Assembly (NCBI RefSeq): GCF_900105415.1
Contig: NZ_FNSM01000001.1
Coordinates: 992,001-1,056,000 of the forward strand
From: Streptomyces sp. TLI_105
GTDB taxonomy: Bacteria; Actinomycetota; Actinomycetes; Streptomycetales; Streptomycetaceae
DNA length: 64,000 nt
Direction of reading: 5' to 3'
Part shown: piece by piece, positions 1 through 64,000 of the stretch
Layout: every line of letters starts with the position of its first letter
Position numbering within the stretch: position 1 is the stretch's first letter
Notes under the pieces: generated by a model
Database searches by the model: none
Seen by the model: only the letters and a program-made list of their open reading frames with translations
What the model was told of the DNA's origin: nothing
Program-made: the position numbers and the translations under genes

Positions 1-1
1 C

Positions 2-491
2 AGCGCCGTCGCCGACCTCCACCAGCGGGGCTGGGTCCACGGCGACCTCCAGCCCGAACACGCGACCCACACGAAGACCGGCGTCCAGCTCACCGACTGC
101 ACGTGGGCCGTGTCCCTCGCCCTTGCCCCGTCCTGGACCTTCTGCGGCGGCCTCCCCACTTTTGGCCCCCGAACTGGCCGCGGCCATCGAAGCAGGCCAC
201 CGCCCGGTCAAGGTCACCCCAGCCGCCGAGGTCCACACTCTCGCCGCCACCCTCTGGCACGCCGCCACCGGGACCTGGCCCTTCGGCTACGCCGGCGGCA
301 AGGGGCCCGAGCACCCCCTGCTTGGCTCTCGGGTCCGTGAGCTGATCGCCGGTCGTCGACTACCGCTCACGGTCACCTCGCAGTGGCCCGACTTCCTGGC
401 CGTCCTGCGGATCCTGACCAGCGCGTCCCAGGTCCGCCCTACGGTCCTTCGCCTCGCGACACTCCTAGAGGGCGTCCCGTCTCCGGGGTGA
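2..491 (+). pseudogene. Protein-kinase-like gene, 5'-truncated by window edge and frameshifted
   Basis: The first bases read, in frame 2, as a kinase catalytic loop: HGDLQPEH at nt 38-61, then a LTDCTWAV stretch like the DFG region of kinase-like proteins. After about nt 112-125 the homologous reading continues in another frame (APELAAAIEAGHRPVKV, then VHTLAATLWHAATG) to a stop at 491. One indel therefore separates the two halves. The order (catalytic loop, activation segment, APE-like motif, helical lobe) matches the C-lobe of Ser/Thr-kinase-like proteins. The 5' part lies outside the window. It is either a pseudogene or a sequence error; I cannot tell which. Confidence 0.6.
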
Positions 492-712
492 CGGTGAAGT
501 GGTCGATCGAGCCGCTGCTATGCAGCTCAGCCCGTCACAAGTCGCCTCGGATGGCCGATTTTCATTGAACGGTCATCTACCTGGCAGTACGAGGCTAAAG
601 TCGTCGCCCTGACAACACCTACCCCGCCGCCGGCGGGCGTCGGTTCGCGACCGACAGCAGGACTGTGCACGCAGGGGAGCGTGCATCCCATAGCAACAAG
701 GGGGACCCAGAC
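492..712. other. Non-coding gap
   Basis: No convincing reading frame on either strand. A strong purine-rich ribosome-binding stretch (AAGGGGGA, about nt 698-705) at its right end serves the next gene. Confidence 0.5.
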
Positions 713-1531
713 GTGGCCCGAAACCAGAGACCTCAGCCGACGGCAGAGGACAAGAAGAACTTCCGCGTCGGCTGTGGCTTCATGCTGGCCATGCTTCTCG
801 TCGTCGGCGGATGCAGTGCTCTGTTCAACGACGACAACGACTCGTCGTCCGCCTCCTCGTCTTCATCGGCCTCGTCATCCGTCCTCGACGACAAGGCGGC
901 GACCGTCACGGTCGGGGACTTCGTCGGCATGGAGCTCCAGGCGGCCCAGGACGCGGCGCAGGCCGACGGCATCTACCACCTCGACTCGACAGACGCCACC
1001 GGTCTGGGCCGCCAGCAGTTCCTGGACCGCAACTGGACGGTCTGCTCCCAACAGCCCGCAGCCGGCGCGACGATGAGCACCGACGACACACTCACGTTCG
1101 ACACCGTCAAATCCAGCGAGGGTGAGACCTGCGACGACCCCACGGGGGTCGGTAGCAGCGACGAATCCGGCACCGTTTCGGGTACGGAGGACGACTACAG
1201 CGACGACGGTTCCTCCACCGCCTCGGGCACGGGGGACGACAGCGACAGCAGTTCCTCCACCGCTTCCACCACCGGAGACGACTACAGCGACGACTCCTCC
1301 AGCAGCGGCTCCAGCTCGTCGACCGGCTCCTCCTCCTCAGGAAGTGACACCAGTTCCTCCTCGTCGGGGAGCGACTCCAGCTCCTCCTCGTCCTCGGACG
1401 ACTCGCAGCAGGCACCCGCAGGAGCCACCGCCCAATGCAACGACGGCAGCTACAGCTACTCCGCGCACCGTCGGGGCACCTGCTCGCACCACGGCGGCGT
1501 AGCCGTCTGGCTCGCCAGCGTGCCTTCGTAG
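713..1531 (+). CDS. Membrane-anchored or lipoprotein with PASTA-like and DUF3761 domains
   Basis: Predicted 272-aa surface protein of unknown function. I chose the GTG at 713 (MARNQRP) because the AAGGGGGA element lies just upstream; a longer in-frame start at 665 is possible. A short basic N-terminus is followed by a hydrophobic segment at about residues 19-36 ending VVGGC, so it is either a TM anchor or a poor lipobox. Residues ~62-140 resemble a PASTA-like extracellular module (VGDFVGMELQAAQDAAQ). Residues ~150-240 are a low-complexity Ser/Asp/Thr linker, probably spanning the cell wall. The last ~32 residues (CNDGSYSYSAHRRGTCSHHG) match the DUF3761 signature. The single-copy gene has no operon partner. 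Confidence 0.8.
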   Translation: MARNQRPQPTAEDKKNFRVGCGFMLAMLLVVGGCSALFNDDNDSSSASSSSSASSSVLDDKAATVTVGDFVGMELQAAQDAAQADGIYHLDSTDATGLGRQQFLDRNWTVCSQQPAAGATMSTDDTLTFDTVKSSEGETCDDPTGVGSSDESGTVSGTEDDYSDDGSSTASGTGDDSDSSSSTASTTGDDYSDDSSSSGSSSSTGSSSSGSDTSSSSSGSDSSSSSSSDDSQQAPAGATAQCNDGSYSYSAHRRGTCSHHGGVAVWLASVPS

Positions 1532-1704
1532 AGAGAAAGCCGTCGTGATTCTTTCAGCGAAGAAACCGATACCGCATCACTGACGACCGGCGGCCGGAGC
1601 GCGCCAGGTCGAGGCAGAGCCGCCTGCGTTGCATCCATCGGGCCGCCTCATCGGGCTCGGCCCGTTCCTGGGCGCGGCGGTAGGTGCCCGATGGTGGCCG
1701 CCGG
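1532..1704. other. Short intergenic region
   Basis: No gene recognised. A minus-strand reading with a helical Arg/Ala-rich stretch crosses it but has no identifiable homology. Confidence 0.4.
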
Positions 1705-2157
1705 TCAGTGGTCGAATGTGCCGAGGTGGCGACGCAGCAGGCCACTGATGTCTTCCCGGCTCCCGCCGGCCGGCAAGGGCGAGGGAGTGTCCTCGCCGTT
1801 CGCCATGGCGAGGCTGCTGGCGAAGCGTACGAGGTGGGGCGCCGGGACGAAGGAGTCACGCAACCAGATGGCGAAGGCCCCGGCTTCGTCCGCGGTCACG
1901 TCGGTGAGGGTGATGTAGGCGTAGTCGGGCTCCGTGATGGCCGCGGTCCCGTTCACCCACACGTCGGGGGCCGGTTCGATCTCGAAGTCCAGCACGGTCA
2001 TCTCGTGGATGCCGGACCTCCGGTGCCCGATGGCGGGATCGGGAAACCCCTCGCGCAGCGCCCGCTCCAGGGTCTGCAGTGTGGCGTGCCAGGCTCCGCC
2101 CTCCCCCTCGGGGGGATAGAAGGCGAAGTTCGTCCGGATGTTTCGTGCCATGGCCAT
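1705..2157 (-). CDS. Conserved hypothetical protein, ~150 aa
   Basis: Soluble acidic protein with no domain I can name. It begins MAMARNIRTNFAFYPPEGEG when started at the ATG at 2157, which has a GAGGACAAGG ribosome-binding stretch just upstream. The frame stays open to an ATG at 2301, but those extra ~48 residues look unlike the rest and run up to a junction with a gene fragment, so I reject them. The composition is that of a folded globular protein (many aromatic and aliphatic residues, no low complexity). It stands alone, and the codon use fits a real gene. Function unknown. Confidence 0.65.
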   Translation of the reverse strand: MAMARNIRTNFAFYPPEGEGGAWHATLQTLERALREGFPDPAIGHRRSGIHEMTVLDFEIEPAPDVWVNGTAAITEPDYAYITLTDVTADEAGAFAIWLRDSFVPAPHLVRFASSLAMANGEDTPSPLPAGGSREDISGLLRRHLGTFDH

Positions 2158-2301
2158 GGTCTGCCTTGTCCTCAGGGGACGTACCGCGTCGAGCCGGGCC
2201 GTGCCCGTCATCGCCATCATGGACTGCCAGTGGGCGGCGTTGTCCTGTCCGTTCGTCACGATCTCCAGGCCCCTGATCCCGCTGCTGGCGGGGTTGGCCA
2301 T

Positions 2302-2605
2302 GGCCTGCTTGTAGCGGACGTCGACGTCACCCGGACCGCGGAGGAGTTGACGGAGGTCTGCACCGAGGACTTCGCCGACCTCGTCACCGTCGACCTCTTC
2401 GACTCCGCGCTCGACGAAACGGGCATGGGTTCAGCAGGGGCTCTGACGCAGCGCCGAGTCGCCCAGCGCTCCGTCCTCGACGGCTGTCCGGAGTCCCTGC
2501 TCCGCATCGACGAGGCCCACTCCTACCCCGATGAATCGGAACCGGTTCGCGCACTGGCCACCGGACAACCCGTCCTGCACCACATCGCGGGGACCGAGAT
2601 GTGGG
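2302..2605 (+). pseudogene. Fragment of a GAF/SpoIIE-type phosphatase
   Basis: In frame 3 this short stretch reads DVTRTAEELTEVCTEDFADL and then VTVDLFDSALDE. That is the start of the GAF module found between PAS and SpoIIE domains, and the same signature is intact in the phosphatase at 28314-31148 (NVERTAEELAEVAVPRFADV). Nothing upstream of ~2302 or downstream of ~2605 continues the domain, so only about 100 codons of a ~700-900 aa protein remain. It is wedged between the hypothetical gene and the recombinase, which marks two breakpoints. Confidence 0.7.
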
Positions 2606-3695
2606 CGGCCTGGTCTCTCCGGTCGAGTCGTACCTGAAGGATCTGGCTCTCGGCGACAACATCCCTGCTACCGGCCGGAGTTATGCCCATGATTTGCTGC
2701 GATGGTTCCGGCTGTTGTGGTTGCTGGGCGTCGACTGGGAAAAGGCGACGGAGGCGGAGGCCGCGGCACTGGTCGACTGGCTGCGTACGGCCAAGAATCC
2801 GCAGCGGCGCCGCAGCGACCCCAAGGCGCCACCTCCCGGGTCGGTGAACCCGCGCACCGGCAAGCAGTACCTCAAGGCCGGCTATGCGCCGACGACCATC
2901 AACCATGCGTTGACCGTCGTCAGTGGCTTTTATGCCTTTCACCACCACTACGGCCGCGGCCCTGTCATGAACCCGGTGCCGGAGTCCGTGCAGCGCCGTC
3001 GGGCCCTTGCGCACCGCGCCCCGGACAGCCCTGCACCGTTGCATCGCCGCGCTCGGCTACGTCAACGCACCCAGCAGAAGCAGCCGCGGGCAATCCCCGA
3101 CGCGATGTGGGATGAGTTGTTCGCGGCCATGAACCACGACCGTGACCGCGCCCTGCTGCAGCTCTACGTCTCCAGCGGAGCCCGCGCAAGCGAACTGCTG
3201 GGCATCACCCTTGGTGACGTCGACTGGTCCGGCCAGCAGCTCTACGTCATCTCCAAGGGCACCAACGTGCGCGAACCGGTGCCGGCCAGCCCACAGGGCT
3301 TCCTGCTCCTGGCCGCATACCTAGACCAGGCCGGCACCCCGGGCTCGGGCGAGCCGCTCTGGCGGACTCGGCACGGTGCCGAGAAGCCGCTGACCTACTG
3401 GGCCATGCGCCGCATCCTGCAGCGCGCGAACACCAAGCTCGGCACCAACTGGACCCTGCACGACCTGCGCCACACCGCCGCTCAGCGGATGGCGAATGAC
3501 CCCAGTCTCACTCTCTCGGAAGTACGCGCGATCATGCGACACACCGCCCTGGCGACTACGGGTATCTACCTCAACACCCGCATCGAGGACCTCTTCGACA
3601 AGCTCCAGGAGCACTACAACAGGCCCCGCGTCGAGCGGACCTTCGCCGCCGGATACGACCCGGCCGACATCCAGGCGGTGTTCGGTGGTTACTGA
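2601..3695 (+). CDS. Tyrosine recombinase, first of a Tn554-like pair
   Basis: 364-aa site-specific recombinase that cuts and joins DNA through a tyrosine. An N-terminal SAM-like core-binding region (residues ~10-130) precedes the catalytic domain. Visible catalytic residues are Arg in SGARASELLG (~195), Lys in ISKGTN (~221), HDLRH (~287-291), His in IMRHT and Tyr in TGIYLN (~322). The size matches TnpA of Tn554-type elements (~360 aa), and a larger recombinase follows directly, as in those elements. The GTG at 2601 lies inside the neighbouring phosphatase fragment, so the true start may have been altered by rearrangement. The stop codon is created by the IS630 insertion: without the IS the frame would end one codon earlier. 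Confidence 0.85.
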   Translation: MGGLVSPVESYLKDLALGDNIPATGRSYAHDLLRWFRLLWLLGVDWEKATEAEAAALVDWLRTAKNPQRRRSDPKAPPPGSVNPRTGKQYLKAGYAPTTINHALTVVSGFYAFHHHYGRGPVMNPVPESVQRRRALAHRAPDSPAPLHRRARLRQRTQQKQPRAIPDAMWDELFAAMNHDRDRALLQLYVSSGARASELLGITLGDVDWSGQQLYVISKGTNVREPVPASPQGFLLLAAYLDQAGTPGSGEPLWRTRHGAEKPLTYWAMRRILQRANTKLGTNWTLHDLRHTAAQRMANDPSLTLSEVRAIMRHTALATTGIYLNTRIEDLFDKLQEHYNRPRVERTFAAGYDPADIQAVFGGY

Positions 3696-4851
3696 GGTTG
3701 AACTCGTGATGTCGCTGGGTTGCTCAGGTGGGTCTGATGGTCAGGCCGGTCTCGGCGAGGCAGCCGTCTATGAAGTCGCTGCGGTACTGGATGTGCCGTA
3801 AGCCGCGTCGGATGCGCTGGACGAGGTGTTCAGGGGTGGTGAAGGCCACGTTGGAGAGCCAGCCGCGCCGCAGGAGGGACCAGATCCCTTCGACGGGGTT
3901 GAGGTCGGGTGCGTAGGGCGGCAGGTGGTAGATGGTCAGCCAGTCCCGGGAGGCGGCAAACTCCCGCAGGCCGACGGCCTTGTGGACGTTGAGGTTGTCC
4001 CAGACGAGCACGATCGGGCCCTCGAGCTGCTGATATGCGGCGATCAGCAGGTCTCGGTAGTCGCGCCAGGAGAAGCTCTTGCGGCCGTCGCGGCGGTCGT
4101 CCCGGCGTGACTGGTGGATCAGCCTGAAGCGGTGGCCGGGTTTGTAGCAGGTCAGCGCGGCGATGGATATCCGTCTGCGGGACCGGCCACGGACCCTCAC
4201 CACCGGGGTCCTGCCGCGCTGCGACCAGGTCTTCGCCTGCGGCGGCGTCATGGAGAATCCGGCCTCGTCCTCGAAGACGAGCCAGGCTCCACTCACCGCC
4301 GCGAGTCTTCCGCGCAGGGCCACACCTCCTTGACCCACCCGGCCACCGCGTCGTCGTCCCGCTCCATGGCGCGTCGGGCCGGGACCTGGCAGGACCAGCC
4401 GTTGCGGACCAGCAGTTTCCGCACGCCCTGGATGGTGTAGGTCAGGTGGAAGCGTCGGCCGATCACCGTCTTGATCCGCTCCAGCGTCCAGCGCTGGTCC
4501 TCCCAGCCGTGCGCGGCCGGCCCCTTGGCCAGCTCCGCCTCCAGCTGGGCGAACTGCTTTTCGCTCAGCCTCGGCAGTGACGCCGGCCCCTGTGACCGCA
4601 GGGCCCGCGGACCGCCCTCGTCCCACGTCCGCCGCCATCGCTGCACCGAGCGGACGCTGACCCGCAGGTCCTTGGCGATCAACGAGCTCGCCTCGCCCCG
4701 GGCGAACCGCTCGGCCGCCTTGAGGCGTAACTCCTCGCGGAACTGCTGCCGTTCGGCGGTCAGCCCGCCCCCTTGTGGATACCGCATGCCCCGGTGATAC
4801 CGCACGGGCCACGAGTCGTCAGCCCCTACGACACCACGAGTTCAACCTCAG
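3692..4851. mobile_element. Complete IS630-family insertion sequence, 1160 bp
   Basis: The terminal inverted repeats begin CTGAGGTTGAACTCGTG. The left arm (3692-3714) pairs with the right arm (4829-4851) with one mismatch. Both ends are flanked by TA (3690-3691 and 4852-4853), the TA target duplication expected for IS630/Tc1-mariner elements. The transposase is on the minus strand in two overlapping frames. The element appears intact. It landed between two recombinase genes, exactly at the stop of the first and just past the probable start of the second. Confidence 0.93.
3724..4805 (-). CDS. IS630 transposase in two frames (probable programmed -1 frameshift)
   Basis: DDE transposase that moves the surrounding IS. 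The first frame (4805 down to 4293, starting MRYHRGMRYPQ) supplies the DNA-binding part: helix-turn-helix (FARGEASSLIAKDLRVSVRS) and a second winged-helix region. The catalytic part continues in the -1 frame from about 4330 down to 3724. There FEDEAG carries the first Asp, LVWDNLNVH the second and NPVEGIWSLLR the Glu of the DDE triad. Such a split is usual in IS630 elements, so I read it as expression control rather than decay. The overlap is about 4293-4330. Confidence 0.88.
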
Positions 4852-7327
4852 TAGCCGCGGCACTCTCACACCGACCTACACCGCCCGCAACCGCAGGACG
4901 GTCTTGCGTGACGTGGAGTTCGACGAGCCGGTGCCCACCAGGTTCCCGGACGCCGCCGTCAAGGCTGCACCGGCGCCGAGGCCGGAACATCCGCCTGCTC
5001 CGTTCGGCGATCTGTCCCAGGCATCAATCCCGGTGCTGTGCTCGCTGGTCAAGGACGTGATCCCCGGCCGTACTCACTCTACCCATGAGAAGCGCCGCCG
5101 CGGGTTGCGGCTGCTGTTCGGGCACTTGGAAACGCTGCCCGGGGCCACGTGGCAGGCCCGGCGGGAAGCGAGTGGATTCAACGGGGACAAGGCGCTGCCA
5201 GTCAACAGCCTGGTGACCCCTGGGCGCCACCAGGACGGCTACGACCTGACCTCGGCCGCCAAGATGGCCTTCTGCATGCGGGTGATCCAGCCGACGCTGG
5301 GCGGCTTCAGGGCCAACGTCTTCGCTGACTTCCCCGACGCCTTCCGGCAGGCCAATCATGACCCCGAGCTGGACGCGTACTTCGCCGCCGTCGACGCCCG
5401 CTCCGAACTCGGTCACGGCAACCGGATCCGGGCCAAGTTCGATGTCTCCTGCGCTTTGTCCACTCAGGGCATCGCGCTCGCGGATCTGACACCGTCCGCT
5501 CTGCTCCACTACTCGCTGGAGTGCCGCCGCCTGGGCGTCACTCACGGCGCGAACAAGGACACCACGCGCTTCGGCGCCCTCGGTGCCTGGGAAATCCTGC
5601 ACTCCACGGGGCATTTCCCGCCCGGAACACCGACGACCCTGCGGAAGTTCATCTACAACGGACAGCTCACACCCGAGCAGATGGTCGACCGCTATCCGAT
5701 CCGTCACCAGGGGATCTGCCAGCTGATCATCGACTACATCGTGCGGCGCCAGGCGGACACCGACTACAACACCCGCGACGGTCCGACCCGGATCCTGACC
5801 GGCACCTTCTGGGCGAAGGTCGAGAAGATCAACCCCGACCAGGCCGACCTGAACCTCAACCAGGACGTCTACGACCAGTGGCGGACGGAGATTGCCTACT
5901 GGGAGCGGGACCGGACAAAGGAGCGCAAGAACGTCGAGCAGATTCTCCTCGCGATCCGCGGCTTCTATCCCGACCTGCAGAGCTGGGCAGTTGAGGAACC
6001 CGAACGATGGGGACACTGGGTCGTCCCATGCCCGATCCGCCCGCAAGAACTCAAGGGATTCTCCAAGCGCCGGCGCGAGATCAACCAGCGGATGGCCGAC
6101 CGAACCCGCCAGCGGCAGCCGCTGCTGCCCACGCTGGTGAAGTACGTCGAGGAACGACACGAGAAGCTCGCCGGCCTGCTGGAAGCCGGACGGGCCGTCG
6201 GTCTCGGGGAAGCCTTCGAGTTCCAGGGGCGCCAATACCGCCGCACCAATTCGAAGAAGGACCAACGACTCCTCCAGGTCGAAGACGAACCACCCGTCCG
6301 TGTCCTGGACAAGACCACCGGCGAAACCACCAACGTCACCCTGGCCGAAGACACCGCCTTCTGGGAATGGACCGCCGTCGAAGTGCTTCGGCACAGCGGT
6401 ATTCGAATCGAGGAATTGTCCGAGCTCACACACCTGAGCGTTCGGCAATACGAATGCCCGAACGGCGAGATCATTGCCCTGCTGGTGATCGCGCCGTCCA
6501 AGAACGATCGCGAACGCGTCATCCCCATGTCCGCCGAGCTCTTCCACACCATCGCCCAGATCATCCGCCGTCACACCAGAGAAGGCCGGACGATCCCGCT
6601 GGTCAGCCGCTACGACGGACACGACAAACTGTGGTCGGACCGGATACCGTTCCTCTTCCAGCGGCAGATCGGTAGCATCCGCAGCGTCCTGGCCACCGGC
6701 ACGATGCTCAACATGCTCCGCCGGACCTGCCAGAAGATCGGCGAGACGAACAAGGCATTCGCCGGCCTGACCTTCACACCCCACGACTTCCGAAGGCTCT
6801 TCGCCACCGAAGTCGTCAACGGCGGGCTTCCCATCCATATCGGAGCGGCTCTGCTCGGACACATGAATCTGCAAACGACACAGGGATACGTGGCGGTCTT
6901 CAACGAAGATGTCGTCGCCCACTACCAGCAGTTCCTCAACAACCGGAGGGCACTGCGGCCGCCCGCGGAATACTGTGAGGTCACCGAGCAGGAATGGACC
7001 GAGTTCGAGGAGCACTTCGAGAAGCGCAAGGTCGAACTCGGCAACTGTGCTCGTCCCTACGGCACCCCCTGCCAGCACGAACATGCCTGCATCCGTTGCC
7101 CAGTCCTGCAGATCGACCCCAAGATGCTGCACCGGCTCGACGAACTCGAAAAGGACCTCGTCCTACGCCGCAAGCGAGCCGAGAACGAGGGATGGCTCGG
7201 CGAGATCGACGGCATCGACAAGACGCTGGCCTTCCTCCGCGGCAAGCGCATCGAAGCCGAACGGATCCGACAGCGAACCGCCGTCCACCTCGGCCTGCCT
7301 CAAGTCCGCCGACCACAAGACCCGTGA
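4775..7327 (+). CDS. Large tyrosine recombinase, second of the Tn554-like pair
   Basis: 850-aa recombinase with a long N-terminal DNA-binding region and a catalytic domain at residues ~530-720. Visible residues are Arg in SGIRIEELSEL, Lys in APSKNDRER, HDFRRLFATE, His in ALLGHMN and Tyr in TTQGYVAVF. A Cys cluster at ~765-785 (CARPYGTPCQHEHACIRC) could bind zinc. The size fits the larger partner of Tn554/recombinase-in-series units. Its present N-terminus (first ~27 residues) is encoded by the right end of the IS630 copy. With the IS removed, a GTG at 3685-3687 would give MVSRGTLTPTYT and overlap the first recombinase, implying former translational coupling. Whether it is still expressed is uncertain. 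Confidence 0.82.
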   Translation: MDTACPGDTARATSRQPLRHHEFNLSSRGTLTPTYTARNRRTVLRDVEFDEPVPTRFPDAAVKAAPAPRPEHPPAPFGDLSQASIPVLCSLVKDVIPGRTHSTHEKRRRGLRLLFGHLETLPGATWQARREASGFNGDKALPVNSLVTPGRHQDGYDLTSAAKMAFCMRVIQPTLGGFRANVFADFPDAFRQANHDPELDAYFAAVDARSELGHGNRIRAKFDVSCALSTQGIALADLTPSALLHYSLECRRLGVTHGANKDTTRFGALGAWEILHSTGHFPPGTPTTLRKFIYNGQLTPEQMVDRYPIRHQGICQLIIDYIVRRQADTDYNTRDGPTRILTGTFWAKVEKINPDQADLNLNQDVYDQWRTEIAYWERDRTKERKNVEQILLAIRGFYPDLQSWAVEEPERWGHWVVPCPIRPQELKGFSKRRREINQRMADRTRQRQPLLPTLVKYVEERHEKLAGLLEAGRAVGLGEAFEFQGRQYRRTNSKKDQRLLQVEDEPPVRVLDKTTGETTNVTLAEDTAFWEWTAVEVLRHSGIRIEELSELTHLSVRQYECPNGEIIALLVIAPSKNDRERVIPMSAELFHTIAQIIRRHTREGRTIPLVSRYDGHDKLWSDRIPFLFQRQIGSIRSVLATGTMLNMLRRTCQKIGETNKAFAGLTFTPHDFRRLFATEVVNGGLPIHIGAALLGHMNLQTTQGYVAVFNEDVVAHYQQFLNNRRALRPPAEYCEVTEQEWTEFEEHFEKRKVELGNCARPYGTPCQHEHACIRCPVLQIDPKMLHRLDELEKDLVLRRKRAENEGWLGEIDGIDKTLAFLRGKRIEAERIRQRTAVHLGLPQVRRPQDP

Positions 7328-7371
7328 CCCCACCGCCCACATCACCGCAACCAACGCCCCCATCGAGTGAA

Positions 7372-7662
7372 GTGCAGAGAAGGGTGATCCAGTGCAAGCA
7401 CCGGCGGGCCGGTCTGTCCGGGGCTGCGGTGGGCACCCCGGACCTGCAGGTCCTCAACGGCACCGGCCGGCCGGTGCACAAGGACGAGGTCGTCGTGCTC
7501 GTCACCAACGGCAGATTCTCCAAGCCGGCGTTCGACTTCGCCCGCTCCCAGCGGCTGCACCTGGTCGACCGCACCATGCTGGGCGAGTGGGCGAGCGGCT
7601 CACGGCCCCTGTGGGAGCTGCTGCGGGCCGTGCCCCCGCCCCGCCGGCCCCCGTCTGCCTGA
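7372..7662 (+). pseudogene. C-terminal fragment of an Mrr-type restriction endonuclease
   Basis: The frame reads RVIQCKHR, the QxK half of the Mrr/PD-(D/E)XK active site, then GTPDLQVLNGTGRPVH, VVLVTNGRFSKPAFDFA and a C-terminal LVDRTMLGEWASGSRPLWEL typical of Mrr-like nuclease domains. The upstream half of the domain, including the Asp, and any N-terminal DNA-binding region are absent. It starts within 50 bp of the recombinase stop, where the third small gene of Tn554-like units would be expected. The sequence suggests a defence-gene remnant beside a recombination unit. Confidence 0.65.
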
Positions 7663-7788
7663 CTGGATCCCGCACGAAGAAGCCCCGGAGCGGCGCCCCA
7701 CCTGTTCGTGCAACAGCGATGTTTGTTTCGGCCGTGGCTCACGTGGCGGGAGCAAGGCTCTCTTCTGACGGGCGATCTGCAGCTTGAT

Positions 7789-7944
7789 CTAGTGTCCTGA
7801 GTCGGAAGTCTTTAGGTAGATCTCTGCTTCGATCGACCGGCGGCCGCGCCCGCTTCTCACCAGGTTGGGGCTCGACTTGGAGCCGTCGGCCCGAAGGCCG
7901 GAGGCTGAGAGAACCACCCAAGAATCTCCGACTCAGGACACTAG
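7789..7944. mobile_element. 156-bp MITE with perfect 18-bp terminal inverted repeats
   Basis: The left end CTAGTGTCCTGAGTCGGA (7789-7806) is the exact reverse complement of the right end (7927-7944). There is no coding capacity between them. The TA inside each CTAG is consistent with an IS630/Tc1-type TA target duplication, so it is probably a non-autonomous derivative mobilised by a related transposase. Confidence 0.8.
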
Positions 7945-8093
7945 GTCCTCTCGTGTGGATCTTGCCGGGCTCGCATGCCCTGGTGCCGCACCTCGCCGCG
8001 TTGCCGTCGGCCGGCAAGGCTCCCTCCTCCGCCTTGCGATCCACGGCACCGGACCCCGCTCACTGATCCGGCCTGATCCGAACGAAAGACCCT
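7941..8093. repeat. 153-bp dispersed repeat, copy 1 (MITE-like)
   Basis: Aligns without gaps to 10984-11136 with about five mismatches. The ends form imperfect inverted repeats (17 of 21 positions in the better copy). Its first four bases, CTAG, are also the last four bases of the 156-bp MITE. The right end has lost the closing CTAG (CCTGGGG instead). Confidence 0.85.
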
Positions 8094-8111
8094 GGGGCGT
8101 GAGGATGCCGA

Positions 8112-8340
8112 GCTCCCGCCGGAGTCCTGCGGGGAGATGCCTCCGGTCGCGGTGGCGAAGAGCGGCATGAAGGCGAGACCGAAGCCGAAGCCGAAGCCGA
8201 TGAGGAGGATGCCGGGCAGCCGGTGGGTGGCGTAGGAGCCGCCGGCCTCGACGCCGGACAGGAGCGCAAGGCCGACCGACGCGAGCGCCAGGCCCGGGAC
8301 GATCAGGCCGCGGGGTGCCGGCCGGTGCTGCTGGCGGGCG
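8112..8340 (-). pseudogene. Fragment of an MFS drug-efflux transporter
   Basis: In the minus strand this reads GLIVPGLALASVGLALLSGV, then YATHRLPGILLIGFGFGFGL and AFMPLFATATGGISPQDSGG. These are the TM segments and the loop after them typical of the second half of 14-TM MFS efflux pumps. About 75 codons remain. The downstream end runs into the dispersed repeat. Confidence 0.7.
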
Positions 8341-8690
8341 GAGACCTGGGCGGAGGCGTTCCTCCCATCGGCAGCAGGCCAGGCCGATCCGGGCCGGGGC
8401 AGCCGAGGGCATCCACCCGACCACATCGTCGGCCCGCCCGGCACATTCGCCGGACCGGTCGCGCCGAGCGGCCTGCCTGGCCCCAGGGGCGGCCCGAGAC
8501 TCACCCGTGACCTGCGGAAAGATCCACGACGGAGGTTATCGCCGGTTTCGTCGCCACCCGCACAGGATCGTCACCGAACCGACATACCGAGCGGTCGGAA
8601 ACCCCTTACGCAAGGGCTATACCCATGAGTAACGTACGCGGACCACCAGCGCCACCCGCCCGTTCCCCGGGGCGGCAAGGAGCAAGATCG
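8341..8690. other. Gap upstream of the symporter operon
   Basis: About 350 bp without a recognisable gene. It probably carries the promoter for the DUF485-symporter pair. An AAGGAG ribosome-binding site lies at 8678-8683. Confidence 0.4.
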
Positions 8691-9293
8691 ATGTCGTACC
8701 ACCAGCCTTTCCCCGGCCCACCGCCCCTACCCCAGCACCGGAATGCCGGGCGGCACCGCCAAGAGGCGGCGTCGCAGTCCTGGGAGGATGGATCGCCGTC
8801 CTGGGATACCGATCCACAGGCAGCCTGGGACTCGTCCCCGCGAGCGTGGGACTCCTCGCCGCAGGGCTGGGGCTCCGCGCAGCAGCCCTGGGACGCGTCC
8901 TGGCAGCCGCAACCGCCCGCTGCCACCGACGATCGTGATGATCTGCACCGGCTCGGATCGGCTTACCGCAGGCTCCGTCGCGTCGCCACCTTCACCGCGC
9001 TCGGCTACTTCGTCATCTTCCTCTTCCTGTCCGGCTACGCCCCCTCGATGATGACCAGCAACATCACCGGTGGTCTCACCACCGGTCTGGTCCTGGGGCT
9101 CCTCCAGCTGCCCGTGGCGCTGGCTGCGATCGCGCTGTACGAGCGGATCGCGCGCCGCCGCGTCGACCCGCTCGCCGCGGCGATCCGCGAACGCGCCGAG
9201 CGGGCGGCCGCGGCAGCCGCGCCCCGGACGGAACGCCAGAGCCGCTCCGGACGTCCCGTGTGGCAGCAGCCCACCGGAGGTGCGCGCGCATGA
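8691..9293 (+). CDS. DUF485 inner-membrane protein, symporter partner
   Basis: Predicted 200-aa membrane protein. I chose the ATG at 8691 (MSYHQPFPGP) because AAGGAG sits 8 bases upstream; an ATG at 8625 is in frame but has no such site. Residues ~1-85 are Pro/Trp/Gln-rich and disordered. The DUF485 core then has two TM segments (FTALGYFVIFLFLSGYAP and TTGLVLGLLQLPVALAAIA). DUF485 proteins usually sit directly before sodium:solute symporters of the ActP type, and the same holds here: the last codons overlap the symporter start by ATGA. The partner role is inferred from family context. Confidence 0.85.
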   Translation: MSYHQPFPGPPPLPQHRNAGRHRQEAASQSWEDGSPSWDTDPQAAWDSSPRAWDSSPQGWGSAQQPWDASWQPQPPAATDDRDDLHRLGSAYRRLRRVATFTALGYFVIFLFLSGYAPSMMTSNITGGLTTGLVLGLLQLPVALAAIALYERIARRRVDPLAAAIRERAERAAAAAAPRTERQSRSGRPVWQQPTGGARA

Positions 9294-10909
9294 CCAGCTT
9301 CAGCTCCGAGGCCCAGACCATGTCGCTGATCGCGTTCATCGCGGTCATCACCGTCACGCTGCTGCTGTGCGTGATGACCGGCCCCGACCGTGACGACCTG
9401 GGCGATTTCTACACCGGCTACCGCTCGCTGTCCCCCGTGCAGAGCGGCCTCGCGATCGCCGGCGACTACATCTCCGCCGGCACCGTGCTCGGCACCATCG
9501 GCATCATCGCGCTCGTCGGCTACGACGGCGTCACTCTCGCCCTGAGCACCGTGCTCTCGCTGGTCCTGATGATGTTCCTGCTCGCCGAACCGCTGCGTAA
9601 CGCCGGCCGGTTCACGATCGGCGACGTCCTCACCCGGCGTCTCCCCGGCCCCGCCGTGCGGATCGTCACGGCCGCCGTGACCCTGACCGCGCTGCTGCCG
9701 CTGGTGATCTTCCAGCTCGCGGGCGCGGGCGATCTCCTCTCCGTCGTCCTCGGCTTCGACTCCGACGGCTTCAAGACCGGGGCGATCGTGTTCCTGGGCC
9801 TGCTGATGATCGCGTACGCGGCGATCGGCGGCATGAAGGGCACCGCGTTCATCCAGATCGTCAAGACCGTCGCCCTGCTCGGCGCGTCCCTCGCGATCGC
9901 CGCGCTCATCCTCCACCGCTTCGACTTCAGCCTGCCCTCCCTGCTGGACGCCGCCAAGCGCGGCAGCGGGGCGGGAGACGCCTATCTCGCCTCCGGTCTG
10001 CAGTTCGGCGGCAACGAACTCGACATGATCAGCACCCAGTTGACGGTCGTGCTCGGCGCCGCGGTGCTCCCCCACATCACCATGCGCATGTTCACCGCGC
10101 GCAGCGCGGCAGCCGTGCGGCGCTCGATGTCCTGGGCCGTGTCGACCGTCGTCGTGACCTGTCTGCTGATCGCCGTCATCGGCTTCGGCGCGGCGGCGAT
10201 CGTCGGCCACCAGGGGATCGTCGCCGGCGACCCGCAGGGCAAGACGGCGTTCCTCATGGTCAGCCAGGCCATCATGGGGACCGACCAGACGGCCGTCGAG
10301 ACCCTGCTGTTCACGGCCGTGGCGACAGCCGTCTTCCTCACCCTGCTGGCCTCGGTCGCCGGGATCACCCTCGCCTGCGCCAACACCCTGGCGCACGACC
10401 TCATCACGCACGGGCTGCGCCGAAAGGCGCGACTGAAGGGCTCCGCGGAGATGGCCATCGCCCGGATCGCCGCGGCGGGCGTCGGGCTCGTGGCGATCGC
10501 GATCGCCGCCGGTGCACGGCATCTGAACCTTCAGGCACTGCTCACCCTGTCGTTCTGCATCGGCGCGTCCGCGGTCGCACCGGCCCTCGTCTACAGTCTC
10601 TTCTGGCGCCGCTACTCCCGTACGGGACTGCTTTGCACCCTCATCGTGGGCAGCGCCTCCGCGTGCATCCTCATGACCGGCAGCAATCTGGTGTCCGGAT
10701 CGCCCCAGGCGATCTTCCCGGGCCAGGACTTCAACTGGTTCCCGTTCACCACGTCGGGCATCCTCTCGGCCCCGCTGGGCTTCCTCGCGGGCTGGCTCGG
10801 CACGGTGCTCTACGAACGTGACCCGGCCGACCAGCACATGCGGTACGAAGCGGTGGAGGAGACGATCCTGGCCGGCACACCCGCGGCGAACAGCGCCTCT
10901 GTGTCCTGA
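9290..10909 (+). CDS. Sodium:solute symporter (acetate/monocarboxylate permease-like)
   Basis: 539-aa integral membrane transporter of the SSS family with about 13 predicted TM segments. It starts at the ATG overlapping the DUF485 stop (ATGA), implying translational coupling. SSS-type features include GLAIAGDYISAGTVLG early, FTIGDVL, YAAIGGMKGTAFIQIVKTV in the middle and ASVAGITLACANTLAHDL later. The partner gene and these motifs resemble ActP-type monocarboxylate uptake systems, so short organic acids are a plausible substrate, but this is inference. A strong terminator follows. The operon lies between two copies of the 153-bp repeat. Confidence 0.9.
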   Translation: MTSFSSEAQTMSLIAFIAVITVTLLLCVMTGPDRDDLGDFYTGYRSLSPVQSGLAIAGDYISAGTVLGTIGIIALVGYDGVTLALSTVLSLVLMMFLLAEPLRNAGRFTIGDVLTRRLPGPAVRIVTAAVTLTALLPLVIFQLAGAGDLLSVVLGFDSDGFKTGAIVFLGLLMIAYAAIGGMKGTAFIQIVKTVALLGASLAIAALILHRFDFSLPSLLDAAKRGSGAGDAYLASGLQFGGNELDMISTQLTVVLGAAVLPHITMRMFTARSAAAVRRSMSWAVSTVVVTCLLIAVIGFGAAAIVGHQGIVAGDPQGKTAFLMVSQAIMGTDQTAVETLLFTAVATAVFLTLLASVAGITLACANTLAHDLITHGLRRKARLKGSAEMAIARIAAAGVGLVAIAIAAGARHLNLQALLTLSFCIGASAVAPALVYSLFWRRYSRTGLLCTLIVGSASACILMTGSNLVSGSPQAIFPGQDFNWFPFTTSGILSAPLGFLAGWLGTVLYERDPADQHMRYEAVEETILAGTPAANSASVS

Positions 10910-10923
10910 CGTGCACGCCCCCG

Positions 10924-10968
10924 CGAAAGGGCGCCCGGCCTGAAGTTCCAGGCCGGGTGCCCCTTTCG
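10924..10968. terminator. Hairpin terminator after the symporter
   Basis: A 19-20-bp stem (arms 10924-10942 and 10949-10968) closes a 6-nt loop, beginning CGAAAGGGCGCCCGGCCTG. No T-run follows, as is common in high-G+C actinomycetes. Confidence 0.85.
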
Positions 10969-10983
10969 GCTGTCCCGAGGTGC

Positions 10984-11138
10984 CTAGGTCCTCTCGTGTG
11001 GATCTTGCCGGGCTCGCGTGCCCTGGTGCCGCACCTCGCCGCGTTGCCGTCGGTCGGCATGGCTCCCTCCTCCGCCTTGCGATCCACGGCACCAGACCCC
11101 GCTCACTGATCCGGCCTGATCCAAACGAAAGACCCTAG
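10984..11138. repeat. 155-bp dispersed repeat, copy 2 (MITE-like)
   Basis: Begins and ends with CTAG (10984-10987 and 11135-11138). The ends form imperfect inverted repeats starting CTAGG. It has no coding capacity. It is in the same orientation as copy 1, so the pair encloses the MFS fragment and symporter operon. Confidence 0.85.
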
Positions 11139-11697
11139 TTGTGCTGTTGAGCGTCGACCATCGACGGCGAGACGCGCCCGGTGAAGAGCTGGACCCACGA
11201 GGGCGGTCTGCAGGTGGCCGGAGCGGCCTGACCCGCGTAGGGGACGGCCCGCATCGTCCGTCCCGTGCCCTGGCCGGGGCGGGTGCCGTTAAAGACGGCG
11301 TGGACCATGACACCGAGCCTGGAACCGGCACCTACTCCGACGATCCCCGCCTCGCTCTGCTCACCCACGCCGAGGCCCGCGAGACGGTCGAGCCGTTCCA
11401 GCTCCTGGAGCAGCTCGACCCCGACGGGCGCGGCCGGACAGCTCGTCATCGACCCCGCCCGTCGTCTACCCGCCCCGTGATCACGACCGCAGGAAACCAT
11501 CAGGCCGCCGCAAGCCTCCGGGCCGGTTGGATGATGCCGGGATCGGGGCTCAGCATCAGCTGTTCCTGGCCCGGGCCCAATCCACCTGGCGCAGCAGCCG
11601 GTCGGCGAACTGGATGATCCGGGCCGCCTCGATCGGGTCGCCGAAGTCCACGACGGCCGTCTGCGGCTGCCGGCATCAATGCACTGAACCAGCAGCC
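11139..11697. other. Decayed coding region, unassigned
   Basis: Protein-like stretches survive in several frames but no intact gene does. On the plus strand one frame gives DDPRLALLTHAEARETVEPF followed by LLEQLDPDG, and another gives a WTHEGGLQVAG stretch. On the minus strand 11556-11678 reads AVVDFGDPIEAARIIQFADR before a stop. These look like remnants of at least two genes. I do not recognise the families. Confidence 0.4.
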
Positions 11698-11744
11698 GCC
11701 TGAGAGGGGTGGCCCCTTCGGTGCAGGGGCCACCCCTCTCAGGC
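11698..11744. terminator. Perfect 20-bp stem hairpin terminator
   Basis: Arms 11698-11717 and 11725-11744 are exact reverse complements (GCCTGAGAGGGGTGGCCCCT) around a 7-nt loop. It insulates the ACT-domain gene from the debris upstream and could work in both directions. Confidence 0.85.
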
Positions 11745-11793
11745 CGCCCGCAGTATGAGATGGCCTTCCGGGCTACGGCCGGATTGTGCCAGC

Positions 11794-11859
11794 ATGCCGG
11801 GCATGCAGCAGCAGCTGATTATCAGCGGCAGCGTGCCGGCACCGAGCCCGAGGGAGTGA
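11794..11859 (+). other. Possible leader peptide (21 aa)
   Basis: A short frame MPGMQQQLIISGSVPAPSPRE ends 28 bases before a terminator-like hairpin that itself precedes the ACT-domain gene. The peptide-then-hairpin layout is that of attenuated amino-acid operons, but the Leu-Ile-Ile run is weak as a control signal. Confidence 0.3.
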
Positions 11860-11886
11860 CCCTCCCCGCGCTCACCGCCCGCACGC

Positions 11887-11916
11887 AGACCTCTCGCACC
11901 TCGCGAGGGGTCTTTT
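11887..11916 (+). promoter_or_regulatory. Attenuator/terminator hairpin before the ACT gene
   Basis: AGACCTCTCG (11887-11896) pairs with CGAGGGGTCT (11904-11913) with one G-T pair, and the next bases are TTT. It ends about 48 bases before the ACT-domain start. This has the form of an intrinsic terminator placed in a leader, hence a likely attenuator. Confidence 0.55.
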
Positions 11917-11963
11917 CCATTTTCCGGCCCCACCACGGCCCCCGTGAACAGGACCACCACCCC

Positions 11964-12257
11964 ATGGAACACACCCGACTCACCGTCACGCTCCGCCCCG
12001 GCCACGGAACACTCGCCCGGCTCGCCGCCACGCTCAACAACCACCACGTGCTGGACCTGACCTACACCACCTCACCGGCGAACACGACCACAGCCGTCGT
12101 ATGCGTGGCACAATCCGACGCCCTGCGCGCCCAGCACAAGCTGCGCAGGCTCGTCGACGTGATCGAGGTGACGCCGACTCCCGCATCGCCGGGCACCGCA
12201 GAGGCGGCAGACATCCCCCGCACCCGCCACCACGCCACCGACGCATCACGCCGGTGA
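11964..12257 (+). CDS. Small ACT-domain protein (acetolactate synthase small-subunit-like)
   Basis: 97-aa protein starting MEHTRLTVTLRPGHGTLARL. The ~70-residue ACT fold reads as beta-alpha-beta (TRLTVTLRPG, then the helix HGTLARLAATLNN, then HVLDLTYTTS) and ends with KLRRLVDVIEV, a phrase shared with IlvM/IlvN-type regulatory subunits. It is much shorter than actinomycete IlvN (~160-175 aa) and near IlvM size. No catalytic large subunit is adjacent, so its partner, if any, is elsewhere. The leader hairpin upstream suggests control by attenuation. The role in branched-chain amino-acid synthesis is inferred from the fold alone. Confidence 0.65.
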   Translation: MEHTRLTVTLRPGHGTLARLAATLNNHHVLDLTYTTSPANTTTAVVCVAQSDALRAQHKLRRLVDVIEVTPTPASPGTAEAADIPRTRHHATDASRR

Positions 12258-12434
12258 ACGGTCCGCCCGGTGTCACGGCCGAGAGGGTGCGCTTCCACGG
12301 TGTGCTCGTGTGCGATCGGCGTAAGGAGCTCTGCGGGGCTGCTGGGGCAGGGCCACCGGCTCCATGGGCACTCATCGCGGTGTGCTTGGTGCCGCCGAGC
12401 GGTGGCCGGTGGAGCCGAGCCCTGCCGGCGGGGC

Positions 12435-13024
12435 TCAGATCTGTCGGTCGTCGCTGTGGCGGCCGAGGGCGCGGCCGAAGCGTTCGGAGACGGCCGGCAT
12501 CAGGCTCTCGCCACCGGCGGGGCGGTCCAGGCCGAAGACGTATCCGGGAAAGTCCAGGTCCTTCTGCACCGCCCAGATCCCGTCGTGGTCCTCCGGCGGA
12601 AGGATGCGCACCGGGTCGCCGACGGCGACCCAGCCGATCGGCACCGTCGAGCCGGCGGGCAGCACGGTGCGCAGGTGCACGACGCCGTTGATCCGCACCT
12701 CGGAGCGGGTCCCGATCCGTGCCCCGTTGAAGACGCGGCTGCCGGTGGCCAGGAAGACCTCGTCCTCGACCCGGCAGCCGGTCAGGTAGGAGGTGGGGCC
12801 CACCAGGACCTGCCGTCCCAGGACCAGCGGGTCCCGTCGGGTGCCGCGCAGGACCGCGTTCTCCATCACGATGCCGCCCTCGCCCAGCTCCACCGGTCCG
12901 CCCTCGGCGGTGAGCACCGCACCGAACAGCACCCGGCACCCACGCGCACGTCCCCGCACAGCGTGGCGGTCGGAGCGACATAGGCGGTGGGGTGGACGGA
13001 GGGCGAACGGCCCTCATGAGTCAT
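12435..13024 (-). pseudogene. Gamma-carbonic-anhydrase-like hexapeptide protein, frameshifted
   Basis: A left-handed beta-helix protein of about 190-195 aa is readable in two frames. From the ATG at 13024 the N-terminus is MTHEGRSPSVHPTAYVAPTA, then TLCGDVRVGAG. The rest continues in another frame as CRVLFGAVLTAEGGPVELGE, VGPTSYLTGC, VEDEVFLATGSRVFNGARIG and so on to 12435. At the switch (about 12930) the sequence has one GGTGCCGGGTG unit where the protein needs a repeat, consistent with loss of 7 nt from a short tandem repeat. Related proteins act as carbonic anhydrases or acyltransferases. It is either a recent pseudogene or a sequencing error. Confidence 0.7.
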
Positions 13025-13065
13025 AAGACCGTGCCCTATGTGGTGAGACGGTCGCTGAGACCGTC

Positions 13066-13615
13066 ATGGGGCGGGGTACGTGGAGTTGGATTGTTCCGGA
13101 CGGGCTGTGGGAAATCGCGAAGCCACTGATCCCGCCGTCGAAGGTACGGCCACAGGGCGGCGGGACGCAGGACACGCCTGATGAAACGCTGTTCGCCGCG
13201 ATCATCTACGTGCTGGTGTCCGGCTGCGCCTGGCGGGCTGCCACCCTGCTTCGGGGTCTCGAAGTCGACAGCCCATCGCCGGTTCCTGATCTGGTCCCGT
13301 GCCGGAGTGTGGGGCCGGCTGCACGAGGAGATCCTGCACCGCCTCGACGACGCCAGCCTGCTCGACCTGTCCCGGGCGGCGCTCGACTCCGCCCACGTCC
13401 GGGCGGGAAAAGGGGGTGAACTCATCGGTCCGAGCCCTGTGGACCGGGGCAAGCCGGGTTCCAAGATGCACGTCCTGTCGGACGCGAACGGATTGCCCCT
13501 CCTCGTCGGCGTATCGGCCGCCGACACCCATGACAGCCAGGCCCTGAAGCCCATGGTCGCGGGTCTCCAAACGAAACACGACCCCTACCGCGGCCGCCAT
13601 TTCAAGCCTCAGCGC
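13066..13615 (+). pseudogene. IS5-family transposase, 3'-truncated
   Basis: The first frame (MGRGTWSWIVPDGLWEIAKP) carries the IS5-type N-terminal domain up to VSGCAWR. The next part continues in a second frame from about 13230 (FGVSKSTAHRRFLIWSRAGV), with the DDE first Asp region (LDSAHVRAGKGG) and the DANGLPLLVGVSAADTHDSQ region. A two-frame layout is normal for this group, but the sequence stops at GRHFKPQRLH, before the catalytic Glu region, where it joins an IS701 fragment. Non-functional. Confidence 0.8.
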
Positions 13616-14213
13616 CTGCACGACGACATGCGCGACTATGTCGCCGAACGGCTCGGGCCGGGCCCTGGTGGACCGGGAGCTCTACCTGCCCAAAGCCTGG
13701 ACATCCGACCGCGAACGCTGCCGGGCCGCGAAGATCCCTGACGAGCGGGGCTTTGCGACCAAGGGCGAACTGGCCCGGGACATCGTCCGCCGCTGCCTCA
13801 CCGCCGGCCTGCCCGCCGCATGGGTCACCGCGGACGAGGCCTACGGACAGGACTGGCACTTCCGCCGCCTGCTCGAGCAACTCGACATCGGCTACGTGGT
13901 GGCGGTGCCGAAATCCCAGCAGATCAAGTCCCTGGCCGGTATCTGGCGCATTGACCAGCTCATCGAAGAAGCAACGGCTGTCCTGCGGCAACGGAGCAAA
14001 GGGGCCACGAGTCTATGACTGGGCCACGGCCAAGCTGCCCGCCAACCTCATCTTCGATCCCGACCCGCCGGCACATCACCGCTGGGTCATGGCCCGCCGC
14101 AGCATCTCCGACCCCGGCGAGATCGCCTACTACCTCACCTACGCTCCCGTCGACGCCGAGATCGCCGAGCTGGCCCAGATCGCCGGCTCCCGCTCCTGGA
14201 CAGGGACGTGAAG
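13616..14213 (+). pseudogene. IS701-family transposase fragment (plus strand)
   Basis: Starts mid-gene with DDMRDYVAERLG, then jumps to RALVDRELYLPKAWTSDRER. The segment carrying the usual DDTGF active-site motif is deleted; that motif is visible in the opposite-strand copy. The rest reads CLTAGLPAAWVTADEAYGQD and RRSISDPGEIAYYLTYAPVD, with one frame change near 14000. It ends at about 14213, where it meets the tail of the inverted IS701 copy. Confidence 0.8.
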
Positions 14214-15242
14214 GGGTGCGTAGGCGAGGTAGTAGGCGATCTCATCGGGTTTGCTGATGCTGCGCCGGGCCGGCGCCCAGCGCATCCGCTGGGGGGACCT
14301 CGCCCTGGTAGTCGAACTCGGCGACGGCCGGCAACCGCACCGCTGCCCAGTGGTAGACGCGGGGCCCTTCGCGCCGTCGTAGCATGAGATCTCATCCCGC
14401 GCTTCGTCCGGGGCCTGCGCGAACAGAACATCGATCCGTGAACAGCCCACACTGAACTGTGACTTGGGGACCGCCAGCACATAGCCGACACCTGACTGTT
14501 CCAGTAGCCGGCGGAACCGGTTGTCCTGACCGTAGGCGGAATCTGCGGCGCCCCAGGAGATGGGCAGCGGCGAGGCGAGGGCCCGCAGCACGATGTGCCG
14601 GGCCAGTTCGCCCTTGGTGGCGAACTCCCGCTCGTCGGGGACCCTTGCGGTGCGACAGCGTTCCCGGTCCTCGGTCCAGGACTTCGGGAGGTAAAGCTCG
14701 CGGTCGACCAGGGCCCGGCCGCGGGCGGAGGCGTAGGCGGCGAAGACGCCGATCTGACAGTTCTCGGTCCGGCCGGCGGTTCCGGAGTACTGGCGCTGGA
14801 CCCCGGCCGAGGTGGTTCCCTTCTTGATAAACCCGGTGTCGTCGATGATCAGCACGCCGCCGTCCTCGCCGAGTTTGTCGGCGACGTACTCCTGCAGGTC
14901 GTCTCGGATGTCATCGGGTTCCCACTTCGCTCCGGCAAGGAGGTTCTGCAGGCCGTCGGGCGTGCGGTGGCCGGCCTGCTCGGCCAGCTGCCAGCTGTTC
15001 TTCCGGGCCACCGGGGCGAGCAACCCGCGCACGTAGTCACGCATGCGGCGGCGGAGCTCGACTCGGCCGAAGCGATGCCCGACGGCCAGGGAGAGATCGT
15101 CCAGTTCGAGGTCCCACTGCGCGGCGGCATGCTCGGTGATCACCCTCGGAGGCTGCCCCGCCGCTGTCGCCACCTGCGGCGTTGTCGCACGATCGAGGGT
15201 GGTCTCCGTGAGACCGGGCCCGCACGACCGAAGTCCCGCCAC
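14205..15242 (-). pseudogene. IS701-family transposase (minus strand), C-terminus lost
   Basis: Nearly full N-terminal two-thirds of an IS701 transposase, probably starting at the GTG at 15143 (VITEHAAAQWDLELDDL) although the frame is open to 15242. LIIDDTGFIKKGTTSAGVQR holds the first catalytic Asp, and KGELARHIVLRALASPLP and WGAADSAYGQD follow. Two compensating frameshifts garble ~14290-14350. The true frame recovers at RRSISKPDEIAYYLAYAPL, and the gene then stops at the junction with the oppositely oriented fragment. Inactive. Confidence 0.8.
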
Positions 15243-15295
15243 ACTCCCGTCACCCGACGAAAGACCAGGTCAGACACCGAAATCCTGCTGGAGTA

Positions 15296-15440
15296 CTAGC
15301 TGTCCCACGTCCAGTCCGTGACCTCGGGCATGTCCACGCCGTGCTCGCGGATCCACGCGTGGTGGCGCTGCAGGGCGTCCGCCATGTGCTGGCGTACCCC
15401 GGCTGCGCGGACGGCGAGGCCGGGGAGCTGGAATCCCTCG
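15296..15440 (-). pseudogene. C-terminal tip of a phosphoketolase
   Basis: About 40 codons ending HAWIREHGVDMPEVTDWTWD then S and a TAG stop. The family's C-terminal signature is a Tyr/Ile-x-Arg-Glu-His-Gly-x-Asp stretch followed by a DWTW end. The rest of the ~790-aa enzyme is absent. It ends at the left edge of the IS701 debris. Confidence 0.6.
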
Positions 15441-15498
15441 GCGCGGCCGCACGGCTCCGGCACGCCGCCAGGGACCACGGGCGGCGACCCGGCCGACT

Positions 15499-15660
15499 CG
15501 CGAGGCGGCCGACGCGGGCCGCGGCGACGTCTTCCTCGAACTGGCGCGGCAGTACGCCGCCAGCGGCGCGTACCCGTGGGAGCGGTGCGAGCCCTGGGGC
15601 ATGGAGTCGGACGGCCACCCGTCCGGCACCTGGTCCGGCACCGTCACGGAGGCGGACTGA
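15499..15660 (+). pseudogene. C-terminal fragment of a TPR/Sel1-like repeat protein
   Basis: Reads REAADAGRGDVFLELARQYA, then SGAYPWERCEPWGMESDGH and a stop. The AADAG-x-LARQ pattern is that of helical repeat proteins common in Streptomyces. No upstream repeats remain, because the fragment abuts the phosphoketolase fragment on the other strand. Confidence 0.45.
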
Positions 15661-15847
15661 CGGCACGCGCGGTCGCGTCCCGCCGGTGACGGAGACCGGC
15701 CGCGGTCCGCCGTGTCGCGCGTGACACAGGGTGACGATACTCGTATGTTTGATTACGTCCCGTAACTCTACCGCACGGGGTGGACCGCGCTCCGGGGTCG
15801 GCCGTACGCCGCCGCCCCGTCGGCGGCACGCCCGCCAGGAGGTGCCG

Positions 15848-17230
15848 GTGATCGACCGTATCTGGCTTCAACCACCCCTCGCCATCGCCCGGTTGGGTTC
15901 CTCGCCGATGCCGTGCGACAACTACCGCTACGGACCCAGCGACCTGACCCCGCGCGGTACGGGCAAGACCACCGTGGAGCCGGTGGAGAGCCTCGACCTC
16001 GCCGCCGACGGCAGCCTGACCACGCGGATGCCGCAGAAGGTCCGGTTCAAGGACGCGGACGGCTGGCGGCCGGTGTGCCCGTTCTTCGAGGTGCACGGCA
16101 GCTGGACCACCGCCGACGGCGAGCAGCGCACGGGGGTCCTCACCGCCGACGTGCTCGCCGGCTTCGGGCTGGGCCTCGGCGACGTGCGCTGGCAGGTCTC
16201 CGTCGCCAACCTCAAGGCCCACCACATCACCCAGCGGCAGGACGACCGCGTCGAGGCCCGGGCCGAGGTCCGTGGCGACGACCACCAGCGGCACCCGCTC
16301 GCCGGGCACTCCCCGCAGGGCACCGCCAACCCGCTCGTCCCGGCCGGCAAGTCCCTCCCGCTCGGCTCGGTCCAGGTGCCCGCGCCGAACGCCGAACTCC
16401 CCGAACTCCGGCTGCGGTTCACCCCGGGGAAAGGATTCGTGTACGGGCCGACGAACCTGGCCGAGCTCGCCGCGAACACCGGGTACCAGCTCCCGCAGGA
16501 GCGGCTCATCCTCAATCCGGCCGCGCAGTGGTGCCGGTTGAAGCTCAGAGACATCAGAGATGATGAACGGACCTCGCCCCCCGGCCTGTTCGCGGGCGCG
16601 GAGCGGCAGATCCAGGCCAGCCTGGGCATGGTCGACGACGTCTGCGACGGCACGGTCGCCGTGACCCTGCCGGGAGGTCTCACCGCCACCGCCCGCATCG
16701 TGGTCAGCCCGCCCGACTTCGCACCGGACCGCAGGCCCTTCGTCTCCCTCGCGGACGGACTCGCCGACCGGGTCAAGCGCGCCGAAGTGAGCGACCCCTC
16801 CTACATCGCCGACGAGGGACAGACCGCGCTGGAGATCCGTGATCTCTTCGAACGGGTCCTCGAAACGATGGGCAACATGAACGTGGACGTGCAGAACCAG
16901 CGCGTCCTCGACACCTACGAAGGGGTCGCGTGGACGGTTCCCGAACCGCTGACCGGCGTTCTCCTCGCGCTCACCGACCGCGGTCGTCGGCGCCACCGCC
17001 GCTTCGTCGCCCTCGAGGCTCTGGAAGACATGGTGCGTGAGCAGCCCGATCTGCTCGACCGCGTGGTACGGCCACCGGCCGAGGACCTGCCGCCCAGCTA
17101 CACCGACCGCCGCATGCCGATCGGGATGCGCGGTGCCGACGCTGGACCGCTGCACCTGACCCGACGGCAGTACGACCTGCTGACCGCCTGGGCCCAGGGC
17201 CTGCGTGACAGGACGGAGCCGGGCACGTGA
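15848..17230 (+). CDS. LodA/GoxA-like protein, N-terminal half (split oxidase subunit 1)
   Basis: 460-aa protein starting at a GTG with AGGAGGTG just upstream. Its motifs line up in order with the N-terminal domain of LodA-type cysteine-tryptophylquinone oxidases: LQPPLAIARLGSSP (residues ~6-19), a substrate-pocket-like region, WQVSVANLKAHH, ELRLRFTPGKGFVYG, MVDDVCDGTVAVTL and IVVSPPDFAPDRRPFVSLAD. LodA-family proteins are ~700-750 aa and place the quinone-forming Cys/Trp in the C-terminal half. That half is missing here but appears in the third gene of the operon. The stop overlaps the radical SAM start (GTGA). I infer that it pairs with the third gene product. The homology call is from remembered family motifs and needs a profile search. 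Confidence 0.65.
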   Translation: MIDRIWLQPPLAIARLGSSPMPCDNYRYGPSDLTPRGTGKTTVEPVESLDLAADGSLTTRMPQKVRFKDADGWRPVCPFFEVHGSWTTADGEQRTGVLTADVLAGFGLGLGDVRWQVSVANLKAHHITQRQDDRVEARAEVRGDDHQRHPLAGHSPQGTANPLVPAGKSLPLGSVQVPAPNAELPELRLRFTPGKGFVYGPTNLAELAANTGYQLPQERLILNPAAQWCRLKLRDIRDDERTSPPGLFAGAERQIQASLGMVDDVCDGTVAVTLPGGLTATARIVVSPPDFAPDRRPFVSLADGLADRVKRAEVSDPSYIADEGQTALEIRDLFERVLETMGNMNVDVQNQRVLDTYEGVAWTVPEPLTGVLLALTDRGRRRHRRFVALEALEDMVREQPDLLDRVVRPPAEDLPPSYTDRRMPIGMRGADAGPLHLTRRQYDLLTAWAQGLRDRTEPGT

Positions 17231-18642
17231 CCGTACTCCTGCAGATCGGGCGGCGGCCCCCGGACGTCCCCGCACAGACCACGAGCCCGCTGCCGGCCGG
17301 GCCCGGAGCGCAGGTGCGGGCCTTCCGGAGTGCGCACGGGGCCCATCTCTTCGTCGCCGACGGCAGCCGTCTGTACGACCTGCCCGAGGCGACGGCGGTC
17401 CGGCTGGAGGAGTGGCTCTCCGCCTCGGAGGGCTCCCTCGACGAGCTGGGGCGCACACTGGACCTCCCGCTCTGGGGGGCACCGCGGATCGACGGCACTC
17501 CCCTCGCACCGCCTCCGCTGTCCTCGATCTCCCTCAACGTGATGCAGGCCTGCAATCTGAGCTGCGGTCACTGCTACGCCGACGAGGGCCGGTTCGGGGG
17601 AAGCGCCCGGGCGATGCCCCGGGCCACCGCGTACGCGGCGGTGGACCGGCTGCTGGCCGAGGCGGCGCCCGGCTCGGACGTCGTCGTGGGCTTCATGGGC
17701 GGCGAACCGCTGCTCGCCCGCGACCTGGTGCACGAGGTGGTCCGGTACGCCGTCCGGGCGGGGGCCACCACCGGGCACCGGGTCCGCTTCGCGCTCACCA
17801 CCAACCTGACGACCGTACGGCCCGACGACGCGGCACTGTTCGCGGAGCACCCGTTCACCGTCACGGTCAGCCTGGACGGCGACCGGACCGGCCACGACGC
17901 CCTGCGCAGGGCGCCCGGCGGAGCCAGCGCATACGACCGGCTGCGGGCCGGGCTCGACACGCTCGCCCGCCACGGCCGCCCCCGCCACCTCTCCGCGCGC
18001 GTCAGCGTCACCCCGTACACCGGCCGCCTCCTGGACATCCTGGAGCACGGCATCGCGCTCGGCTTCGACGAGGTCGGGTTCGGTGCGGTGGTCAGCGCCC
18101 CGGACCCCGCGTACGAGATCACCGCCGAGGCCTTCGCGGGCTTCCTCGAGCAGATGACCGCCTGCGGCGAACGGGCCCTTGCGGAGCTGTCGGCCGGCCG
18201 CGCCTACCCGTTCGGCAACTTCCAGACCGCCATGGAGCAGCTGCACCGGGGCGCCCACCGCCCCTACCCCTGCGGGGCCGGCGCGGGCTACCTCAGCGCC
18301 TCCGCGGAAGGGGGCCTCTACGCCTGCCACCGGCTGGTCGACGACCCCGCCTTCGCCATGGGCTCACTGGCCGCCGGACCCGACACCGCCGCCCGGCAAC
18401 GGCACCTGGCCGAACGCCACGTGGACCGGCAGGAGCCCTGCCGGTCCTGCTGGGCCCGCTACCTGTGCGGCGGCGGCTGCTACCACGAGGTCAGCCGACG
18501 GGGCCGGCCCGGCTGCGACTACATCCGCGGTTGGCTGTCCTTCTGCCTGCGCGCCTACGTCGAACTCGGCCAGGCCGCACCCGAGTTCTTCGAGCAGCGG
18601 TCCGCGGCGGCCCCGCTCACGAGCAGTGCCAGCACCGTCTGA
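17227..18642 (+). CDS. Radical SAM/SPASM peptide-modifying enzyme
   Basis: 471-aa maturase that should use S-adenosylmethionine and a [4Fe-4S] cluster to modify a protein side chain. Residues ~1-90 form an N-terminal recognition-like region. The cluster motif CNLSCGHC has Cys109, 113 and 116, followed by GFMGGEPLL (SAM-binding GGE). A SPASM-type C-terminus carries Cys at ~349, 367, 405, 408, 414 and 418 plus later ones, enough for auxiliary clusters (EPCRSCWARYLCGGGC). The motif spacing and CYADEGRFGG loop resemble maturases of quinohemoprotein amine dehydrogenase (QhpD type), which install thioether cross-links. It overlaps the gene before it by GTGA and lies 20 bp before the next. The likely substrate is the product of gene 1 or gene 3 (inference). 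Confidence 0.85.
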   Translation: MTVLLQIGRRPPDVPAQTTSPLPAGPGAQVRAFRSAHGAHLFVADGSRLYDLPEATAVRLEEWLSASEGSLDELGRTLDLPLWGAPRIDGTPLAPPPLSSISLNVMQACNLSCGHCYADEGRFGGSARAMPRATAYAAVDRLLAEAAPGSDVVVGFMGGEPLLARDLVHEVVRYAVRAGATTGHRVRFALTTNLTTVRPDDAALFAEHPFTVTVSLDGDRTGHDALRRAPGGASAYDRLRAGLDTLARHGRPRHLSARVSVTPYTGRLLDILEHGIALGFDEVGFGAVVSAPDPAYEITAEAFAGFLEQMTACGERALAELSAGRAYPFGNFQTAMEQLHRGAHRPYPCGAGAGYLSASAEGGLYACHRLVDDPAFAMGSLAAGPDTAARQRHLAERHVDRQEPCRSCWARYLCGGGCYHEVSRRGRPGCDYIRGWLSFCLRAYVELGQAAPEFFEQRSAAAPLTSSASTV

Positions 18643-18662
18643 AGGCCCGAAGGAGCCCGTCC

Positions 18663-20549
18663 ATGCCCGACCTGCCGACTCCCACTGGGAAGATCCTCCC
18701 GCGCAACCTCACCGCGCGGGCCGACCACGTCGTACGCGGCAACCCCTCCAACACCCGCCCGGAGAGCGGGGTCGACAACTGCTTCCCGGGGCTCGAGTTC
18801 GACCAGCGCAACCTCGACAAGGCCTTCTTCCCCGGGATGCTCTTCGACTTCCACCGCTACAACGGTTCCCGGGCGCTGGAGGTGACCGGCGGGGTGGCCG
18901 CCGCCCACGGGCTGACCACGGCGGACCTGACGGGCGACAACCAGGTCTTCATCGGGGCCGTGTGCGGCCGGACCCGGGTGGACCAGACCGACGCCCAGGT
19001 CGAGCCGGTCGACTGCCGTGAACGCGACGGCCTGGATGTCTGGCGGCAGGTGCACGATCTGCTGCCGGGCCGGATCGCCGTACTCCTGCTGGGGCGCCAG
19101 ACAACCGTCGCCACGCTCGGAGCCGCCGCGGTCGGCAACCTCAACGCCCTGCGCATGAGCGGTGAGAGCTTCGTCCGCCGTGCCCCCGACGGCCGGTTCC
19201 AGCTGGCCGTGCTGGTCTCGGACCGGGCCCGGTACCTGGACGAGAACGGGGTCATCGACCCGGAGGTGTACCAGCCGGGAGACCTCACCCGCAGCCTGTG
19301 CGCCCCCTGGCAGTACGACTTCCGTGACTGCGGCTGCTTCTACTGGGCCGCCTCGAAACCCGACGTCGCCGGCAACGCCGACGAGAGCATCCCGCAGATG
19401 AACTTCCTGCGCGCGGACCGCACACCGGTCCCGGACCTCGACACGGACGCACTGGACCTCGGCAGCCCGCGCAGGCGGCTGGAGCTCGGCTACCCCCGGC
19501 TGATCTCCGACTGGCAGGTGCTGCCCGTGGTGCTCAACGACCGCGAGGACGACAGCATCGGCAACCCGGTGCCGCCCGACATCCCGCTCCTCGACCGGGC
19601 GACCGTGATCAGCAGGCTCAAGTCACTGGCCACCGTCGAGCACGCACTGAGCGTGGAGTACCTGTACGCGCACTACTCGCTCAACGCGCCCAGGGAGCTG
19701 CCGGATTCGGCGAGTCGGCTGATGCGGCGGATCCACGCCGCGGCCTTCGAGGTGTTCGAGGTCGCGGTCGACGAGATGCGGCACCTGCGCTGGGTGAACG
19801 AGGCCCTCGGCACCCTGGGCGAGAAGCCCGTCGTCGGGCGGGCGGCGGAGATCGTGCGCGACACGGTCCACCCCTTCGAGCTCCGCCCGCTGACACCCGC
19901 GCAACTGCAGTGGTTCATCGACGTGGAGGCCCCCAGCCAGCAGGTGGGCACCGGCCTCGACGGCATGTACGTCCAGCTGCACCGGAGCATCATCAAGCAG
20001 CCGGACGTGTTCCCCGAGGCCGACAGGCTGGCCCACCTGATCAAGCTCGTCATCGACGAGGGCGAGGAGCACTTCCGTCGGTTCACCGCGGTGAAGGAGC
20101 ACTTGGCGGGCCTCGATCCCCTCGTGTACCTGCGACCCCTGCGGCAGCCGGGCGCGCAGGACGAGCTGGGCCGGGCGCTGCTCGACCTCAGCGACCGGTA
20201 CTACGCGGCACTGCTCGGCACCCTGCAAGCCACCTTCGCACTCGGCGACCAGGCCGGTGGTCTGCTGATCGGCCAGGCCCGGGTCACGATGGAGAACCTC
20301 CACGAGATCAACCACCTCCTCGCCACCCGCGGCATCGCGCCCCGCTTCACCCTGCCCCCGGCCTTCGCGCCGGGCGCGGGCGAGCTGCCGCCCGAGCTCG
20401 CCGACGGCCAGGCCACCAGGGAAGCGGCCATCGCGGCGATCGAGACCCTGGCCGCCATTCGGGAACTCGAAGGGGACCTGAGAGACATCACGATCAGTCA
20501 GCAGTTCGAAACCGCGGCTCTGCTGGACGTACTGGACCTTCAGGGATGA
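18663..20549 (+). CDS. LodA-like C-terminal half fused to a ferritin-like diiron domain
   Basis: 628-aa protein starting at an ATG with GAAGGAG upstream. Residues 1-~290 look like the second half of LodA-type oxidases: NCFPGLEFDQRNLDKAFFPG (Cys40), then GDLTRSLCAPWQYDFRDCGC and FYWAASKPD, giving Cys213, Trp216, Cys223, Cys225 and Trp228 as candidates for a quinone or thioether modification. Residues ~310-490 form a ferritin-like four-helix domain with metal ligands in TVEHALSVEYLY (~326), VDEMRHLRWVNE (E-x-x-H) and DEGEEHFRRF (E-x-x-x-H type), similar to the diiron domains of VioB/RebD-like proteins. The C-terminal ~130 residues are helical. The four-residue overlap with the next gene implies one complex or pathway. 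Confidence 0.7.
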   Translation: MPDLPTPTGKILPRNLTARADHVVRGNPSNTRPESGVDNCFPGLEFDQRNLDKAFFPGMLFDFHRYNGSRALEVTGGVAAAHGLTTADLTGDNQVFIGAVCGRTRVDQTDAQVEPVDCRERDGLDVWRQVHDLLPGRIAVLLLGRQTTVATLGAAAVGNLNALRMSGESFVRRAPDGRFQLAVLVSDRARYLDENGVIDPEVYQPGDLTRSLCAPWQYDFRDCGCFYWAASKPDVAGNADESIPQMNFLRADRTPVPDLDTDALDLGSPRRRLELGYPRLISDWQVLPVVLNDREDDSIGNPVPPDIPLLDRATVISRLKSLATVEHALSVEYLYAHYSLNAPRELPDSASRLMRRIHAAAFEVFEVAVDEMRHLRWVNEALGTLGEKPVVGRAAEIVRDTVHPFELRPLTPAQLQWFIDVEAPSQQVGTGLDGMYVQLHRSIIKQPDVFPEADRLAHLIKLVIDEGEEHFRRFTAVKEHLAGLDPLVYLRPLRQPGAQDELGRALLDLSDRYYAALLGTLQATFALGDQAGGLLIGQARVTMENLHEINHLLATRGIAPRFTLPPAFAPGAGELPPELADGQATREAAIAAIETLAAIRELEGDLRDITISQQFETAALLDVLDLQG

Positions 20550-21544
20550 GCCGCCCCGTCGAGATCGGCGGGGCCGGACTGGCGGAGCTGACCTGCGCCC
20601 GGCTACTGGCCGGGCGCGGGCACCGGGTCCGGCTGCCGCCGCCCGGGCCGGGCACGGCGGGGGCGGGCGCCACGGGGGCTCGGCCACTGCTGCTCGCCGG
20701 GCCGACCCTGGAGCTGCTGGACTCCCTGTGGGGTCCGGGACTCCTCGAGGGGACCTGGGAGGTGACGCACCGTCAGGTACGCTGGGGCGACGGGCCGCCG
20801 ACCCGGTTCGCGCAGGCCGGCCGGGTGGTGGACGGAGCCGAGGTGGCCGTCCGCATGCGGGAGCGGCTGGCGGAGCACGGCACGGACGAGGGGCGCACGG
20901 CTCCGCCGGAGGGACCGCCCGGCTGGGTGGTGACCGCCCGTGCGGTGCCCGAACGGGCCGCCGGGCGGCGGCGGTTGCTGGCCGGGACGGCCCCGCTGCG
21001 CCCCGGTGCCGACGAGCGCACCGCCGTCCTCGGCACCGCCGAAGCGGGCTGGGCGCAGCTCACCCCGCTGGGGCGCGGCGCCGCCCTCGTACAGGCCATG
21101 GTGCCCGGTCCGGCCGGGGACCCCGTCGCCCTGCTCGCCCGGCTGGCCGCCGAGACCGGTCTCGGGGCGCTCCTGCGCCACCCGCCCCGGTCCGCCGCCG
21201 CCGTCCCGGCCGCCCCGCTGCTGCACCCGGCCCCCGCGACGGCACCCGCCGGGGACGCCCCGGGCCGGCTGCTGGTGGGGGCCGGAGCCATCCGCTACGA
21301 CCCCCTCAGCGGCACCGGAACCGCGCAGGCCCTGCGTACGGGCATCCTCGCCGCCGCCGTCATCGACGCGGCCGTGCGGGGGACCGCGGCGCCCCGTGCG
21401 CTGTGCGCCCACTACGCCGCCCGGCTGCGCGCGGCCTACGCCGAACACCAGCGCAGCTGCGCCCGGTTGTACGGGAGCGCCTTCGCCGGACCCGCCTGGT
21501 CCGACGAACTCGACGGCGCCCGGAACGCCGTCGCGGTCGGCTGA
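20546..21544 (+). CDS. Small FAD-dependent monooxygenase-like protein
   Basis: 332-aa flavoprotein starting at an ATGA overlap with gene 3. IGGAGLAELTCARLLAGRGH is the dinucleotide-binding loop. LLVGAGAIRYDPLSGTGTAQ matches the second FAD motif of the aromatic-hydroxylase/halogenase group, though the usual GD is replaced by GA. The middle of the protein is short: relatives such as LodB or QhpG are ~370-430 aa. Flavoproteins of this type hydroxylate the tryptophan during formation of protein-derived quinones (LodB for LodA, QhpG for the amine dehydrogenase). By position I assign it as a maturation oxygenase for the split LodA-like enzyme. The missing acidic residue could mean altered or lost FAD binding. 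Confidence 0.65.
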   Translation: MSRPVEIGGAGLAELTCARLLAGRGHRVRLPPPGPGTAGAGATGARPLLLAGPTLELLDSLWGPGLLEGTWEVTHRQVRWGDGPPTRFAQAGRVVDGAEVAVRMRERLAEHGTDEGRTAPPEGPPGWVVTARAVPERAAGRRRLLAGTAPLRPGADERTAVLGTAEAGWAQLTPLGRGAALVQAMVPGPAGDPVALLARLAAETGLGALLRHPPRSAAAVPAAPLLHPAPATAPAGDAPGRLLVGAGAIRYDPLSGTGTAQALRTGILAAAVIDAAVRGTAAPRALCAHYAARLRAAYAEHQRSCARLYGSAFAGPAWSDELDGARNAVAVG

Positions 21545-21559
21545 CTCCCTCGACCGCCT

Positions 21560-22266
21560 ACGGGTCGCACGAGGGGCGCCAGGTCAGGTGCGGCAGGAGG
21601 TCCCGCCCCTGCTGTTCGGGGATGCCGACGACCCCTTCCAGGGCGTCGTCCCACCGGAGTACATCCCCAACCGGATCACCATCCCCACGCTGGAGGAGAT
21701 CCACGCGCCCAAAGAGGTCGGGTCCAAGGCTCTCGTCGTCATCATCGACCTGATGTCCGGGTGTGGGCACCGGAACGGAGAGGCGTTCGCAGCCAACCTC
21801 GAAGGGATGGTGGCCAACGACGTGTACCGCATCACCGAGCAGATCGAGGGGAAGGCCCGCCAGCGTTCCCCGCTCAAGCACCGCAGGGCCGACGACTTCC
21901 GCGAGGTCCCCATGCCGGCCACGGTCCGGGAGTCCCTCCTCAGCTACGCACACGACGTCGGCGCGGACCAGAATGGCTTCCTCCTGCGGACTCAGCGCAG
22001 CGCCTACCGGGCACACACGACGCTCGACCACCAGTGGAGCGCGGCCAGGAAGCGGGCCGGCATCACACGGAAGCTGAACCCGTACTCCCTACGCCACTTC
22101 TTCGCCTCGAACTGCCCGTCCAGGGGAATCCCCATCACCGATGCAGCTGAGTGGATGGGGCACTCCAACACCAACATGGCATACCGCATCTATCGCCACC
22201 TCATGCCGGCATCAATCGGGCGCGCAGCCAAGGTCTTTGAGGCCGGGCTCTCACGCGAAAACACTA
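21560..22266 (+). pseudogene. Phage-type integrase, N-terminus missing
   Basis: Reads as the C-terminal ~235 residues of a tyrosine integrase: RITIPTLEEIHA, GCGHRNGEAFAANL (first catalytic Arg), FREVPMPATVRESLL, YSLRHFFASN, WMGHSNTNM and YRIYRHLMPASIG (Tyr). The usual HxxR box is YxxR here. There is no start or N-terminal DNA-binding domain, because the reading simply begins after the flavoprotein stop. The tail after residue AGL changes character at an insertion-sequence-like end (CTAGGGCCTGTCCGGCGGAT, about 22264-22283). Non-functional remnant marking the right border of the LodA-like operon. Confidence 0.8.
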
Positions 22267-22341
22267 GGGCCTGTCCGGCGGATCATTTCGGGCTGATGCA
22301 GGGCACGCCTGGTACGGCTGAGTCGTCGTGGGCCGCAGCAG

Positions 22342-22866
22342 TCACGCGAACGAGGGCCACCGGTCGGCGGCCCACTCCCGCCAGTCGACCCACCCGGGCG
22401 GCGGGCCGGCGACCCTGCGGCCCTCCAGTTCCGCCGCGTCGGGCTCCTCGAAATGCGCCCGCCCGTGCATGATGTCGGCCTCGGACATCGGCAACGTCTC
22501 CTCTGGGGTGGTCGCCCAGCGGTGGGCGATACGGGCGCGTTGGGTCTCATCGTCCACCGGCAGGTAGACCATGCGGAAGCATGCCTCCTCGGCCTCCACC
22601 AGCCAGCGGATCGCAGAGCGTTCGTCCCGTGACCAGCAGCCGTAGTCCACGACGACGTTGGTGCCCAGTCTGACCGCCTCCAAGGCGAGCCAGAGCATGC
22701 GCCCCTCCAGCACGTCGCGCTTCCCGTCCGCCTCCGCCTCGCCGAACAGGGGAATCATCCAGTCGTCGGGCGTCAGGCGCAGCGCGCCGTGCTCGGCGGC
22801 GAGCTGCCGGGCTCGCGTGGTCTTTCCGGCTCCTGGCAGGCCGACCATCAGGAACAACGTGGTCAC
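22342..22866 (-). CDS. P-loop kinase-like AAA ATPase
   Basis: 174-aa predicted small-molecule or nucleic-acid kinase. The N-terminus MTTLFLMVGLPGAGKTTRAR holds a clear Walker A (GLPGAGKT). LTPDDWMIPLFGE is the typical acidic follow-up of zeta-toxin/APT-like kinases, and NVVVDYGCWSRDER contains the Walker-B-like Asp and an Arg-rich lid. The family phosphorylates small molecules or nucleotides; I cannot name the substrate. It stands alone with ordinary codon use between an integrase remnant and an IS110 copy. Confidence 0.8.
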   Translation of the reverse strand: MTTLFLMVGLPGAGKTTRARQLAAEHGALRLTPDDWMIPLFGEAEADGKRDVLEGRMLWLALEAVRLGTNVVVDYGCWSRDERSAIRWLVEAEEACFRMVYLPVDDETQRARIAHRWATTPEETLPMSEADIMHGRAHFEEPDAAELEGRRVAGPPPGWVDWREWAADRWPSFA

Positions 22867-22923
22867 GCCCCGATCGTGGCAGGGAAGCCGATCAGACGAC
22901 CACTGCTTTGTCTGCCCGCCCGA

Positions 22924-22989
22924 TCATGGGCTGAGCCACAGCCGGATGGAGGCCACGGCGACAGTGCCGTGGAAGACGTAGACGCGCTT
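22924..22989 (-). pseudogene. IS5-family transposase, C-terminal end (split by IS110)
   Basis: The last 21 codons KRVYVFHGTVAVASIRLWLS then P and a stop match the end of an IS5-group transposase whose earlier part lies at 24337-24625. Joining ...SRAVATRYD at 24337 to KRVYVFHG at 22989 restores the family sequence in frame. Confidence 0.8.
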
Positions 22990-23005
22990 GATGCCCCTAT
23001 GGATG

Positions 23006-24109
23006 TCAAGCAGCCAGGGCTTGGTCCTGGGACGTGGTGTGGGCTCGGATGATGATCGTGTAGAGCTCTCGGGCGACGTAGCGTTTGAGGCAGCGGATGG
23101 CTTCGCGTCGTGTCTTGCCTTCGGCGATGCGTCGCTCGACGTAACTGCGGCTTCGGGTCTCCCAGCACAGTCTGGCCAGAACGATGGTGCAGAGGGCCGA
23201 GTTGGCCTGTCGGTCGCCACCGCGGTTGAGTCTTCTGCGCTGGGTCTTGCCGGAGGAGGCTTCGACCGGGCTGACGCCGCAGAGCGAGGCGAAGGAGGCC
23301 TCGCTGCGGAGTCGCTCGGGGGTGTCGCCTGTGGCGATGAGGAGCGTTGCCGCGGTGTCCGGGCCCACTCCGTAGCACTCGAGCAGTTGAGGTGTGTGCC
23401 GGCTGATCACGTCGGTGATCTGCTGTTTCAGGGCTGCGATCTCGTCATCGAGTTCCTCGACGCGCCGGGCCAGGAGCCTGAGCGCGAAGACGGCCGCGGC
23501 TGTGGCCGTGCCGGCCGCGGTCTTCGGCAGTGCGATGCGGGCACGGACGAGCTTGGGAATGGTCAGTTTGTCCAGAGGCTCTCGTAGGTCTGGATTCGCC
23601 GTCACGAGGACGGCCCGGAGCTGGTTGATGGCCTGGGTGCGGGCTTTGACCCCGGAGACCTTGGCCATTTTGAAGAGCCGGAGTGCTTCGGCCGGGCCGT
23701 CCGCGAGCTTCGCCGTCGCGGTGGCCCGGCCGGACAGCACGGCATGCGCTGCCGCCTCGGCATCGATGGCGTCGGTCTTGCCCCGGCGGCGCCGGGTGGC
23801 CTTGTCCGGCTGGTTCACCTCGATCACCCCCACACCGCTGCCCCGCAGGAAGCGGCTCAAGGCGGCTCCGTAGGAACCGGTGCACTCCACTCCCGCTCGG
23901 TCCACCGTGCCGTGCGAGCGTGCCCAGTCAAGCAGCTGCCGGTAGCCGTCGGACGTGGCGGAAAAGCTGCAGGAAGCAATCAGCTTGCCGGTCGTGGAAA
24001 CGACGGCTGCCACGTGTGCGTCCTTGTGCGTGTCGACGCCGAGCACGACCTCCCGGTGGCGGTGGTGGTGGTGCAAGCGGGTCGGCCGGGTCACGCCGGC
24101 ACTGGTCAT
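23006..24109 (-). CDS. IS110-family transposase/recombinase
   Basis: 367-aa DEDD-type recombinase. The N-terminal RuvC-like domain has VLGVDTHKDAHVAAVV (first Asp), AGVECTGSYGAALSRFL (Glu) and KTDAIDAEAAAHAVLSG (two Asp). After a coiled-coil middle (RRVEELDDEIAALKQQITDV), the C-terminal Transposase_20-type domain reads GVGPDTAATLL and GVSPVEASSGKTQRRRLNRG, with the serine region expected for catalysis. The length is typical and the frame undamaged. It starts at the ATG at 24109. The family inserts without inverted repeats and, in studied members, is guided by an RNA from the element's own non-coding end. Confidence 0.9.
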   Translation of the reverse strand: MTSAGVTRPTRLHHHHRHREVVLGVDTHKDAHVAAVVSTTGKLIASCSFSATSDGYRQLLDWARSHGTVDRAGVECTGSYGAALSRFLRGSGVGVIEVNQPDKATRRRRGKTDAIDAEAAAHAVLSGRATATAKLADGPAEALRLFKMAKVSGVKARTQAINQLRAVLVTANPDLREPLDKLTIPKLVRARIALPKTAAGTATAAAVFALRLLARRVEELDDEIAALKQQITDVISRHTPQLLECYGVGPDTAATLLIATGDTPERLRSEASFASLCGVSPVEASSGKTQRRRLNRGGDRQANSALCTIVLARLCWETRSRSYVERRIAEGKTRREAIRCLKRYVARELYTIIIRAHTTSQDQALAA

Positions 24110-24336
24110 CGGTCTCCTGCCATCGAACCGGAGGGCTGGTGGCCGTCGCCGGGCCGGCAGGGTGGTCAGGACTGTGACGGTGCCTGTCGCGAAGGCCCCT
24201 ATCGGGACACGCCCACCGGCCTGACGGCAGCGAGTGCCGCCCCGAACGGTGGTCGACAGATCAAGACGCAGGACATCTGACAGTCAGTCGTAGCGCGGGT
24301 CCGACCACCGCCGAGACGGCACCGCCATCCTCACAG
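24110..24336 (-). ncRNA. Candidate IS110 guide (bridge) RNA region
   Basis: Position only: the ~225 bp upstream of the transposase is non-coding, and for IS110-group elements this end is known to encode the bridge RNA. An octamer GCCCCTAT at 24195-24202 recurs at the opposite end of the element (22993-23000), as a donor-guide match might. No structure was computed. Confidence 0.35.
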
Positions 24337-24625
24337 TCATAGCGGGTGGCCACAGCGCGTGAGTGCTTCAGGAAGTTGATCATCCGCTCGACCTCGTTGC
24401 GGCGCCTGTGCATCTGCCGGTCGAAGCCGACCGGCCGGCCTCCGGTGCTGCCCCGGCACCGATGGTGGGCTCGCTGGCCCCGCCGCTCGGGGATGGTGTG
24501 CTTGATCTGCCGCCGACGCAGATAGCGGCGGTTACGGCGCGAGCTGTACGCCTTGTCTCCGCCCAGGTGGTCGGGACGCGTACGCGGACGTCCGCCCCCG
24601 GCGCGCTTGTGGTGCGACTGCCCGT
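24337..24625 (-). pseudogene. IS5-family transposase, internal part (split by IS110)
   Basis: Reads GGGRPRTRPDHLGGDKAYSS, RRNRRYLRRRQIKHTIPE, GGRPVGFD and RRNEVERMINFLKHSRAVAT then RYD. The DKAYSS Asp and NEVERMINFLKHSR Glu regions are those of IS5-group DDE transposases. The N-terminal half is missing, cut where it meets the SWIM-type pseudogene. The C-terminus lies beyond the IS110 copy. Confidence 0.8.
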
Positions 24626-25714
24626 ACGGGCGGGAGGGCGATTTCCGCAAGCACTGTGTGGCGGTGGGCCCGGCTGTCCTGGGGCAGGCCGAATCCGTGC
24701 CTCGACAGCGGTCGGCCGCCGCGTCGCGTACCCGGCTGCTGGACGCCCGGTTGGAGTTCCGTACCCGCGAGGAACTGCTCGCCCTGGTACGGGAACAGCT
24801 CGCAGGCGACCGTGACCTGCGCCGCCGCCTCGAGCTGCGTGCGGCCGCCGCCGGGGAGGACGCCGGCATCGCCCGGGAGCGCATCCTGAGCCCCCTCGAC
24901 ACCCGTCCCTTCGCCCGCTACGGATACGTCGAGTACGCCGACGCCCGCGCATACGGGCAGCAGGTGGCGGAGGCGGTCACCGCCCTGCGGGCGCTGACGG
25001 CGAGCGGCCGGGCCGCCGACGCGGTGGAGGTGGCCCGCGAGGCCCTGCGGGCCTTGGGGCTGACGTACGGGGAGATCGCCGACTCGGACGGACTGATCGA
25101 GGACGTCGCGAACGGCCTGGCCGAGGCCCACCTGGAGGGCCTGCCTGACCGCCCGGCCCGATCCGGTGGAGACCGCCGAGTGGCTCGTGGGCCACCTGCT
25201 GGACGACGCCGACGACGCCGCGGACGGGCCTGTTCGACTACCGGTAGGTGCTGGGTGAGCCGGGCATGGCCCGGGTGCGCGACTTGGTGGCGGCCGCCTG
25301 GCGTCCAACCCTGAGGGGTGGGCGGAGAAGTTCCTCATGGAACGTCTCCTGAAGACGGACGGCGGCAGCGTGGACGTGCTGGTCGCGATCCACGCGGCGG
25401 ACCTTGCCCCGAACGGCCACACCCACCTCTTGATCGCCAGGGAGCTGGAGGCGGCGGGTCGCACGATCGAGGCCCTGGGGTGGGCCGAACGCGGCCTGCG
25501 GGAGGCCGAGTCCGCCTGGGGACCGGACGAGGAACCGGCCACCTTCGTCTGCGAACGGTACGCGCGGGTCGGCCGCCTGGCCGACGTGGTCATGGTTCGC
25601 CGTGACCCGCTGCGGGCCCGCCTCTCGCCGGCCGCCTACCAGCAGCTGCGTACGGCGGCCCGTGCGGCCGGTGCCTGGAAGGGCGCCGAGCGCGCGGGCG
25701 CCTGGAGGTACTGA
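24610..25714 (+). pseudogene. SWIM zinc-finger protein, broken
   Basis: LWCDCPYGREGDFRKHC is the end of a SWIM finger (CxC...CxH-type). The helical region EELLALVREQLAGDRDLRRR and FARYGYVEYADARAYGQQVA follows, then a second helical block AADLAPNGHTHLLIARELEA and PAAYQQLRTAARAAGAWKGA. The N-terminal half of the finger is gone. The frame breaks near 25138, 25225 and 25310, and the C-terminal third is absent. Intact family members are single ~400-450 aa proteins of unknown role. It was probably interrupted by the IS5 insertion. Confidence 0.75.
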
Positions 25715-25873
25715 AGGCCGCCGGCCAGCCCCAGAAGGGCCGGTACGGCGGCTCGGTGCCGGTCGACGCGCACCACGGTGTCGAGCGGGTGGACGAGCCA
25801 GGCTCGCTGTCCTGAACGGAGCTGTACACGAGCGCTGCAGCGGCTGCCAAGACACACCGGACTCGACGCCTCC
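25715..25873. other. Intergenic gap
   Basis: No gene or clear hairpin seen between the SWIM remnant and the convergent phosphatase gene. Confidence 0.4.
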
Positions 25874-27970
25874 TCAATGGGCGCGGCGGACGCGGGCGAG
25901 GACCAGAACCGCGTCGTCGGCCGGCGGGGCGGGCAGCAGGCTCGCGAGGATGCGGTCCGCCATTGCTTCCAACGGGCCTGGGGCCCTGCCCAGTTCGGCG
26001 CGCAATGCCTTCAGACCGACCTCGAGGTCCGCGCCTCGTGTCTCGATGAGGCCGTCGGTATACAGGGCGAGACTCGCGTTTCCGGGGAGTTCGATCTCGA
26101 TCGTCCGGAAAGGACAGCCGCCGACGCCGAGAGGGACTCCCAGGACGTCGTCGATGGTCTCCACTGTGCCGTCCGGCCGGAGTACCAGGGGCGGGGGGTG
26201 GCCGGCGCTGGCGATGCGGGCTCCTCCGCTCTTCGGGTCGTAGACGATGTACAGGCACGTCGCCAGCTCGATGCCGGCCTCCTGGGCGCATGCGTCGAGC
26301 TCGGTGAGGAGGTCGTCGGGCTCGCTGTCGTGCCTGGCCAGAGCCTTGGTGGTGATACGAAGGCGGCCCATGGCGGCGGCGGCCGACACACCGTGCCCCA
26401 TCACGTCGCCCACCACCAGAGCGACTCGGCCGTCGGGCAGGCTGATCACGTCGTACCAGTCTCCGCCGACCTCGGTGATCCGACTGCCGGGTACGTACCG
26501 GTGGGCCACGTCCACGTACGGGCTGGTCGCCAACGCGCTGGGCAGCAACGCCCGCTGCAGGGTGAGGGCGATGTCCTGGACGCGGCTGTACAGACGGGCG
26601 TTGTCCAGGCAGATCGCAGCCCGTGAGGCGAGCTCACCGGCCAGGCTGACATCGTCCCGGGTGAAGGCCGGCCGGCCCGCGGACCGGCCGAACATGGCGA
26701 TTCCCTGGACCGTACCCCTGGCGATGAGCGGGGCGACGAGGACGCAGGCCAACCCACTCTCGGCGAAGAGCTGTGCGCGTGACTCGATGAGGACGGTCCG
26801 GGCCAGGAACTCCTCGTCCACCACGGCGGAGATGGCGCGACCGGTCCTCAGCATGTCGTGGATGACGGAGCCGGGCGGATACCGCACCGTCTCCACCCCG
26901 CTCACGAGTTCGGTGGCCGGAGGGGGCAGGATCGTCCCGGAGGCGATCCTGCGGGTGAACAGCGGTCGCGCCAGGTCGAAGTCCTCTGCCTCGTCCATCC
27001 ACTCCACGACTTCGACCACGGCGCCGTCGCAGAAGTCCGGCATGGAAGCGTCGACCAGCTCCTGGGCGGTGACGCTCACGTCCAGGGTGGTCCCGATGCG
27101 AGTGGAGGCCCCGTCCAGCAGAGCCAGCCGTCGACGGCTGGCGGTGGCTTCCAGGATGGCCTGTTCCCGGTCGGTCACGTCCAGCATCAGCCCGCCCACT
27201 CCGGGGCGCGAGCCGACCGCCTGGCTCAGGGGGAAGAAACTCACCGACCGCACCTGGTCACGGTCCGGATGCCCCCGCGGACGCATGCCCACCAGGGTCC
27301 CCACGACCGGTGCTCCGCCCAGGGCGACGCCGCGGAGCATGCGCTGGTACTCACCACCGTCGGACATGATCATGATTTCGTCCATACGCCGCCCGAGGTG
27401 GGCCTCGATCGGCAGACCGTCCATGTCGGCGAGCGCCTGGTTGAGATGGACGTACCGGAGGTCCTGGTCGAGCATGACCAGACCGATGGGGCACGTCTCG
27501 AAGAGGGCGTCGAGGAAGGCGAGGTTGGTCTTGACCCGATCGAGCTCGTCACTACGGCTCGCCAGCACCATCACCACCGAAGGTCCGCCGGATCCGGTCA
27601 CGGAGAAGGCCCGGAAGCCGCAGTCGAAGACGGTGCCGTCACGATGCCGGGCCGGCAGCCGCCCCCTCCAGTAACCCTGGGTCCGGCCCCGCTCGGTCAG
27701 CCGGGCGCACGGATCGGGGGCGCCCCGGGGCCCGTCGGCGAAGAGAACGGCGCCGGGCCTCGACAGGACGGCGGTGGCGTCATATCCGAAGAGGTCCCGC
27801 GCGCCGGGCCCCCAGTAACAGACGAGGTCCCCGTCATCGAGGCCGAAGACGGCCACGGGCACGTGCTCGAGCAGCGTCCCCGGCTCGGACCAGAACGGGC
27901 CGTGGGTCTCCTCACCCCCCGGCCGAGCCGATGGCACGAGACGTCCCCTTCCACTCGCCGTTCCATCCAT
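25874..27970 (-). CDS. PAS-PAS-GAF-SpoIIE serine phosphatase
   Basis: 698-aa predicted cytoplasmic PP2C-type phosphatase that should dephosphorylate an anti-sigma-factor antagonist. I start it at the ATG at 27970 (MDGTASGRGRLVPSA); the open frame upstream is low-complexity. Order: PAS 1 (~30-130; EHVPVAVFGLDDGDLVCYWG), PAS 2 (~145-260; DALFETCPIGLVMLDQDLRY), GAF (~275-430), then SpoIIE (~455-695) with VGGDWYDVISLPDGRVALVV, GDVMGHGVSAAAAMGRLR and ALYTDGLIE metal-binding regions. It lacks the ATPase domain found in its divergent neighbour. Small-ligand or redox sensing by PAS/GAF is a family expectation. Confidence 0.88.
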   Translation of the reverse strand: MDGTASGRGRLVPSARPGGEETHGPFWSEPGTLLEHVPVAVFGLDDGDLVCYWGPGARDLFGYDATAVLSRPGAVLFADGPRGAPDPCARLTERGRTQGYWRGRLPARHRDGTVFDCGFRAFSVTGSGGPSVVMVLASRSDELDRVKTNLAFLDALFETCPIGLVMLDQDLRYVHLNQALADMDGLPIEAHLGRRMDEIMIMSDGGEYQRMLRGVALGGAPVVGTLVGMRPRGHPDRDQVRSVSFFPLSQAVGSRPGVGGLMLDVTDREQAILEATASRRRLALLDGASTRIGTTLDVSVTAQELVDASMPDFCDGAVVEVVEWMDEAEDFDLARPLFTRRIASGTILPPPATELVSGVETVRYPPGSVIHDMLRTGRAISAVVDEEFLARTVLIESRAQLFAESGLACVLVAPLIARGTVQGIAMFGRSAGRPAFTRDDVSLAGELASRAAICLDNARLYSRVQDIALTLQRALLPSALATSPYVDVAHRYVPGSRITEVGGDWYDVISLPDGRVALVVGDVMGHGVSAAAAMGRLRITTKALARHDSEPDDLLTELDACAQEAGIELATCLYIVYDPKSGGARIASAGHPPPLVLRPDGTVETIDDVLGVPLGVGGCPFRTIEIELPGNASLALYTDGLIETRGADLEVGLKALRAELGRAPGPLEAMADRILASLLPAPPADDAVLVLARVRRAH

Positions 27971-28313
27971 TATCCGGACACCATGGGCATTCCGCGGCGC
28001 GAAGCGCGCCGTAGCGAGGACCGAGCCGAGAGAAACGCCCCCGGCCGCCGGTGGCCGGCTCAGCGCAGCAGGGCGGCAACGGCGGCCGGCACGTCGTTGA
28101 GCTCGTCCCGTCCGCCCTCCGTTTTCCTGAACCGGCATGACTTCTTGCACGGCGTGTGGGCGTGGGATCCACATCGGCGCGGCGGCGGCCCGGATCCCGC
28201 CCGCGCCCCCACGCGCCGCGCCACACCCTCGCTCTGCGGAAGGGGCCCGGATCGCCGGCTCGGCGACCGTCGCTCCCCGCTGCCGACGGCCCGTAGAGGT
28301 TAGAAAATAAAGT
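27971..28313. other. Divergent promoter region between two SpoIIE phosphatases
   Basis: 343 bp without a credible gene, containing start signals for both neighbours. The bases just before the plus-strand gene are unusually AT-rich for this genome (TTAGAAAATAAAGT at about 28299-28312), suggesting a promoter or leader there. Confidence 0.45.
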
Positions 28314-31148
28314 ATGAGCGACCTACTTGGACACGTCCGACGTCGGCTGCTCGGCTCGACCACGAGCTCTTCCTCTCCCCCTCGGCGTCCCCCCTCAGGA
28401 AGCCACCAGGAGCGTCAGGAGCACGCCCGGCCCCCCGAGGGAAGGGCGCGGCGGCCGCAGCGTCTGTCCTCCCTTCTGAGCGTGCGCAGCGTGGCCGGCG
28501 AGGTGTTCCTCCTGCAGCTGGCCGTCGTGGTGCTGCTCGTCGCCGCCGCGGTGGTGGCGCTCGTGGTGCAAGCCCGGAGCGCCGGCATGGTGGACGCCCG
28601 GCACCGTACGCTCGCCGCCGCCGGAACGTTCGCGGAATCTCCGGGAATCGTCGCGGCCCTACGCAGCCCCCATCCGAGCGCAGTGCTACAGCCGAGCGCC
28701 GAGGCGGCCCGGAAGATCGCCGGGGTCGACGGCATCAACGTGTACACGCTCTCCGGGGTCACCCTCGCCCACAGCGACCCACGGCAGATCGGAAAGCACG
28801 TCGTCGGCCCCTTCTCCAAGGCGGCGGCCGGCCAATCCTTCACCGAGACCTTCGAAGGGTCCTTGGGGCAGTCCGTGGTATCGGTGGTCCCCGTCAAGGA
28901 CTCCGACGGCCGCGTCATCGCCATCGTCTCCTCCCCGGTCACGGTCCAGAACGTGCAGAGCATGGTGAACCGGCAGCTGCCGGTCGTCCTCGGCAGTGCA
29001 GCCGCGGTGCTCGCCCTGTCCGCGGGCGGAACCGCTCTGGTGAGCCGTCGGCTGCTGCGCCGGACCCATGGCCTGGGACCGGCCGAGATGACGAGGATGT
29101 ACGAGCACCACGACGCGGTGCTGCACGCGGTGCGAGAGGGCGTGCTGATCATCGGCGGCGGCGGACGGCTGCTGCTGGCCAATGACGAGGCGCGGCGGCT
29201 GCTGCGTCTGCCCGTGGACGCGGAAGGCCTCCCCGTCACGGACCTGGGTCTGGAGGAGGGAATCGCCGAGCCGATCGCATCGGGCCGTTCCGCGACCGAC
29301 GAGCTGCACATGGCAGCCGATCGACTGCTGTCGGTGAACATCCGGCCCACCGCCCCCTACGGGCAGGCCGGGACCGTCGTCACGCTGCGGGACACCACCG
29401 AGCTGCGGGCGCTCTCCGGCAGGGCCGAGGTGGCCCGCGAGCGGCTGAAGCTGCTCTACGACGCGGGGGTGCGGGTGGGAACGACGCTGAACGTCGAGCG
29501 CACTGCGGAGGAACTGGCGGAGGTGGCGGTCCCGCGGTTCGCCGACGTGGTCACGGTCGACCTGCTGGACCCGGTGCTGCGCGGCGAGGAGCCGACCGAA
29601 GCGAGCACCGAGATGCGCCGCACCGCCGCCGTCGGCCTTCAGGGCGACCACCCGCTCTACCCCGTCGGCGAGCTGATCCGGTTCGTTCCCACCAGCCCCA
29701 TGGCGGTCGGGCTGGCCGACGGCCGTGCGGTCCTGGAGGCGGACCTGCGCGTCACCCACCGCTGGCGGACCCAGGACCCGGCCAACGCCCTGCAGATCCT
29801 GGACCGCGGCATCCACTCCTTGATCGCCGTGCCCCTGCGGGCCCGGGGCGTGGTGCTGGGGATGGCCGGCTACTGGCGGGGGCAGGACTCCCCGCCGTTC
29901 GACGAGGAGGACGTGTCCTTCGCCGAGGAGCTGACCGCCCGGGCGGCACTGGCCGTCGACAATGCCCGCCGCTACACCCGCGAGCACACCATGGCCGTCA
30001 CCCTGCAGCGCAGCCTGCTGCCCCGGGGCGTACCGGAGCAGTCCGCCGTCGAGGTCGCGCACCGCTATCTGGCTGCCCAGGCCGGTGTGGGCGGTGACTG
30101 GTTCGATGTCATCCCGCTGCCCGGCACCCGGGTGGCCCTGGTGGTCGGCGACGTCGTCGGCCACGGTCTCCACGCAGCCGCCACCATGGGCCGCCTGCGC
30201 ACCGCCGTGTACAACTTCTCCACCCTCGACCTGCCTCCGGACGAACTCCTGAGCCACCTGGACGAGCTGGTCGCCCACATCGACATCGACGAGCAGGAGT
30301 GGCAGGGGATCACCGGAGCCACCTGCCTGTGCGCCATCTACGATCCCGTCTCGGGGCAGGTGACGGCGGCCACCGCCGGGCATCCGGGCCCCGCTCTGGT
30401 CCGCCCCGACGGAACCGTGTCCTTCCCCGAGGTGCCCGTCTCCCCGCCGCTGGGCCTGGGCGAGGGCCTGCCCATGGAGACCATGACGGTCACCCTGCCC
30501 GAAGGCTCCCGGCTGGCACTCTTCACCGACGGGCTGATCGAGAGCCGCGACCGCGATCCGGACGCGGGCCTGGCAGCGCTGCGCGCCGCCCTGGCCGGGC
30601 CCGCCCGCACCCCGGAGGAAACCTGCACCACGGTGATCGACGCGATGCTGCCCACCAGGCCCAGCGACGACGTCGCGCTGCTGGTCGCCCGCACCCGCCG
30701 ACTGGACCCGGCGCGGATCGCCGAGTGGGACGTGCGCCCCGACCCCGCGGCGGTGTCCCCGGTGCGCAACGCCTGCGCCCGCCGCCTGGCGGACTGGGGC
30801 CTGGAAGACATCGCCTACACCACGGAACTCATCCTCAGCGAGCTGATAACCAACGCCATCCGCTACGGCACCGATCCCATCCGGGTGAGGCTGCTGTACG
30901 ACCGCAGCCTGATCTGCGAGGTCTCCGACGGGTCCAGCACCTCCCCGCACCTGCGCCGGGCCGAGGCCACCGACGAGGGCGGTCGCGGCCTGTTCCTCGT
31001 CGCACAGTTCGCCGAGCGCTGGGGCACCCGCTACACCGCCCGCGGCAAGATCATCTGGAGCGAGCAGGCCCTCCACGACGGGTCCGCACCGCCCGCGATG
31101 GATCTCGGGGAGGCGCTCCTGGCCGGGTGGGACGACGAGGGGTTCTGA
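28314..31148 (+). CDS. Membrane sensor PAS-GAF-SpoIIE-HATPase phosphatase/anti-sigma kinase
   Basis: 944-aa signalling protein. A Ser/Arg-rich N-terminus is followed by TM1 (~63-85), an extracytoplasmic sensor of the DcuS/CitA PAS type (~90-220; GINVYTLSGVTLAHSDPRQI), TM2 (~224-246), PAS (~262-370), GAF (~385-560), SpoIIE phosphatase (~580-790; GVGGDWFDVIPLPGTRVALV, GDVVGHGLHAAATMG, LFTDGLIES) and a C-terminal HATPase (~815-910; LILSELITNAIRYG N-box, DEGGRGLFLV G-box). Combining an anti-sigma-type kinase with a phosphatase lets one protein switch a partner regulator. The extracellular domain suggests response to a small organic ligand. The gene is divergent from the PAS-GAF phosphatase. Confidence 0.92.
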   Translation: MSDLLGHVRRRLLGSTTSSSSPPRRPPSGSHQERQEHARPPEGRARRPQRLSSLLSVRSVAGEVFLLQLAVVVLLVAAAVVALVVQARSAGMVDARHRTLAAAGTFAESPGIVAALRSPHPSAVLQPSAEAARKIAGVDGINVYTLSGVTLAHSDPRQIGKHVVGPFSKAAAGQSFTETFEGSLGQSVVSVVPVKDSDGRVIAIVSSPVTVQNVQSMVNRQLPVVLGSAAAVLALSAGGTALVSRRLLRRTHGLGPAEMTRMYEHHDAVLHAVREGVLIIGGGGRLLLANDEARRLLRLPVDAEGLPVTDLGLEEGIAEPIASGRSATDELHMAADRLLSVNIRPTAPYGQAGTVVTLRDTTELRALSGRAEVARERLKLLYDAGVRVGTTLNVERTAEELAEVAVPRFADVVTVDLLDPVLRGEEPTEASTEMRRTAAVGLQGDHPLYPVGELIRFVPTSPMAVGLADGRAVLEADLRVTHRWRTQDPANALQILDRGIHSLIAVPLRARGVVLGMAGYWRGQDSPPFDEEDVSFAEELTARAALAVDNARRYTREHTMAVTLQRSLLPRGVPEQSAVEVAHRYLAAQAGVGGDWFDVIPLPGTRVALVVGDVVGHGLHAAATMGRLRTAVYNFSTLDLPPDELLSHLDELVAHIDIDEQEWQGITGATCLCAIYDPVSGQVTAATAGHPGPALVRPDGTVSFPEVPVSPPLGLGEGLPMETMTVTLPEGSRLALFTDGLIESRDRDPDAGLAALRAALAGPARTPEETCTTVIDAMLPTRPSDDVALLVARTRRLDPARIAEWDVRPDPAAVSPVRNACARRLADWGLEDIAYTTELILSELITNAIRYGTDPIRVRLLYDRSLICEVSDGSSTSPHLRRAEATDEGGRGLFLVAQFAERWGTRYTARGKIIWSEQALHDGSAPPAMDLGEALLAGWDDEGF

Positions 31149-31270
31149 GAACGCGCCGGTACGGCAGCCGCAGGGAAGACAGCGGACACCACCGTCTGGG
31201 ACTGCGCTGCCGAGGCCGCCGAACGTACGCTGGCCTCGATCAGTACGCGACCGCCCGTTATGGAGCCTTT

Positions 31271-32413
31271 GTGCCCGCACCTCGTCTCCGGACAGCCTCC
31301 GTCGCCGCCTGCCTGGTCCTCGCGGCGCCCCTCGGCGCCTGCGGAGACAAGCCCCCCACCGCGCCCAGAGCACCCGCGGTGGCCACCTCCGCCGCGGACG
31401 CCGGCGGCATGGCAGCACTGACCACAGCGGCGAAGAAAGAGGGCTCGCTCCACACGATCGCGCTCCCGAGCGACTGGGCCAACTACGGCGCAGTGATCGA
31501 CGGCTTCGAGAAGAAGTACGGGATCAAGGTCATGGTGGAGAGCCCGGAAGGTACCAGCCAGGACGAGATCAACGCCCTGAAGGAGCACAGGGGCGGAGGC
31601 CGCGCCCCCGATGTGATCGACGCGGGGGGATCGTTCGCGCAGTCCGCGGCACGGCAGGGCCTGCTCGCTCCGTACAAGGTCGCCGCGTACGACGAGATCC
31701 CCAAGGAACAGAAGGACGACCGGGCCCGCTGGTACAACAACTACGGCGGTTACATCTCGATCGGCTGTGACGCCAAGCGCGTCAAGACCTGCCCCGCGAC
31801 CTTCGCCGACCTGCGCAAGCCCGAGTACAAGGGCAAGGTCGCCCTCAACGGCAACCCCACCAACTCCGGCTCCGCCTTCGCCGCGGTCTACGCGGCGGCC
31901 CTGGCGAACGGGGGTTCCTTCGACGACATCCAGCCCGGCATCGACTTCTTCGCCGAGCTCAGCAAGAACGGCAACTTCATCCCGGTCGAATCCACCCCGG
32001 CCACGATCGCGAAGGGCCAGACCCCGATCAGCATCGACTGGGACTTCCTCAACCTCGGATACGCCGACGAATTCCGCGAGAACGGCACGGACGTCGACTG
32101 GCAGACCGCCATCCCCTTCGACGGCAGCTTCGCTCAGTACTACGCGAACGGGGTGAACAAGGACGCTCCGCACCCCGCGGCGGCACGTCTGTGGCAGGAG
32201 TACGTCTTCAGCCCGGAGGGCCAGAACCTCCGGCTCGGCGCCTATGCACGCCCCGTCCTCATGGACGCCATGGAGAAGGACGGCACCCTCGACAAGGCCG
32301 CCGCGGAGAAACTGCCGACGGTCGAGGGCACGCCGACGTTTCCGACGGAGGCGCAGAGGGAGAAGGCAAGAGAGACCGTCAACCGCGGCTGGGCCGAGGC
32401 CGTCTCGAGCTGA
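31271..32413 (+). CDS. ABC-type solute-binding lipoprotein, orphan
   Basis: 380-aa extracellular binding protein of the Fe(III)/spermidine/phosphonate-like group. I chose the GTG at 31271, preceded by ATGGAGCC. The signal peptide MPAPRLRTASVAACLVLAAP runs into LGAC, a clear lipobox with the lipid-anchored Cys at about residue 24. The mature protein has the two-lobe pattern (KKEGSLHTIALPSDWANYG, PDVIDAGGSFAQSAA, NPTNSGSAFAAVYAAAL, YVFSPEGQNLRLGAYARPV). No permease or ATPase gene lies nearby, so it either serves a distant transporter or acts as a ligand sensor for the adjoining signalling genes. The ligand is unknown. Confidence 0.88.
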   Translation: MPAPRLRTASVAACLVLAAPLGACGDKPPTAPRAPAVATSAADAGGMAALTTAAKKEGSLHTIALPSDWANYGAVIDGFEKKYGIKVMVESPEGTSQDEINALKEHRGGGRAPDVIDAGGSFAQSAARQGLLAPYKVAAYDEIPKEQKDDRARWYNNYGGYISIGCDAKRVKTCPATFADLRKPEYKGKVALNGNPTNSGSAFAAVYAAALANGGSFDDIQPGIDFFAELSKNGNFIPVESTPATIAKGQTPISIDWDFLNLGYADEFRENGTDVDWQTAIPFDGSFAQYYANGVNKDAPHPAAARLWQEYVFSPEGQNLRLGAYARPVLMDAMEKDGTLDKAAAEKLPTVEGTPTFPTEAQREKARETVNRGWAEAVSS

Positions 32414-32439
32414 GGGCCAAGGGCACTCCTGGCCAGGCG

Positions 32440-34039
32440 TGCACCGCCCGTCCGGGCCTCGCACCGCGCTGCGCCTGAGCGTGGCCGCCTGGCAGCTCAG
32501 CCGTGCGCCGGAGACCCGCTCGGCCCTGCTGGGCGCGCCGGCGCAGCCGGAGCTGCCGCCGTTCGCCCCGCCGGGCGCTCTGGCGGAGTCGTCGGTCCTG
32601 AGCTCCGACGGCCGCACTCTGATCAGCACGGAAGCGAACGAGGTCACCCTGTGGGACCTGCGCACCCGGCGGGTCTCGGCCACCTACCGTCCCCCGTTCG
32701 ACGAGGACGCCTCCGCCCTGGGACGTCAGGTCTCGCCCGACGGACGGTTGCTCGCCCTGTGTACCCCGGGCGGGGCGCGGCTCTGGGACCTGCGCGCGGA
32801 CCCCGCCTGGACCGTCCGCCCGTCCTGCGCGGCGGAGGGCGTCCCGTGGTTCACCCCGGGCGGGCGCGCGCCGGCCATCCAGGACGGGCACGGCCTCCGG
32901 CGCGTTGACGTCTCCTCCGGCAAGGAGCTGCCCAGGCTCGAACAGACCGCTCCCGTGGACTTCGTCTTCAGCCCGGACGGGAGGTTCGCCGCCGGCGTCG
33001 GCTCGGGCGACGTCCTCCTGTGGCGCCTGGACCGCCCCCACGGCCCGGTCTTCCGGCACCCGGTCGCCGAGGAGGTACGCATCGACACACAGACGCGTGT
33101 GCTGCGCTACACCACGGGCAGCCCCCAGGGCACCCGGACCGTGCGTGGCCTCGACGTGAGCCGGGCCCTGGACTCGTCGTGGCAGGAGCGGACGGCCACA
33201 CAGGCCGTCCACAGCGCCGACGGCCGTGTCGCCGTCGTCCGCGCCGGCCGCGTCTCCCTCCTCGACGGTCGTACGGGGCGGCGCCTGGCCACCGTCCCGG
33301 TGGCACCGACGGGCGGGACCTCGGTGGACTCCCCCGTGCTGATGTCGCTGAGCGCCGACGGGCGACTCCTCGCCTTCGGCCGGGGCACGGCCGACGTCCT
33401 CGGCGGACCGACCCGGATCACCGTGTGGGACACCACCCGCAACCGGAGCCTCATGGACATCGCCGTCCCGTCCGAGGACATGGCGTTCACCGGTCTCGCG
33501 CTCAGCCCGGACGGCAGGACCCTGATGACCATGGACGACTCGGGCGGCGCGAGCACGGTCCGGGACGCCGCCGACGGCACGAAGCTGCGGGTGCTGAACC
33601 GGGGGAAGAACGAGGGGGCGGACGGGGACGACGGAGCCCGTGCCGCCGTCTCCTCTGACGGCGGCACGGTCCTGACGGACACGGGCGCCCTCGTCCGCAC
33701 CACGGGAAACGGCCACGAGCGCACCGCGCTGGAGAACTGCGCGTGCCGCACCGTCTTCAGCCCCGCCGGTGACCGCGCCGCCGTGATCGGCTCGAGGACC
33801 GGCATCACGGTGTGGGACGGGCGGCTGCGCACGCCGCTCGGGCTGCTGTCCGGCGGCCTGTCCAAGGGGATGCCGGGCAGGTACGTCCGCCACGCGGCGG
33901 GGCGCGCGTCCCCGTCCAGACATACGACATCGACCCGGCGCGGGCGGTCACCGAGGTGTGCCGCCGCGCCGGAGGGACGCTCTCGCCCGCCGAGCGGCGG
34001 ACGTACCTGCCCGGCATCCCCTACCGGAAGGTGTGCTGA
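32440..34039 (+). pseudogene. WD40 beta-propeller protein, beheaded and frameshifted
   Basis: Starts mid-protein at LRLSVAAWQLSRAPETRSAL, a phrase normally found after a long N-terminal regulatory region in actinomycete WD40 proteins. Propeller blades follow (VLSSDGRTLISTEANEVTLW, FSPDGRFAAGVGSGDVLLW, ALSPDGRTLMTMDDSGG). Near 33905 the frame changes, and the end of the family (YDIDPARAVTEVCRRAGG, TLSPAERRTYLPGIPYRKVC) continues in another frame to a stop at 34037-34039. No start codon or N-terminal domain is present. Non-functional. Confidence 0.75.
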
Positions 34040-34513
34040 GCGGCGCCCGCGAGACCGGCCGGCGCGCCCGGCAGCGCGTCGAGCAGGCCGACGGCCGCGC
34101 CGACGGCGAGGAGGACCGGCGCAGAACGCTTCGCGCCCTGGGGACGAGGGTGTGGTTCGTGGTCATGCCCGGCGTCCCGGGGCCGCCGGTGCCTTGCCGC
34201 CAGGTCAGGCAGGCGCCGGGGCGCCGGGTGCGGCGGGTGACCGCCGGGCGAGTCGCGCGGCGTCGGCCTGTTCGGTCCGGACGCAGGTCAGGGGCGGGGC
34301 GATGCCTTCGATCTCGCCGAACCGCTGTCCGTTTCCGGCGGTGCGGGGCGGCCCCGCTGGGATCCACCGCGTTCTCCGCCGATGAGATGCGGACGCCGTC
34401 CCCTCCGGGCAGAGTGGGGAAGGACCTGTTCGTACCGAGGTGGTCCCCTGTGGTCCCGCGTGCTGGAGACGGGACGGACTGATGCGAGGATTGTCGTGAC
34501 GTCGGAGTGATCG
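34040..34513. other. Gap with no assignable gene
   Basis: 474 bp. Both strands have open stretches of Arg/Gly/Pro-rich sequence typical of shadows in high-G+C DNA. A minus-strand tail (IEGIAPPLTCVRTEQADAAR to a stop at 34205) looks protein-like but has no start nearby. Confidence 0.4.
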
Positions 34514-35356
34514 ATGTTCCGCAGACGGCCGGCCGACAGCAGCGAGGACCTTCTGGTCCGGCTCGGGTCGCTGACCGCCAAGGCGCGGGAGTTGGCCGAG
34601 ACGCAGCGTTCCCGTGTCGAGCTCGCCGTGGCCCTGCAGCGCGGCATGCTGCCCTCGGAGCTGCCCAGTTTTCCGGGCGCCCGGCTGGCCGTCCGCTATG
34701 AGCCCGCCAACCACGGGCTCAACGTCGGCGGTGACTGGTACGACGCCTTCCCCCTGCCCGGCGGCCAGATCGGCATGTCCATCGGTGACGTGCAGGGGCA
34801 CAACATCGAGGCCGCCGCCTTCATGGGACAGGTCCGCGTGGCACTGCGCGCGCTGGCCTCCGTCACCGGAGACCCGGGAGAGCTGCTCGGTCGAACCAAC
34901 GACCTGCTGATCTCTCTGGGCGCCGACCTCTTCGCCACCTGCACCTTCCTGCGGCTCGACCCCGCTGCCGGCACCCTGGAGTGCGCCCGGGCCGGTCACA
35001 TCCCCTACATCTGGGCCACCACTGACGGCCGCTCCGGCATCGACGACAGCGAGGGCGGGCCTCCGCTCGGTGTGCTCCCCGGCGTCGACTACCCGGCCAC
35101 GCGCCACCGGCTCACCGCCGACGGTGTCTTCGTCCTCCTGACCGACGGGGTGGTGGAGGGGCCCTCGCTCCACGTCGACGAGGGTCTGGACCGGGTGACG
35201 CGGCTCGCCGGGATCACCGCCGTCGCCGGGCTGGACGTCGACGCGCTCGCCACCGCCGTCATGAAGCTGGCGGCCACGGTGGGGCACGAGGACGACGCGG
35301 CCGTCCTGGTCGTCGGCCATGACGGCGGTCCGGCCCGGTCGGCGGCCGAGGAGTGA
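34514..35356 (+). CDS. SpoIIE-type PP2C phosphatase (stand-alone)
   Basis: 280-aa cytoplasmic phosphatase starting MFRRRPADSSEDLLVRLGSL. A short coiled-coil leader (LTAKARELAETQRSRVELAV) joins ALQRGMLPSELPSFPGARLA, the typical linker into SpoIIE domains, then LNVGGDWYDAFPLPGGQIGM, GDVQGHNIEAAAFMGQVR and FVLLTDGVVEG, giving the Asp/Gly metal-binding motifs. GHEDDAAVLVV ends the domain. No sensor domain is fused; the MASE1 gene 135 bp downstream could be the sensory partner (inference). It is the third SpoIIE phosphatase in 10 kb. Confidence 0.9.
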   Translation: MFRRRPADSSEDLLVRLGSLTAKARELAETQRSRVELAVALQRGMLPSELPSFPGARLAVRYEPANHGLNVGGDWYDAFPLPGGQIGMSIGDVQGHNIEAAAFMGQVRVALRALASVTGDPGELLGRTNDLLISLGADLFATCTFLRLDPAAGTLECARAGHIPYIWATTDGRSGIDDSEGGPPLGVLPGVDYPATRHRLTADGVFVLLTDGVVEGPSLHVDEGLDRVTRLAGITAVAGLDVDALATAVMKLAATVGHEDDAAVLVVGHDGGPARSAAEE

Positions 35357-35490
35357 GGGGAGGGGGCTCGCCTCGGGACGGTTCGGTCCTCGGGGCGGTT
35401 CGGTCCTCGGACCGGCCCGGGCCCGTGCCGTACGGCGGCGCCCGACACGCAGGGGTCCTTGCCCGGTCGTGGCGGCCCGGCCGGTGTCTG

Positions 35491-36510
35491 ATGGCTGACG
35501 TGTTGGATATTCGGCAGTTCCGGCCCTCTACGGAGGCGGCTCTGATGTCGCTGGCCGTGACGGTTTGCTACTACGCGGCCGGACGACTCGGCCTGATGGG
35601 CCGCCTCGTCGTCGAAGGCGTGGTGGTCACCCCCATCTGGCCGCCCACCGGCGTCGCCGTCGCCGCCCTGCTGCTGCTCGGCGCGCGGGTCTGGCCTGGG
35701 ATCGCCCTCGGCTCCTTCCTCGTCATCGCCTCCCTCACCACTCCGGGGCCCACCACAGTGGTCACCGTGGTGAGCAACACCGTCGCGCCGCTCTGCGCCT
35801 TCCTGCTGTTGAGACGGGCCGGCTTCCGGCGCGACATGGCGCGGCTGCGGGACGGACTCTCCCTGGTCTTCCTCGGCGGGTTCGGCGCCATGCTGATCAG
35901 CGCGACCGCGGGGGTCGGACTGCAGGTGGCGAAGGGCTCCCTGGACAAGAGCGAGTTCTGGCCCGCCTGGCTGGCCTGGTGGGTGGGCGACACGATGGGG
36001 GTGCTGCTCGTCGCCCCCCTCCTGCTCGTCCTCGCGGGGCCGGCCGGACGGTTCCGGGTACGGCGCTGGAAGGAGGCGGCCTTTCTGGGGCTGACGACCC
36101 TGGTCCTCATGCCCATGGCCGTGCTCAGCCCGATGAGCATGCTCTTCCTCGTCTTCCCCCTGCTGATCTGGGCAGCGCTCCGCTTCCAGCTCGCCGGAAG
36201 CATGCTGTGCGCCCTCTTCGCCTCCGTGCTCACCACCTTCGAGGCGACCTCCGGGCGGGGCGCGTTCCTCCACCTGACGGACGTCGAGATCATGGTCAAG
36301 CTCCAGGCGTTCAACGGTTCCGCCGCCCTGACCGCCCTGCTTCTCGCCTCCGTCATCACCGAGCAGCGTGCGACCCGCCGGTCGGTGCGCCGCGCCTGCC
36401 AGGAACTGGCGGAGGTCCTGGAGCACCTCGCGGCGGGCGAGCCCTCGCCGGGTCCACCCGGCACCGCCGAGAACCGGGCAGCCCCACCCGGCGGGCACCG
36501 GGATCCGTGA
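35491..36510 (+). CDS. MASE1-domain integral membrane sensor
   Basis: 339-aa membrane protein. I chose the ATG at 35491 (MADVLDIRQFRPSTEAALMS); a longer frame opens at 35353 but that part is low-complexity. About eight TM segments form a MASE1 domain: GLMGRLVVEGVVVTPIWPPT, GVAVAALLLLGARVWPGIAL, FWPAWLAWWVGDTMGVLLVA and LIWAALRFQLAGSMLCALFA. MASE1 normally sits in front of a histidine kinase, GGDEF or phosphatase output domain. Here the protein ends after a short basic tail, so it would need a separate output protein, plausibly the phosphatase just upstream. Confidence 0.88.
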   Translation: MADVLDIRQFRPSTEAALMSLAVTVCYYAAGRLGLMGRLVVEGVVVTPIWPPTGVAVAALLLLGARVWPGIALGSFLVIASLTTPGPTTVVTVVSNTVAPLCAFLLLRRAGFRRDMARLRDGLSLVFLGGFGAMLISATAGVGLQVAKGSLDKSEFWPAWLAWWVGDTMGVLLVAPLLLVLAGPAGRFRVRRWKEAAFLGLTTLVLMPMAVLSPMSMLFLVFPLLIWAALRFQLAGSMLCALFASVLTTFEATSGRGAFLHLTDVEIMVKLQAFNGSAALTALLLASVITEQRATRRSVRRACQELAEVLEHLAAGEPSPGPPGTAENRAAPPGGHRDP

Positions 36511-37036
36511 CCCCCGCGCCGGAGCCGGAGCCGGCGCAGGGATCAGGAGCCGTACAACGACTGCAAGGCATGGGAACTGTCCGGCGCCAAGGGTTCGCAG
36601 AAGAACAACACGTGGACGAGCAACGTGCCGACCCGGTGTGCCAAGGACCAGAACCTACAGGTTGATTCTCTGCGAGCCCCAAGCCGTTCTCCGTCGAGTC
36701 CTCGCAACGCCTTGGCCGCCACCGCCGGGTCGTGGAGAGGACCGTGTCCTGGTTCGCCGGCTCCCCGGTTCGGCCCGGTGCAGCAGGTGCTCGCCGCGCC
36801 GACTACGCCTCACGGCGTTCGACTGGTGGGCGGGCATGCCGGGGCCGGCTCCAGACACACCCGGACCCTGGCAGCGCGTCCTCGCCTCTGGCACGGGCCA
36901 AGACGTCCGCCGGCCAGGGCACAGGCCTTGATCCCGTGCCCGTTCTCGGGACACTCTTCGTGCCGACCGTCTCCATGGCCGCGGGCGATGTCGCCGCGCC
37001 GGGCAGCAGGAGACCGATCAGATGGGAGAGGTCCGC
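36511..37036. other. Gap with a small secreted-protein-like remnant
   Basis: At about 36550-36660 the plus strand reads YNDCKAWELSGAKGSQKNNT then WTSNVPTRCAKDQN, a Cys-containing, Asn/Trp-rich stretch unlike shadow frames. No start, signal peptide or full domain is present, so I treat it as a fragment. The rest of the 526 bp shows no gene. Confidence 0.35.
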
Positions 37037-37921
37037 ATGACCACGCGTACTCCGCAGGAACTCGCCGTCCCCGTACGAGGAGGCGACCTCGCCGTGACCC
37101 GCTGGCCCGGCGAAGGGCCCGTGGTCATCGCCCTGCACGGCATCACGGGCAACAGCCTGTCCTTCGGCGCCGTCGCCGAGCAGCTCGGCGACATCGATCT
37201 GTACGCCCCGGACCTGCGCGGCCGGGCCCGCAGCGCCGGTCTGCCGGCTCCCTACGGCATCCCCGCCCACGTCGAGGACGTCCTCGCCGTCCTCGATCAC
37301 CTGGGCCTGCGTCAGGCGCTGCTCGTCGGCCACTCCTTGGGGGCCTTCACCACCGCGGTGGCCGCCGCGCGGCATCCGGACCGCTTCCCGCGCGTGGTCC
37401 TCGTCGACGGGGGCCTCGGATTCCCGATTCCGGGCGGCGCGGACATCGACGAGGTGATCGAGTCGGTCATCGGCCCGGCGATGCGCCGGCTCAGGACGAC
37501 CTTCCCGGACGGCGACGCGTACCGCGCGCTCTTCCGTGAGCACCCGGCCTTCACGGCCCACTGGGGCCCGCACGTCCAGGCGTACGTGGACCGCGACATG
37601 ACCGGCGAGCCTCCCGAGATACGCAGCAGCTGCGTCCTGGAGGCGGTCCGCGCCGACGGCGCGGGCCCCATCGGCGACCCCGAGACGCTGGCCGCCATCC
37701 GCCGGCCGGAGGTGCGCGGCACCATGCTGTGGGCGGAGCGAGGAGTGCTGAACGAGCCTCAGGGACTCTACGACGAGGGGCGTCTGGCCGCGGGCGGCCT
37801 CTCCCCGGACCGGATCACCACCCGCCGGGTCGACGACACCAACCACTACACGATCCTGTTCGCGGAGAACGCGACGGCGGCCATCGCGGAGGCCGTACGC
37901 GGGGAGCTGAAGCAGATGTAG
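37037..37921 (+). CDS. Alpha/beta hydrolase
   Basis: 294-aa soluble hydrolase starting MTTRTPQELAVPVRGGDLAV, with GGGAGAGG just before the ATG at 37037. The fold is clear: VVIALHGITGNSLSFGAVAE (oxyanion strand HG), LYAPDLRGRARSAG, LLVGHSLGAFTTAVAAARHP with the nucleophile Ser in GHSLG, a cap region at ~150-210, MLWAERGVLNEP (acid region) and DTNHYTILFAENA with the catalytic His. The substrate is unknown; the family includes esterases, haloperoxidase-like and lactone hydrolases. It stands alone. Confidence 0.88.
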   Translation: MTTRTPQELAVPVRGGDLAVTRWPGEGPVVIALHGITGNSLSFGAVAEQLGDIDLYAPDLRGRARSAGLPAPYGIPAHVEDVLAVLDHLGLRQALLVGHSLGAFTTAVAAARHPDRFPRVVLVDGGLGFPIPGGADIDEVIESVIGPAMRRLRTTFPDGDAYRALFREHPAFTAHWGPHVQAYVDRDMTGEPPEIRSSCVLEAVRADGAGPIGDPETLAAIRRPEVRGTMLWAERGVLNEPQGLYDEGRLAAGGLSPDRITTRRVDDTNHYTILFAENATAAIAEAVRGELKQM

Positions 37922-38149
37922 TACCTGTCCTGGCGCGACACACCGGGCCGAGCGTGCGTCTGTTTCTGCGGAACGGCGCACATCCGGCCCGGTGCGCGAC
38001 CGGCGTCGCCACGACCGTCGACCGGCAGACGGGTTGTTCCGAAGGTCTAATCCTGTGGCAGACGGTGATGTTGTGGACACGCACCGCTTACAGACCTCAC
38101 ACTCGCCTCAGCCCCTCGACGGGGAACCGGAACTCAGGACGGAGACGCG

Positions 38150-38884
38150 ATGCTTCGGCGCACGATCCAACTCGCCCTCTCGATTGTCATGGTCATGATG
38201 GCGGCGCTGGGTGGGATGCTGTCCACGGCCGGATCCGCCCAGGCCGACGAGTGCTACACCTGGGGCCGCACCCTGTCCGAGGGCATGTCGGGCTCCGACG
38301 TGACGCAGCTTCAGATCCGCGTGGCCGGACATGCGGCGTACGGCGAGGTCATCGCCGTCGACGGCGCCTTCGGCCCGGCCACGAAGGCCGCGGTGACCCG
38401 ATTCCAGCAGGCGTACGGGCTGCCCTCGGACGGCATCGCGGGTTCCCAGACGTTCAGCAAGATCTACGCCCTGCAGGACCCGGACTGCACCCCCGTCCAC
38501 TTCACCTACGCCGAACTGAACAAGTGCAACTCCGACTGGTCCGGTGGCGCGGTCAGCGCCACGACGGCCAAGGCCAACGGCCTGCGGACGATGTGGAAGC
38601 TGGAGGCCATGCGACACGCCCTGGGCGACGTGCCGCTGACCGTGACCAGCGGATTCCGCTCGTACGCCTGCAACAGCGCGGTGGGCGGCGCCTCGAACAG
38701 CCGGCACCTGTACGGTGACGCCGCCGACCTGACCGGCAGCCCGTCGCTGTGCACGCTGGCACAGCGGGCCCGCTACCACGGCTTCGGCGGAATCTTCGGC
38801 CCCGGCTACCCCGACCACGACGACCACACCCACGTGGACGGACGCACCAGCCGATCCTGGTCCGCGCCCAACTGCGGCGTCTGA
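38150..38884 (+). CDS. Secreted D-Ala-D-Ala carboxypeptidase (M15) with peptidoglycan-binding domain
   Basis: 244-aa exported cell-wall enzyme. A signal peptide (MLRRTIQLALSIVMVMMAAL to ...GSAQA) leads into a PG_binding_1 domain (~45-110; EGMSGSDVTQLQIRVAGHAA, VDGAFGPATKAAVTRFQQAY). The M15 zinc peptidase domain (~120-244) has SRHLYGDAADL, which carries the first zinc His and Asp, and DDHTHVDGR, the last zinc His. This layout matches the Streptomyces zinc DD-carboxypeptidase that trims peptide cross-link precursors. A hairpin terminator follows. Confidence 0.92.
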   Translation: MLRRTIQLALSIVMVMMAALGGMLSTAGSAQADECYTWGRTLSEGMSGSDVTQLQIRVAGHAAYGEVIAVDGAFGPATKAAVTRFQQAYGLPSDGIAGSQTFSKIYALQDPDCTPVHFTYAELNKCNSDWSGGAVSATTAKANGLRTMWKLEAMRHALGDVPLTVTSGFRSYACNSAVGGASNSRHLYGDAADLTGSPSLCTLAQRARYHGFGGIFGPGYPDHDDHTHVDGRTSRSWSAPNCGV

Positions 38885-38899
38885 CCCGTACGTACGACA

Positions 38900-38960
38900 C
38901 GGGCGATGCGGGCTCTCCCCCGGACCGGCTCCAGCTCTTGGGGGAGCCCGCATCGCCCGA
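38900..38960. terminator. Long hairpin terminator after the M15 gene
   Basis: CGGGCGATGCGGGCT (from 38900) pairs with AGCCCGCATCGCCCG (ending 38959), extended by a C-run/G-run with a small bulge. It separates the M15 gene from the DUF1906 gene. Confidence 0.8.
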
Positions 38961-39068
38961 GAGACGCGCGGCCGACAAGACTCCGGCCCTCGGGACGGAC
39001 ACCGCTCGTCCCTGCCCCGAGCAGACCTTCCCCCTCTCCCCCTCCCCACATCGAGTAGGAGTGCCCTG

Positions 39069-40820
39069 ATGTCCTCCCGCATCCCCTGGCGCGTCCGTGC
39101 CGGAACGGCCACGCTGGCGGTGCTCGCCGGTATCGGGGCGTTCGCCGCGCCCGGATCCGCCTCGGCCGCCTCCCCGCCCGGGGCCGGCCGACAGGCCGTC
39201 AGCTACCACGGCTACCGCATCGAGGTCCCCGCCGACTGGCAGGTCGTCGATCTGGCCGAGAGCCCGCAGGCCTGTATCCGATTCGACCGACCCGCCGTCT
39301 ACCTCGGCGAGCCCGCCGAGCAGAGCGATTGCCCCGCACACCTCGTGGGCCGTACGGCAGGCATTGTCGTGGAGCCCCTCACCGCCCGCTCCGCCGGACA
39401 GGTGACGGCGGCGACCTCAAGGACCCCACGCGGCAGGGCCACCGCCCCGACCGCCGTGTCCAGCAACGACACCATCCAGATCGCGGTCGAGGACGCCGGT
39501 GTGCTCGTCACCGCCGCCCACACCCCGGCGACCGAGCAGCTGGTGCGCGGTGTTCTGGCCTCGGCCGAGCTCACCCCGGGTGCCAGGCGCACCGAGCTGC
39601 CCCGCACCTCCCAGCGGCCTGACGCCACCCCCCTGACCGCGGCCGGACCGCAACCCGGAAGCTACCTGGGCAAGGGCTTCGACACCTGCGCCGCGCCCTC
39701 CCAGGCCGCCATGAACGCCTGGCGGGCCGGCTCACCGTACAGTGCGGTCGGCGTCTACATCAGCGGCTCCTTCCGCGGCTGTGCGCAGCCGAATCTGACC
39801 GCGAGCTGGGTGACCGGTCAGACCGGCAACGGCTGGCGGCTGATCCCCATCGACGTCGGCCGCCAGGCCCCGTGCACGGGCTTCTCCCTGAAGATGTCCA
39901 CCGACCCCGCCACCGCCAAGTCCCAGGGCGTCGCAGCGGCGGCCGCCGCCCTCACCGCCGCGGCGAACCTCGGCATCCCCGCGGGCAGCGCCGTCTACAG
40001 CGACATCGAGGGATACGCCTCCACGGCCTCCTGCAAGGCGGCCGTGCTGTCGTACCTGTCCGGCTGGACCGAGCGGCTGCACAGCGGCGGCTATCTGGCG
40101 GGCTTCTACTCCAGCGCGTCCTCCGGCATCAAGGACGCCGCGAGCGAGTACGGCAACAGCGCCTACACGCGGGTCGACCACATCTTCTACGCCTGGTGGA
40201 ACGGCGCCGCCGACACCAACACCGGTTCCTACGTTCCGTCCACCTCCTGGGCCGGTCACCAGCGCATCCACCAGTACGCAGGCGAGGTCACCGAGTCCTA
40301 CGGCGGCTACTCGATCAACATCGACCGCGACTACCTGGACGTGGGCGCCGGCACACCGCCCGCGCCCACCTGCACGGGGACGAACCTCGACTTCACCGCG
40401 TACCCCGCTGTCGGGAGCGGCTCGACCGGAGAGCAGGTCAAGGCGGCCCAGTGCCTGCTCAAAGCCGCCGGATACGACCCGGGCGCCCCGGACGGGACGT
40501 TCGGCGCCGCCACGACCACCGCCACCCAGAACTTCCAGAGCGGCACGGGGCTCACCGCGGACGGAGTGATCGGGCCGAAGACCTGGACCGCCCTGCTGTC
40601 CCGCGGAGCCACCCCCACGGTCCAGAGCGGCTCGACGGGAGAAGCCGTCACCCGACTCCAGCGTGCCCTGACCGCCGCGCTCGGCCGGACGGTGGCCGTC
40701 GACGGCGCCTTCGGCCCGGACACCGACCAGGCCGTGCGCGACTACCAGTCCTCACGCGCTCTGACGGTCGACGGCATCGTCGGCTCCGGCACCTGGGGCG
40801 CCCTCCAGTCGGGAAGGTGA
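39069..40820 (+). CDS. Secreted DUF1906 glycoside-hydrolase-like protein with two peptidoglycan-binding domains
   Basis: 583-aa exported protein. A signal peptide ends near GSASAAS. Residues ~40-190 form an N-terminal region of unknown fold. DUF1906 (~205-430; GKGFDTCAAPSQAAMNAW, GVYISGSFRGCAQPNLTASW, IPAGSAVYSDIEGYASTASC, INIDRDYLDV) is a TIM-barrel related to Rv2525c. Two PG_binding_1 repeats follow (~445-510 and ~520-580; PDGTFGAATTTATQNFQ and VDGAFGPDTDQAVRDYQS). It probably acts on or anchors to the cell wall. It follows the M15 gene, another wall enzyme, but the terminator between them argues for separate transcripts. Confidence 0.9.
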   Translation: MSSRIPWRVRAGTATLAVLAGIGAFAAPGSASAASPPGAGRQAVSYHGYRIEVPADWQVVDLAESPQACIRFDRPAVYLGEPAEQSDCPAHLVGRTAGIVVEPLTARSAGQVTAATSRTPRGRATAPTAVSSNDTIQIAVEDAGVLVTAAHTPATEQLVRGVLASAELTPGARRTELPRTSQRPDATPLTAAGPQPGSYLGKGFDTCAAPSQAAMNAWRAGSPYSAVGVYISGSFRGCAQPNLTASWVTGQTGNGWRLIPIDVGRQAPCTGFSLKMSTDPATAKSQGVAAAAAALTAAANLGIPAGSAVYSDIEGYASTASCKAAVLSYLSGWTERLHSGGYLAGFYSSASSGIKDAASEYGNSAYTRVDHIFYAWWNGAADTNTGSYVPSTSWAGHQRIHQYAGEVTESYGGYSINIDRDYLDVGAGTPPAPTCTGTNLDFTAYPAVGSGSTGEQVKAAQCLLKAAGYDPGAPDGTFGAATTTATQNFQSGTGLTADGVIGPKTWTALLSRGATPTVQSGSTGEAVTRLQRALTAALGRTVAVDGAFGPDTDQAVRDYQSSRALTVDGIVGSGTWGALQSGR

Positions 40821-41073
40821 CGTGTCTGCGCAGCGCTGTCGTGTCGGCCTCCGGTTCCGCATGGGCAAGGCGGCGGGTGCCGCCGGAACCGCGACGACGG
40901 CCTCCGGTCGGCCGAAGGGCCTGTTGACCGCACAAGGCCGGCACCAGCGTGAGCGGCGTAACGGACAACACCTCAGCGAGCGGGGTGTTCAGGGTCGGTC
41001 TCTCCCGTGCTCCGCTGCGGGCCCCCGTCGTCGAGCCGTCACCGACGGGGTGGTCACCGAGGCGGATCGGTGA
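40821..41073. other. Convergent intergenic region
   Basis: 253 bp between the DUF1906 gene and the oppositely oriented prenyl synthase. No gene seen. Confidence 0.4.
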
Positions 41074-42225
41074 TCACCTGGTCCGGTCGAGCACGTACGT
41101 GAACAGCCTGTCCAATTGCTGTGCGGCCGTGTGCGTGAGGGACGCGTCGCGCAGCGCGCGGCGGGCGGTGTCCAGGTGCCGGCGCGCTTCGTCGCGGGTC
41201 GCGGTCCGCCCGCCCAGCTCCTCCACGAGTGCCGCGACGTGTGCGGCGGCCTCGTGGTCGAGCGGCTGGGGAGGGTCGAGCAGCGCCGCCAGTTCGCGCG
41301 CGGCCCTGCCCCCGCCTGCCAGTGCCGCGAGCATCGGGTAGGTCTTCTTGCCCCTGCGCAGGTCGGCGTGAACGGGTTTGCCGGTCACGGCGGGGTCGCC
41401 CCAGATGCCGAGGATGTCGTCCACCGCCTGGAAGGCGAGGCCGAGATGGCGGCCTGCCCGTTCGAGCGTGGTCACGGTCCGGTCGGGGGCGCCGCCGAGG
41501 ACCGCGCCGAGCGCGACGGCGCACCCCAGCAGGGCGCCCGTCTTGTGTTCGGCCATCGACCGGTACTGCTCCGGTCCGACTGCGCCGGGGCCGTACCACG
41601 GACGGTGTTCGAAGCGCAGGTCCTGTGCCTGGCCGGACACCAGCGCGTTCAGGGTCCGGCAGAGGCAGCGGACCGCGGCCGCCGCGTGCCGGCCCGGGGT
41701 CTCGGCCAGGGTGGCCACGGCCTGGGCGAGAAGCGCGTCGCCGGCGAGAACGGCCGGGCCGGTCCCGTACGCCTTCCACACCGCAGGCCGCTGCCGGCGC
41801 AGGGCGTCGCCGTCCATGATGTCGTCGTGGAGGAGCGAGAAGGTGTGCACGAGTTCGACGGCCACGGCGCCGGGAACGGCCTCCGCGCCATCCGCCCCGA
41901 CCGCCTCCGCCCCGAGCACGGCGAGCGCCTGGCGCACTCCCTTGCCCTCGGACCCGCCGGAATCCGGAGTACCGGCCAGGTCTGACCAGCCCAGCGCGTA
42001 CGCCGCCATCTCACCGGTCCACGGATGGAGGCTGCCCACCGCCTCCACCAGTGCAGGCCGGACGAGTTCACGACAACGCTCCAGGACACGGGCCGGCGCT
42101 GCGTCGTGACCGATCTCGCGATCAATGTCGCGATCAATGTCGTGATCACGAGAGGCACGCACCGTGGCCACGACTGCGGCGCCCGGCAAGCACACCGGCG
42201 AGAACGGTGTCGGGACGGCGCTCAC
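41074..42225 (-). CDS. Polyprenyl (GGPP-type) diphosphate synthase
   Basis: 383-aa head-to-tail prenyltransferase joining isopentenyl diphosphate to an allylic primer. The first Asp-rich motif is LLHDDIMDGDALRRQRPAVW (DDxxxxD, with the following Arg pair). The second is FQAVDDILGIWGDP, and KPVHADLRRGKKTYPMLAAL holds the product-side Lys. GQAQDLRFE is the usual middle motif. The GTG at 42225 overlaps the stop of the TPR gene (GTGA), so the two are translationally coupled. The N-terminus contains a short in-frame tandem (DIDRDIDREI) coded by a ~12-bp repeat near 42115-42145. No terpene cyclase or carotenoid gene is nearby, so product length and use are open. Confidence 0.88.
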   Translation of the reverse strand: MSAVPTPFSPVCLPGAAVVATVRASRDHDIDRDIDREIGHDAAPARVLERCRELVRPALVEAVGSLHPWTGEMAAYALGWSDLAGTPDSGGSEGKGVRQALAVLGAEAVGADGAEAVPGAVAVELVHTFSLLHDDIMDGDALRRQRPAVWKAYGTGPAVLAGDALLAQAVATLAETPGRHAAAAVRCLCRTLNALVSGQAQDLRFEHRPWYGPGAVGPEQYRSMAEHKTGALLGCAVALGAVLGGAPDRTVTTLERAGRHLGLAFQAVDDILGIWGDPAVTGKPVHADLRRGKKTYPMLAALAGGGRAARELAALLDPPQPLDHEAAAHVAALVEELGGRTATRDEARRHLDTARRALRDASLTHTAAQQLDRLFTYVLDRTR

Positions 42226-43373
42226 CGCAGGCCCTCCGCACCGGCGGCCTGAAGCGCCTCGGCCCCGACCGCCGGCAGCACGGGCCTCGCGGCGCCCTGC
42301 TCTTGGCCGTCGTGGTCCGGCAGCGGCCCGACCCCCAGTTCGGCCGCTGCCTTGTCCACCATGTCCCGGGCATGCCGCAGCCCGATACGGTCCAGCGTGG
42401 AGCGCAGTTCGGCCAGGTCCGCGGCAGTGTGCGCGGCGTCGCGGCCCAGGTGGGCGGAGGCCTTGACCAGCCCCAGTCGCGACAGCGCCGTCCCGCGCGG
42501 CTCGTCCATCTCGTGGAACTCCTCAAGGGCCAGCGCGTACATCTCACGGGCCTGCTCGTAGCGGCCCGCCCGGTACAGGACGTTGCCGCGCATCTTGTGG
42601 TTGTAGGCGAGCGCACTGGACAGCCGCATCTCCCGGCAGGCCTCCTCCGCCTGGGACAGCAGCGACAGGGCGCGCTCCACGTCGGCGTCGCGCACGGACA
42701 CCACGTCCGCGATGCCGCGCAGCGCCCATGCCCACCCGCGCCGGTCCTCGGCTCGGGACGCCGTCTCGGCCGCCTCCTCGAACAGGGCCAGGGCCTCGTC
42801 GTATTCGCCGGTGTTGCGGTGCATCTGCGCGATGCCCTCCAGCGCCCACACCGTGTGCCGGGCCTCGCCTCGGCGGCGGGCCTCGGCAAGCAGCTGCTCG
42901 TGCAGTCTCCTCACCGCCGCGTAATCGCCCTGGATGCGCCCGGTCTCGGCGAGCCCCGCCAGCGAGTAGCCGCGCACGACGACGTCACCGCCCCGCTCGC
43001 CCGTCTCGGCGGCCAGCCTCAGCAGCCGGTACGCCAGCCTGAACGCACCGCGCTGTCGGGCCAGCGTGCCGCCGCTCCACAGAGCCCACGCCATGGCCCC
43101 CTCGTGACCGGCCGAACGAGCCGCCCGGTAGCTCGCCTTCCACGCCCGGTCGGCCTCCTCGACGCGCCCGAGCCTGCGGTAGGCCTCTGCCACGGCCAGC
43201 CCGCAGCGCGCCTCCTCCCGCCGGTCCCCGGCCCGTTCCGCCGACCGCAGCTCCTCCATGCCCCGCGCCAGCACCTCGGGCAGTGAGGCGTTCACCGACA
43301 ACGATTCGAGAGCACCCTGGTACTCCGGCGCCGATGCCTTCGCCCGCCTCGTCCCACGCACCTGACCTGCCAT
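42222..43373 (-). CDS. Tetratricopeptide-repeat protein
   Basis: 383-aa all-helical protein starting at the ATG at 43373; the SD GAGGAGGGG lies 5-13 bases upstream, so I prefer this to the overlapping GTG at 43376. From ~residue 40 to 330 it consists of TPR-like pairs (GLAVAEAYRRLGRVEEADRA, ALEGIAQMHRNTGEYDEALA, MRGNVLYRAGRYEQAREMYA). No catalytic domain is present. It probably serves as a scaffold. It is first in an operon with the prenyl synthase, a pairing I do not recognise. A perfect palindrome overlaps its SD. Confidence 0.8.
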   Translation of the reverse strand: MAGQVRGTRRAKASAPEYQGALESLSVNASLPEVLARGMEELRSAERAGDRREEARCGLAVAEAYRRLGRVEEADRAWKASYRAARSAGHEGAMAWALWSGGTLARQRGAFRLAYRLLRLAAETGERGGDVVVRGYSLAGLAETGRIQGDYAAVRRLHEQLLAEARRRGEARHTVWALEGIAQMHRNTGEYDEALALFEEAAETASRAEDRRGWAWALRGIADVVSVRDADVERALSLLSQAEEACREMRLSSALAYNHKMRGNVLYRAGRYEQAREMYALALEEFHEMDEPRGTALSRLGLVKASAHLGRDAAHTAADLAELRSTLDRIGLRHARDMVDKAAAELGVGPLPDHDGQEQGAARPVLPAVGAEALQAAGAEGLR

Positions 43374-43382
43374 CACACCCCT

Positions 43383-43417
43383 CCTCGTGTCGACTCGACG
43401 ATCAAGTCGACACGAGG
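43383..43417. promoter_or_regulatory. 13-bp perfect inverted repeat at the TPR-prenyl synthase leader
   Basis: CCTCGTGTCGACT (43383-43395) and its exact reverse complement AGTCGACACGAGG (43405-43417) surround 9 nt. The left arm overlaps the SD of the TPR gene. It could be a repressor operator or an mRNA hairpin hiding the SD. Confidence 0.65.
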
Positions 43418-43562
43418 ACCAAGACGGCGACCGCGGGCCGGGGTTCCCTCTCGGTCGAGAAGTCCGCCTCCATACGGACGCGGCGTCGTCCTCAAGTGCT
43501 ACGCGGCTGTCGACGACTCCTCAGCGAGATGTACGCCGGGGTCCCCGGGCCGACAGGTCCGA

Positions 43563-43720
43563 TCAGCGCGGGGTGAGGTTCGATCGGCGGACGACCGGTT
43601 CCGGCCGGAACACCACCTGGTCGTGGCGGTGGTCGTCCGCCTGGTCGCCGGTCTCCTTCAGGAGCAGCTCGGCCGCTCGCGTGCCCCGGGTGACGGCCGG
43701 CCGCGACCGGCAGATCGCGG
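43563..43720 (-). pseudogene. C-terminal fragment of a LacI-family regulator
   Basis: Reads TRGTRAAELLLKETGDQADD then QVVFRPEPVVRRSNLTPR and a stop. The AAELLL helix followed by a V-x-RPELVVR-type strand is the standard end of LacI effector domains. About 45 codons survive. Confidence 0.6.
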
Positions 43721-43990
43721 CCCCGTGCAGCAAGGACGCCCGGATCCAGGGCGTCCACAACGCCCGCCGCTACCGGGGCGACCGCCTCGGCCGTGCCGCC
43801 GTCCCACCACCGGCTCCTCGACCCCGCCGCCGGTCCCCTCATCGGAGTCAAGCTCCATGTCCTCATCCGCAAGACGCTCACAGACGCGGCAGCCGCATGG
43901 TCGTCCTGCGGGCCTGCATACTCCGCCGGGACGCCCCCGAGCAGTACCGGGTCCTCCGTCGGCACAATGGGCGGCGTCGCGAAACCGAGA
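43690..43990 (+). pseudogene. C-terminal fragment of an FAD-binding dehydrogenase
   Basis: One frame reads IQGVHNARRYRGDRLGRAAV and a second continues HHRLLDPAAGPLIGVKLHVL then IRKTLT. This corresponds to the substrate-domain end of ketosteroid-dehydrogenase-like flavoproteins. The closing FAD motif is absent and the frame is broken near 43800. The fragment overlaps the LacI remnant on the other strand. Confidence 0.5.
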
Positions 43991-44027
43991 TCCGGACCAT
44001 GTGGGAAGGAGACTGTCGGCTGCTCGT

Positions 44028-45368
44028 TCAGCGCCGCGGGAACGCCAGTGCCGTCGGAGCCGGCCCCAGCGTCGTCGTGCCGGGGGGCGAGCGATGGCCC
44101 AGCCCCGTACGGTACGCGTCCAGCGCGGCCTCGGTGCGGCCGCCGCGGCGCAGGAGGTCGCCCAGCAGACGGCACAGATCGGCGAGGTCGCCGCTCGCGC
44201 CGCTGCGCTCCAGCAGTCCGAGCGCCATGACGTAGTGCTCCTCGGCGGTCTCGCTGTCCCCCCGCTCCTCGGCGATCAGCCCGAGCAGCCTGTGCGCACC
44301 CCCCGCGTGCACCGCGCCGTGCCGGTCACCCAGCTCAAGAAATGCAGAGAGCAGATCCGACGCCTCGTCGTGCCGTCCGAGCCGCCGGAGGACATCGGCC
44401 AACTCCACCTCCACCTGCGCGGTGAACAGAGCCGCGCGCTTGGCATTCAGCATGTCCCGGGCGGCTCGCAACTCCTTTTCGGCTGAAGCCAGTTCGCCCT
44501 TCTGAGCCTGAACGTAGCCGCGCATCCAGTGGCAGTGCGCGAGATCGGTGCACAGGCTCAGCTGCTGGTAGATCGCCTGCGCCTTGGCCAGTGAGGCGTC
44601 GGCCTCGGCCGTGCGCCCCTCGGCGAGGAAGGTGCGAGCCACCTGCCGGTGCATGCCCGCCACCAGCGCCGGATCGTCGACCTGCGGAGCCAGCGCCAGG
44701 GCGAGCTCGGCGGCGTGCGCGGCACGGGCGTGTGCACCCATGTCGATGTACGGGCCGATCACGGCTGCGTACAGGATGACCAGCGCCTCGGGGTCGGCCA
44801 GGCCGCTCGCACCGAGCTCGTCGATGGTGGATTCGAGCAGGTAGCAGGCGTAACGCAGTTCCCCCGCCAGGAGGTGTGCGACGGCACGGCCCCGGATCGC
44901 GCGTGCGCGGCGGGGCAGCGGCTCCTCGGCGAGGAGCCGCTCGGCGGCCTGGAAGTGATGCCCCGCGTCGACCAGTTCACCGGTCTCCAGGGCACAGTCG
45001 CCGAGTCCGAGCAGCGCCTCGGCCTGCTCGGGAACGAGTCCGAGGTGCTCCGCGTCGGCGAGGAGCCGGCGGTAGCGCACGGCGGCCTCGTCCGCCGTCC
45101 CGGTGGCCAGCTGCTGGTGGGCGTCGGAGAGGGCGAGCCGCAGCTCGGTGGCGAGGTGCGCGGGGCGGCCGGTGGCCAGTTCTTCGTACGACGTGCCGAG
45201 CCGCTCCGCGAGGAAGCGCAGTGCGGTCTCCGAAGGCCTGACCTTGCCCGACTCCAGCGTCGAGACGTACGCGGGGGTGTACGAAGGCTCGGCCAACTGC
45301 CGCTGTGTCAGCCCGCGTTGAGTGCGCAGGCGCTGCACTCGGTGGCCGATCGTGGCCGGATCGTCCAT
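44028..45368 (-). CDS. XRE-family regulator with TPR region
   Basis: 446-aa cytoplasmic regulator. The N-terminal helix-turn-helix (~8-62) is RVQRLRTQRGLTQRQLAEPS and YVSTLESGKVRPSETALRFL. Residues ~90-430 are TPR-type helix pairs (EQAEALLGLGDCALETGELV, GMHRQVARTFLAEGRTAEAD, LADVLRRLGRHDEASDLLSA). The arrangement resembles peptide- or interaction-responsive XRE-TPR regulators. A good SD (AGGGGGTCC) precedes the ATG. It is divergent from the M64 peptidase gene, its likely target, across 137 bp; that regulatory link is inference. Confidence 0.88.
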   Translation of the reverse strand: MDDPATIGHRVQRLRTQRGLTQRQLAEPSYTPAYVSTLESGKVRPSETALRFLAERLGTSYEELATGRPAHLATELRLALSDAHQQLATGTADEAAVRYRRLLADAEHLGLVPEQAEALLGLGDCALETGELVDAGHHFQAAERLLAEEPLPRRARAIRGRAVAHLLAGELRYACYLLESTIDELGASGLADPEALVILYAAVIGPYIDMGAHARAAHAAELALALAPQVDDPALVAGMHRQVARTFLAEGRTAEADASLAKAQAIYQQLSLCTDLAHCHWMRGYVQAQKGELASAEKELRAARDMLNAKRAALFTAQVEVELADVLRRLGRHDEASDLLSAFLELGDRHGAVHAGGAHRLLGLIAEERGDSETAEEHYVMALGLLERSGASGDLADLCRLLGDLLRRGGRTEAALDAYRTGLGHRSPPGTTTLGPAPTALAFPRR

Positions 45369-45505
45369 GTGGACCCCCTGGTTCGTGAACTCCCCAGTAT
45401 CCAGAAGCAGTAGGCATTGCGCACCCCTCGCCTTCCCCCTAGGTTAAGCAACTTGTTCAGCACATTTACTGAGGCGGTTAACTCGCCTGACAAGGGGCTG
45501 ATTTC
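45369..45505. promoter_or_regulatory. Divergent promoter region (XRE-TPR / M64)
   Basis: Relatively AT-rich 137 bp holding both promoters. A short inverted repeat AGGCG/CGCCT flanks GTTAACT near 45472-45488, close to the M64 start. I cannot place -35/-10 boxes with confidence. Confidence 0.4.
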
Positions 45506-46855
45506 ATGCGTTCAGCACGACGCGGTGCCATGGCGGCCGGAGTGGCCGTCGCCCTCGCGGCCGTCCTCGCCGCCGCACCCGGCAGCGCCGCCGCGGACCC
45601 GACGGCACCCTCCACGGCCGGAGTCGAGATCGAGATACCCGGGCCGGAACACGGGACGCTCGCCGGATCCGGCCACACGCATGTGCCTCCGGAGGGCAGG
45701 AACCAGCCGGCCTCCCGCCTGACGGCGACCGAGGCGGTCGCCGACGGCGAGGTGACCAAGGTGGTCGACAACGGCCCCATCGCCGACCGGCTCGACATCG
45801 TCGTCGTCGGAGACGGCTACACCGTCGCCGAACTGCCCCGCTTCCACGCCGACGCCCAGCAGAAATGGGCCGAGCTGACGGCCGTCGAGCCGTACACCAC
45901 CTACCGCAACCTCTTCAACGTCTGGACCGTCGACGCCGTCTCGAACCAGTCCGGCGTCTCCGGCGACCCCTCTCCCGGCACCCTCCGGGACACGGCTCTC
46001 GGCTCGTACTTCTGGTGCGACGGCATCGAGCGGCTGCTCTGCGTCGACCAGGACAAGGTCGACGGATACGTGGCGAAGGCCCCCGAGGCCGACCTGGTGC
46101 TCGTCCTCGCCAACAGCACCAAGTACGGCGGCGCGGGCTACAACGAGCCCAGCAAGACCCTCGGCTACGAGGGCATATCAACGGCCTCGGCGGGCAACGA
46201 GAAATCCGGCCAGGTCGCGATCCACGAGACCGGCCACTCCCTGGGCAAGCTCGCCGACGAGTACTTCTACCCCGACTACCCCGGCTACGAGCGCTACGTG
46301 GGTCCCGAGCCCGCCGACTCCAACATCACGACTTTCACCGCCGACGACATGGCCGACCGGGACACCAAGTGGCACCGCTGGCTCGGCGAGCAGTCTCCCG
46401 ACGGCGGCGTCGTCGGCGCGTACGAGGGCGGCGGCTACTACGTCACCGGACTGCGGCGCCCCACCGAGAACTCCATGATGCGCTCCCTCGGCAAGCCCTT
46501 CAATCTGCCCGGAGTGGAGGCGATGATCGCCGGCTTCTACCGCGAGGCGCGCATCGCCTCCCCCGTCACGCCCACCGATCGCACCCTCCGCAGGGGCGAC
46601 ACCGCCCAAGCCCTCGTGCCCCGGCTGACGGGGGCGGACGGGCGTCAACTCACGATCCGCTGGTACCTGGACGGGCGGGAGATGAAGTCCCTCGCGGGCC
46701 GCACCGACGTACGGGTGTCCGACCCGGCCCTGCGGCTGCTCGACCTTCGGACCCACACGCTGTCCCTCACCGCCGAGGACCGTACGCCCTCGGTGCGGGA
46801 CCGCGCCATCGCCCGGACGATGAGGTCCACGGTCAGCTGGACGGTCCGGCTCTGA
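45506..46855 (+). CDS. Secreted M64-family metallopeptidase
   Basis: 449-aa exported zinc peptidase of the IgA-peptidase M64 group. The signal peptide MRSARRGAMAAGVAVALAAV continues to GSAAA, with cleavage near residue 30. The catalytic domain has RLDIVVVGDGYTVAELPRFH at its start, LVLVLANSTKYGGAGYNEPS, and the zinc site QVAIHETGHSLGKLADEYF (HExxH, with a downstream ligand). LRRPTENSMMRSLGKPFNLP matches the Met-turn-side loop. The C-terminal ~110 residues form a beta-rich domain. SD AAGGGG lies just upstream of the ATG. The substrate is unknown beyond extracellular protein. Confidence 0.9.
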   Translation: MRSARRGAMAAGVAVALAAVLAAAPGSAAADPTAPSTAGVEIEIPGPEHGTLAGSGHTHVPPEGRNQPASRLTATEAVADGEVTKVVDNGPIADRLDIVVVGDGYTVAELPRFHADAQQKWAELTAVEPYTTYRNLFNVWTVDAVSNQSGVSGDPSPGTLRDTALGSYFWCDGIERLLCVDQDKVDGYVAKAPEADLVLVLANSTKYGGAGYNEPSKTLGYEGISTASAGNEKSGQVAIHETGHSLGKLADEYFYPDYPGYERYVGPEPADSNITTFTADDMADRDTKWHRWLGEQSPDGGVVGAYEGGGYYVTGLRRPTENSMMRSLGKPFNLPGVEAMIAGFYREARIASPVTPTDRTLRRGDTAQALVPRLTGADGRQLTIRWYLDGREMKSLAGRTDVRVSDPALRLLDLRTHTLSLTAEDRTPSVRDRAIARTMRSTVSWTVRL

Positions 46856-47123
46856 CGGCTCCGGCGGGCATACGTCGCGGTTCGCGGGCAGCTCGAGGAC
46901 GCCGTCCGGGAGTGTGACGCGGTGGCGGTCGATGCGGACCGGGCAGCCCGAAGATGTGGGCCGTCCCGTGGGCGACGACGTTGCGGCCCCAGCACCACAC
47001 GTACTGGTGGAAGGTGACGTCCCACGGTGGCGCTCCTGCCCGCGGTCGAACCCATGTCCCCACCGAGTGGGGGTAGCTGACACCAGGATCCGGGCCATTC
47101 GCGGACCAGCACTCCACCGACAA
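46833..47123 (-). pseudogene. Remnant of an M6-type metalloprotease with lost active-site Glu
   Basis: The minus strand reads WDVTFHQYVWCWGRNVVAHG then TAHIFGLPG (about 46955-47035). The intact protease at 62004-63209 has WAVTFGQDMWRWGHKVAAHE then TGHTFGLPD in the same place. The zinc motif HETGH has become HGTAH, and the surrounding sequence is not recognisable. Confidence 0.65.
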
Positions 47124-47159
47124 CGACCGTCACGGCCGTTCCGGCCGGTCAGCGGGGGT

Positions 47160-47400
47160 GCAGCGCGCGTGCCACCAGGAGTGAAGCAGCCGCCCGGGCC
47201 GCGCAGCAGGTAGCCGTCCTGCGTGGCGCCGTGCTTCTCCTCGTACCGCTCGATCGCGTCGTCCTGCATGTCGCATCCGGACTCCTCGCGCTGCTTGCCG
47301 AGCGCCTCGCGGAAACGGATCGAGTACGGGTGAGGGCAGCGGGCGGGTCCGGCGCAGCCGCAGTCCTTGAAGAAGGACCCATGCCGCGGGCGAGCTGTCG
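47160..47400 (-). pseudogene. N-terminal fragment of a phage-type integrase
   Basis: Reads GSFFKDCGCAGPARCPHPYS, IRFREALGKQREESGCDMQD and DAIERYEE. The Cys-x-Cys...Cys-Pro-His-Pro-Tyr and RQREESG phrase is the standard beginning of actinomycete tyrosine integrases. It breaks off before the core-binding domain. Confidence 0.6.
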
Positions 47401-47717
47401 GGCCATGGAGCGAACCATCCGATCCAGCGCCGAGATCCGCACACCGGCGCCGCACTGCGAGTCGCAGGTCCGGGCAGCTTCCCCCGGGTCTTCCAGGACT
47501 CACGCCGGCCCCTCGCCGAGATTCCTGGCCCATCATCAGGTGGCGACGAAAGGGGGTCGCCCGCCCGTCCGGATCCCATCGCGACGATGCCACAAGCCTG
47601 CGCAGCGCTCCCCCGCGGGCATCCGTGATCACCGCCACCCCGACGAGCCGGCAGCCGACCCACGACTCCCGGACCCTGGTCCGGAGGCGGCGGTCGGAAG
47701 TGGACGGATCCGGGGCG
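47401..47717. other. Gap, no gene seen
   Basis: Non-coding or fully decayed DNA between the integrase remnant and the catabolic operon promoter. Confidence 0.4.
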
Positions 47718-47747
47718 TTGACAGTGCCGCCGACGCCTCTCGATACT
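47718..47747 (+). promoter_or_regulatory. Promoter of the catabolic operon
   Basis: TTGACA (47718-47723) and GATACT (47742-47747) are separated by 18 bp, a good match to a housekeeping-sigma promoter. Transcription should start near 47754, 40 bases before the acyl-CoA dehydrogenase ATG. Confidence 0.7.
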
Positions 47748-47765
47748 GACTGACGGTTCAGTTAG
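47746..47765. promoter_or_regulatory. TetR-type operator O1
   Basis: CTGACTG-(6 nt)-CAGTTAG, one mismatch from a perfect palindrome. It overlaps the -10 and the start point, so a bound repressor would block initiation. The same half-sites and spacing occur in front of the permease and TetR gene at 56669-56688. Confidence 0.7.
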
Positions 47766-47793
47766 TGACCCCGTTGCCACACCTGGAGGCACC

Positions 47794-48951
47794 ATGTCCG
47801 ACCTCCCCACCGAGCTGGTTCCGTTCACCCCCGAGCAGCGTGGCATCCTCGAGCTCACCCGGGCCTTCGCCCGTGACGAGATCCGCCCGCGGGCGCGCGC
47901 CGTGGACGAGGCCGACGTCGAGACACCGTGGGACCTGTGGCACAAGGCCGCCAAGGTCGGCATCACCGGCTTCATGCTTCCCGAGGAGTACGGAGGCGGC
48001 GGCTTCACCGACGTCTTCACCCAGTGCCTCGTGCAGGAGGAGCTGTGCGTCGGCGACCTCGGCATCGGAAACCTGCTCTGCTCCAACGGCTTCTTCGCCG
48101 ACCCGGTGCTCGAACTCGGCACCGAGGAACAGAAGCGGACCTGGCTCACCCCGCTGACCGGCCCCGACACCCCGATGACCGCCCTGGCCACCACGGAACC
48201 CGGCGCCGGCTCCGACGCCGCGTCCATCGTGACGACGGCCACCCGCACCGCCGGTGGCTACCTGCTGAGCGGCCAGAAGGCCTGGATCTCCAACGCGGGG
48301 GAGGCCGAGCAGTACGTCGTCTTCGCCAAGACCGATCCCACTCGGCGTTCCAGGGGCGTGACCGCCTTCCTGCTGCGCAAGGACACTCCCGGCGTCACCT
48401 TCGGCGAGCCCATGCGCAAGATGGGCCAGCGCGCCATCGTGTGCCGGGAGATCTTCCTCGCCGACGCCTTCGTGCCCGAGGAGAACCGCCTCGGAGAGGA
48501 GGGGCAGGGCTTCCAGGGGCTCATGCGGACCTTCGACATCTCGCGGGTCGTGCTGGGGGCGGCGGCGACCGGCGTGGCGCGGGCCGCGTACGAGTACGCA
48601 CGCGACTACGCGCGCACCCGGCAGCAGTTCGGCAAGCCGATCATCGAGCACCAGGCGGTGGCGTTCCGGCTGGCCGACATGCGGACCCGGATCGAGCAGG
48701 CCCGCCTGATGACCTGGCGCGCGGCCAAGCGCCTGGACGCCGGCCTGTCCGCGACGACCGAGGCCGCCATGGCCAAACTGACCGCCTCGGAGACGGCCGC
48801 GTACTGCACCTGGGCCGCCGTGCAGACCCTCGGCGGCTGGGGCTACTCGCGTGAGTACCCGGTGGAGCAGTGGATGCGGGACGCCAAGCTGGAGGAGATC
48901 GAGGAGGGCACCTCGGACATCATGCGGCTCGTGATCTCGCGGGGCCTGTGA
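47794..48951 (+). CDS. Acyl-CoA dehydrogenase
   Basis: 385-aa FAD enzyme that introduces a 2,3-double bond into an acyl-CoA thioester. The N-terminal helical domain (ELTRAFARDEIRPRARAVDE), the beta domain with MTALATTEPGAGSDAASIVT (substrate/FAD) and GGYLLSGQKAWISNAGEAEQ, and the C-terminal helical domain ending YPVEQWMRDAKLEEIEEGTS (catalytic Glu region, IEEGTSDI) are all present. The length is standard. SD TGGAGG precedes the ATG. First gene of a five-gene operon; the stop overlaps the next start. The chain length or branched substrate is not evident. Confidence 0.93.
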   Translation: MSDLPTELVPFTPEQRGILELTRAFARDEIRPRARAVDEADVETPWDLWHKAAKVGITGFMLPEEYGGGGFTDVFTQCLVQEELCVGDLGIGNLLCSNGFFADPVLELGTEEQKRTWLTPLTGPDTPMTALATTEPGAGSDAASIVTTATRTAGGYLLSGQKAWISNAGEAEQYVVFAKTDPTRRSRGVTAFLLRKDTPGVTFGEPMRKMGQRAIVCREIFLADAFVPEENRLGEEGQGFQGLMRTFDISRVVLGAAATGVARAAYEYARDYARTRQQFGKPIIEHQAVAFRLADMRTRIEQARLMTWRAAKRLDAGLSATTEAAMAKLTASETAAYCTWAAVQTLGGWGYSREYPVEQWMRDAKLEEIEEGTSDIMRLVISRGL

Positions 48952-50588
48952 TGACGACTCCGCCCGAGGAGGGCGAGGCCGTCACCGGCGGCGAGGCCGT
49001 CGTCCGCGCCCTCGCCTCGCACGGCGTCACCGACGCCTTCGGGATCCCCGGCACGCACAACCTGGAGATCTACCGCCACCTCCGGACCTACGGAATACGT
49101 CATGTGACGCCCCGTCATGAACAGGGTGCGGGATACGCCGCCGACGCGTACGCCCGAGTATCCGGCCGACCCGGTGTCGCGATCACCACCACCGGCCCCG
49201 CCCTGCTGAACATCGCCGCCGCCGTCGGCCAGGCCTACTCCGACAGCGTGCCGCTGCTCGTCGTCTCCCCCGGCATGCCGCTGCGGCACCCCCGGCAGTC
49301 CACCGGGCTCCTCCACGAGATGCGCAGCCAGACCGAGGCTCTGCGCGGCGTCGCGGCCTTCAGCCACCGGGTGTCGTCGGTGGAGGAGATCGGCTCGGCG
49401 GTGGCACGGGCCTTCGCTCTCTTCCGTACGGGCCGGCCCCGTCCGGTACACATCGAGGTGCCGCTGGACCTGCTGGAGACCGTGGAGCCGGCAGGGCCCG
49501 TACGGCGTGCACCGCTCGCCGGACCCCCTGCGCCCGACCCGGTGGCCGTGGGGAAGGCGGCCGAAGCCCTGCGCGCGGCCCGGCGGCCCGCGCTGGTCCT
49601 GGGCGGAGGGGCCCGGGCGGCGGCCGCGGAATGCGCGGCGCTCGCCGAGGAGCTGGGCGCGCCGGCCGTGACCACCGCCAACGGCAAGGGCGTGATGGAC
49701 GAGCGCCATCCGCTCTCGCTGGGCGTGTCGCTGCACAGCCCGACCGTGCAGAAGTGGCTGGCTGACCGCGACGTGATCCTCGCCGTCGGCACGGAGCTGG
49801 CCGAGTCCGACATCTGGGGTCCGCCGCCGGCCCTGACGGGCACCTTGATCCGGGTCGACGTGGACCCCGCCCAGATGTACGCGGGGCTCCCGGCGGACGT
49901 GCCCCTGGTGGGCGACGCACGTGCCCTGCTCCAGGCGCTGCTCGCCGAGTGCCGAGGAGGAAGCGACAACGTCCCCGCGGACCCCGTCGGCGTCCGTGCC
50001 CTCCGTACCGCCCGGGACGACGAGACCCGTAGCCGCGACGCGCGCTGGCTGCCGTACCTCCACGCCGTGCGCCGCGTCCTCGCCGAGGACGCCGTCCTCA
50101 CCTCCGACAGCGCCCAGTGCTGCTACTACGGCGCACTGCCCCATCTGCCCCTCGGCCCCGAAGGCCGCTATCTGCACCCCACCGGTTTCGGCACCCTCGG
50201 CTACGCCCTGCCCGCCGCGATCGGCGCGAAGACCGCGTGCCCCGAGCGGCAGGTCGTCGCCCTCAGCGGCGATGGCGGCCTGCAGTTCTCCGTGCAGGAG
50301 CTCGCCACCGCCGCACAGCTTCGGCTCCCGCTTCCCGTCGTGGTCTTCGACAACGGCGGCTACGGCGAGATCCGCGAGGAGATGGCGGCCCGCGGGGACA
50401 CTCCCCTGGCGGTGGACCTGCCCGCCGTCGACCTCCCCGCGCTCGCCCGCGCCTACGGCGGCCGGGGTGCGGTGGCCCGTTCGCCGGAGGAGCTCGCCGA
50501 CGCCCTGGCCCACGCGCTGACCACTCCCGGACCCACCGTCCTCACCGTTCCCGAAGTTCCCGACGTTCCCGAGGAGTCCCCCCGATGA
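48951..50588 (+). CDS. Thiamine-diphosphate 2-oxoacid decarboxylase-like enzyme
   Basis: 545-aa ThDP enzyme of the acetolactate synthase/benzoylformate decarboxylase superfamily. The N-terminal PYR domain has FGIPGTHNLEIYRHL and the activating Glu in VTPRHEQGAGYAADAYARVS. The central domain follows. The C-terminal PP domain has LSGDGGLQFSVQELATAAQL to DNGGYGEIREEM (GDG...N metal site). The HEQGAGYAADAYAR phrase with a preceding IRHVTP resembles the 5-guanidino-2-oxopentanoate decarboxylase (AruI) branch, so decarboxylation of an amino-acid-derived 2-oxoacid is the best guess. It starts at an ATG overlapping the previous stop (TGATG). Confidence 0.85.
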   Translation: MTTPPEEGEAVTGGEAVVRALASHGVTDAFGIPGTHNLEIYRHLRTYGIRHVTPRHEQGAGYAADAYARVSGRPGVAITTTGPALLNIAAAVGQAYSDSVPLLVVSPGMPLRHPRQSTGLLHEMRSQTEALRGVAAFSHRVSSVEEIGSAVARAFALFRTGRPRPVHIEVPLDLLETVEPAGPVRRAPLAGPPAPDPVAVGKAAEALRAARRPALVLGGGARAAAAECAALAEELGAPAVTTANGKGVMDERHPLSLGVSLHSPTVQKWLADRDVILAVGTELAESDIWGPPPALTGTLIRVDVDPAQMYAGLPADVPLVGDARALLQALLAECRGGSDNVPADPVGVRALRTARDDETRSRDARWLPYLHAVRRVLAEDAVLTSDSAQCCYYGALPHLPLGPEGRYLHPTGFGTLGYALPAAIGAKTACPERQVVALSGDGGLQFSVQELATAAQLRLPLPVVVFDNGGYGEIREEMAARGDTPLAVDLPAVDLPALARAYGGRGAVARSPEELADALAHALTTPGPTVLTVPEVPDVPEESPR

Positions 50589-51790
50589 CGCCCGAGACCG
50601 CGACCACCCTCACGCACACCCCTCTCATCTCCCTCACCTGGACGGACCACGTGACCGGCCGCCAGGGCCACCTGGTGATCGACCGGCTCGTGCGCGGCGT
50701 CTCCAGCGGCGGGCTGCGGATGCGGGAGGGCTGCACCCTCGACGAGGTCGCCGGCCTGGCCCGCGGCATGACGATGAAGGAGGCCCTGCACTACAACCCC
50801 GAGGGCCGCTACATCCCGCTCGGCGGCGCCAAGGGCGGCATCGACTGCGACCCGCGCGACCCCGAGGCGTACGGGGTGCTGGTCCGCTACCTCCGCGCGA
50901 TGCGGCCGCACATCGAGCACTTCTGGACCACCGGCGAGGACCTCGGTCTCACCCAGGACCTCGTCGACCGCGCGGCCGCCGAGGCCGGTCTGGTCTCCTC
51001 GATCCAGGCCGTGTACCCGCTGCTCGACGACGAGGCCGCGGCCCGGCGCCGGCTCGCGGACGCGTTCGCCGTGGACGTGGACGGCATCGGGCTCGACGAG
51101 CTGGCGGGCGGCTGCGGGGTCGCCGAATCGGTCCTGACGGCGCTGGACAGGGCCGGTGTCCCCCACGCGGGGACGCGGGTGTCGGTGCAGGGCTTCGGGA
51201 CGATGGGCGGGGCGACCGCCCGCTTCCTGGCCCGGGCCGGGCTGAAGATCGTCGCCGTGGCCGACGTCAAGGGGACGATCGTCCACCCGGACGGCCTGGA
51301 CGTGGAGGCACTGCTGGCCGCCCGGGACGCGTACGGGACCGTGGACCGCGCCGCCCTGCGCGCGGACGACCGCGAACTGCCCGGCGACGCCTGGCTGTCC
51401 GCCGACGCCGACGTACTCGTCCCGGCCGCCGTCTCGTATGCGGTCGACGCCGGCAACCAGGCCGGCATCACGGCCCGCTGGATCGCCGAGGCGGCCAACA
51501 TGCCGGTCCTGCCGGAGGCCGAGGACCTGCTGACGGCGCGCGGCATCACCGTCCTGCCGGACGTGGTCGTCAACTCGGCCACCAACGCCTGGTGGTGGTG
51601 GACCCTCTTCGGCGACATCGGCGCGGACCCGGACGAGGCGTTCGCCCACATCCGGCGCTCCATGCGCGCGCTGGTCGAGCAGGTCCTGACCCGGGCCGAG
51701 CGCGACGGGACCACCCCGCGCGCGGCGGCGCACGGCGTCGTCGCGGACCGGCTGCCGGTGATCGCCGCGCGCTTCGGCTGGTACGCATGA
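50585..51790 (+). CDS. Glu/Leu/Phe/Val-type amino-acid dehydrogenase
   Basis: 401-aa NAD(P)-dependent oxidative deaminase converting an amino acid to its 2-oxoacid. GGLRMREGCTLDEVAGLARG and MTMKEALHYNP carry the carboxylate-binding Lys, and IPLGGAKGGIDCDP the catalytic Lys. The Rossmann domain begins VSVQGFGTMGGATARFLARA (GxGxxG) with VAVADVKGT following. EAANMPVLPEAEDLL and LPDVVVNSATNAWWWWTLFG are the C-terminal signature, with an odd run of four Trp. It starts at an ATGA overlap. Paired with the ThDP enzyme, it would feed a 2-oxoacid into decarboxylation. The substrate is not determined. Confidence 0.88.
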   Translation: MTPETATTLTHTPLISLTWTDHVTGRQGHLVIDRLVRGVSSGGLRMREGCTLDEVAGLARGMTMKEALHYNPEGRYIPLGGAKGGIDCDPRDPEAYGVLVRYLRAMRPHIEHFWTTGEDLGLTQDLVDRAAAEAGLVSSIQAVYPLLDDEAAARRRLADAFAVDVDGIGLDELAGGCGVAESVLTALDRAGVPHAGTRVSVQGFGTMGGATARFLARAGLKIVAVADVKGTIVHPDGLDVEALLAARDAYGTVDRAALRADDRELPGDAWLSADADVLVPAAVSYAVDAGNQAGITARWIAEAANMPVLPEAEDLLTARGITVLPDVVVNSATNAWWWWTLFGDIGADPDEAFAHIRRSMRALVEQVLTRAERDGTTPRAAAHGVVADRLPVIAARFGWYA

Positions 51791-53922
51791 GCCTGGACGC
51801 CCTCTTCGACCCGCGTTCCGTCGCTGTCGTCGGGGCCTCCGCCGACCCCGCCAAGTGGGGCTACTGGCTGGCCTCCGGCGCCCTCGCCGGGCGCTCCCGG
51901 CGCACCGTCCACCTCGTCAACCAGCGGGGCGGCAACCTCGACGGCGTACCCTTCCTGCCGGACCTCGGGTCCCTGGCGACCGTCCCCGAGCAGGTCGTCG
52001 TCGCGGTGCCACCGCCGCAGGTGCGGCCCGTGGTCGTCCAGGGACTCGCGGCGGGCGCGCGGTGCTTCACCGTGATCACGTCCGGCGGGTCCGGTCCGCA
52101 GGAGGAACGGGAACTGGCCGCCCTCGTCACCTCGCACGGCGGGCGGCTGCTCGGCCCCAACTGCATGGGCGTCGTCGACACCACCACCGAACTACGCCTG
52201 AGCTGGGGCGACTTCCCGGCAGGCGGGGTCGGGCTCGTGTCGCAGAGCGGCAACCTCGCACTCGAGATCGGCAGACTGCTGGCCCGGGCCGGACAGGGAT
52301 TCTCCCGGTTCGTCTCGCTCGGCAACCAGCGCGACATCGACGCGGCGGACGCCCTCGACGCGCTGATCGCCCACGAAGCGACGCGCGTCGTCGCCGCGTA
52401 CGTGGAGGACTTCCGGGACGGGCGGCGCCTGGCCCGTACCCTGGCCGCCGCCCACGCGGCCGGCAAGCCCGTCCTGCTGCTGACCCTCGGCCGCAGCGAG
52501 GCCTCCGGCCGCGCGGCGGCCTCCCACACGGGCGCGCTGGTGAGCGCCCGGGCGGTGGTGGACGCCGTCTGCCGCGACACGGGCGCGATCCTGCTGGAGT
52601 CGGCGGGCGAACTGGTGGACACGGCCGTCCTGTTGGCGGCGGCACGGCACGGACCGGGGCAGAGGCGGGCAGGGGGACAAGGGCGGGGACAGGGGTCGTG
52701 CCTCGGGCTGAGCCGGGCCGTGCCCGTGGACGCCGCCGACGGGGCCCCCGCGTCCCCCGAAGCGGCGCGCATCGCCGTCGTCGGCGACAGCGGAGGCCAG
52801 GGCGCGCTCGCCGCCGACGCGCTCGCCGCCCGCGGGCTCGACGTCCCCGTTCTCGACGAGGCCACCCGGGCCGCCGTCGCCGCACACCTCCCCGGCCGGG
52901 GAGGCTGCGGCAACCCCGTCGACCTCGCGGGCGCCGGGGAGGCGGACCTCCGCAACTACGCCCGGATCACCCGGGCCCTGCTCGACGGCGGGGACACCGA
53001 TGCCACGGTCCTCACCGGCTACTTCGGCGACTACGCCACCGCCAACCCCGACCAGACCCGCGAGGAGTGCGAGGTCGCCGAGGAGCTTGCGGAGGCCGCA
53101 GGAAGGGCCGGCCGGCTGCTCGTCGTCCACACCATGGCCCGCGACACCCCGGCCCTGACCGTGCTGCGCCAACACGGCGTACCCGTCTACGAGCGCATCG
53201 AGCAGGCCGCGACCGCCCTGGCCCATGCGGCCCGGCCGGCACGCGCGACGCCGTACGCGCCGCCCGAGCGGGTGCCGTCCCCGTCCCGCCCCGTCGCGGA
53301 CGGGGAGTACGAGAGCGTCCGGACCCTGCTCCGGTCCCATGGACTCGACTTCCCCACCGCCGAGTTCGTCGGCACGGCCGACGAAGCGGCCGACGCCGCC
53401 CGCCGCACCGGATACCCGCTCGCCCTCAAGGCCATGGGCCTGGCCCACAAGACCGAGGCGGGCGGGGTGGCCCTCGGCATCGCCGACGAGACCGCGCTGC
53501 GCGCCGCCTTCGCCCGGATGCGTGACGCCACCGGCGTCACCCGGTACGCGGTCGAGGAGATGGCCGTCCACCCGCACTCCGTCGAGCTCATCGCCGGAGT
53601 GCGGTACGACCCGGCGTTCGGGCCCGTCGCCATGGTCGGCCTCGGCGGGGTCACCGCCGAACTGCTCGCCGACACCGCGCTCGCCCTCGCCCCGCTCACC
53701 CCGGGGCGGGCGCGCGAGCTGCTGCTCTCCCTGCGGCACGCACCGCTGCTCACCGGCTGGCGGGGCGCGCCCGCCGTCGACCTGGATGCCGCCGCGGACG
53801 CCCTGTGCGCGCTGGCGCGGGCCGCGTGCGAGCATCCCGAGCTCACCGAGCTCGAAGTCAATCCGCTGCTCGTCCACCCGGGCGGCGCGGTCGCCCTCGA
53901 CGCCCATGGAGTGCTGACGTGA
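51787..53922 (+). CDS. ADP-forming acyl-CoA synthetase
   Basis: 711-aa fused acyl-CoA synthetase (acetate-CoA ligase family, ADP-forming) that makes an acyl-CoA from a carboxylate, CoA and ATP. Order: CoA-binding domain (~1-130; FDPRSVAVVGASADPAKWGY), ligase domains (~150-450; GVGLVSQSGNLALEIGRLLA, KPVLLLTLGRSEASGRAAAS then HTGAL with the phosphohistidine), and ATP-grasp (~490-711; YPLALKAMGLAHKTEAGGVA, LTELEVNPLLVHPGG). A Gly/Arg-rich insertion at ~285-310 is a linker. ATGA overlap upstream and GTGA downstream keep it in the operon. It likely activates the acid formed from the ThDP enzyme's aldehyde product. Confidence 0.9.
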   Translation: MSLDALFDPRSVAVVGASADPAKWGYWLASGALAGRSRRTVHLVNQRGGNLDGVPFLPDLGSLATVPEQVVVAVPPPQVRPVVVQGLAAGARCFTVITSGGSGPQEERELAALVTSHGGRLLGPNCMGVVDTTTELRLSWGDFPAGGVGLVSQSGNLALEIGRLLARAGQGFSRFVSLGNQRDIDAADALDALIAHEATRVVAAYVEDFRDGRRLARTLAAAHAAGKPVLLLTLGRSEASGRAAASHTGALVSARAVVDAVCRDTGAILLESAGELVDTAVLLAAARHGPGQRRAGGQGRGQGSCLGLSRAVPVDAADGAPASPEAARIAVVGDSGGQGALAADALAARGLDVPVLDEATRAAVAAHLPGRGGCGNPVDLAGAGEADLRNYARITRALLDGGDTDATVLTGYFGDYATANPDQTREECEVAEELAEAAGRAGRLLVVHTMARDTPALTVLRQHGVPVYERIEQAATALAHAARPARATPYAPPERVPSPSRPVADGEYESVRTLLRSHGLDFPTAEFVGTADEAADAARRTGYPLALKAMGLAHKTEAGGVALGIADETALRAAFARMRDATGVTRYAVEEMAVHPHSVELIAGVRYDPAFGPVAMVGLGGVTAELLADTALALAPLTPGRARELLLSLRHAPLLTGWRGAPAVDLDAAADALCALARAACEHPELTELEVNPLLVHPGGAVALDAHGVLT

Positions 53923-54716
53923 CATCGGAACCCGGCCGGTTCGCCGGCCGTACGTACCTCGTGACCGGCGGCGGCAGCGGCATCGGCCGCGCGATCGCGC
54001 TGGCGCTGGCGGCGGCGGGTGCGCGCGTCACCGTGGCGGGCCGCACCCCGCAGCGGCTCGACGAGACGGTCGCTCTGATCGAGAAGGCCGGCGGGGAGGC
54101 CCTCGCGGTGCCGACGGACGTACGCGACCCGGAGGCGGTGGACGCGCTGGTGGCCGCGGCGGTCGAGCGGTTCGGCAGGCTGGACGGGCTGGTCAACAAC
54201 GCCGCCGGAAACTTCGTCGTCCCCGGCATCGACCTGTCCCCGGGCGGCTGGCGCGCCGTCGTCGACATCGTCCTCAACGGCTCGTACTACTGCACCCGTG
54301 CCGTCGCCCGCAGGCTGCGCGAGCAGGGCACCGGCGGCTCGATCCTCTCCGTGATCGCCACGTACGCCTGGCACGGCCACCCGGGCACCGTCCACTCGGC
54401 CGCCGCGAAGGCCGGCGTCCTGGCCATGACGCGGACCCTGGCGGTCGAACTCGCTCCGCTGGGCATCCGCCTGAACTGCATCGCCCCCGGCCCGACGGAG
54501 ACAGAGGGCGCCGGCGCGGCCCTGTGGGCCACCGACGAGGCTCGCGAGGAGGTTCTGGCCACGGTCCCGGCGGGCCGCTTCGCCGACCCCGCCGAGGTCG
54601 CGGAGGCGTCGCTGTTCCTCCTGGGCGACGGGGCGTCGTACCTGACCGGCGAGTGCCTCACGGTGGACGGCGGCCAGTGGCTGGGGAAGCAGGTGTACGG
54701 GCGGTCGGCCGGGTAG
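53919..54716 (+). CDS. SDR oxidoreductase, 2,4-dienoyl-CoA-reductase-like
   Basis: 265-aa Rossmann enzyme starting at a GTG overlapping the previous stop. TYLVTGGGSGIGRAIALALA is the cofactor loop, LVNNAAGNFVVPG the NNAG-type motif. The catalytic region ATYAWHGHPGTVHSAAAKAG lacks the usual Tyr-x-x-x-Lys: His occupies the Tyr position while the Lys is kept. The SAAAKAG pattern and GNF loop are those of 2,4-dienoyl-CoA reductase (DECR) types, which use a different Tyr, so an acyl-CoA substrate fits the operon. Last gene of the operon; hairpins follow. Confidence 0.88.
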   Translation: MTSEPGRFAGRTYLVTGGGSGIGRAIALALAAAGARVTVAGRTPQRLDETVALIEKAGGEALAVPTDVRDPEAVDALVAAAVERFGRLDGLVNNAAGNFVVPGIDLSPGGWRAVVDIVLNGSYYCTRAVARRLREQGTGGSILSVIATYAWHGHPGTVHSAAAKAGVLAMTRTLAVELAPLGIRLNCIAPGPTETEGAGAALWATDEAREEVLATVPAGRFADPAEVAEASLFLLGDGASYLTGECLTVDGGQWLGKQVYGRSAG

Positions 54717-54736
54717 CGGAGCAGACCGTACGCAGC

Positions 54737-54762
54737 GAGGGGCGGCCCGTGGGCCGCCCCTC
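54737..54762. terminator. Terminator hairpin after the catabolic operon
   Basis: GAGGGGCGGCCC (54737-54748) pairs with GGGCCGCCCCTC (54751-54762) around a 2-nt centre, immediately downstream of the SDR stop. Confidence 0.8.
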
Positions 54763-54764
54763 AG

Positions 54765-54852
54765 GCATGCGGAGAGCCGGCCGCCCATGCCGGTGCCGGC
54801 CCTCCCACGTCTGAGGGGGGGCACCGGCATGGGTGGCCGGCTCTCCGCATGC
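54765..54852. repeat. 33-bp inverted repeat
   Basis: Arms 54765-54797 and 54820-54852 (beginning GCATGCGGAGAGCCGG) match at 32 of 33 positions around a 22-nt loop. It lies between convergent genes: either a second, bidirectional terminator or a small palindromic mobile repeat. Confidence 0.85.
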
Positions 54853-55054
54853 TCGACCGCCGGGACATCGAGCCGGGCCGGACCGCAGGTGCTCGCCACG
54901 GCACCGGTCTTCCGGACGCACGCACGGCTGCGGCCGAGGAGGACCGGGCTTCCCGGCGCTCTTCGGCCACATCGGTTTCCGTCACGTGCGGGACATCCGC
55001 GAGGACGACAGCACGGTCACCCGTGTGCCGGCTCTCGGTCGCCCGGCCTGGACC
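54853..55054. other. Convergent intergenic DNA
   Basis: About 200 bp with no gene seen between the 33-bp inverted repeat and the permease stop. Confidence 0.4.
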
Positions 55055-56614
55055 TCAGCTCTTCGTACGACGGGTCTTCGCGCCCGCCGCGTAGAAGACG
55101 AGGCCGATGACCGCGATGATCAGCAACGGCACGACCTGGCTCAGCGTGTACGCGGAGCGCTGGCCGGCGAAGGCCTCGGGCAGGGAGTCCGCGGGGGAAC
55201 CCTCCGTGCCGAACCAGCCGACGCCGAAGCCCGGCCAGATCAGCACGACCACCGTGAAGGCGACCAGGCCGGTCGCGAGCGCGGTGACCGTCCAGGCGCC
55301 GAGGCGACCGCCCGGGACGGCGTACGGGCGTGGAGTGTCGGGGTACTTGCGGCGCAGCACCACCAGGCTCGGGAAGGTGATGACGTACGAGATGAAGGTC
55401 GTGCAGATCGTCAGACCCAGGCCCGCCGCGAAGTACTTCTCGCCGTCGCCCTCAGTGAGGTTGAGGGCGGCGACGAGGAGGATCGACGCGAGGACCGCCG
55501 AGAGCAGGTTCACCCGCACCGGGGTGCCGTGCTTCTCGGAGATCGTGCCGAGCCAGGCCGGCCCGGCGCCGTCGGCGCAGGCCACGGCCTGGGCACGGTG
55601 CGCGCCCATCGCCCAGGTGACGCCGGAGGTCAGCAGGCCGATGATGAGCCCCGCGGCGGCGATGCCGCCGAAGACCGCGCCCGCACCGGTGAGGGTGACC
55701 GTGCCGTCCGCGGCGATGGATCCCCCGTAGACCGTGAAGACGGCCTTGCAGGCGTCGATGAAACCGCCGAGGCTGCCGATCTTCTCGCTGGGCAGGACGA
55801 ACATGATGCCGAGGATGGGCCCGCCGTAGAGCAGGAGCGAGGCGATGCCGGAACGGAGGATGGAGAGAGGGATGTCACGGCGCGGGTTGCGCATCTCCTC
55901 GGCGGCGGAGCTGGGCAGTTCGAAGCCGACGTAGTTGAAGATCAGGACGGGGACGAGCGCCACGAAACCGGCGTAGGTCGGTGAGAACTCGCTCGCGGGC
56001 AGGGCGTGCACGCCGTTCCGCACGGCGAAGACGACCACCGAGACGAGGAAGAACCCCAGCAGCACGATGCGCGCGACGGCGCCCGCGATCGGCACCCACT
56101 TGCCGACCCGGACGGACTGGACGACGGCGAGCGCGCCGCCCCAGATGAAGACGAGACCGGCGGCGTACTTCCACAGACCGGGCAGCGGCGTGAAGAACTC
56201 CTCCCAGGTGGTGAGGGCGATGATGCACAGACTGCCGCCCACCCACACCGGGTTGGAGATCCAGTAGAGGATCTGGTTGAGGCCCGCGGTGAGCCGGCCG
56301 AAGGCCAGCCGGGTCCAGACGTACGGGCCGCCCTGGACGGGGAAGGCCGAGCCGAGTTCGGCGACGAGGAGTCCGTAGGGAAGGAAGAAGAGCACCGCGA
56401 GGATGGCCATCCAGGTCAGTCCCTGCGGGCCCTGCGCCGCGACCGATCCGATCGTGTCCAGTCCGACGAGGGTGCATATGAGGAACAGCAGGACGTCGAA
56501 ACGGCGCAGCTCCTTGCGGAGCCGGCCGCGCTGTTCGCCCCAGCCCTCGGAGAGGTCAGGGGTCTCGGGTGCGGGCTCTTCGGCCCTGCTGGGGGTGACG
56601 GGTGCTTGGGTCAC
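55055..56614 (-). CDS. APC-family amino-acid/amine permease
   Basis: 519-aa inner-membrane transporter with about 12 TM segments. I chose the GTG at 56614 (VTQAPVTPSRAEEPAPETPD) because GGAG lies just upstream; the longer frame to 56713 would run through the operator. APC features are DVLLFLICTLVGLDTIGSVA in TM1, FPVQGGPYVWTRLAFGRLTA at TM3, FNYVGFELPSSAAEEMRNPR then RDIP in the TM6-7 loop and YPDTPRPYAVPGG near TM10. It likely imports the amine or amino acid degraded by the neighbouring enzymes. It shares a TetR-type operator with the catabolic operon. Confidence 0.9.
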   Translation of the reverse strand: MTQAPVTPSRAEEPAPETPDLSEGWGEQRGRLRKELRRFDVLLFLICTLVGLDTIGSVAAQGPQGLTWMAILAVLFFLPYGLLVAELGSAFPVQGGPYVWTRLAFGRLTAGLNQILYWISNPVWVGGSLCIIALTTWEEFFTPLPGLWKYAAGLVFIWGGALAVVQSVRVGKWVPIAGAVARIVLLGFFLVSVVVFAVRNGVHALPASEFSPTYAGFVALVPVLIFNYVGFELPSSAAEEMRNPRRDIPLSILRSGIASLLLYGGPILGIMFVLPSEKIGSLGGFIDACKAVFTVYGGSIAADGTVTLTGAGAVFGGIAAAGLIIGLLTSGVTWAMGAHRAQAVACADGAGPAWLGTISEKHGTPVRVNLLSAVLASILLVAALNLTEGDGEKYFAAGLGLTICTTFISYVITFPSLVVLRRKYPDTPRPYAVPGGRLGAWTVTALATGLVAFTVVVLIWPGFGVGWFGTEGSPADSLPEAFAGQRSAYTLSQVVPLLIIAVIGLVFYAAGAKTRRTKS

Positions 56615-56668
56615 GGGGCGGACTCCTACGGCAGCACGGGGAGGGTCACGTACGGAGCGGCACATCAT

Positions 56669-56688
56669 CTGACTGAACGGCCAGTCAG
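56669..56688. promoter_or_regulatory. TetR-type operator O2 (permease/TetR divergon)
   Basis: A perfect palindrome CTGACTG-(6 nt)-CAGTCAG in the 132 bp between the divergent permease and TetR genes. It matches O1 in front of the acyl-CoA dehydrogenase operon in half-sites and spacing. Confidence 0.75.
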
Positions 56689-56746
56689 TAGCCAGCACTG
56701 TGAGCCCGGCCACACGACACTGTCAAGAGCTGTGTAGGGTAAAGCC

Positions 56747-57367
56747 GTGGCCAGAGTCCGGTTGAGCGTGGAGGAACGGCGCGCGGAGATCCTGCGCGTC
56801 GCCGTCGAGCAGATCGAAGCCCGCGGCGTCAGCGGCGTGCGCATCGCGGACGTCGCCTCGGCGCTCGGAGTCAGCGGTTCCCTGGTGCTCTACCACTTCT
56901 CCACCAAGGAACTGCTCGTCGCCGAGGCCTTCGCCCATGCCGCCGAGGGAGACCTCGCCCACCTGCGCAGACTGCTGGACAAGCCCCGTACCAGCGCCGC
57001 GCTCCGGCTTCGCTCGGCCGTGCGTTGGTACGCGCCGACCGGACAGGCGAAGGGCTGGCGGCTCTGGATCGAGAGCTGGGCGGCCGCGCTGCGCGAACCC
57101 GCCCTCAGGAAGGTCGCCCACGACCTCGACCAGCAGTGGAAGGCCGCGATCGCCGACGTCGTCGCGCAGGGCGTGGCAGCCGGCGAGTTCGTCTGCGACC
57201 GCCCCGAGGACGTGGCCTGGCGTCTGACCGCGCTGCTCGACGGACTGGCCGTGCAGATGACCTCGTACAAGGGACCGCTCAGCCGCGCCACGATGCTGGA
57301 GTGGGTGGACGACGCGCTCGTGACCGAACTGGGCATCGACCACGAGGCGCTGACGGCCGGCCGATAG
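56747..57367 (+). CDS. TetR-family regulator of the catabolic genes
   Basis: 206-aa repressor. It starts at GTG 56747 (MARVRLSVEERRAEILRVAV). The helix-turn-helix is VSGVRIADVASALGVSGSLV followed by LYHFSTKELLVAEAF, the standard TetR recognition region. The C-terminal ligand/dimer domain (~65-206) is RutR/BetI-like in its WRLWIESWAAALREPALRKV and VAWRLTALLDGLAVQMTSYK stretches. Divergent from the permease and next to a perfect palindrome, it most likely represses the permease, itself and, through O1, the five-gene operon. The ligand is presumably a pathway intermediate. Confidence 0.9.
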   Translation: MARVRLSVEERRAEILRVAVEQIEARGVSGVRIADVASALGVSGSLVLYHFSTKELLVAEAFAHAAEGDLAHLRRLLDKPRTSAALRLRSAVRWYAPTGQAKGWRLWIESWAAALREPALRKVAHDLDQQWKAAIADVVAQGVAAGEFVCDRPEDVAWRLTALLDGLAVQMTSYKGPLSRATMLEWVDDALVTELGIDHEALTAGR

Positions 57368-57433
57368 GGCCGCGCCTCCCTCACCAGTCGCGCCTCCCTC
57401 CCCAGCCGTGCGGCGCGATCCTTCTGCCGCAAC

Positions 57434-57453
57434 CATTGACGCACTCGTCAGTG
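57434..57453. promoter_or_regulatory. Palindromic operator O3 before the amine oxidase
   Basis: CATTGACG-CACT-CGTCAGTG, an 8-4-8 palindrome with one mismatch, 21 bases before the amine oxidase start. It differs in spacing from O1/O2, so it is probably read by the XRE-TetR regulator at 58916 rather than the TetR at 56747. Confidence 0.5.
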
Positions 57454-57473
57454 TTGCCGCATCCTCTCGGGCC

Positions 57474-58919
57474 ATGGAGAGACAGAGCGGAACGCGTCTG
57501 ATCGAATCCGATGTCGTCGTCGTGGGCGGAGGGTACGCCGGGCTGGCCGCGGCACTCCGACTCCACGACAACGCCGTCGACTTCACCCTGGTCGAAGCCT
57601 CCGACCGGGTCGGCGGACGGGTCCTGACCGAGATCCGACCGGGCGGCGGACCCATCGACCACGGCGGCCAATGGGTCGGCCCCGCACAGACCCGCCTCGT
57701 CGAACTCGCCGCACGCTTCGGCTGCCCCACCTTCCCGACCTGGGAGAAGGGCAGCCACATCGAGGTGTGGCACGACGGCACGAGGGTCCCCTACACCGGC
57801 GCCGCGCCCGCCGACGGGCCCGGCACGGCCGAGTACGTCCGGGTCACCGAGCTCCTCGACGGGTTCGCCCGCACCGTGGACACCGTCCGGCCGTGGCGCA
57901 CGGCCCGCTTCGAGGAATGGGACGCACGGACGGCACGGTCCTTCTTCCGGTCCGAAACCGACGACGCGGACGCCCTGCGCCGCCTGGCCCTCGCCGTCCA
58001 AGGGCTGTGGTGCGCGGAGCCCGACGAGATCTCGCTCTTCCACGTGCTCTTCTACATCGCCGCGGCCGGCGGCTTCGAGCAGCTGATGGAGACCCGCGGC
58101 TGCGCCCAGGACAGCCGGTTCGCCACGGGCGCCGCCGGCCCGGCCCGCGCGGTCGCGGCCCTGCTCGGCGACCGCGTCCGCCTCGGCGAGCAGGCGCTCG
58201 CGATCGCGTACGACGCCGACGGCGTCCGCGTCCGCACCCCCACCACCTTGCTCCGGGCGCGCCGGGCGATCGTGGCCCTGCCCCCGCACGCCGTACGGGC
58301 CATGGGCTTCGCGCCTCCCCTGCCCGCCGCCCGGGACGGCTGGCTGTCGCACAGTCCGATGGGACGCGTCGCCAAGGTCCACGCGGTCTACGACACCCCG
58401 TTCTGGCGCGAGGAGGGGCTGTCCGGGGTGGCGACCCTGTACGACGACGGGCCGGTCGGCGTCGTGTTCGACAACTCCCCGGAGGACGGCTCGCACGGTG
58501 TTCTCGTCGGATTCGTGTACGGCGACCGCCTGGACGGCTTCGCCGCCCTGGACGAGGCCGGCCGCAGGGCGGCCGTACTGGACGGTCTCGTCTCCGTGGC
58601 CGGCCCCCGGGCCGGACAGCCGCGCGACTACACGGAGAAGATCTGGTCCCAGGACCCCTTCGCCCGGGGCGGGTACGAGGCCTACACGACGCCCGGCGGA
58701 TGGAGCGGGCACGGCGAACGCGGCTGGCGGGAGCCGACCGGCCCCCTGCACTGGGCGGGGACGGAGACCGCGTCGGAGTGGAACGGCTACATCGACGGCG
58801 CGGTGTCGTCGGGATACCGGGCCGCCGACGAAGTCCTCGCCGGCCTGGGCGGGGCGGACGGTTTGGGCGGGGCGGACGGTTTGGGCGGGGCGGACGGTTT
58901 GGGCGGGGCGGCGCGATGA
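57474..58919 (+). CDS. Flavin monoamine oxidase
   Basis: 481-aa FAD amine oxidase producing an aldehyde (or imine), ammonia and H2O2. VVVVGGGYAGLAAALRLHDN is the FAD loop. LVEASDRVGGRVLTEIRPGG and IDHGGQWVGPAQTRL follow the family pattern. GRVAKVHAVYDTPFWREEG contains the conserved Lys. TGPLHWAGTETASEWNGYID then GAVSSGYRAADEVL is the C-terminal FAD motif, with Thr where most enzymes have a Cys flavin link nearby. After it the protein ends in four GLGGAD-type repeats coded by an 18-bp tandem. It overlaps the next gene by ATGA. Confidence 0.92.
   Translation: MERQSGTRLIESDVVVVGGGYAGLAAALRLHDNAVDFTLVEASDRVGGRVLTEIRPGGGPIDHGGQWVGPAQTRLVELAARFGCPTFPTWEKGSHIEVWHDGTRVPYTGAAPADGPGTAEYVRVTELLDGFARTVDTVRPWRTARFEEWDARTARSFFRSETDDADALRRLALAVQGLWCAEPDEISLFHVLFYIAAAGGFEQLMETRGCAQDSRFATGAAGPARAVAALLGDRVRLGEQALAIAYDADGVRVRTPTTLLRARRAIVALPPHAVRAMGFAPPLPAARDGWLSHSPMGRVAKVHAVYDTPFWREEGLSGVATLYDDGPVGVVFDNSPEDGSHGVLVGFVYGDRLDGFAALDEAGRRAAVLDGLVSVAGPRAGQPRDYTEKIWSQDPFARGGYEAYTTPGGWSGHGERGWREPTGPLHWAGTETASEWNGYIDGAVSSGYRAADEVLAGLGGADGLGGADGLGGADGLGGAAR
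58842..58913 (+). repeat. Four tandem 18-bp repeats
   Basis: Units of GGTTTGGGCGGGGCGGAC (first unit GGCCTG..., last ending GGCG) run from 58842 to 58913, in frame, giving GLGGAD x3 and GLGGAA. They end 2 bases before the start of the next gene. Confidence 0.95.
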
Positions 58920-59794
58920 CGGCGATCCGGCGGGTGCAGGACGACGACGCCCGGGCCGTGGCGGATCGGGCGCGCCTGGTGGTGCGGTCGGCGGCGGTCA
59001 GCCAGCGTGAGTTCGCCGCCCGCGTCGGCATGGAGCCCACCGCGCTGTCCAAGGCCCTCAACGGTGGCCGCCGCCTCGCGGACCGCGAACTCGCCGCCAT
59101 CGCGCGGATCGGGAAGGTGTCCCTTCGGTACCTGCGGACCGGGGAGGGCCGGCCGCCCACCGCCCCGGACGACCCGGTGGCGCCCGAGGCGCGACGCCGC
59201 GCCGACGCCGTCGACGCGGAGGTCCGCCGGGCCCAGATCCTCGAGGAGACCGCGCGGCTCATCGCCCGCCGCGGCTTCCACCAGGTCCGGGTCGCGGACA
59301 TCGCCCGCGCCTGCGGAACCAGCACGGGCACGATCCACTACCACTTCCCCACGAAGGGCGACGCGCTGCGTGCCGCCCTGCACCACTACGCCGAGCGGCT
59401 CCACCGGCGACTCGAAGCCGAATTCCGGGACGCGGACGGGCCGGTCGAGAAGCTGCGGCGGCTGATCGACGTCCAGTTGATCAGCGACGAGGACGACAAC
59501 GACGAATGGTCGGTGTGGGTGCAGTCGTGGAACGAGGCGATCCTCGACCCCGCCCTGCGGGAAGGCCAGCGCGAGATCTACGCCCGCTGGCGGCGGACCG
59601 TGCTCGACCTGGTGCACGCCTGCCAGTACGAGGGGATGGCCAGGGACGCCGATCCGGAGGCGCTGACCAGCCGGTTCACCGCTCTCGCGGACGGCCTGGC
59701 CATCCAGGTGCTGGCGGGGAACGGGGAGATGTCCCCGGCCCGGATGCGGGACCTGCTCCTCGACGCGTTCGAACCGCACATCACGCTCCGCTGA
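58916..59794 (+). CDS. XRE-TetR fusion regulator
   Basis: 292-aa transcription factor with two DNA-binding heads. Residues ~20-75 form an XRE/Cro helix-turn-helix (AAVSQREFAARVGMEPTALS then KALNGGRRL). Residues ~105-150 form a TetR one (RRAQILEETARLIARRGFHQ, VRVADIARACGTSTGTIHY). A TetR ligand/dimer domain follows (EWSVWVQSWNEAILDPALRE). This order is uncommon. The start overlaps the amine oxidase stop (ATGA), so regulator and enzyme are co-translated, suggesting autoregulation through O3. Confidence 0.9.
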   Translation: MTAIRRVQDDDARAVADRARLVVRSAAVSQREFAARVGMEPTALSKALNGGRRLADRELAAIARIGKVSLRYLRTGEGRPPTAPDDPVAPEARRRADAVDAEVRRAQILEETARLIARRGFHQVRVADIARACGTSTGTIHYHFPTKGDALRAALHHYAERLHRRLEAEFRDADGPVEKLRRLIDVQLISDEDDNDEWSVWVQSWNEAILDPALREGQREIYARWRRTVLDLVHACQYEGMARDADPEALTSRFTALADGLAIQVLAGNGEMSPARMRDLLLDAFEPHITLR

Positions 59795-59852
59795 CGGGGC
59801 GCGGCGGCCCTCTTCCGGCCGCCGCCCGCCCGGGCCCGAGAAAGGACGTTCC

Positions 59853-61829
59853 ATGACGACGCGGTTCCCCCACCTGTTCAGCCCGCTGAGCATAGGCGGC
59901 GTCACCGTGCCCAACCGGATCCTGTCCTCCGGCCACGACACGGTCCTGGCCGAGGACGGCGCGGTGACCGACGACCTGATCGCCTATCACGAGGCCCGCG
60001 CCGCGGGCGGCGTCGGCCTGATCGTGCTCCAGGTCTCCGGCGTGCACGAGTCCGCCCGCTACACCACGCACGTGCTGATGGCCACGGACGACGCGTGCGT
60101 CCCCGGCTACGCCCGGCTCGCGGCGGCGGTGCACCGGCACGGTACGAAGGTCTTCGGCCAGCTGTTCCACCCCGGCCGGGAGATCCTGGAGTCCGAGGAC
60201 GGCACCGCGCCGGTGGCGTGGGCGCCCTCGGCCACGCCGAGCGAGCGCTTCCACGTCATGCCGCGCGCCATGACCGAGGCGGAGATCCACGAGGTCGTCG
60301 ACGGTTACGGACAAGCGGCGCGCCGACTGCGCGAGGCCGGACTCGACGGCGTGGAGGTCGTCGCCAGCCACGGCTACCTGCCGGCGCAGTTCCTCAGCCC
60401 CCACGTCAACGTCCGGACCGACGGTTGGGGCGGCAACCGCGAGGGGCGGCTGCGGTTCCTGCGCGAGGCGCTGCGCAGCGCCCGGGCGGAGGCCCGGCCG
60501 GGCTTCGCCGTCGGCCTGCGCGTCTCGGGCGACGAACTCAGCCACGACGGCCTGGACACGGAGCTGGTCCTGGAGACCGTCGCCCGGCTCGACGCCGAAG
60601 GTCTCCTCGACTACGTCTCGGTGTGCGCGGGCAGCTCGTCCAGCCTGTCCGGGGCCGAGCACATCGCTCCGCCCATGTTCCGGCCCGCCGGTTACACCGC
60701 CCCGCTCGCCGCGAAGGTACGCGCGGTGGTCGGCGTCCCGGTGATGGTGGCCGGCCGGATCAACCAGCCGCAGGAGGCCGAGCAGATCCTCGCGGACGGG
60801 CAGGCCGACGCCTGCGCGATGACCAGGGCGCTGATCTGCGACCCGGACCTGCCGGCCAAGACCGCCGAAGGCCGTACCGAGGAGATCCGTGCGTGCATCG
60901 GCTGCAACCAGGCCTGCATCGGCCACTTCCAGCTCGGCCACCCCATCTCTTGCATCCAGCACCCGGAGACGGGGCGGGAGCGTCGCTTCGGGGTTCTGCC
61001 GCTCGTGACACGGCGCAAGAAGGTGCTGGTGGTCGGCGGCGGCCCGGCCGGCCTGAAGGCCGCGGCCGTGGCGGCCGCACGCGGCCACGACGTGGAACTG
61101 CACGAGGCGGGCCGACGTGTGGGCGGCCAGGTGCTCCTTGCCGAACAGCTTCCGGGGCGGGCCGAGTTCGGAGGTGTGATCACCAACCTGGAGGGCGAGG
61201 CGCACCGCGCCGGAGTCCGCGTCGTGACGGGCTCGCGGATCGACGCCCCGGACCTCGCCGCCGCGGCCCCGGACGCCGTGATCCTCGCGACCGGGGCCCG
61301 GCCCCGCCGACCGCGCATGGAGCTGGTGGACGACCCGGTGGTGCTGGACGCCTGGTCGGTGATCCGCGGCGACGCCGAGATCCCACGCGGCCGCCGGGGG
61401 CGGATCGTGGTGGCGGACTGGCGCGGCGACTGGATCGGCCTCGGCACCGCCCTCCTCCTGGCCGGCCAGGGCCGGAAGGTGACCCTCTGCGTGACCGGCT
61501 TCGCGGCCGGCGAGCACCTGCAGCAGTACGTACGCGCCGCCATGCTGGCCCAGGCCGTGCGCGCCCGGATCGAGATCGTTCCCAACGTCCGGCTCCACGG
61601 CGCGGACGACGACACCGTCTACCTCCAGCACACCCTGACCGAGGACCCGGTGGTGCTGGAGGGCACGGCCGGAGTCGTACTGGCCCAGGGCCACCTCCCG
61701 GTCACCGACCTCGACCCGCTCGCCCTGGGCGTCGCGCCCGACCGTGTCTTCACGGTGGGCGACTGCGTCAGCCCGCGCACGGTGGAGGAGGCGGTACTGG
61801 AGGGCCTGACGGTGGCGTCCGGGCTGTAG
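59853..61829 (+). CDS. NADH:flavin oxidoreductase / 2,4-dienoyl-CoA reductase-type enzyme
   Basis: 658-aa FMN/4Fe-4S/FAD reductase. The TIM-barrel (~1-370) starts LFSPLSIGGVTVPNRILSSG, with VEVVASHGYLPAQFLSPHVN and VRTDGWGGNREGR in the active-site loop. The iron-sulfur Cys are in RACIGCNQACIGHFQLG and ISCIQHP. A C-terminal FAD/NAD(P) domain begins KKVLVVGGGPAGLKAAAVAA and ends VFTVGDCVSPRTVEEAVLEG. The family includes dienoyl-CoA reductase, trimethylamine/dimethylamine dehydrogenase and enoate reductases; the nearby amine oxidase makes an amine-dehydrogenase-like or enoyl role equally possible. SD GAAAGGAC precedes the ATG. Confidence 0.9.
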   Translation: MTTRFPHLFSPLSIGGVTVPNRILSSGHDTVLAEDGAVTDDLIAYHEARAAGGVGLIVLQVSGVHESARYTTHVLMATDDACVPGYARLAAAVHRHGTKVFGQLFHPGREILESEDGTAPVAWAPSATPSERFHVMPRAMTEAEIHEVVDGYGQAARRLREAGLDGVEVVASHGYLPAQFLSPHVNVRTDGWGGNREGRLRFLREALRSARAEARPGFAVGLRVSGDELSHDGLDTELVLETVARLDAEGLLDYVSVCAGSSSSLSGAEHIAPPMFRPAGYTAPLAAKVRAVVGVPVMVAGRINQPQEAEQILADGQADACAMTRALICDPDLPAKTAEGRTEEIRACIGCNQACIGHFQLGHPISCIQHPETGRERRFGVLPLVTRRKKVLVVGGGPAGLKAAAVAAARGHDVELHEAGRRVGGQVLLAEQLPGRAEFGGVITNLEGEAHRAGVRVVTGSRIDAPDLAAAAPDAVILATGARPRRPRMELVDDPVVLDAWSVIRGDAEIPRGRRGRIVVADWRGDWIGLGTALLLAGQGRKVTLCVTGFAAGEHLQQYVRAAMLAQAVRARIEIVPNVRLHGADDDTVYLQHTLTEDPVVLEGTAGVVLAQGHLPVTDLDPLALGVAPDRVFTVGDCVSPRTVEEAVLEGLTVASGL

Positions 61830-62003
61830 ACGTGGCGATTCCGCCGCCGCCAAGGGGCCTGCACCTCGTTCACCCCTGAGCTCTTCGCGTACCGCCGGCC
61901 GTCCCGCTTCGGGAGCCGGAAGACGGTTCACGACCGTCATCGCAGGTGGTCAGCAGTCGGCAGGGCCGACTTCCCGGGCCCGGACCCGGTCGTCCAAGAA
62001 GGG

Positions 62004-63209
62004 TCAGGTGGCGCTGAGCGTGACCACGTCCCCTGCCGGGCCGTCCGCACGGACGTCGATGCGGACCCCTGTGGCCGGGTCGGTGAAGGTCCGGCCCGGC
62101 CGGTGCGCCGCGAGGTCGAGCGGGGTGCAGCCGGCGGGCGGAATCCCGGTCGGGTTGCCGTTCACGATCCGGACCGGGCCCTCGCCGGTCGGGGTCGCGG
62201 AGTCGATCCGGTAGATGAGGACACCGCTCGAACAGGCGGAGGCGTCGTTGAGCTCGGGGTGACGGGACTCCGCGACGTAGGCCGTGGTCTCCCCGGTGCG
62301 CAGTACGGCGATCTTGGTGCCGCCGGGGCGTTCCACGGGCGCCAGGTGTACGGTGCGGCGCCCTGGTCCGGCGAGGCAGGCGACCTGGTCGTCGCGGATC
62401 CAGCCCAGTTTCCAGGAGTGCCAGCCGAGGAACTGCGGGGCTGCGCCCGCGATGTCGCCCATGACGTCCCAGCCACCGACGTACTGGTGGGTGGGGCCCG
62501 TGAAGGAGTAGAGGTCGGGCAGGCCGAAGGTGTGGCCGGTCTCGTGTGCGGCGACCTTGTGGCCCCAGCGCCACATGTCCTGGCCGAAGGTGACGGCCCA
62601 TTTGAGGCGGGTTCCGTCGGCGGTCACGCCGGGCGTGGCGGGGTCGTAGAGGTACGTGGGGGAGAACGGGATCGCTGCCGCGGTCCGGACGGGGACGATG
62701 TAGACCATGTCGTAGCGGGAGAGGTCCGCGTACGGGTCGGCGGCGGCGATCGCGTCGCGCACGTACTTCTCGTGGGCCTCGAAGGTGAGGCCGCGGGCGA
62801 AGTGGTACGTGGTCGAGTCCGCGGGCATGCGGATCCACTGGTGCAGGAAGTCGACGGAGAGGCGGAGGCGGCCGTGGCTCGCCGTCCGCATCCAGTCGAC
62901 GGCGGGGGCGAGGTGGGCGGCGTACGGCTCGGTGGCGTCCGTGGCCGGCGCGTCGGGGAAGTCGACGAACAGGTTGAGGACACGGCGGGTTCCCGTGGCC
63001 GGCTGGAACTGGACGTGGTCGGTGTCGTGCCCTTCGTCGGTCCAGCCGGTCCGGCCGGGCAGCTCGCAGTCGGCCGTCCGGGCGGCCGGGATCGGCCGGG
63101 AAGTCGTGGCGGCGAGCGGGGTCGCGTGCGCCGCTGGGGCGAGGGCGAGGAACGAGGCGAGAGCGAGGGCGGCGGCCAGGGGGCGCGGGCGGGGGTTCGT
63201 GGCGGGCAT
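62004..63209 (-). CDS. Secreted M6-type metalloprotease
   Basis: 401-aa exported zinc protease. SD AGGAGAG lies before the ATG at 63209. The signal peptide MPATNPRPRPLAAALALASF continues to AHATP. The M6-like catalytic domain has VLNLFVDFPDAPATDATEPY at its start, MRTASHGRLRLSVDFLHQW, and the zinc motif KVAAHETGHTFGLPDLYSF (HExxH), then QYVGGWDVMGDIAGAAPQFL then GWHSWKLGWI, the Met-turn and lid region of M6 (immune-inhibitor-A-like) peptidases. The C-terminal ~140 residues are beta-rich. A decayed relative lies at 46833-47123. Confidence 0.9.
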   Translation of the reverse strand: MPATNPRPRPLAAALALASFLALAPAAHATPLAATTSRPIPAARTADCELPGRTGWTDEGHDTDHVQFQPATGTRRVLNLFVDFPDAPATDATEPYAAHLAPAVDWMRTASHGRLRLSVDFLHQWIRMPADSTTYHFARGLTFEAHEKYVRDAIAAADPYADLSRYDMVYIVPVRTAAAIPFSPTYLYDPATPGVTADGTRLKWAVTFGQDMWRWGHKVAAHETGHTFGLPDLYSFTGPTHQYVGGWDVMGDIAGAAPQFLGWHSWKLGWIRDDQVACLAGPGRRTVHLAPVERPGGTKIAVLRTGETTAYVAESRHPELNDASACSSGVLIYRIDSATPTGEGPVRIVNGNPTGIPPAGCTPLDLAAHRPGRTFTDPATGVRIDVRADGPAGDVVTLSAT

Positions 63210-63248
63210 GGCTCTCCTGTGGGAGTGGGGAGGAGGGGCGGGAGGGGG

Positions 63249-64000
63249 CTACGCGTGGCCGGCGGCGAGGGCCATCAGGCGGTCGAGGACGCGGCCGCCG
63301 GAGGCGGAGACGCCGTCGTGTTCCCACTCGTTGGTGACCCAGGCGTGGGTGGCGCCGACCTCGCGTGCCGTGCGCAGCGAGAGGCCCGCGTCGACGTACA
63401 TGTCGTCGTGGTAGACGACCGCGGCGAGGGGGACCTCGTTGGCGGCGAGGCGGCGCGGGTCGTAGAGCGGTGGCCAGTCGGTACGGGCGGCCAGCAGGTC
63501 GGCCGCGTCCGCGAAGGGGCGCAGGCCGGCGATCTCCCGGAACATCCAGGGGTACGTCATCTCGCCGGTGAGCAGCAGGGGGTGGGCGTCCTCGGCGAAC
63601 TCGGGAAAGGCGGCGAGGGCCCGGGAGGCCGCCCAGCCGGTCGGGCCGGCGCCCTGCCCGTACAGGGTCTCCTGCATGACGGCGAAGAGCGGGTTGTCGG
63701 TGAAGCCGGTCAGGGCCATGGTCTGGTGGAGGAAGGTGTCCGTCGGGGTGCCGTCCGGGTCCAGGGCCTCGTCGAGCAGCCAGTGCAGGCGCTCGAATCC
63801 GTCGCCCATGCCGAGCATGAGGCCCAGGGTGCGCAGGCGGCGCGGGGTGAGCCCGTCCCCGTTCGGGAGGCGGGTGTCGCCGGCGGCGAGGTGGTCGGCG
63901 AGCTTGCGCAGGCGGGGTGCGTCCTCGGGGTAGCGGGCGTAGAAGTCGAGGACCCGGTCGCGGACGCGGGGGTAGGTGCGGGCGTAGACGTCGTCGGCGG
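63249..64000 (-). CDS. Alpha/beta hydrolase, probable proline iminopeptidase (S33), partial
   Basis: The C-terminal ~250 residues are in the window; the frame is open to its right edge. The visible part is the helical cap and the end of the fold: VYARTYPRVRDRVLDFYARY, NGDGLTPRRLRTLGLMLGMG then DGFERLHWLLDEAL, MQETLYGQGAGPTGWAASRA, LLLTGEMTYPWMF and VPLAAVVYHDDMYVDAG with the acid, and AWVTNEWEHDGVSASGG with the catalytic His. The YGQG and TNEWEHDG patterns fit prolyl aminopeptidases of ~430 aa. The nucleophile Ser lies outside the window. Confidence 0.8.
   Translation of the reverse strand, partial: ADDVYARTYPRVRDRVLDFYARYPEDAPRLRKLADHLAAGDTRLPNGDGLTPRRLRTLGLMLGMGDGFERLHWLLDEALDPDGTPTDTFLHQTMALTGFTDNPLFAVMQETLYGQGAGPTGWAASRALAAFPEFAEDAHPLLLTGEMTYPWMFREIAGLRPFADAADLLAARTDWPPLYDPRRLAANEVPLAAVVYHDDMYVDAGLSLRTAREVGATHAWVTNEWEHDGVSASGGRVLDRLMALAAGHA

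Follow-up and report, generated by a model that had tools for sequence, protein, structure and literature searches.

A Streptomyces operon encoding a probable split LodA-type oxidase with predicted QhpD- and QhpG-like maturases

Why would one operon hold the two parts of a LodA-type oxidase together with enzymes that resemble the cofactor-building machinery of another family? LodA requires the flavoprotein LodB to build its cysteine tryptophylquinone (CTQ), while quinohemoprotein amine dehydrogenase (QHNDH) requires the radical SAM enzyme QhpD and the flavoprotein QhpG. The window, a 64,000-nt stretch of the Streptomyces sp. TLI_105 genome, has four adjacent genes that touch on both routes:

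15848..17230, + strand: gene 1 (product G1, 460 aa; GTG start), LodA/GoxA-type oxidase, N-terminal part
17227..18642, + strand: gene 2 (471 aa; GTG start), radical SAM/SPASM protein, QhpD-like
18663..20549, + strand: gene 3 (product G3, 628 aa; ATG start), LodA C-terminal part with a fused ferritin-like diiron-type domain
20546..21544, + strand: gene 4 (332 aa; ATG start), FAD protein, QhpG-like

A sequence-only reading had described four genes overlapping or 20 bp apart, and the coordinates agree: genes 1/2 and genes 3/4 each overlap by 4 bp, and genes 2/3 are separated by 20 bp, with AGGAGG/AAGGAG boxes upstream of genes 1 and 3. The motifs quoted for genes 1-3 were found in the translations. 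Those described as LodA-type C-terminal motifs of gene 3 are indeed present, but CAPWQ lies ~210 residues into the protein and not at its start. Searches of a library of open-access papers returned no description of such an operon. Names given in the homologue records examined include hypothetical protein, ferritin-like domain-containing protein, and LodA/GoxA family CTQ-dependent oxidase, the last being an NCBI name already given to some gene-3 homologues.

The similarity of genes 1 and 3 to LodA, which the earlier reading had proposed, is not due to chance. G1 opens with a motif of the LodA N-terminal domain, and VANLKA and PPDFAPDRRP follow:

15851..15898, + strand: IDRIWLQPPLAIARLG (G1 residues 2-17), LodA_N motif

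Profile searches match both genes to LodA/GoxA. The gene 1 family profile detected GoxA chains (E 1.9e-8 to 6.4e-8) and LodA (E 6.8e-4); the gene 3 family profile detected LodA residues 496-532 (E 0.04), ranked below bacterioferritin (E 5e-4), which is matched by the ferritin part of G3. When profiles were compared with those of 14 ordinary LodA-like proteins, gene 1 aligned at 98.7-99.3% (E 1.9e-16 to 9.5e-21) with columns 61-330, and gene 3 at 94.1-95.3% (E 1.2e-7 to 2e-8) with columns 502-623, such that the two matches are ordered and separate. Neither the final third of gene 1 nor residues 1-190 of gene 3 aligned significantly in this comparison. As single sequences, both stay below the Pfam cut-offs (LodA_N, 14.5 bits with a cut-off of 26.3; LodA_C PF18417, 24.9 with a cut-off of 25). 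The NCBIfam equivalog scores for LodA or GoxA are 15.4-15.5 bits, with cut-offs of 600 and 750. A fold search with the predicted model of G1, in which residues 288-314 are without confidence in AlphaFold, returned LodA/GoxA as its first matches. In a tree, the split forms stand apart from ordinary LodA at 100/100, on a long branch for which the program cautions that the join may be false. IDRIWLQPPLAIARLG also resembles the beginning of domain IV in the QHNDH alpha subunit, to which G1 is possibly akin.

Conservation of the gene order elsewhere had been named as a check. Of 33 long-form loci, which come from six phyla, 31 keep the order, and in 31/33 the two oxidase halves flank the radical SAM gene. 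Seven more loci, which we call short-form, have these genes arranged differently: in all seven, the radical SAM gene directly follows the oxidase halves, and the radical SAM and flavoprotein genes are kept. Six of the seven short-form gene-3 frames stop soon after the LodA part (for L077, the frame was read from stop to stop only), and the annotated ones encode ~260-300 aa, compared with 628 aa for the long form. Ferritin-like genes are separate and just upstream in four short-form loci and divergent in one; none was found in the examined stretch of the other two. By contrast, a search with a profile of the operon proteins plus QhpD found a radical SAM gene in none of 12 stretches around ordinary LodA genes, chosen outside split-operon loci. 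These 12 stretches also lack the G3/QhpC residue pattern described below, and 10 of them have a flavoprotein relative.

The predicted cofactor site of G3 is the following loop:

19299..19364, + strand: C213-APWQY-D219-FRD-C223-G-C225-FY-W228-AASKP-D234, predicted CTQ pair and two predicted thioethers (residues 213-228 are CAPWQYDFRDCGCFYW)

QhpC has QhpD-made thioethers C27-D33 and C41-D49, and a CTQ pair C37-W43. The G3 pattern, C213-x5-D219-x3-C223-x-C225-x2-W228-x5-D234, corresponds one-for-one with these residues: C213-D219 with C27-D33, C225-D234 with C41-D49, and C223-W228 with C37-W43, the inner spacing being C223-x-C225 in G3 versus C37-x3-C41 in QhpC. The same residues also align with LodA/GoxA. 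D219 and C223 align with LodA D512, which we take to be the catalytic Asp, and C516 in a profile alignment, and with GoxA D678 and C682 when residues are counted along the chain. The counterpart of W228 is the Trp in the ...FWxAxxPN motif (GoxA W697 by chain count), and its equivalence to LodA W581 was mapped through GoxA and LodA-like proteins. The GoxA Asp, D678, is taken from PMC7876137. We predict from these alignments that C223 and W228 form the CTQ pair and that D219 is the conserved Asp; all 30/30 G3 proteins have the CTQ Cys and Trp of LodA/GoxA and the Asp next to them.

The QhpC-derived pattern, which was drawn after seeing both families, occurs in 121/121 G3 proteins (the window's own and the 120 listed of 626 matches), in 119/120 QhpC proteins (120 listed of 768) and in 0/14 ordinary LodA proteins. 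Among 10,596 six-frame ORFs of the fetched DNA it is found in 63, comprising one QhpC and 62 G3 ORFs, the same gene often being counted in several loci, and it is absent from 200,000 shuffled sequences. HHalign placed QhpC against G3 in exactly this register, at a P of 0.18 that is by itself without significance; a Pfam scan gave no PF08992 match in G3, and AlphaFold models G3 residues 209-235 without confidence (pLDDT <50). Every locus with the radical SAM gene has C213 and C225, which are absent in 14/14 ordinary LodA proteins. Two of these 14 (L057, L083) have an Asp where G3 has D234, which leaves the two cysteines as the only exclusive residues. Two elements further upstream in gene 3 also recall QhpC:

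18699..18722, + strand: PRNLTARA (G3 residues 13-20), N-terminal element
18777..18797, + strand: NCFPGLE (G3 residues 39-45), counterpart of QhpC C7...PGWE16; possible third thioether C40-E45

Residue 40 is Cys in 120/121 long forms examined and missing in 3/7 short forms, which makes the third thioether doubtful. The resemblance of PRNLTARA to PxNxKA in the leader of QhpC is suggestive only; the element may be a maturase recognition site.

Both candidate maturases score best with the QHNDH route. Gene 2 has the following features:

17551..17574, + strand: CNLSCGHC (gene 2 residues 109-116), radical SAM Cx3Cx2C
18268..18480, + strand: SPASM-region cysteines (PCGAGAG ... CRSCWARYLCGGGC), common to gene 2 and QhpD

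It scores 272.7 bits with QhpD (TIGR03906; cut-off 453) and 219.5 with PapB, and shares 35% identity, across 382 columns, with a QhpD whose gene neighbours qhpC. QhpD is the best family for 5/5 operon radical SAM proteins scanned (271.6-335.9 bits, all below 453), and PapB is second-best for 5/5 (219-267 bits). We predict that gene 2 encodes a Cys-Asp thioether synthase for gene 3. Gene 4, with motifs GGAG and DPLSGTG, scores 41.3 bits with QhpG (NF049967; about half its length, below the cut-off of 240), 22.9 with GoxB and 13.4 with LodB. QhpG is the best family for 7/7 operon flavoproteins scanned and exceeds the cut-off in 2/7, with 279.9 and 284.6 bits for L074 and L078. For one operon flavoprotein, the closest match among solved structures is 7ctq, a peptidyl tryptophan dihydroxylase; the flavoproteins of L074-L076 are annotated as tryptophan 7-halogenase. 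We predict that gene 4 encodes a peptidyl-tryptophan hydroxylase for W228. The claim that the operon combines both maturation logics on a two-subunit oxidase is supported, although the mix is uneven: given the 7/7 best scores with QhpG, "LodA scaffold plus Qhp-type maturases" is the more exact description.

An unlikely alternative is that G3 is ranthipeptide-like and quinone-free, its thioethers serving as structural or metal-binding rings and the flavoprotein having another role, such as a single hydroxylation. The consistent second place of PapB, itself a Cys-Asp thioether maturase, and the short, divergent gene 4 fit this idea, but the invariance of the CTQ Cys, Trp and adjacent Asp and the QhpG-like flavoproteins argue against it, and it offers no evident reason for G1 to keep a LodA fold. 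We give very little weight to a second alternative, in which gene 4 makes CTQ in the LodB/GoxB way and the radical SAM enzyme has another target. LodB/GoxB are related to QhpG, and the L012 flavoprotein is nearly tied between QhpG and LodB/GoxB (97.4 versus 87.2 bits); nonetheless, C213 and C225 track the radical SAM gene, which keeps its place beside the oxidase halves in both locus forms and is lacking from all 12 ordinary LodA neighbourhoods examined.

The remaining part of G3 is the ferritin-like domain:

19581..20351, + strand: ferritin-like helical domain (G3 residues 307-563), diiron-type ligand set E326, E371, H374, E422, E466, H470

G3 matches PF12902 at 45 bits (cut-off 22.3), and PF18417 and PF12902 both match 30/30 gene-3 alignment members (E up to 0.1). 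The ligand set is read from sequence and the metal site is putative. The added diiron domain of the earlier reading is a fusion in the long form; judging by the varied short-form loci, it is a frequent partner and not a fixed part. It is just as improbable as the preceding alternative that this domain is the catalyst, with the LodA-type parts as scaffold only and G3 mainly a VioB-like diiron oxidase/oxygenase of a biosynthetic pathway: the diiron-type residues are invariant in 30/30 G3 proteins, few regions of the G3 model have confidence as high as this domain, and there is a weak NCBIfam VioB match (14.8 bits), but six of seven short-form frames end soon after the LodA part while both maturase genes are kept, and no ferritin-like gene was found in two short-form stretches.

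We propose, as the probable explanation, that the operon encodes a two-protein LodA-type CTQ oxidase acting on an amine or amino acid and matured by the QhpD/QhpG route. G1 would supply the N-terminal part of the divided LodA-type body, and G3 the C-terminal part with the cofactor site and diiron domain. The QhpD-like enzyme would first tie the G3 loop through thioethers C213-D219, C225-D234 and perhaps C40-E45; the QhpG-like flavoprotein would then hydroxylate W228, and CTQ would arise from its cross-linking with C223. Once mature, G3 would pair with G1 to form a LodA-like active site, oxidising a primary amine to an aldehyde or keto acid with release of NH3 and H2O2, and the diiron domain might consume peroxide/O2 or perform a coupled oxidation. 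The sequences show LodA homology divided over two proteins, aligned cofactor residues, maturases related to QhpD and QhpG, genes that stay linked, and a diiron-type ligand set; from these we infer the chemical steps, the G1-G3 pairing, the substrate and the diiron role.

With what appears to be a LodA-type oxidase cut in two beside the cofactor enzymes of another family's route, the operon likely connects two enzyme families that have been treated as distinct. We think it conceivable, at somewhat less than even chances, that LodA/GoxA and QHNDH are one family, the LodA N-terminal domain deriving from or with QHNDH alpha domain IV and the CTQ domain from QhpC, and that the operon is a living intermediate with its pieces still apart, a thioether-caged loop, QhpD/QhpG maturases, and a quinone and diiron centre in one polypeptide. 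If our proposal is true, the presence of QHNDH-type maturases and cross-link residues on a LodA scaffold shows how the two CTQ routes connect, radical SAM thioether chemistry reaches beyond a subunit of 80 residues to an oxidase of 628, and one enzyme unites quinone and diiron. The predicted C213-D219, C225-D234 and C223-W228 bonds are accessible to mass spectrometry.

Among known systems, LodA/GoxA (lysine 6-oxidase, glycine oxidase) share the G1 fold, the conserved Asp, the cofactor-site sequence PGDLT..(x)PWQxD...C ... W and a flavoprotein gene at the operon end. They differ in that the operon oxidase is two polypeptides with a radical SAM gene between, G3 has two extra invariant Cys, the CTQ Cys and Trp are 5 residues apart in G3 (65 in LodA, 15 in GoxA), and the operon flavoprotein scores higher with QhpG than LodB. 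Being split in two proteins, the oxidase is filed as a related variant, neither LodA nor GoxA. QHNDH shares with the operon the QhpD-kind radical SAM enzyme, the QhpG-kind flavoprotein, the QhpC Cys-Asp/Cys-Trp layout and separate subunit proteins; unlike QHNDH, whose cofactor subunit has ~80 aa, the operon family has one of 628 or ~260-300 aa, and in its four genes Pfam finds neither a di-heme cytochrome nor a beta-propeller subunit or a protease. PapB/SCIFF ranthipeptide maturases resemble gene 2 as radical SAM/SPASM enzymes making Cys-to-Asp/Glu non-alpha thioethers, but act on short peptides, and we know of no oxidase or flavoprotein partner for them; papB is called homologous to qhpD in PMC8172795. 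PMC7876137 describes the QHNDH route as relying on a double hydroxylase and a radical SAM enzyme, and that of LodA/GoxA as a flavoprotein plus partial self-processing. LodA-like proteins are single polypeptides averaging 738 aa in PMC4417212, according to which ordinary LodA proteins can be fused to, or encoded near, catalase domains, pfam14518 domains and, in fungi, ferritin-like domains. Unlike other PF12902 proteins (Caulobacter CC_0557, 3hl1; part of VioB), G3 has this domain fused behind a predicted quinone site.

The operon in the window probably encodes a two-protein LodA-type oxidase with a cysteine tryptophylquinone (CTQ) cofactor, together with a QhpD/QhpG-type maturation pair and a diiron partner. 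Searches of an open-licence paper library turned up no account of a comparable system; the automatic NCBI name LodA/GoxA family CTQ-dependent oxidase is already attached to some gene-3 homologues. Mobile-element genes, among them an IS110-type transposase, lie on both sides of the operon (13181-15242 and 20940-24109), with DDE transposase pieces (PF01609, PF13546) upstream.

15848-17230, + strand: gene 1, N-terminal LodA/GoxA part; 4-bp overlap with gene 2
17227-18642, + strand: gene 2, radical SAM/SPASM enzyme; 20-bp gap to gene 3
18663-20549, + strand: gene 3, C-terminal LodA/GoxA part with ferritin-like domain; 4-bp overlap with gene 4
20546-21544, + strand: gene 4, flavoprotein
20940-22472: phage-integrase-like frame (PF00589), directly downstream, overlaps gene 4 in a different reading frame
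22342-22866, - strand: small P-loop kinase-like protein (PF13671, AAA_33); zeta-toxin-like match weak, below the cut-off

Scanning genome contigs yielded 40 loci, 33 with relatives of gene 3 and seven (L035-L041) with the ferritin part only, which were set aside. The complete order gene 1-radical SAM-gene 3-flavoprotein was found in 31 of the 33, from Actinomycetota, Cyanobacteriota, Planctomycetota, Pseudomonadota, Nitrospirota and Chloroflexota; among these 31 are near-identical copies from Streptomyces and several metagenome-assembled genomes, for which the taxon assignment could be wrong. The incomplete loci are a remnant without a radical SAM match (L032) and one cut by a contig end (L033). 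The flavoprotein of L023 escaped only the search with single-sequence queries, and gene 1 of L089 is broken into two frames. Only six of 295 genomes of the window's genus matched, including one with the short form, in which gene 3 has no fused ferritin-like domain; six of 19 plasmid matches were opened. Short-form operons are ordered differently, as [ferritin-like]-gene 1-short gene 3-radical SAM-flavoprotein, and seven such loci were seen (L073-L078, L085). Four of these have a ferritin-like gene of its own immediately upstream (checked with Pfam in L074-L076, by profile only in L077) and one has it in divergent orientation; in the remaining two none was found. Since the domain is fused in one form and a neighbouring gene in the other, these arrangements argue for a functional tie between the ferritin-like domain and the LodA-type operon. 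In a tree of the LodA_C region, 40 split and 14 ordinary (one-piece) sequences separate at 100/100, with a warning from the tool that this is a meeting point of long branches. Short-form sequences make up a single group (99/98), and the long form is more weakly grouped (73/74).

Clustering of flanking frames revealed no gene family common to all loci, and most clusters, judged by reading, were wrong-frame shadows of the operon. Proteins of one family of about 500 aa are encoded near the operon in five loci (L030, 506-2053, - strand; L023; L027; L029; L034), and the L030 member had no Pfam match. Two short-form operons are followed by a tyrosinase-family gene (L073, L078) and one by a multicopper oxidase gene (L078); in Bradyrhizobium, some ordinary lodA clusters are reported to have such neighbours.

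Searching solved structures with single sequences of genes 1 and 3 returned nothing; profiles were required. The fold search with gene 3 was filled by ferritins and hence was uninformative for the LodA part, and the model is unreliable at residues 209-235. Residues ~54-190, an insert between C40 and C213, are predicted to be well folded, in a strand and helix order that is reminiscent of a PDZ domain. A profile match pairs PGDLTKRMACPWQAD512FFNC516 of LodA (3weu; numbering counted along the printed chain) with PGDLTRSLC213APWQYD219FRDC223GC225FYW228AASKPD234 of gene 3, such that D219 and C223 are the counterparts of D512 and C516. In LodA, CTQ is formed by C516 and W581, according to PMC4417212. 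W284, 61 residues from C223, was initially considered as the CTQ tryptophan because of its spacing, and was abandoned because HHalign aligns W228 with the FW of ordinary LodA-like proteins; the GoxA equivalent of this region is D678AASC682...SWW697AANLP (residue numbers counted). In one ordinary LodA-like ORF (L083, genome G416), the loop joining the CTQ-type Cys to the Trp is short, and six residues past the second Trp there is a D (DFAACAGSWWPVPRPDD); the extra cysteines are absent, and the ORF is a possible intermediate.

The results for domain IV of the alpha subunit of quinohemoprotein amine dehydrogenase (QHNDH) count against a common origin: its family had no match in 30 gene-1 proteins scanned at E up to 10, HHalign gave P 0.045-0.079 for gene 1 against one alpha sequence and P 0.01 for ordinary LodA against two (a third, L092, was dropped because the motif was not found), and with Foldseek 1jmx_A ranked only 44th for gene 1 (E 0.48).

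The small QHNDH subunit, QhpC, carries the thioethers Cys7-Glu16, Cys27-Asp33 and Cys41-Asp49 and CTQ from Cys37-Trp43 (PMC8172795); PMC7876137 also gives Cys41-Asp49 and Cys37/Trp43. As reference we used QhpC from a Mameliella genome (L084) that also has a split-LodA operon (L024), with numbering checked against 1jju_C. It reads C27-QPMEA-D33-LYG-C37-ADP-C41-W-W43-PAQVA-D49, and gene 3 reads C213-x5-D219-x3-C223-x-C225-x2-W228-x5-D234. A pattern covering both families, composed after both had been seen, matched 121/121 gene-3 proteins (that of the window plus the best 120 of 626), 119/120 QhpC (the best 120 of 768), 0/14 ordinary LodA-like proteins and 0/200,000 shuffles of gene 3. Among 10,596 six-frame ORFs of the fetched DNA it occurred in 63, one QhpC and 62 gene-3 ORFs, one gene often being counted in several loci. 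The best HHalign alignment of QhpC with gene 3, which is blind to cross-links, has exactly this register, at a non-significant P of 0.18. None of the 14 ordinary proteins has the two extra cysteines, and two (L057, L083) have Asp at the D234 position; this count left out L058 and L082, LodA_C matches that the anchor pattern failed to place, and neither had the cross-link pattern when included in a later neighbourhood scan.

As a control, we examined 12 stretches around ordinary LodA genes away from split operons, up to ~6 kb per side and several ended by the contig. A flavoprotein relative was present in 10/12, a radical SAM gene in 0/12 (searched with a profile built from radical SAM proteins of the operons and one QhpD) and the cross-link pattern in 0/12; the extra cysteines therefore go together with the radical SAM gene. 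Five loci have an ordinary LodA-like gene less than ~10 kb from the split operon, adjoined by a flavoprotein relative in four.

L004, 13098-15347: cut by a contig end
L023, 2-1831
L029, 15014-16978
L030, 3071-5017
L089, ~13100-15600: weak profile matches only

For test sets selected for diversity out of more available, the QhpD model TIGR03906 was the top NCBIfam family in 5/5 radical SAM proteins (272.7, 335.9, 308.6, 271.6 and 276.1 bits, all under the cut-off of 453), with PapB second, and the QhpG model was top in 7/7 flavoproteins, of which L074 (279.9 bits) and L078 (284.6 bits) passed the cut-off of 240 and five scored below it (41.3-97.4). Over 382 columns, the window's radical SAM protein shares 35% identity with the QhpD encoded beside the Mameliella reference qhpC. 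QhpG adds both oxygens to the Trp of thioether-linked QhpC, and the substrate Trp of LodB/GoxB is already mono-hydroxylated (PMC7876137). Public plasmid records label the flavoproteins of L074, L075 and L076 tryptophan 7-halogenase. Because its QhpG score is above the cut-off, the L074 protein is more likely to be a peptidyl-Trp hydroxylase than a halogenase; its best solved relative is 7ctq, a peptidyl tryptophan dihydroxylase. The Mameliella genome (G314) has the qhp operon (L084/L091) and the split-LodA operon (L024) together, so its two maturation pairs presumably must stay specific.

The likeness to QhpC may extend to the N-terminus of gene 3. P.N..A.A occurs within the first 45 residues of 118/121 gene-3 proteins and in 20/120 QhpC leaders; the latter share the P, N and A positions only (74, 93 and 93 of 95 placeable rows, 25 of 120 having been dropped as unplaceable). 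A common recognition element is suggestive only, because the full motif is rare in QhpC and only P/N/A agree. C40 is Cys in 120/121 long forms (119 by pattern and alignment row P0083 by eye; P0059 has Ser) and is missing in three of seven short forms (L077, L078 and L047, the same gene in L085), and the segment around it, NC40FPGLE45, resembles the upstream C7...PGWE16 of QhpC.
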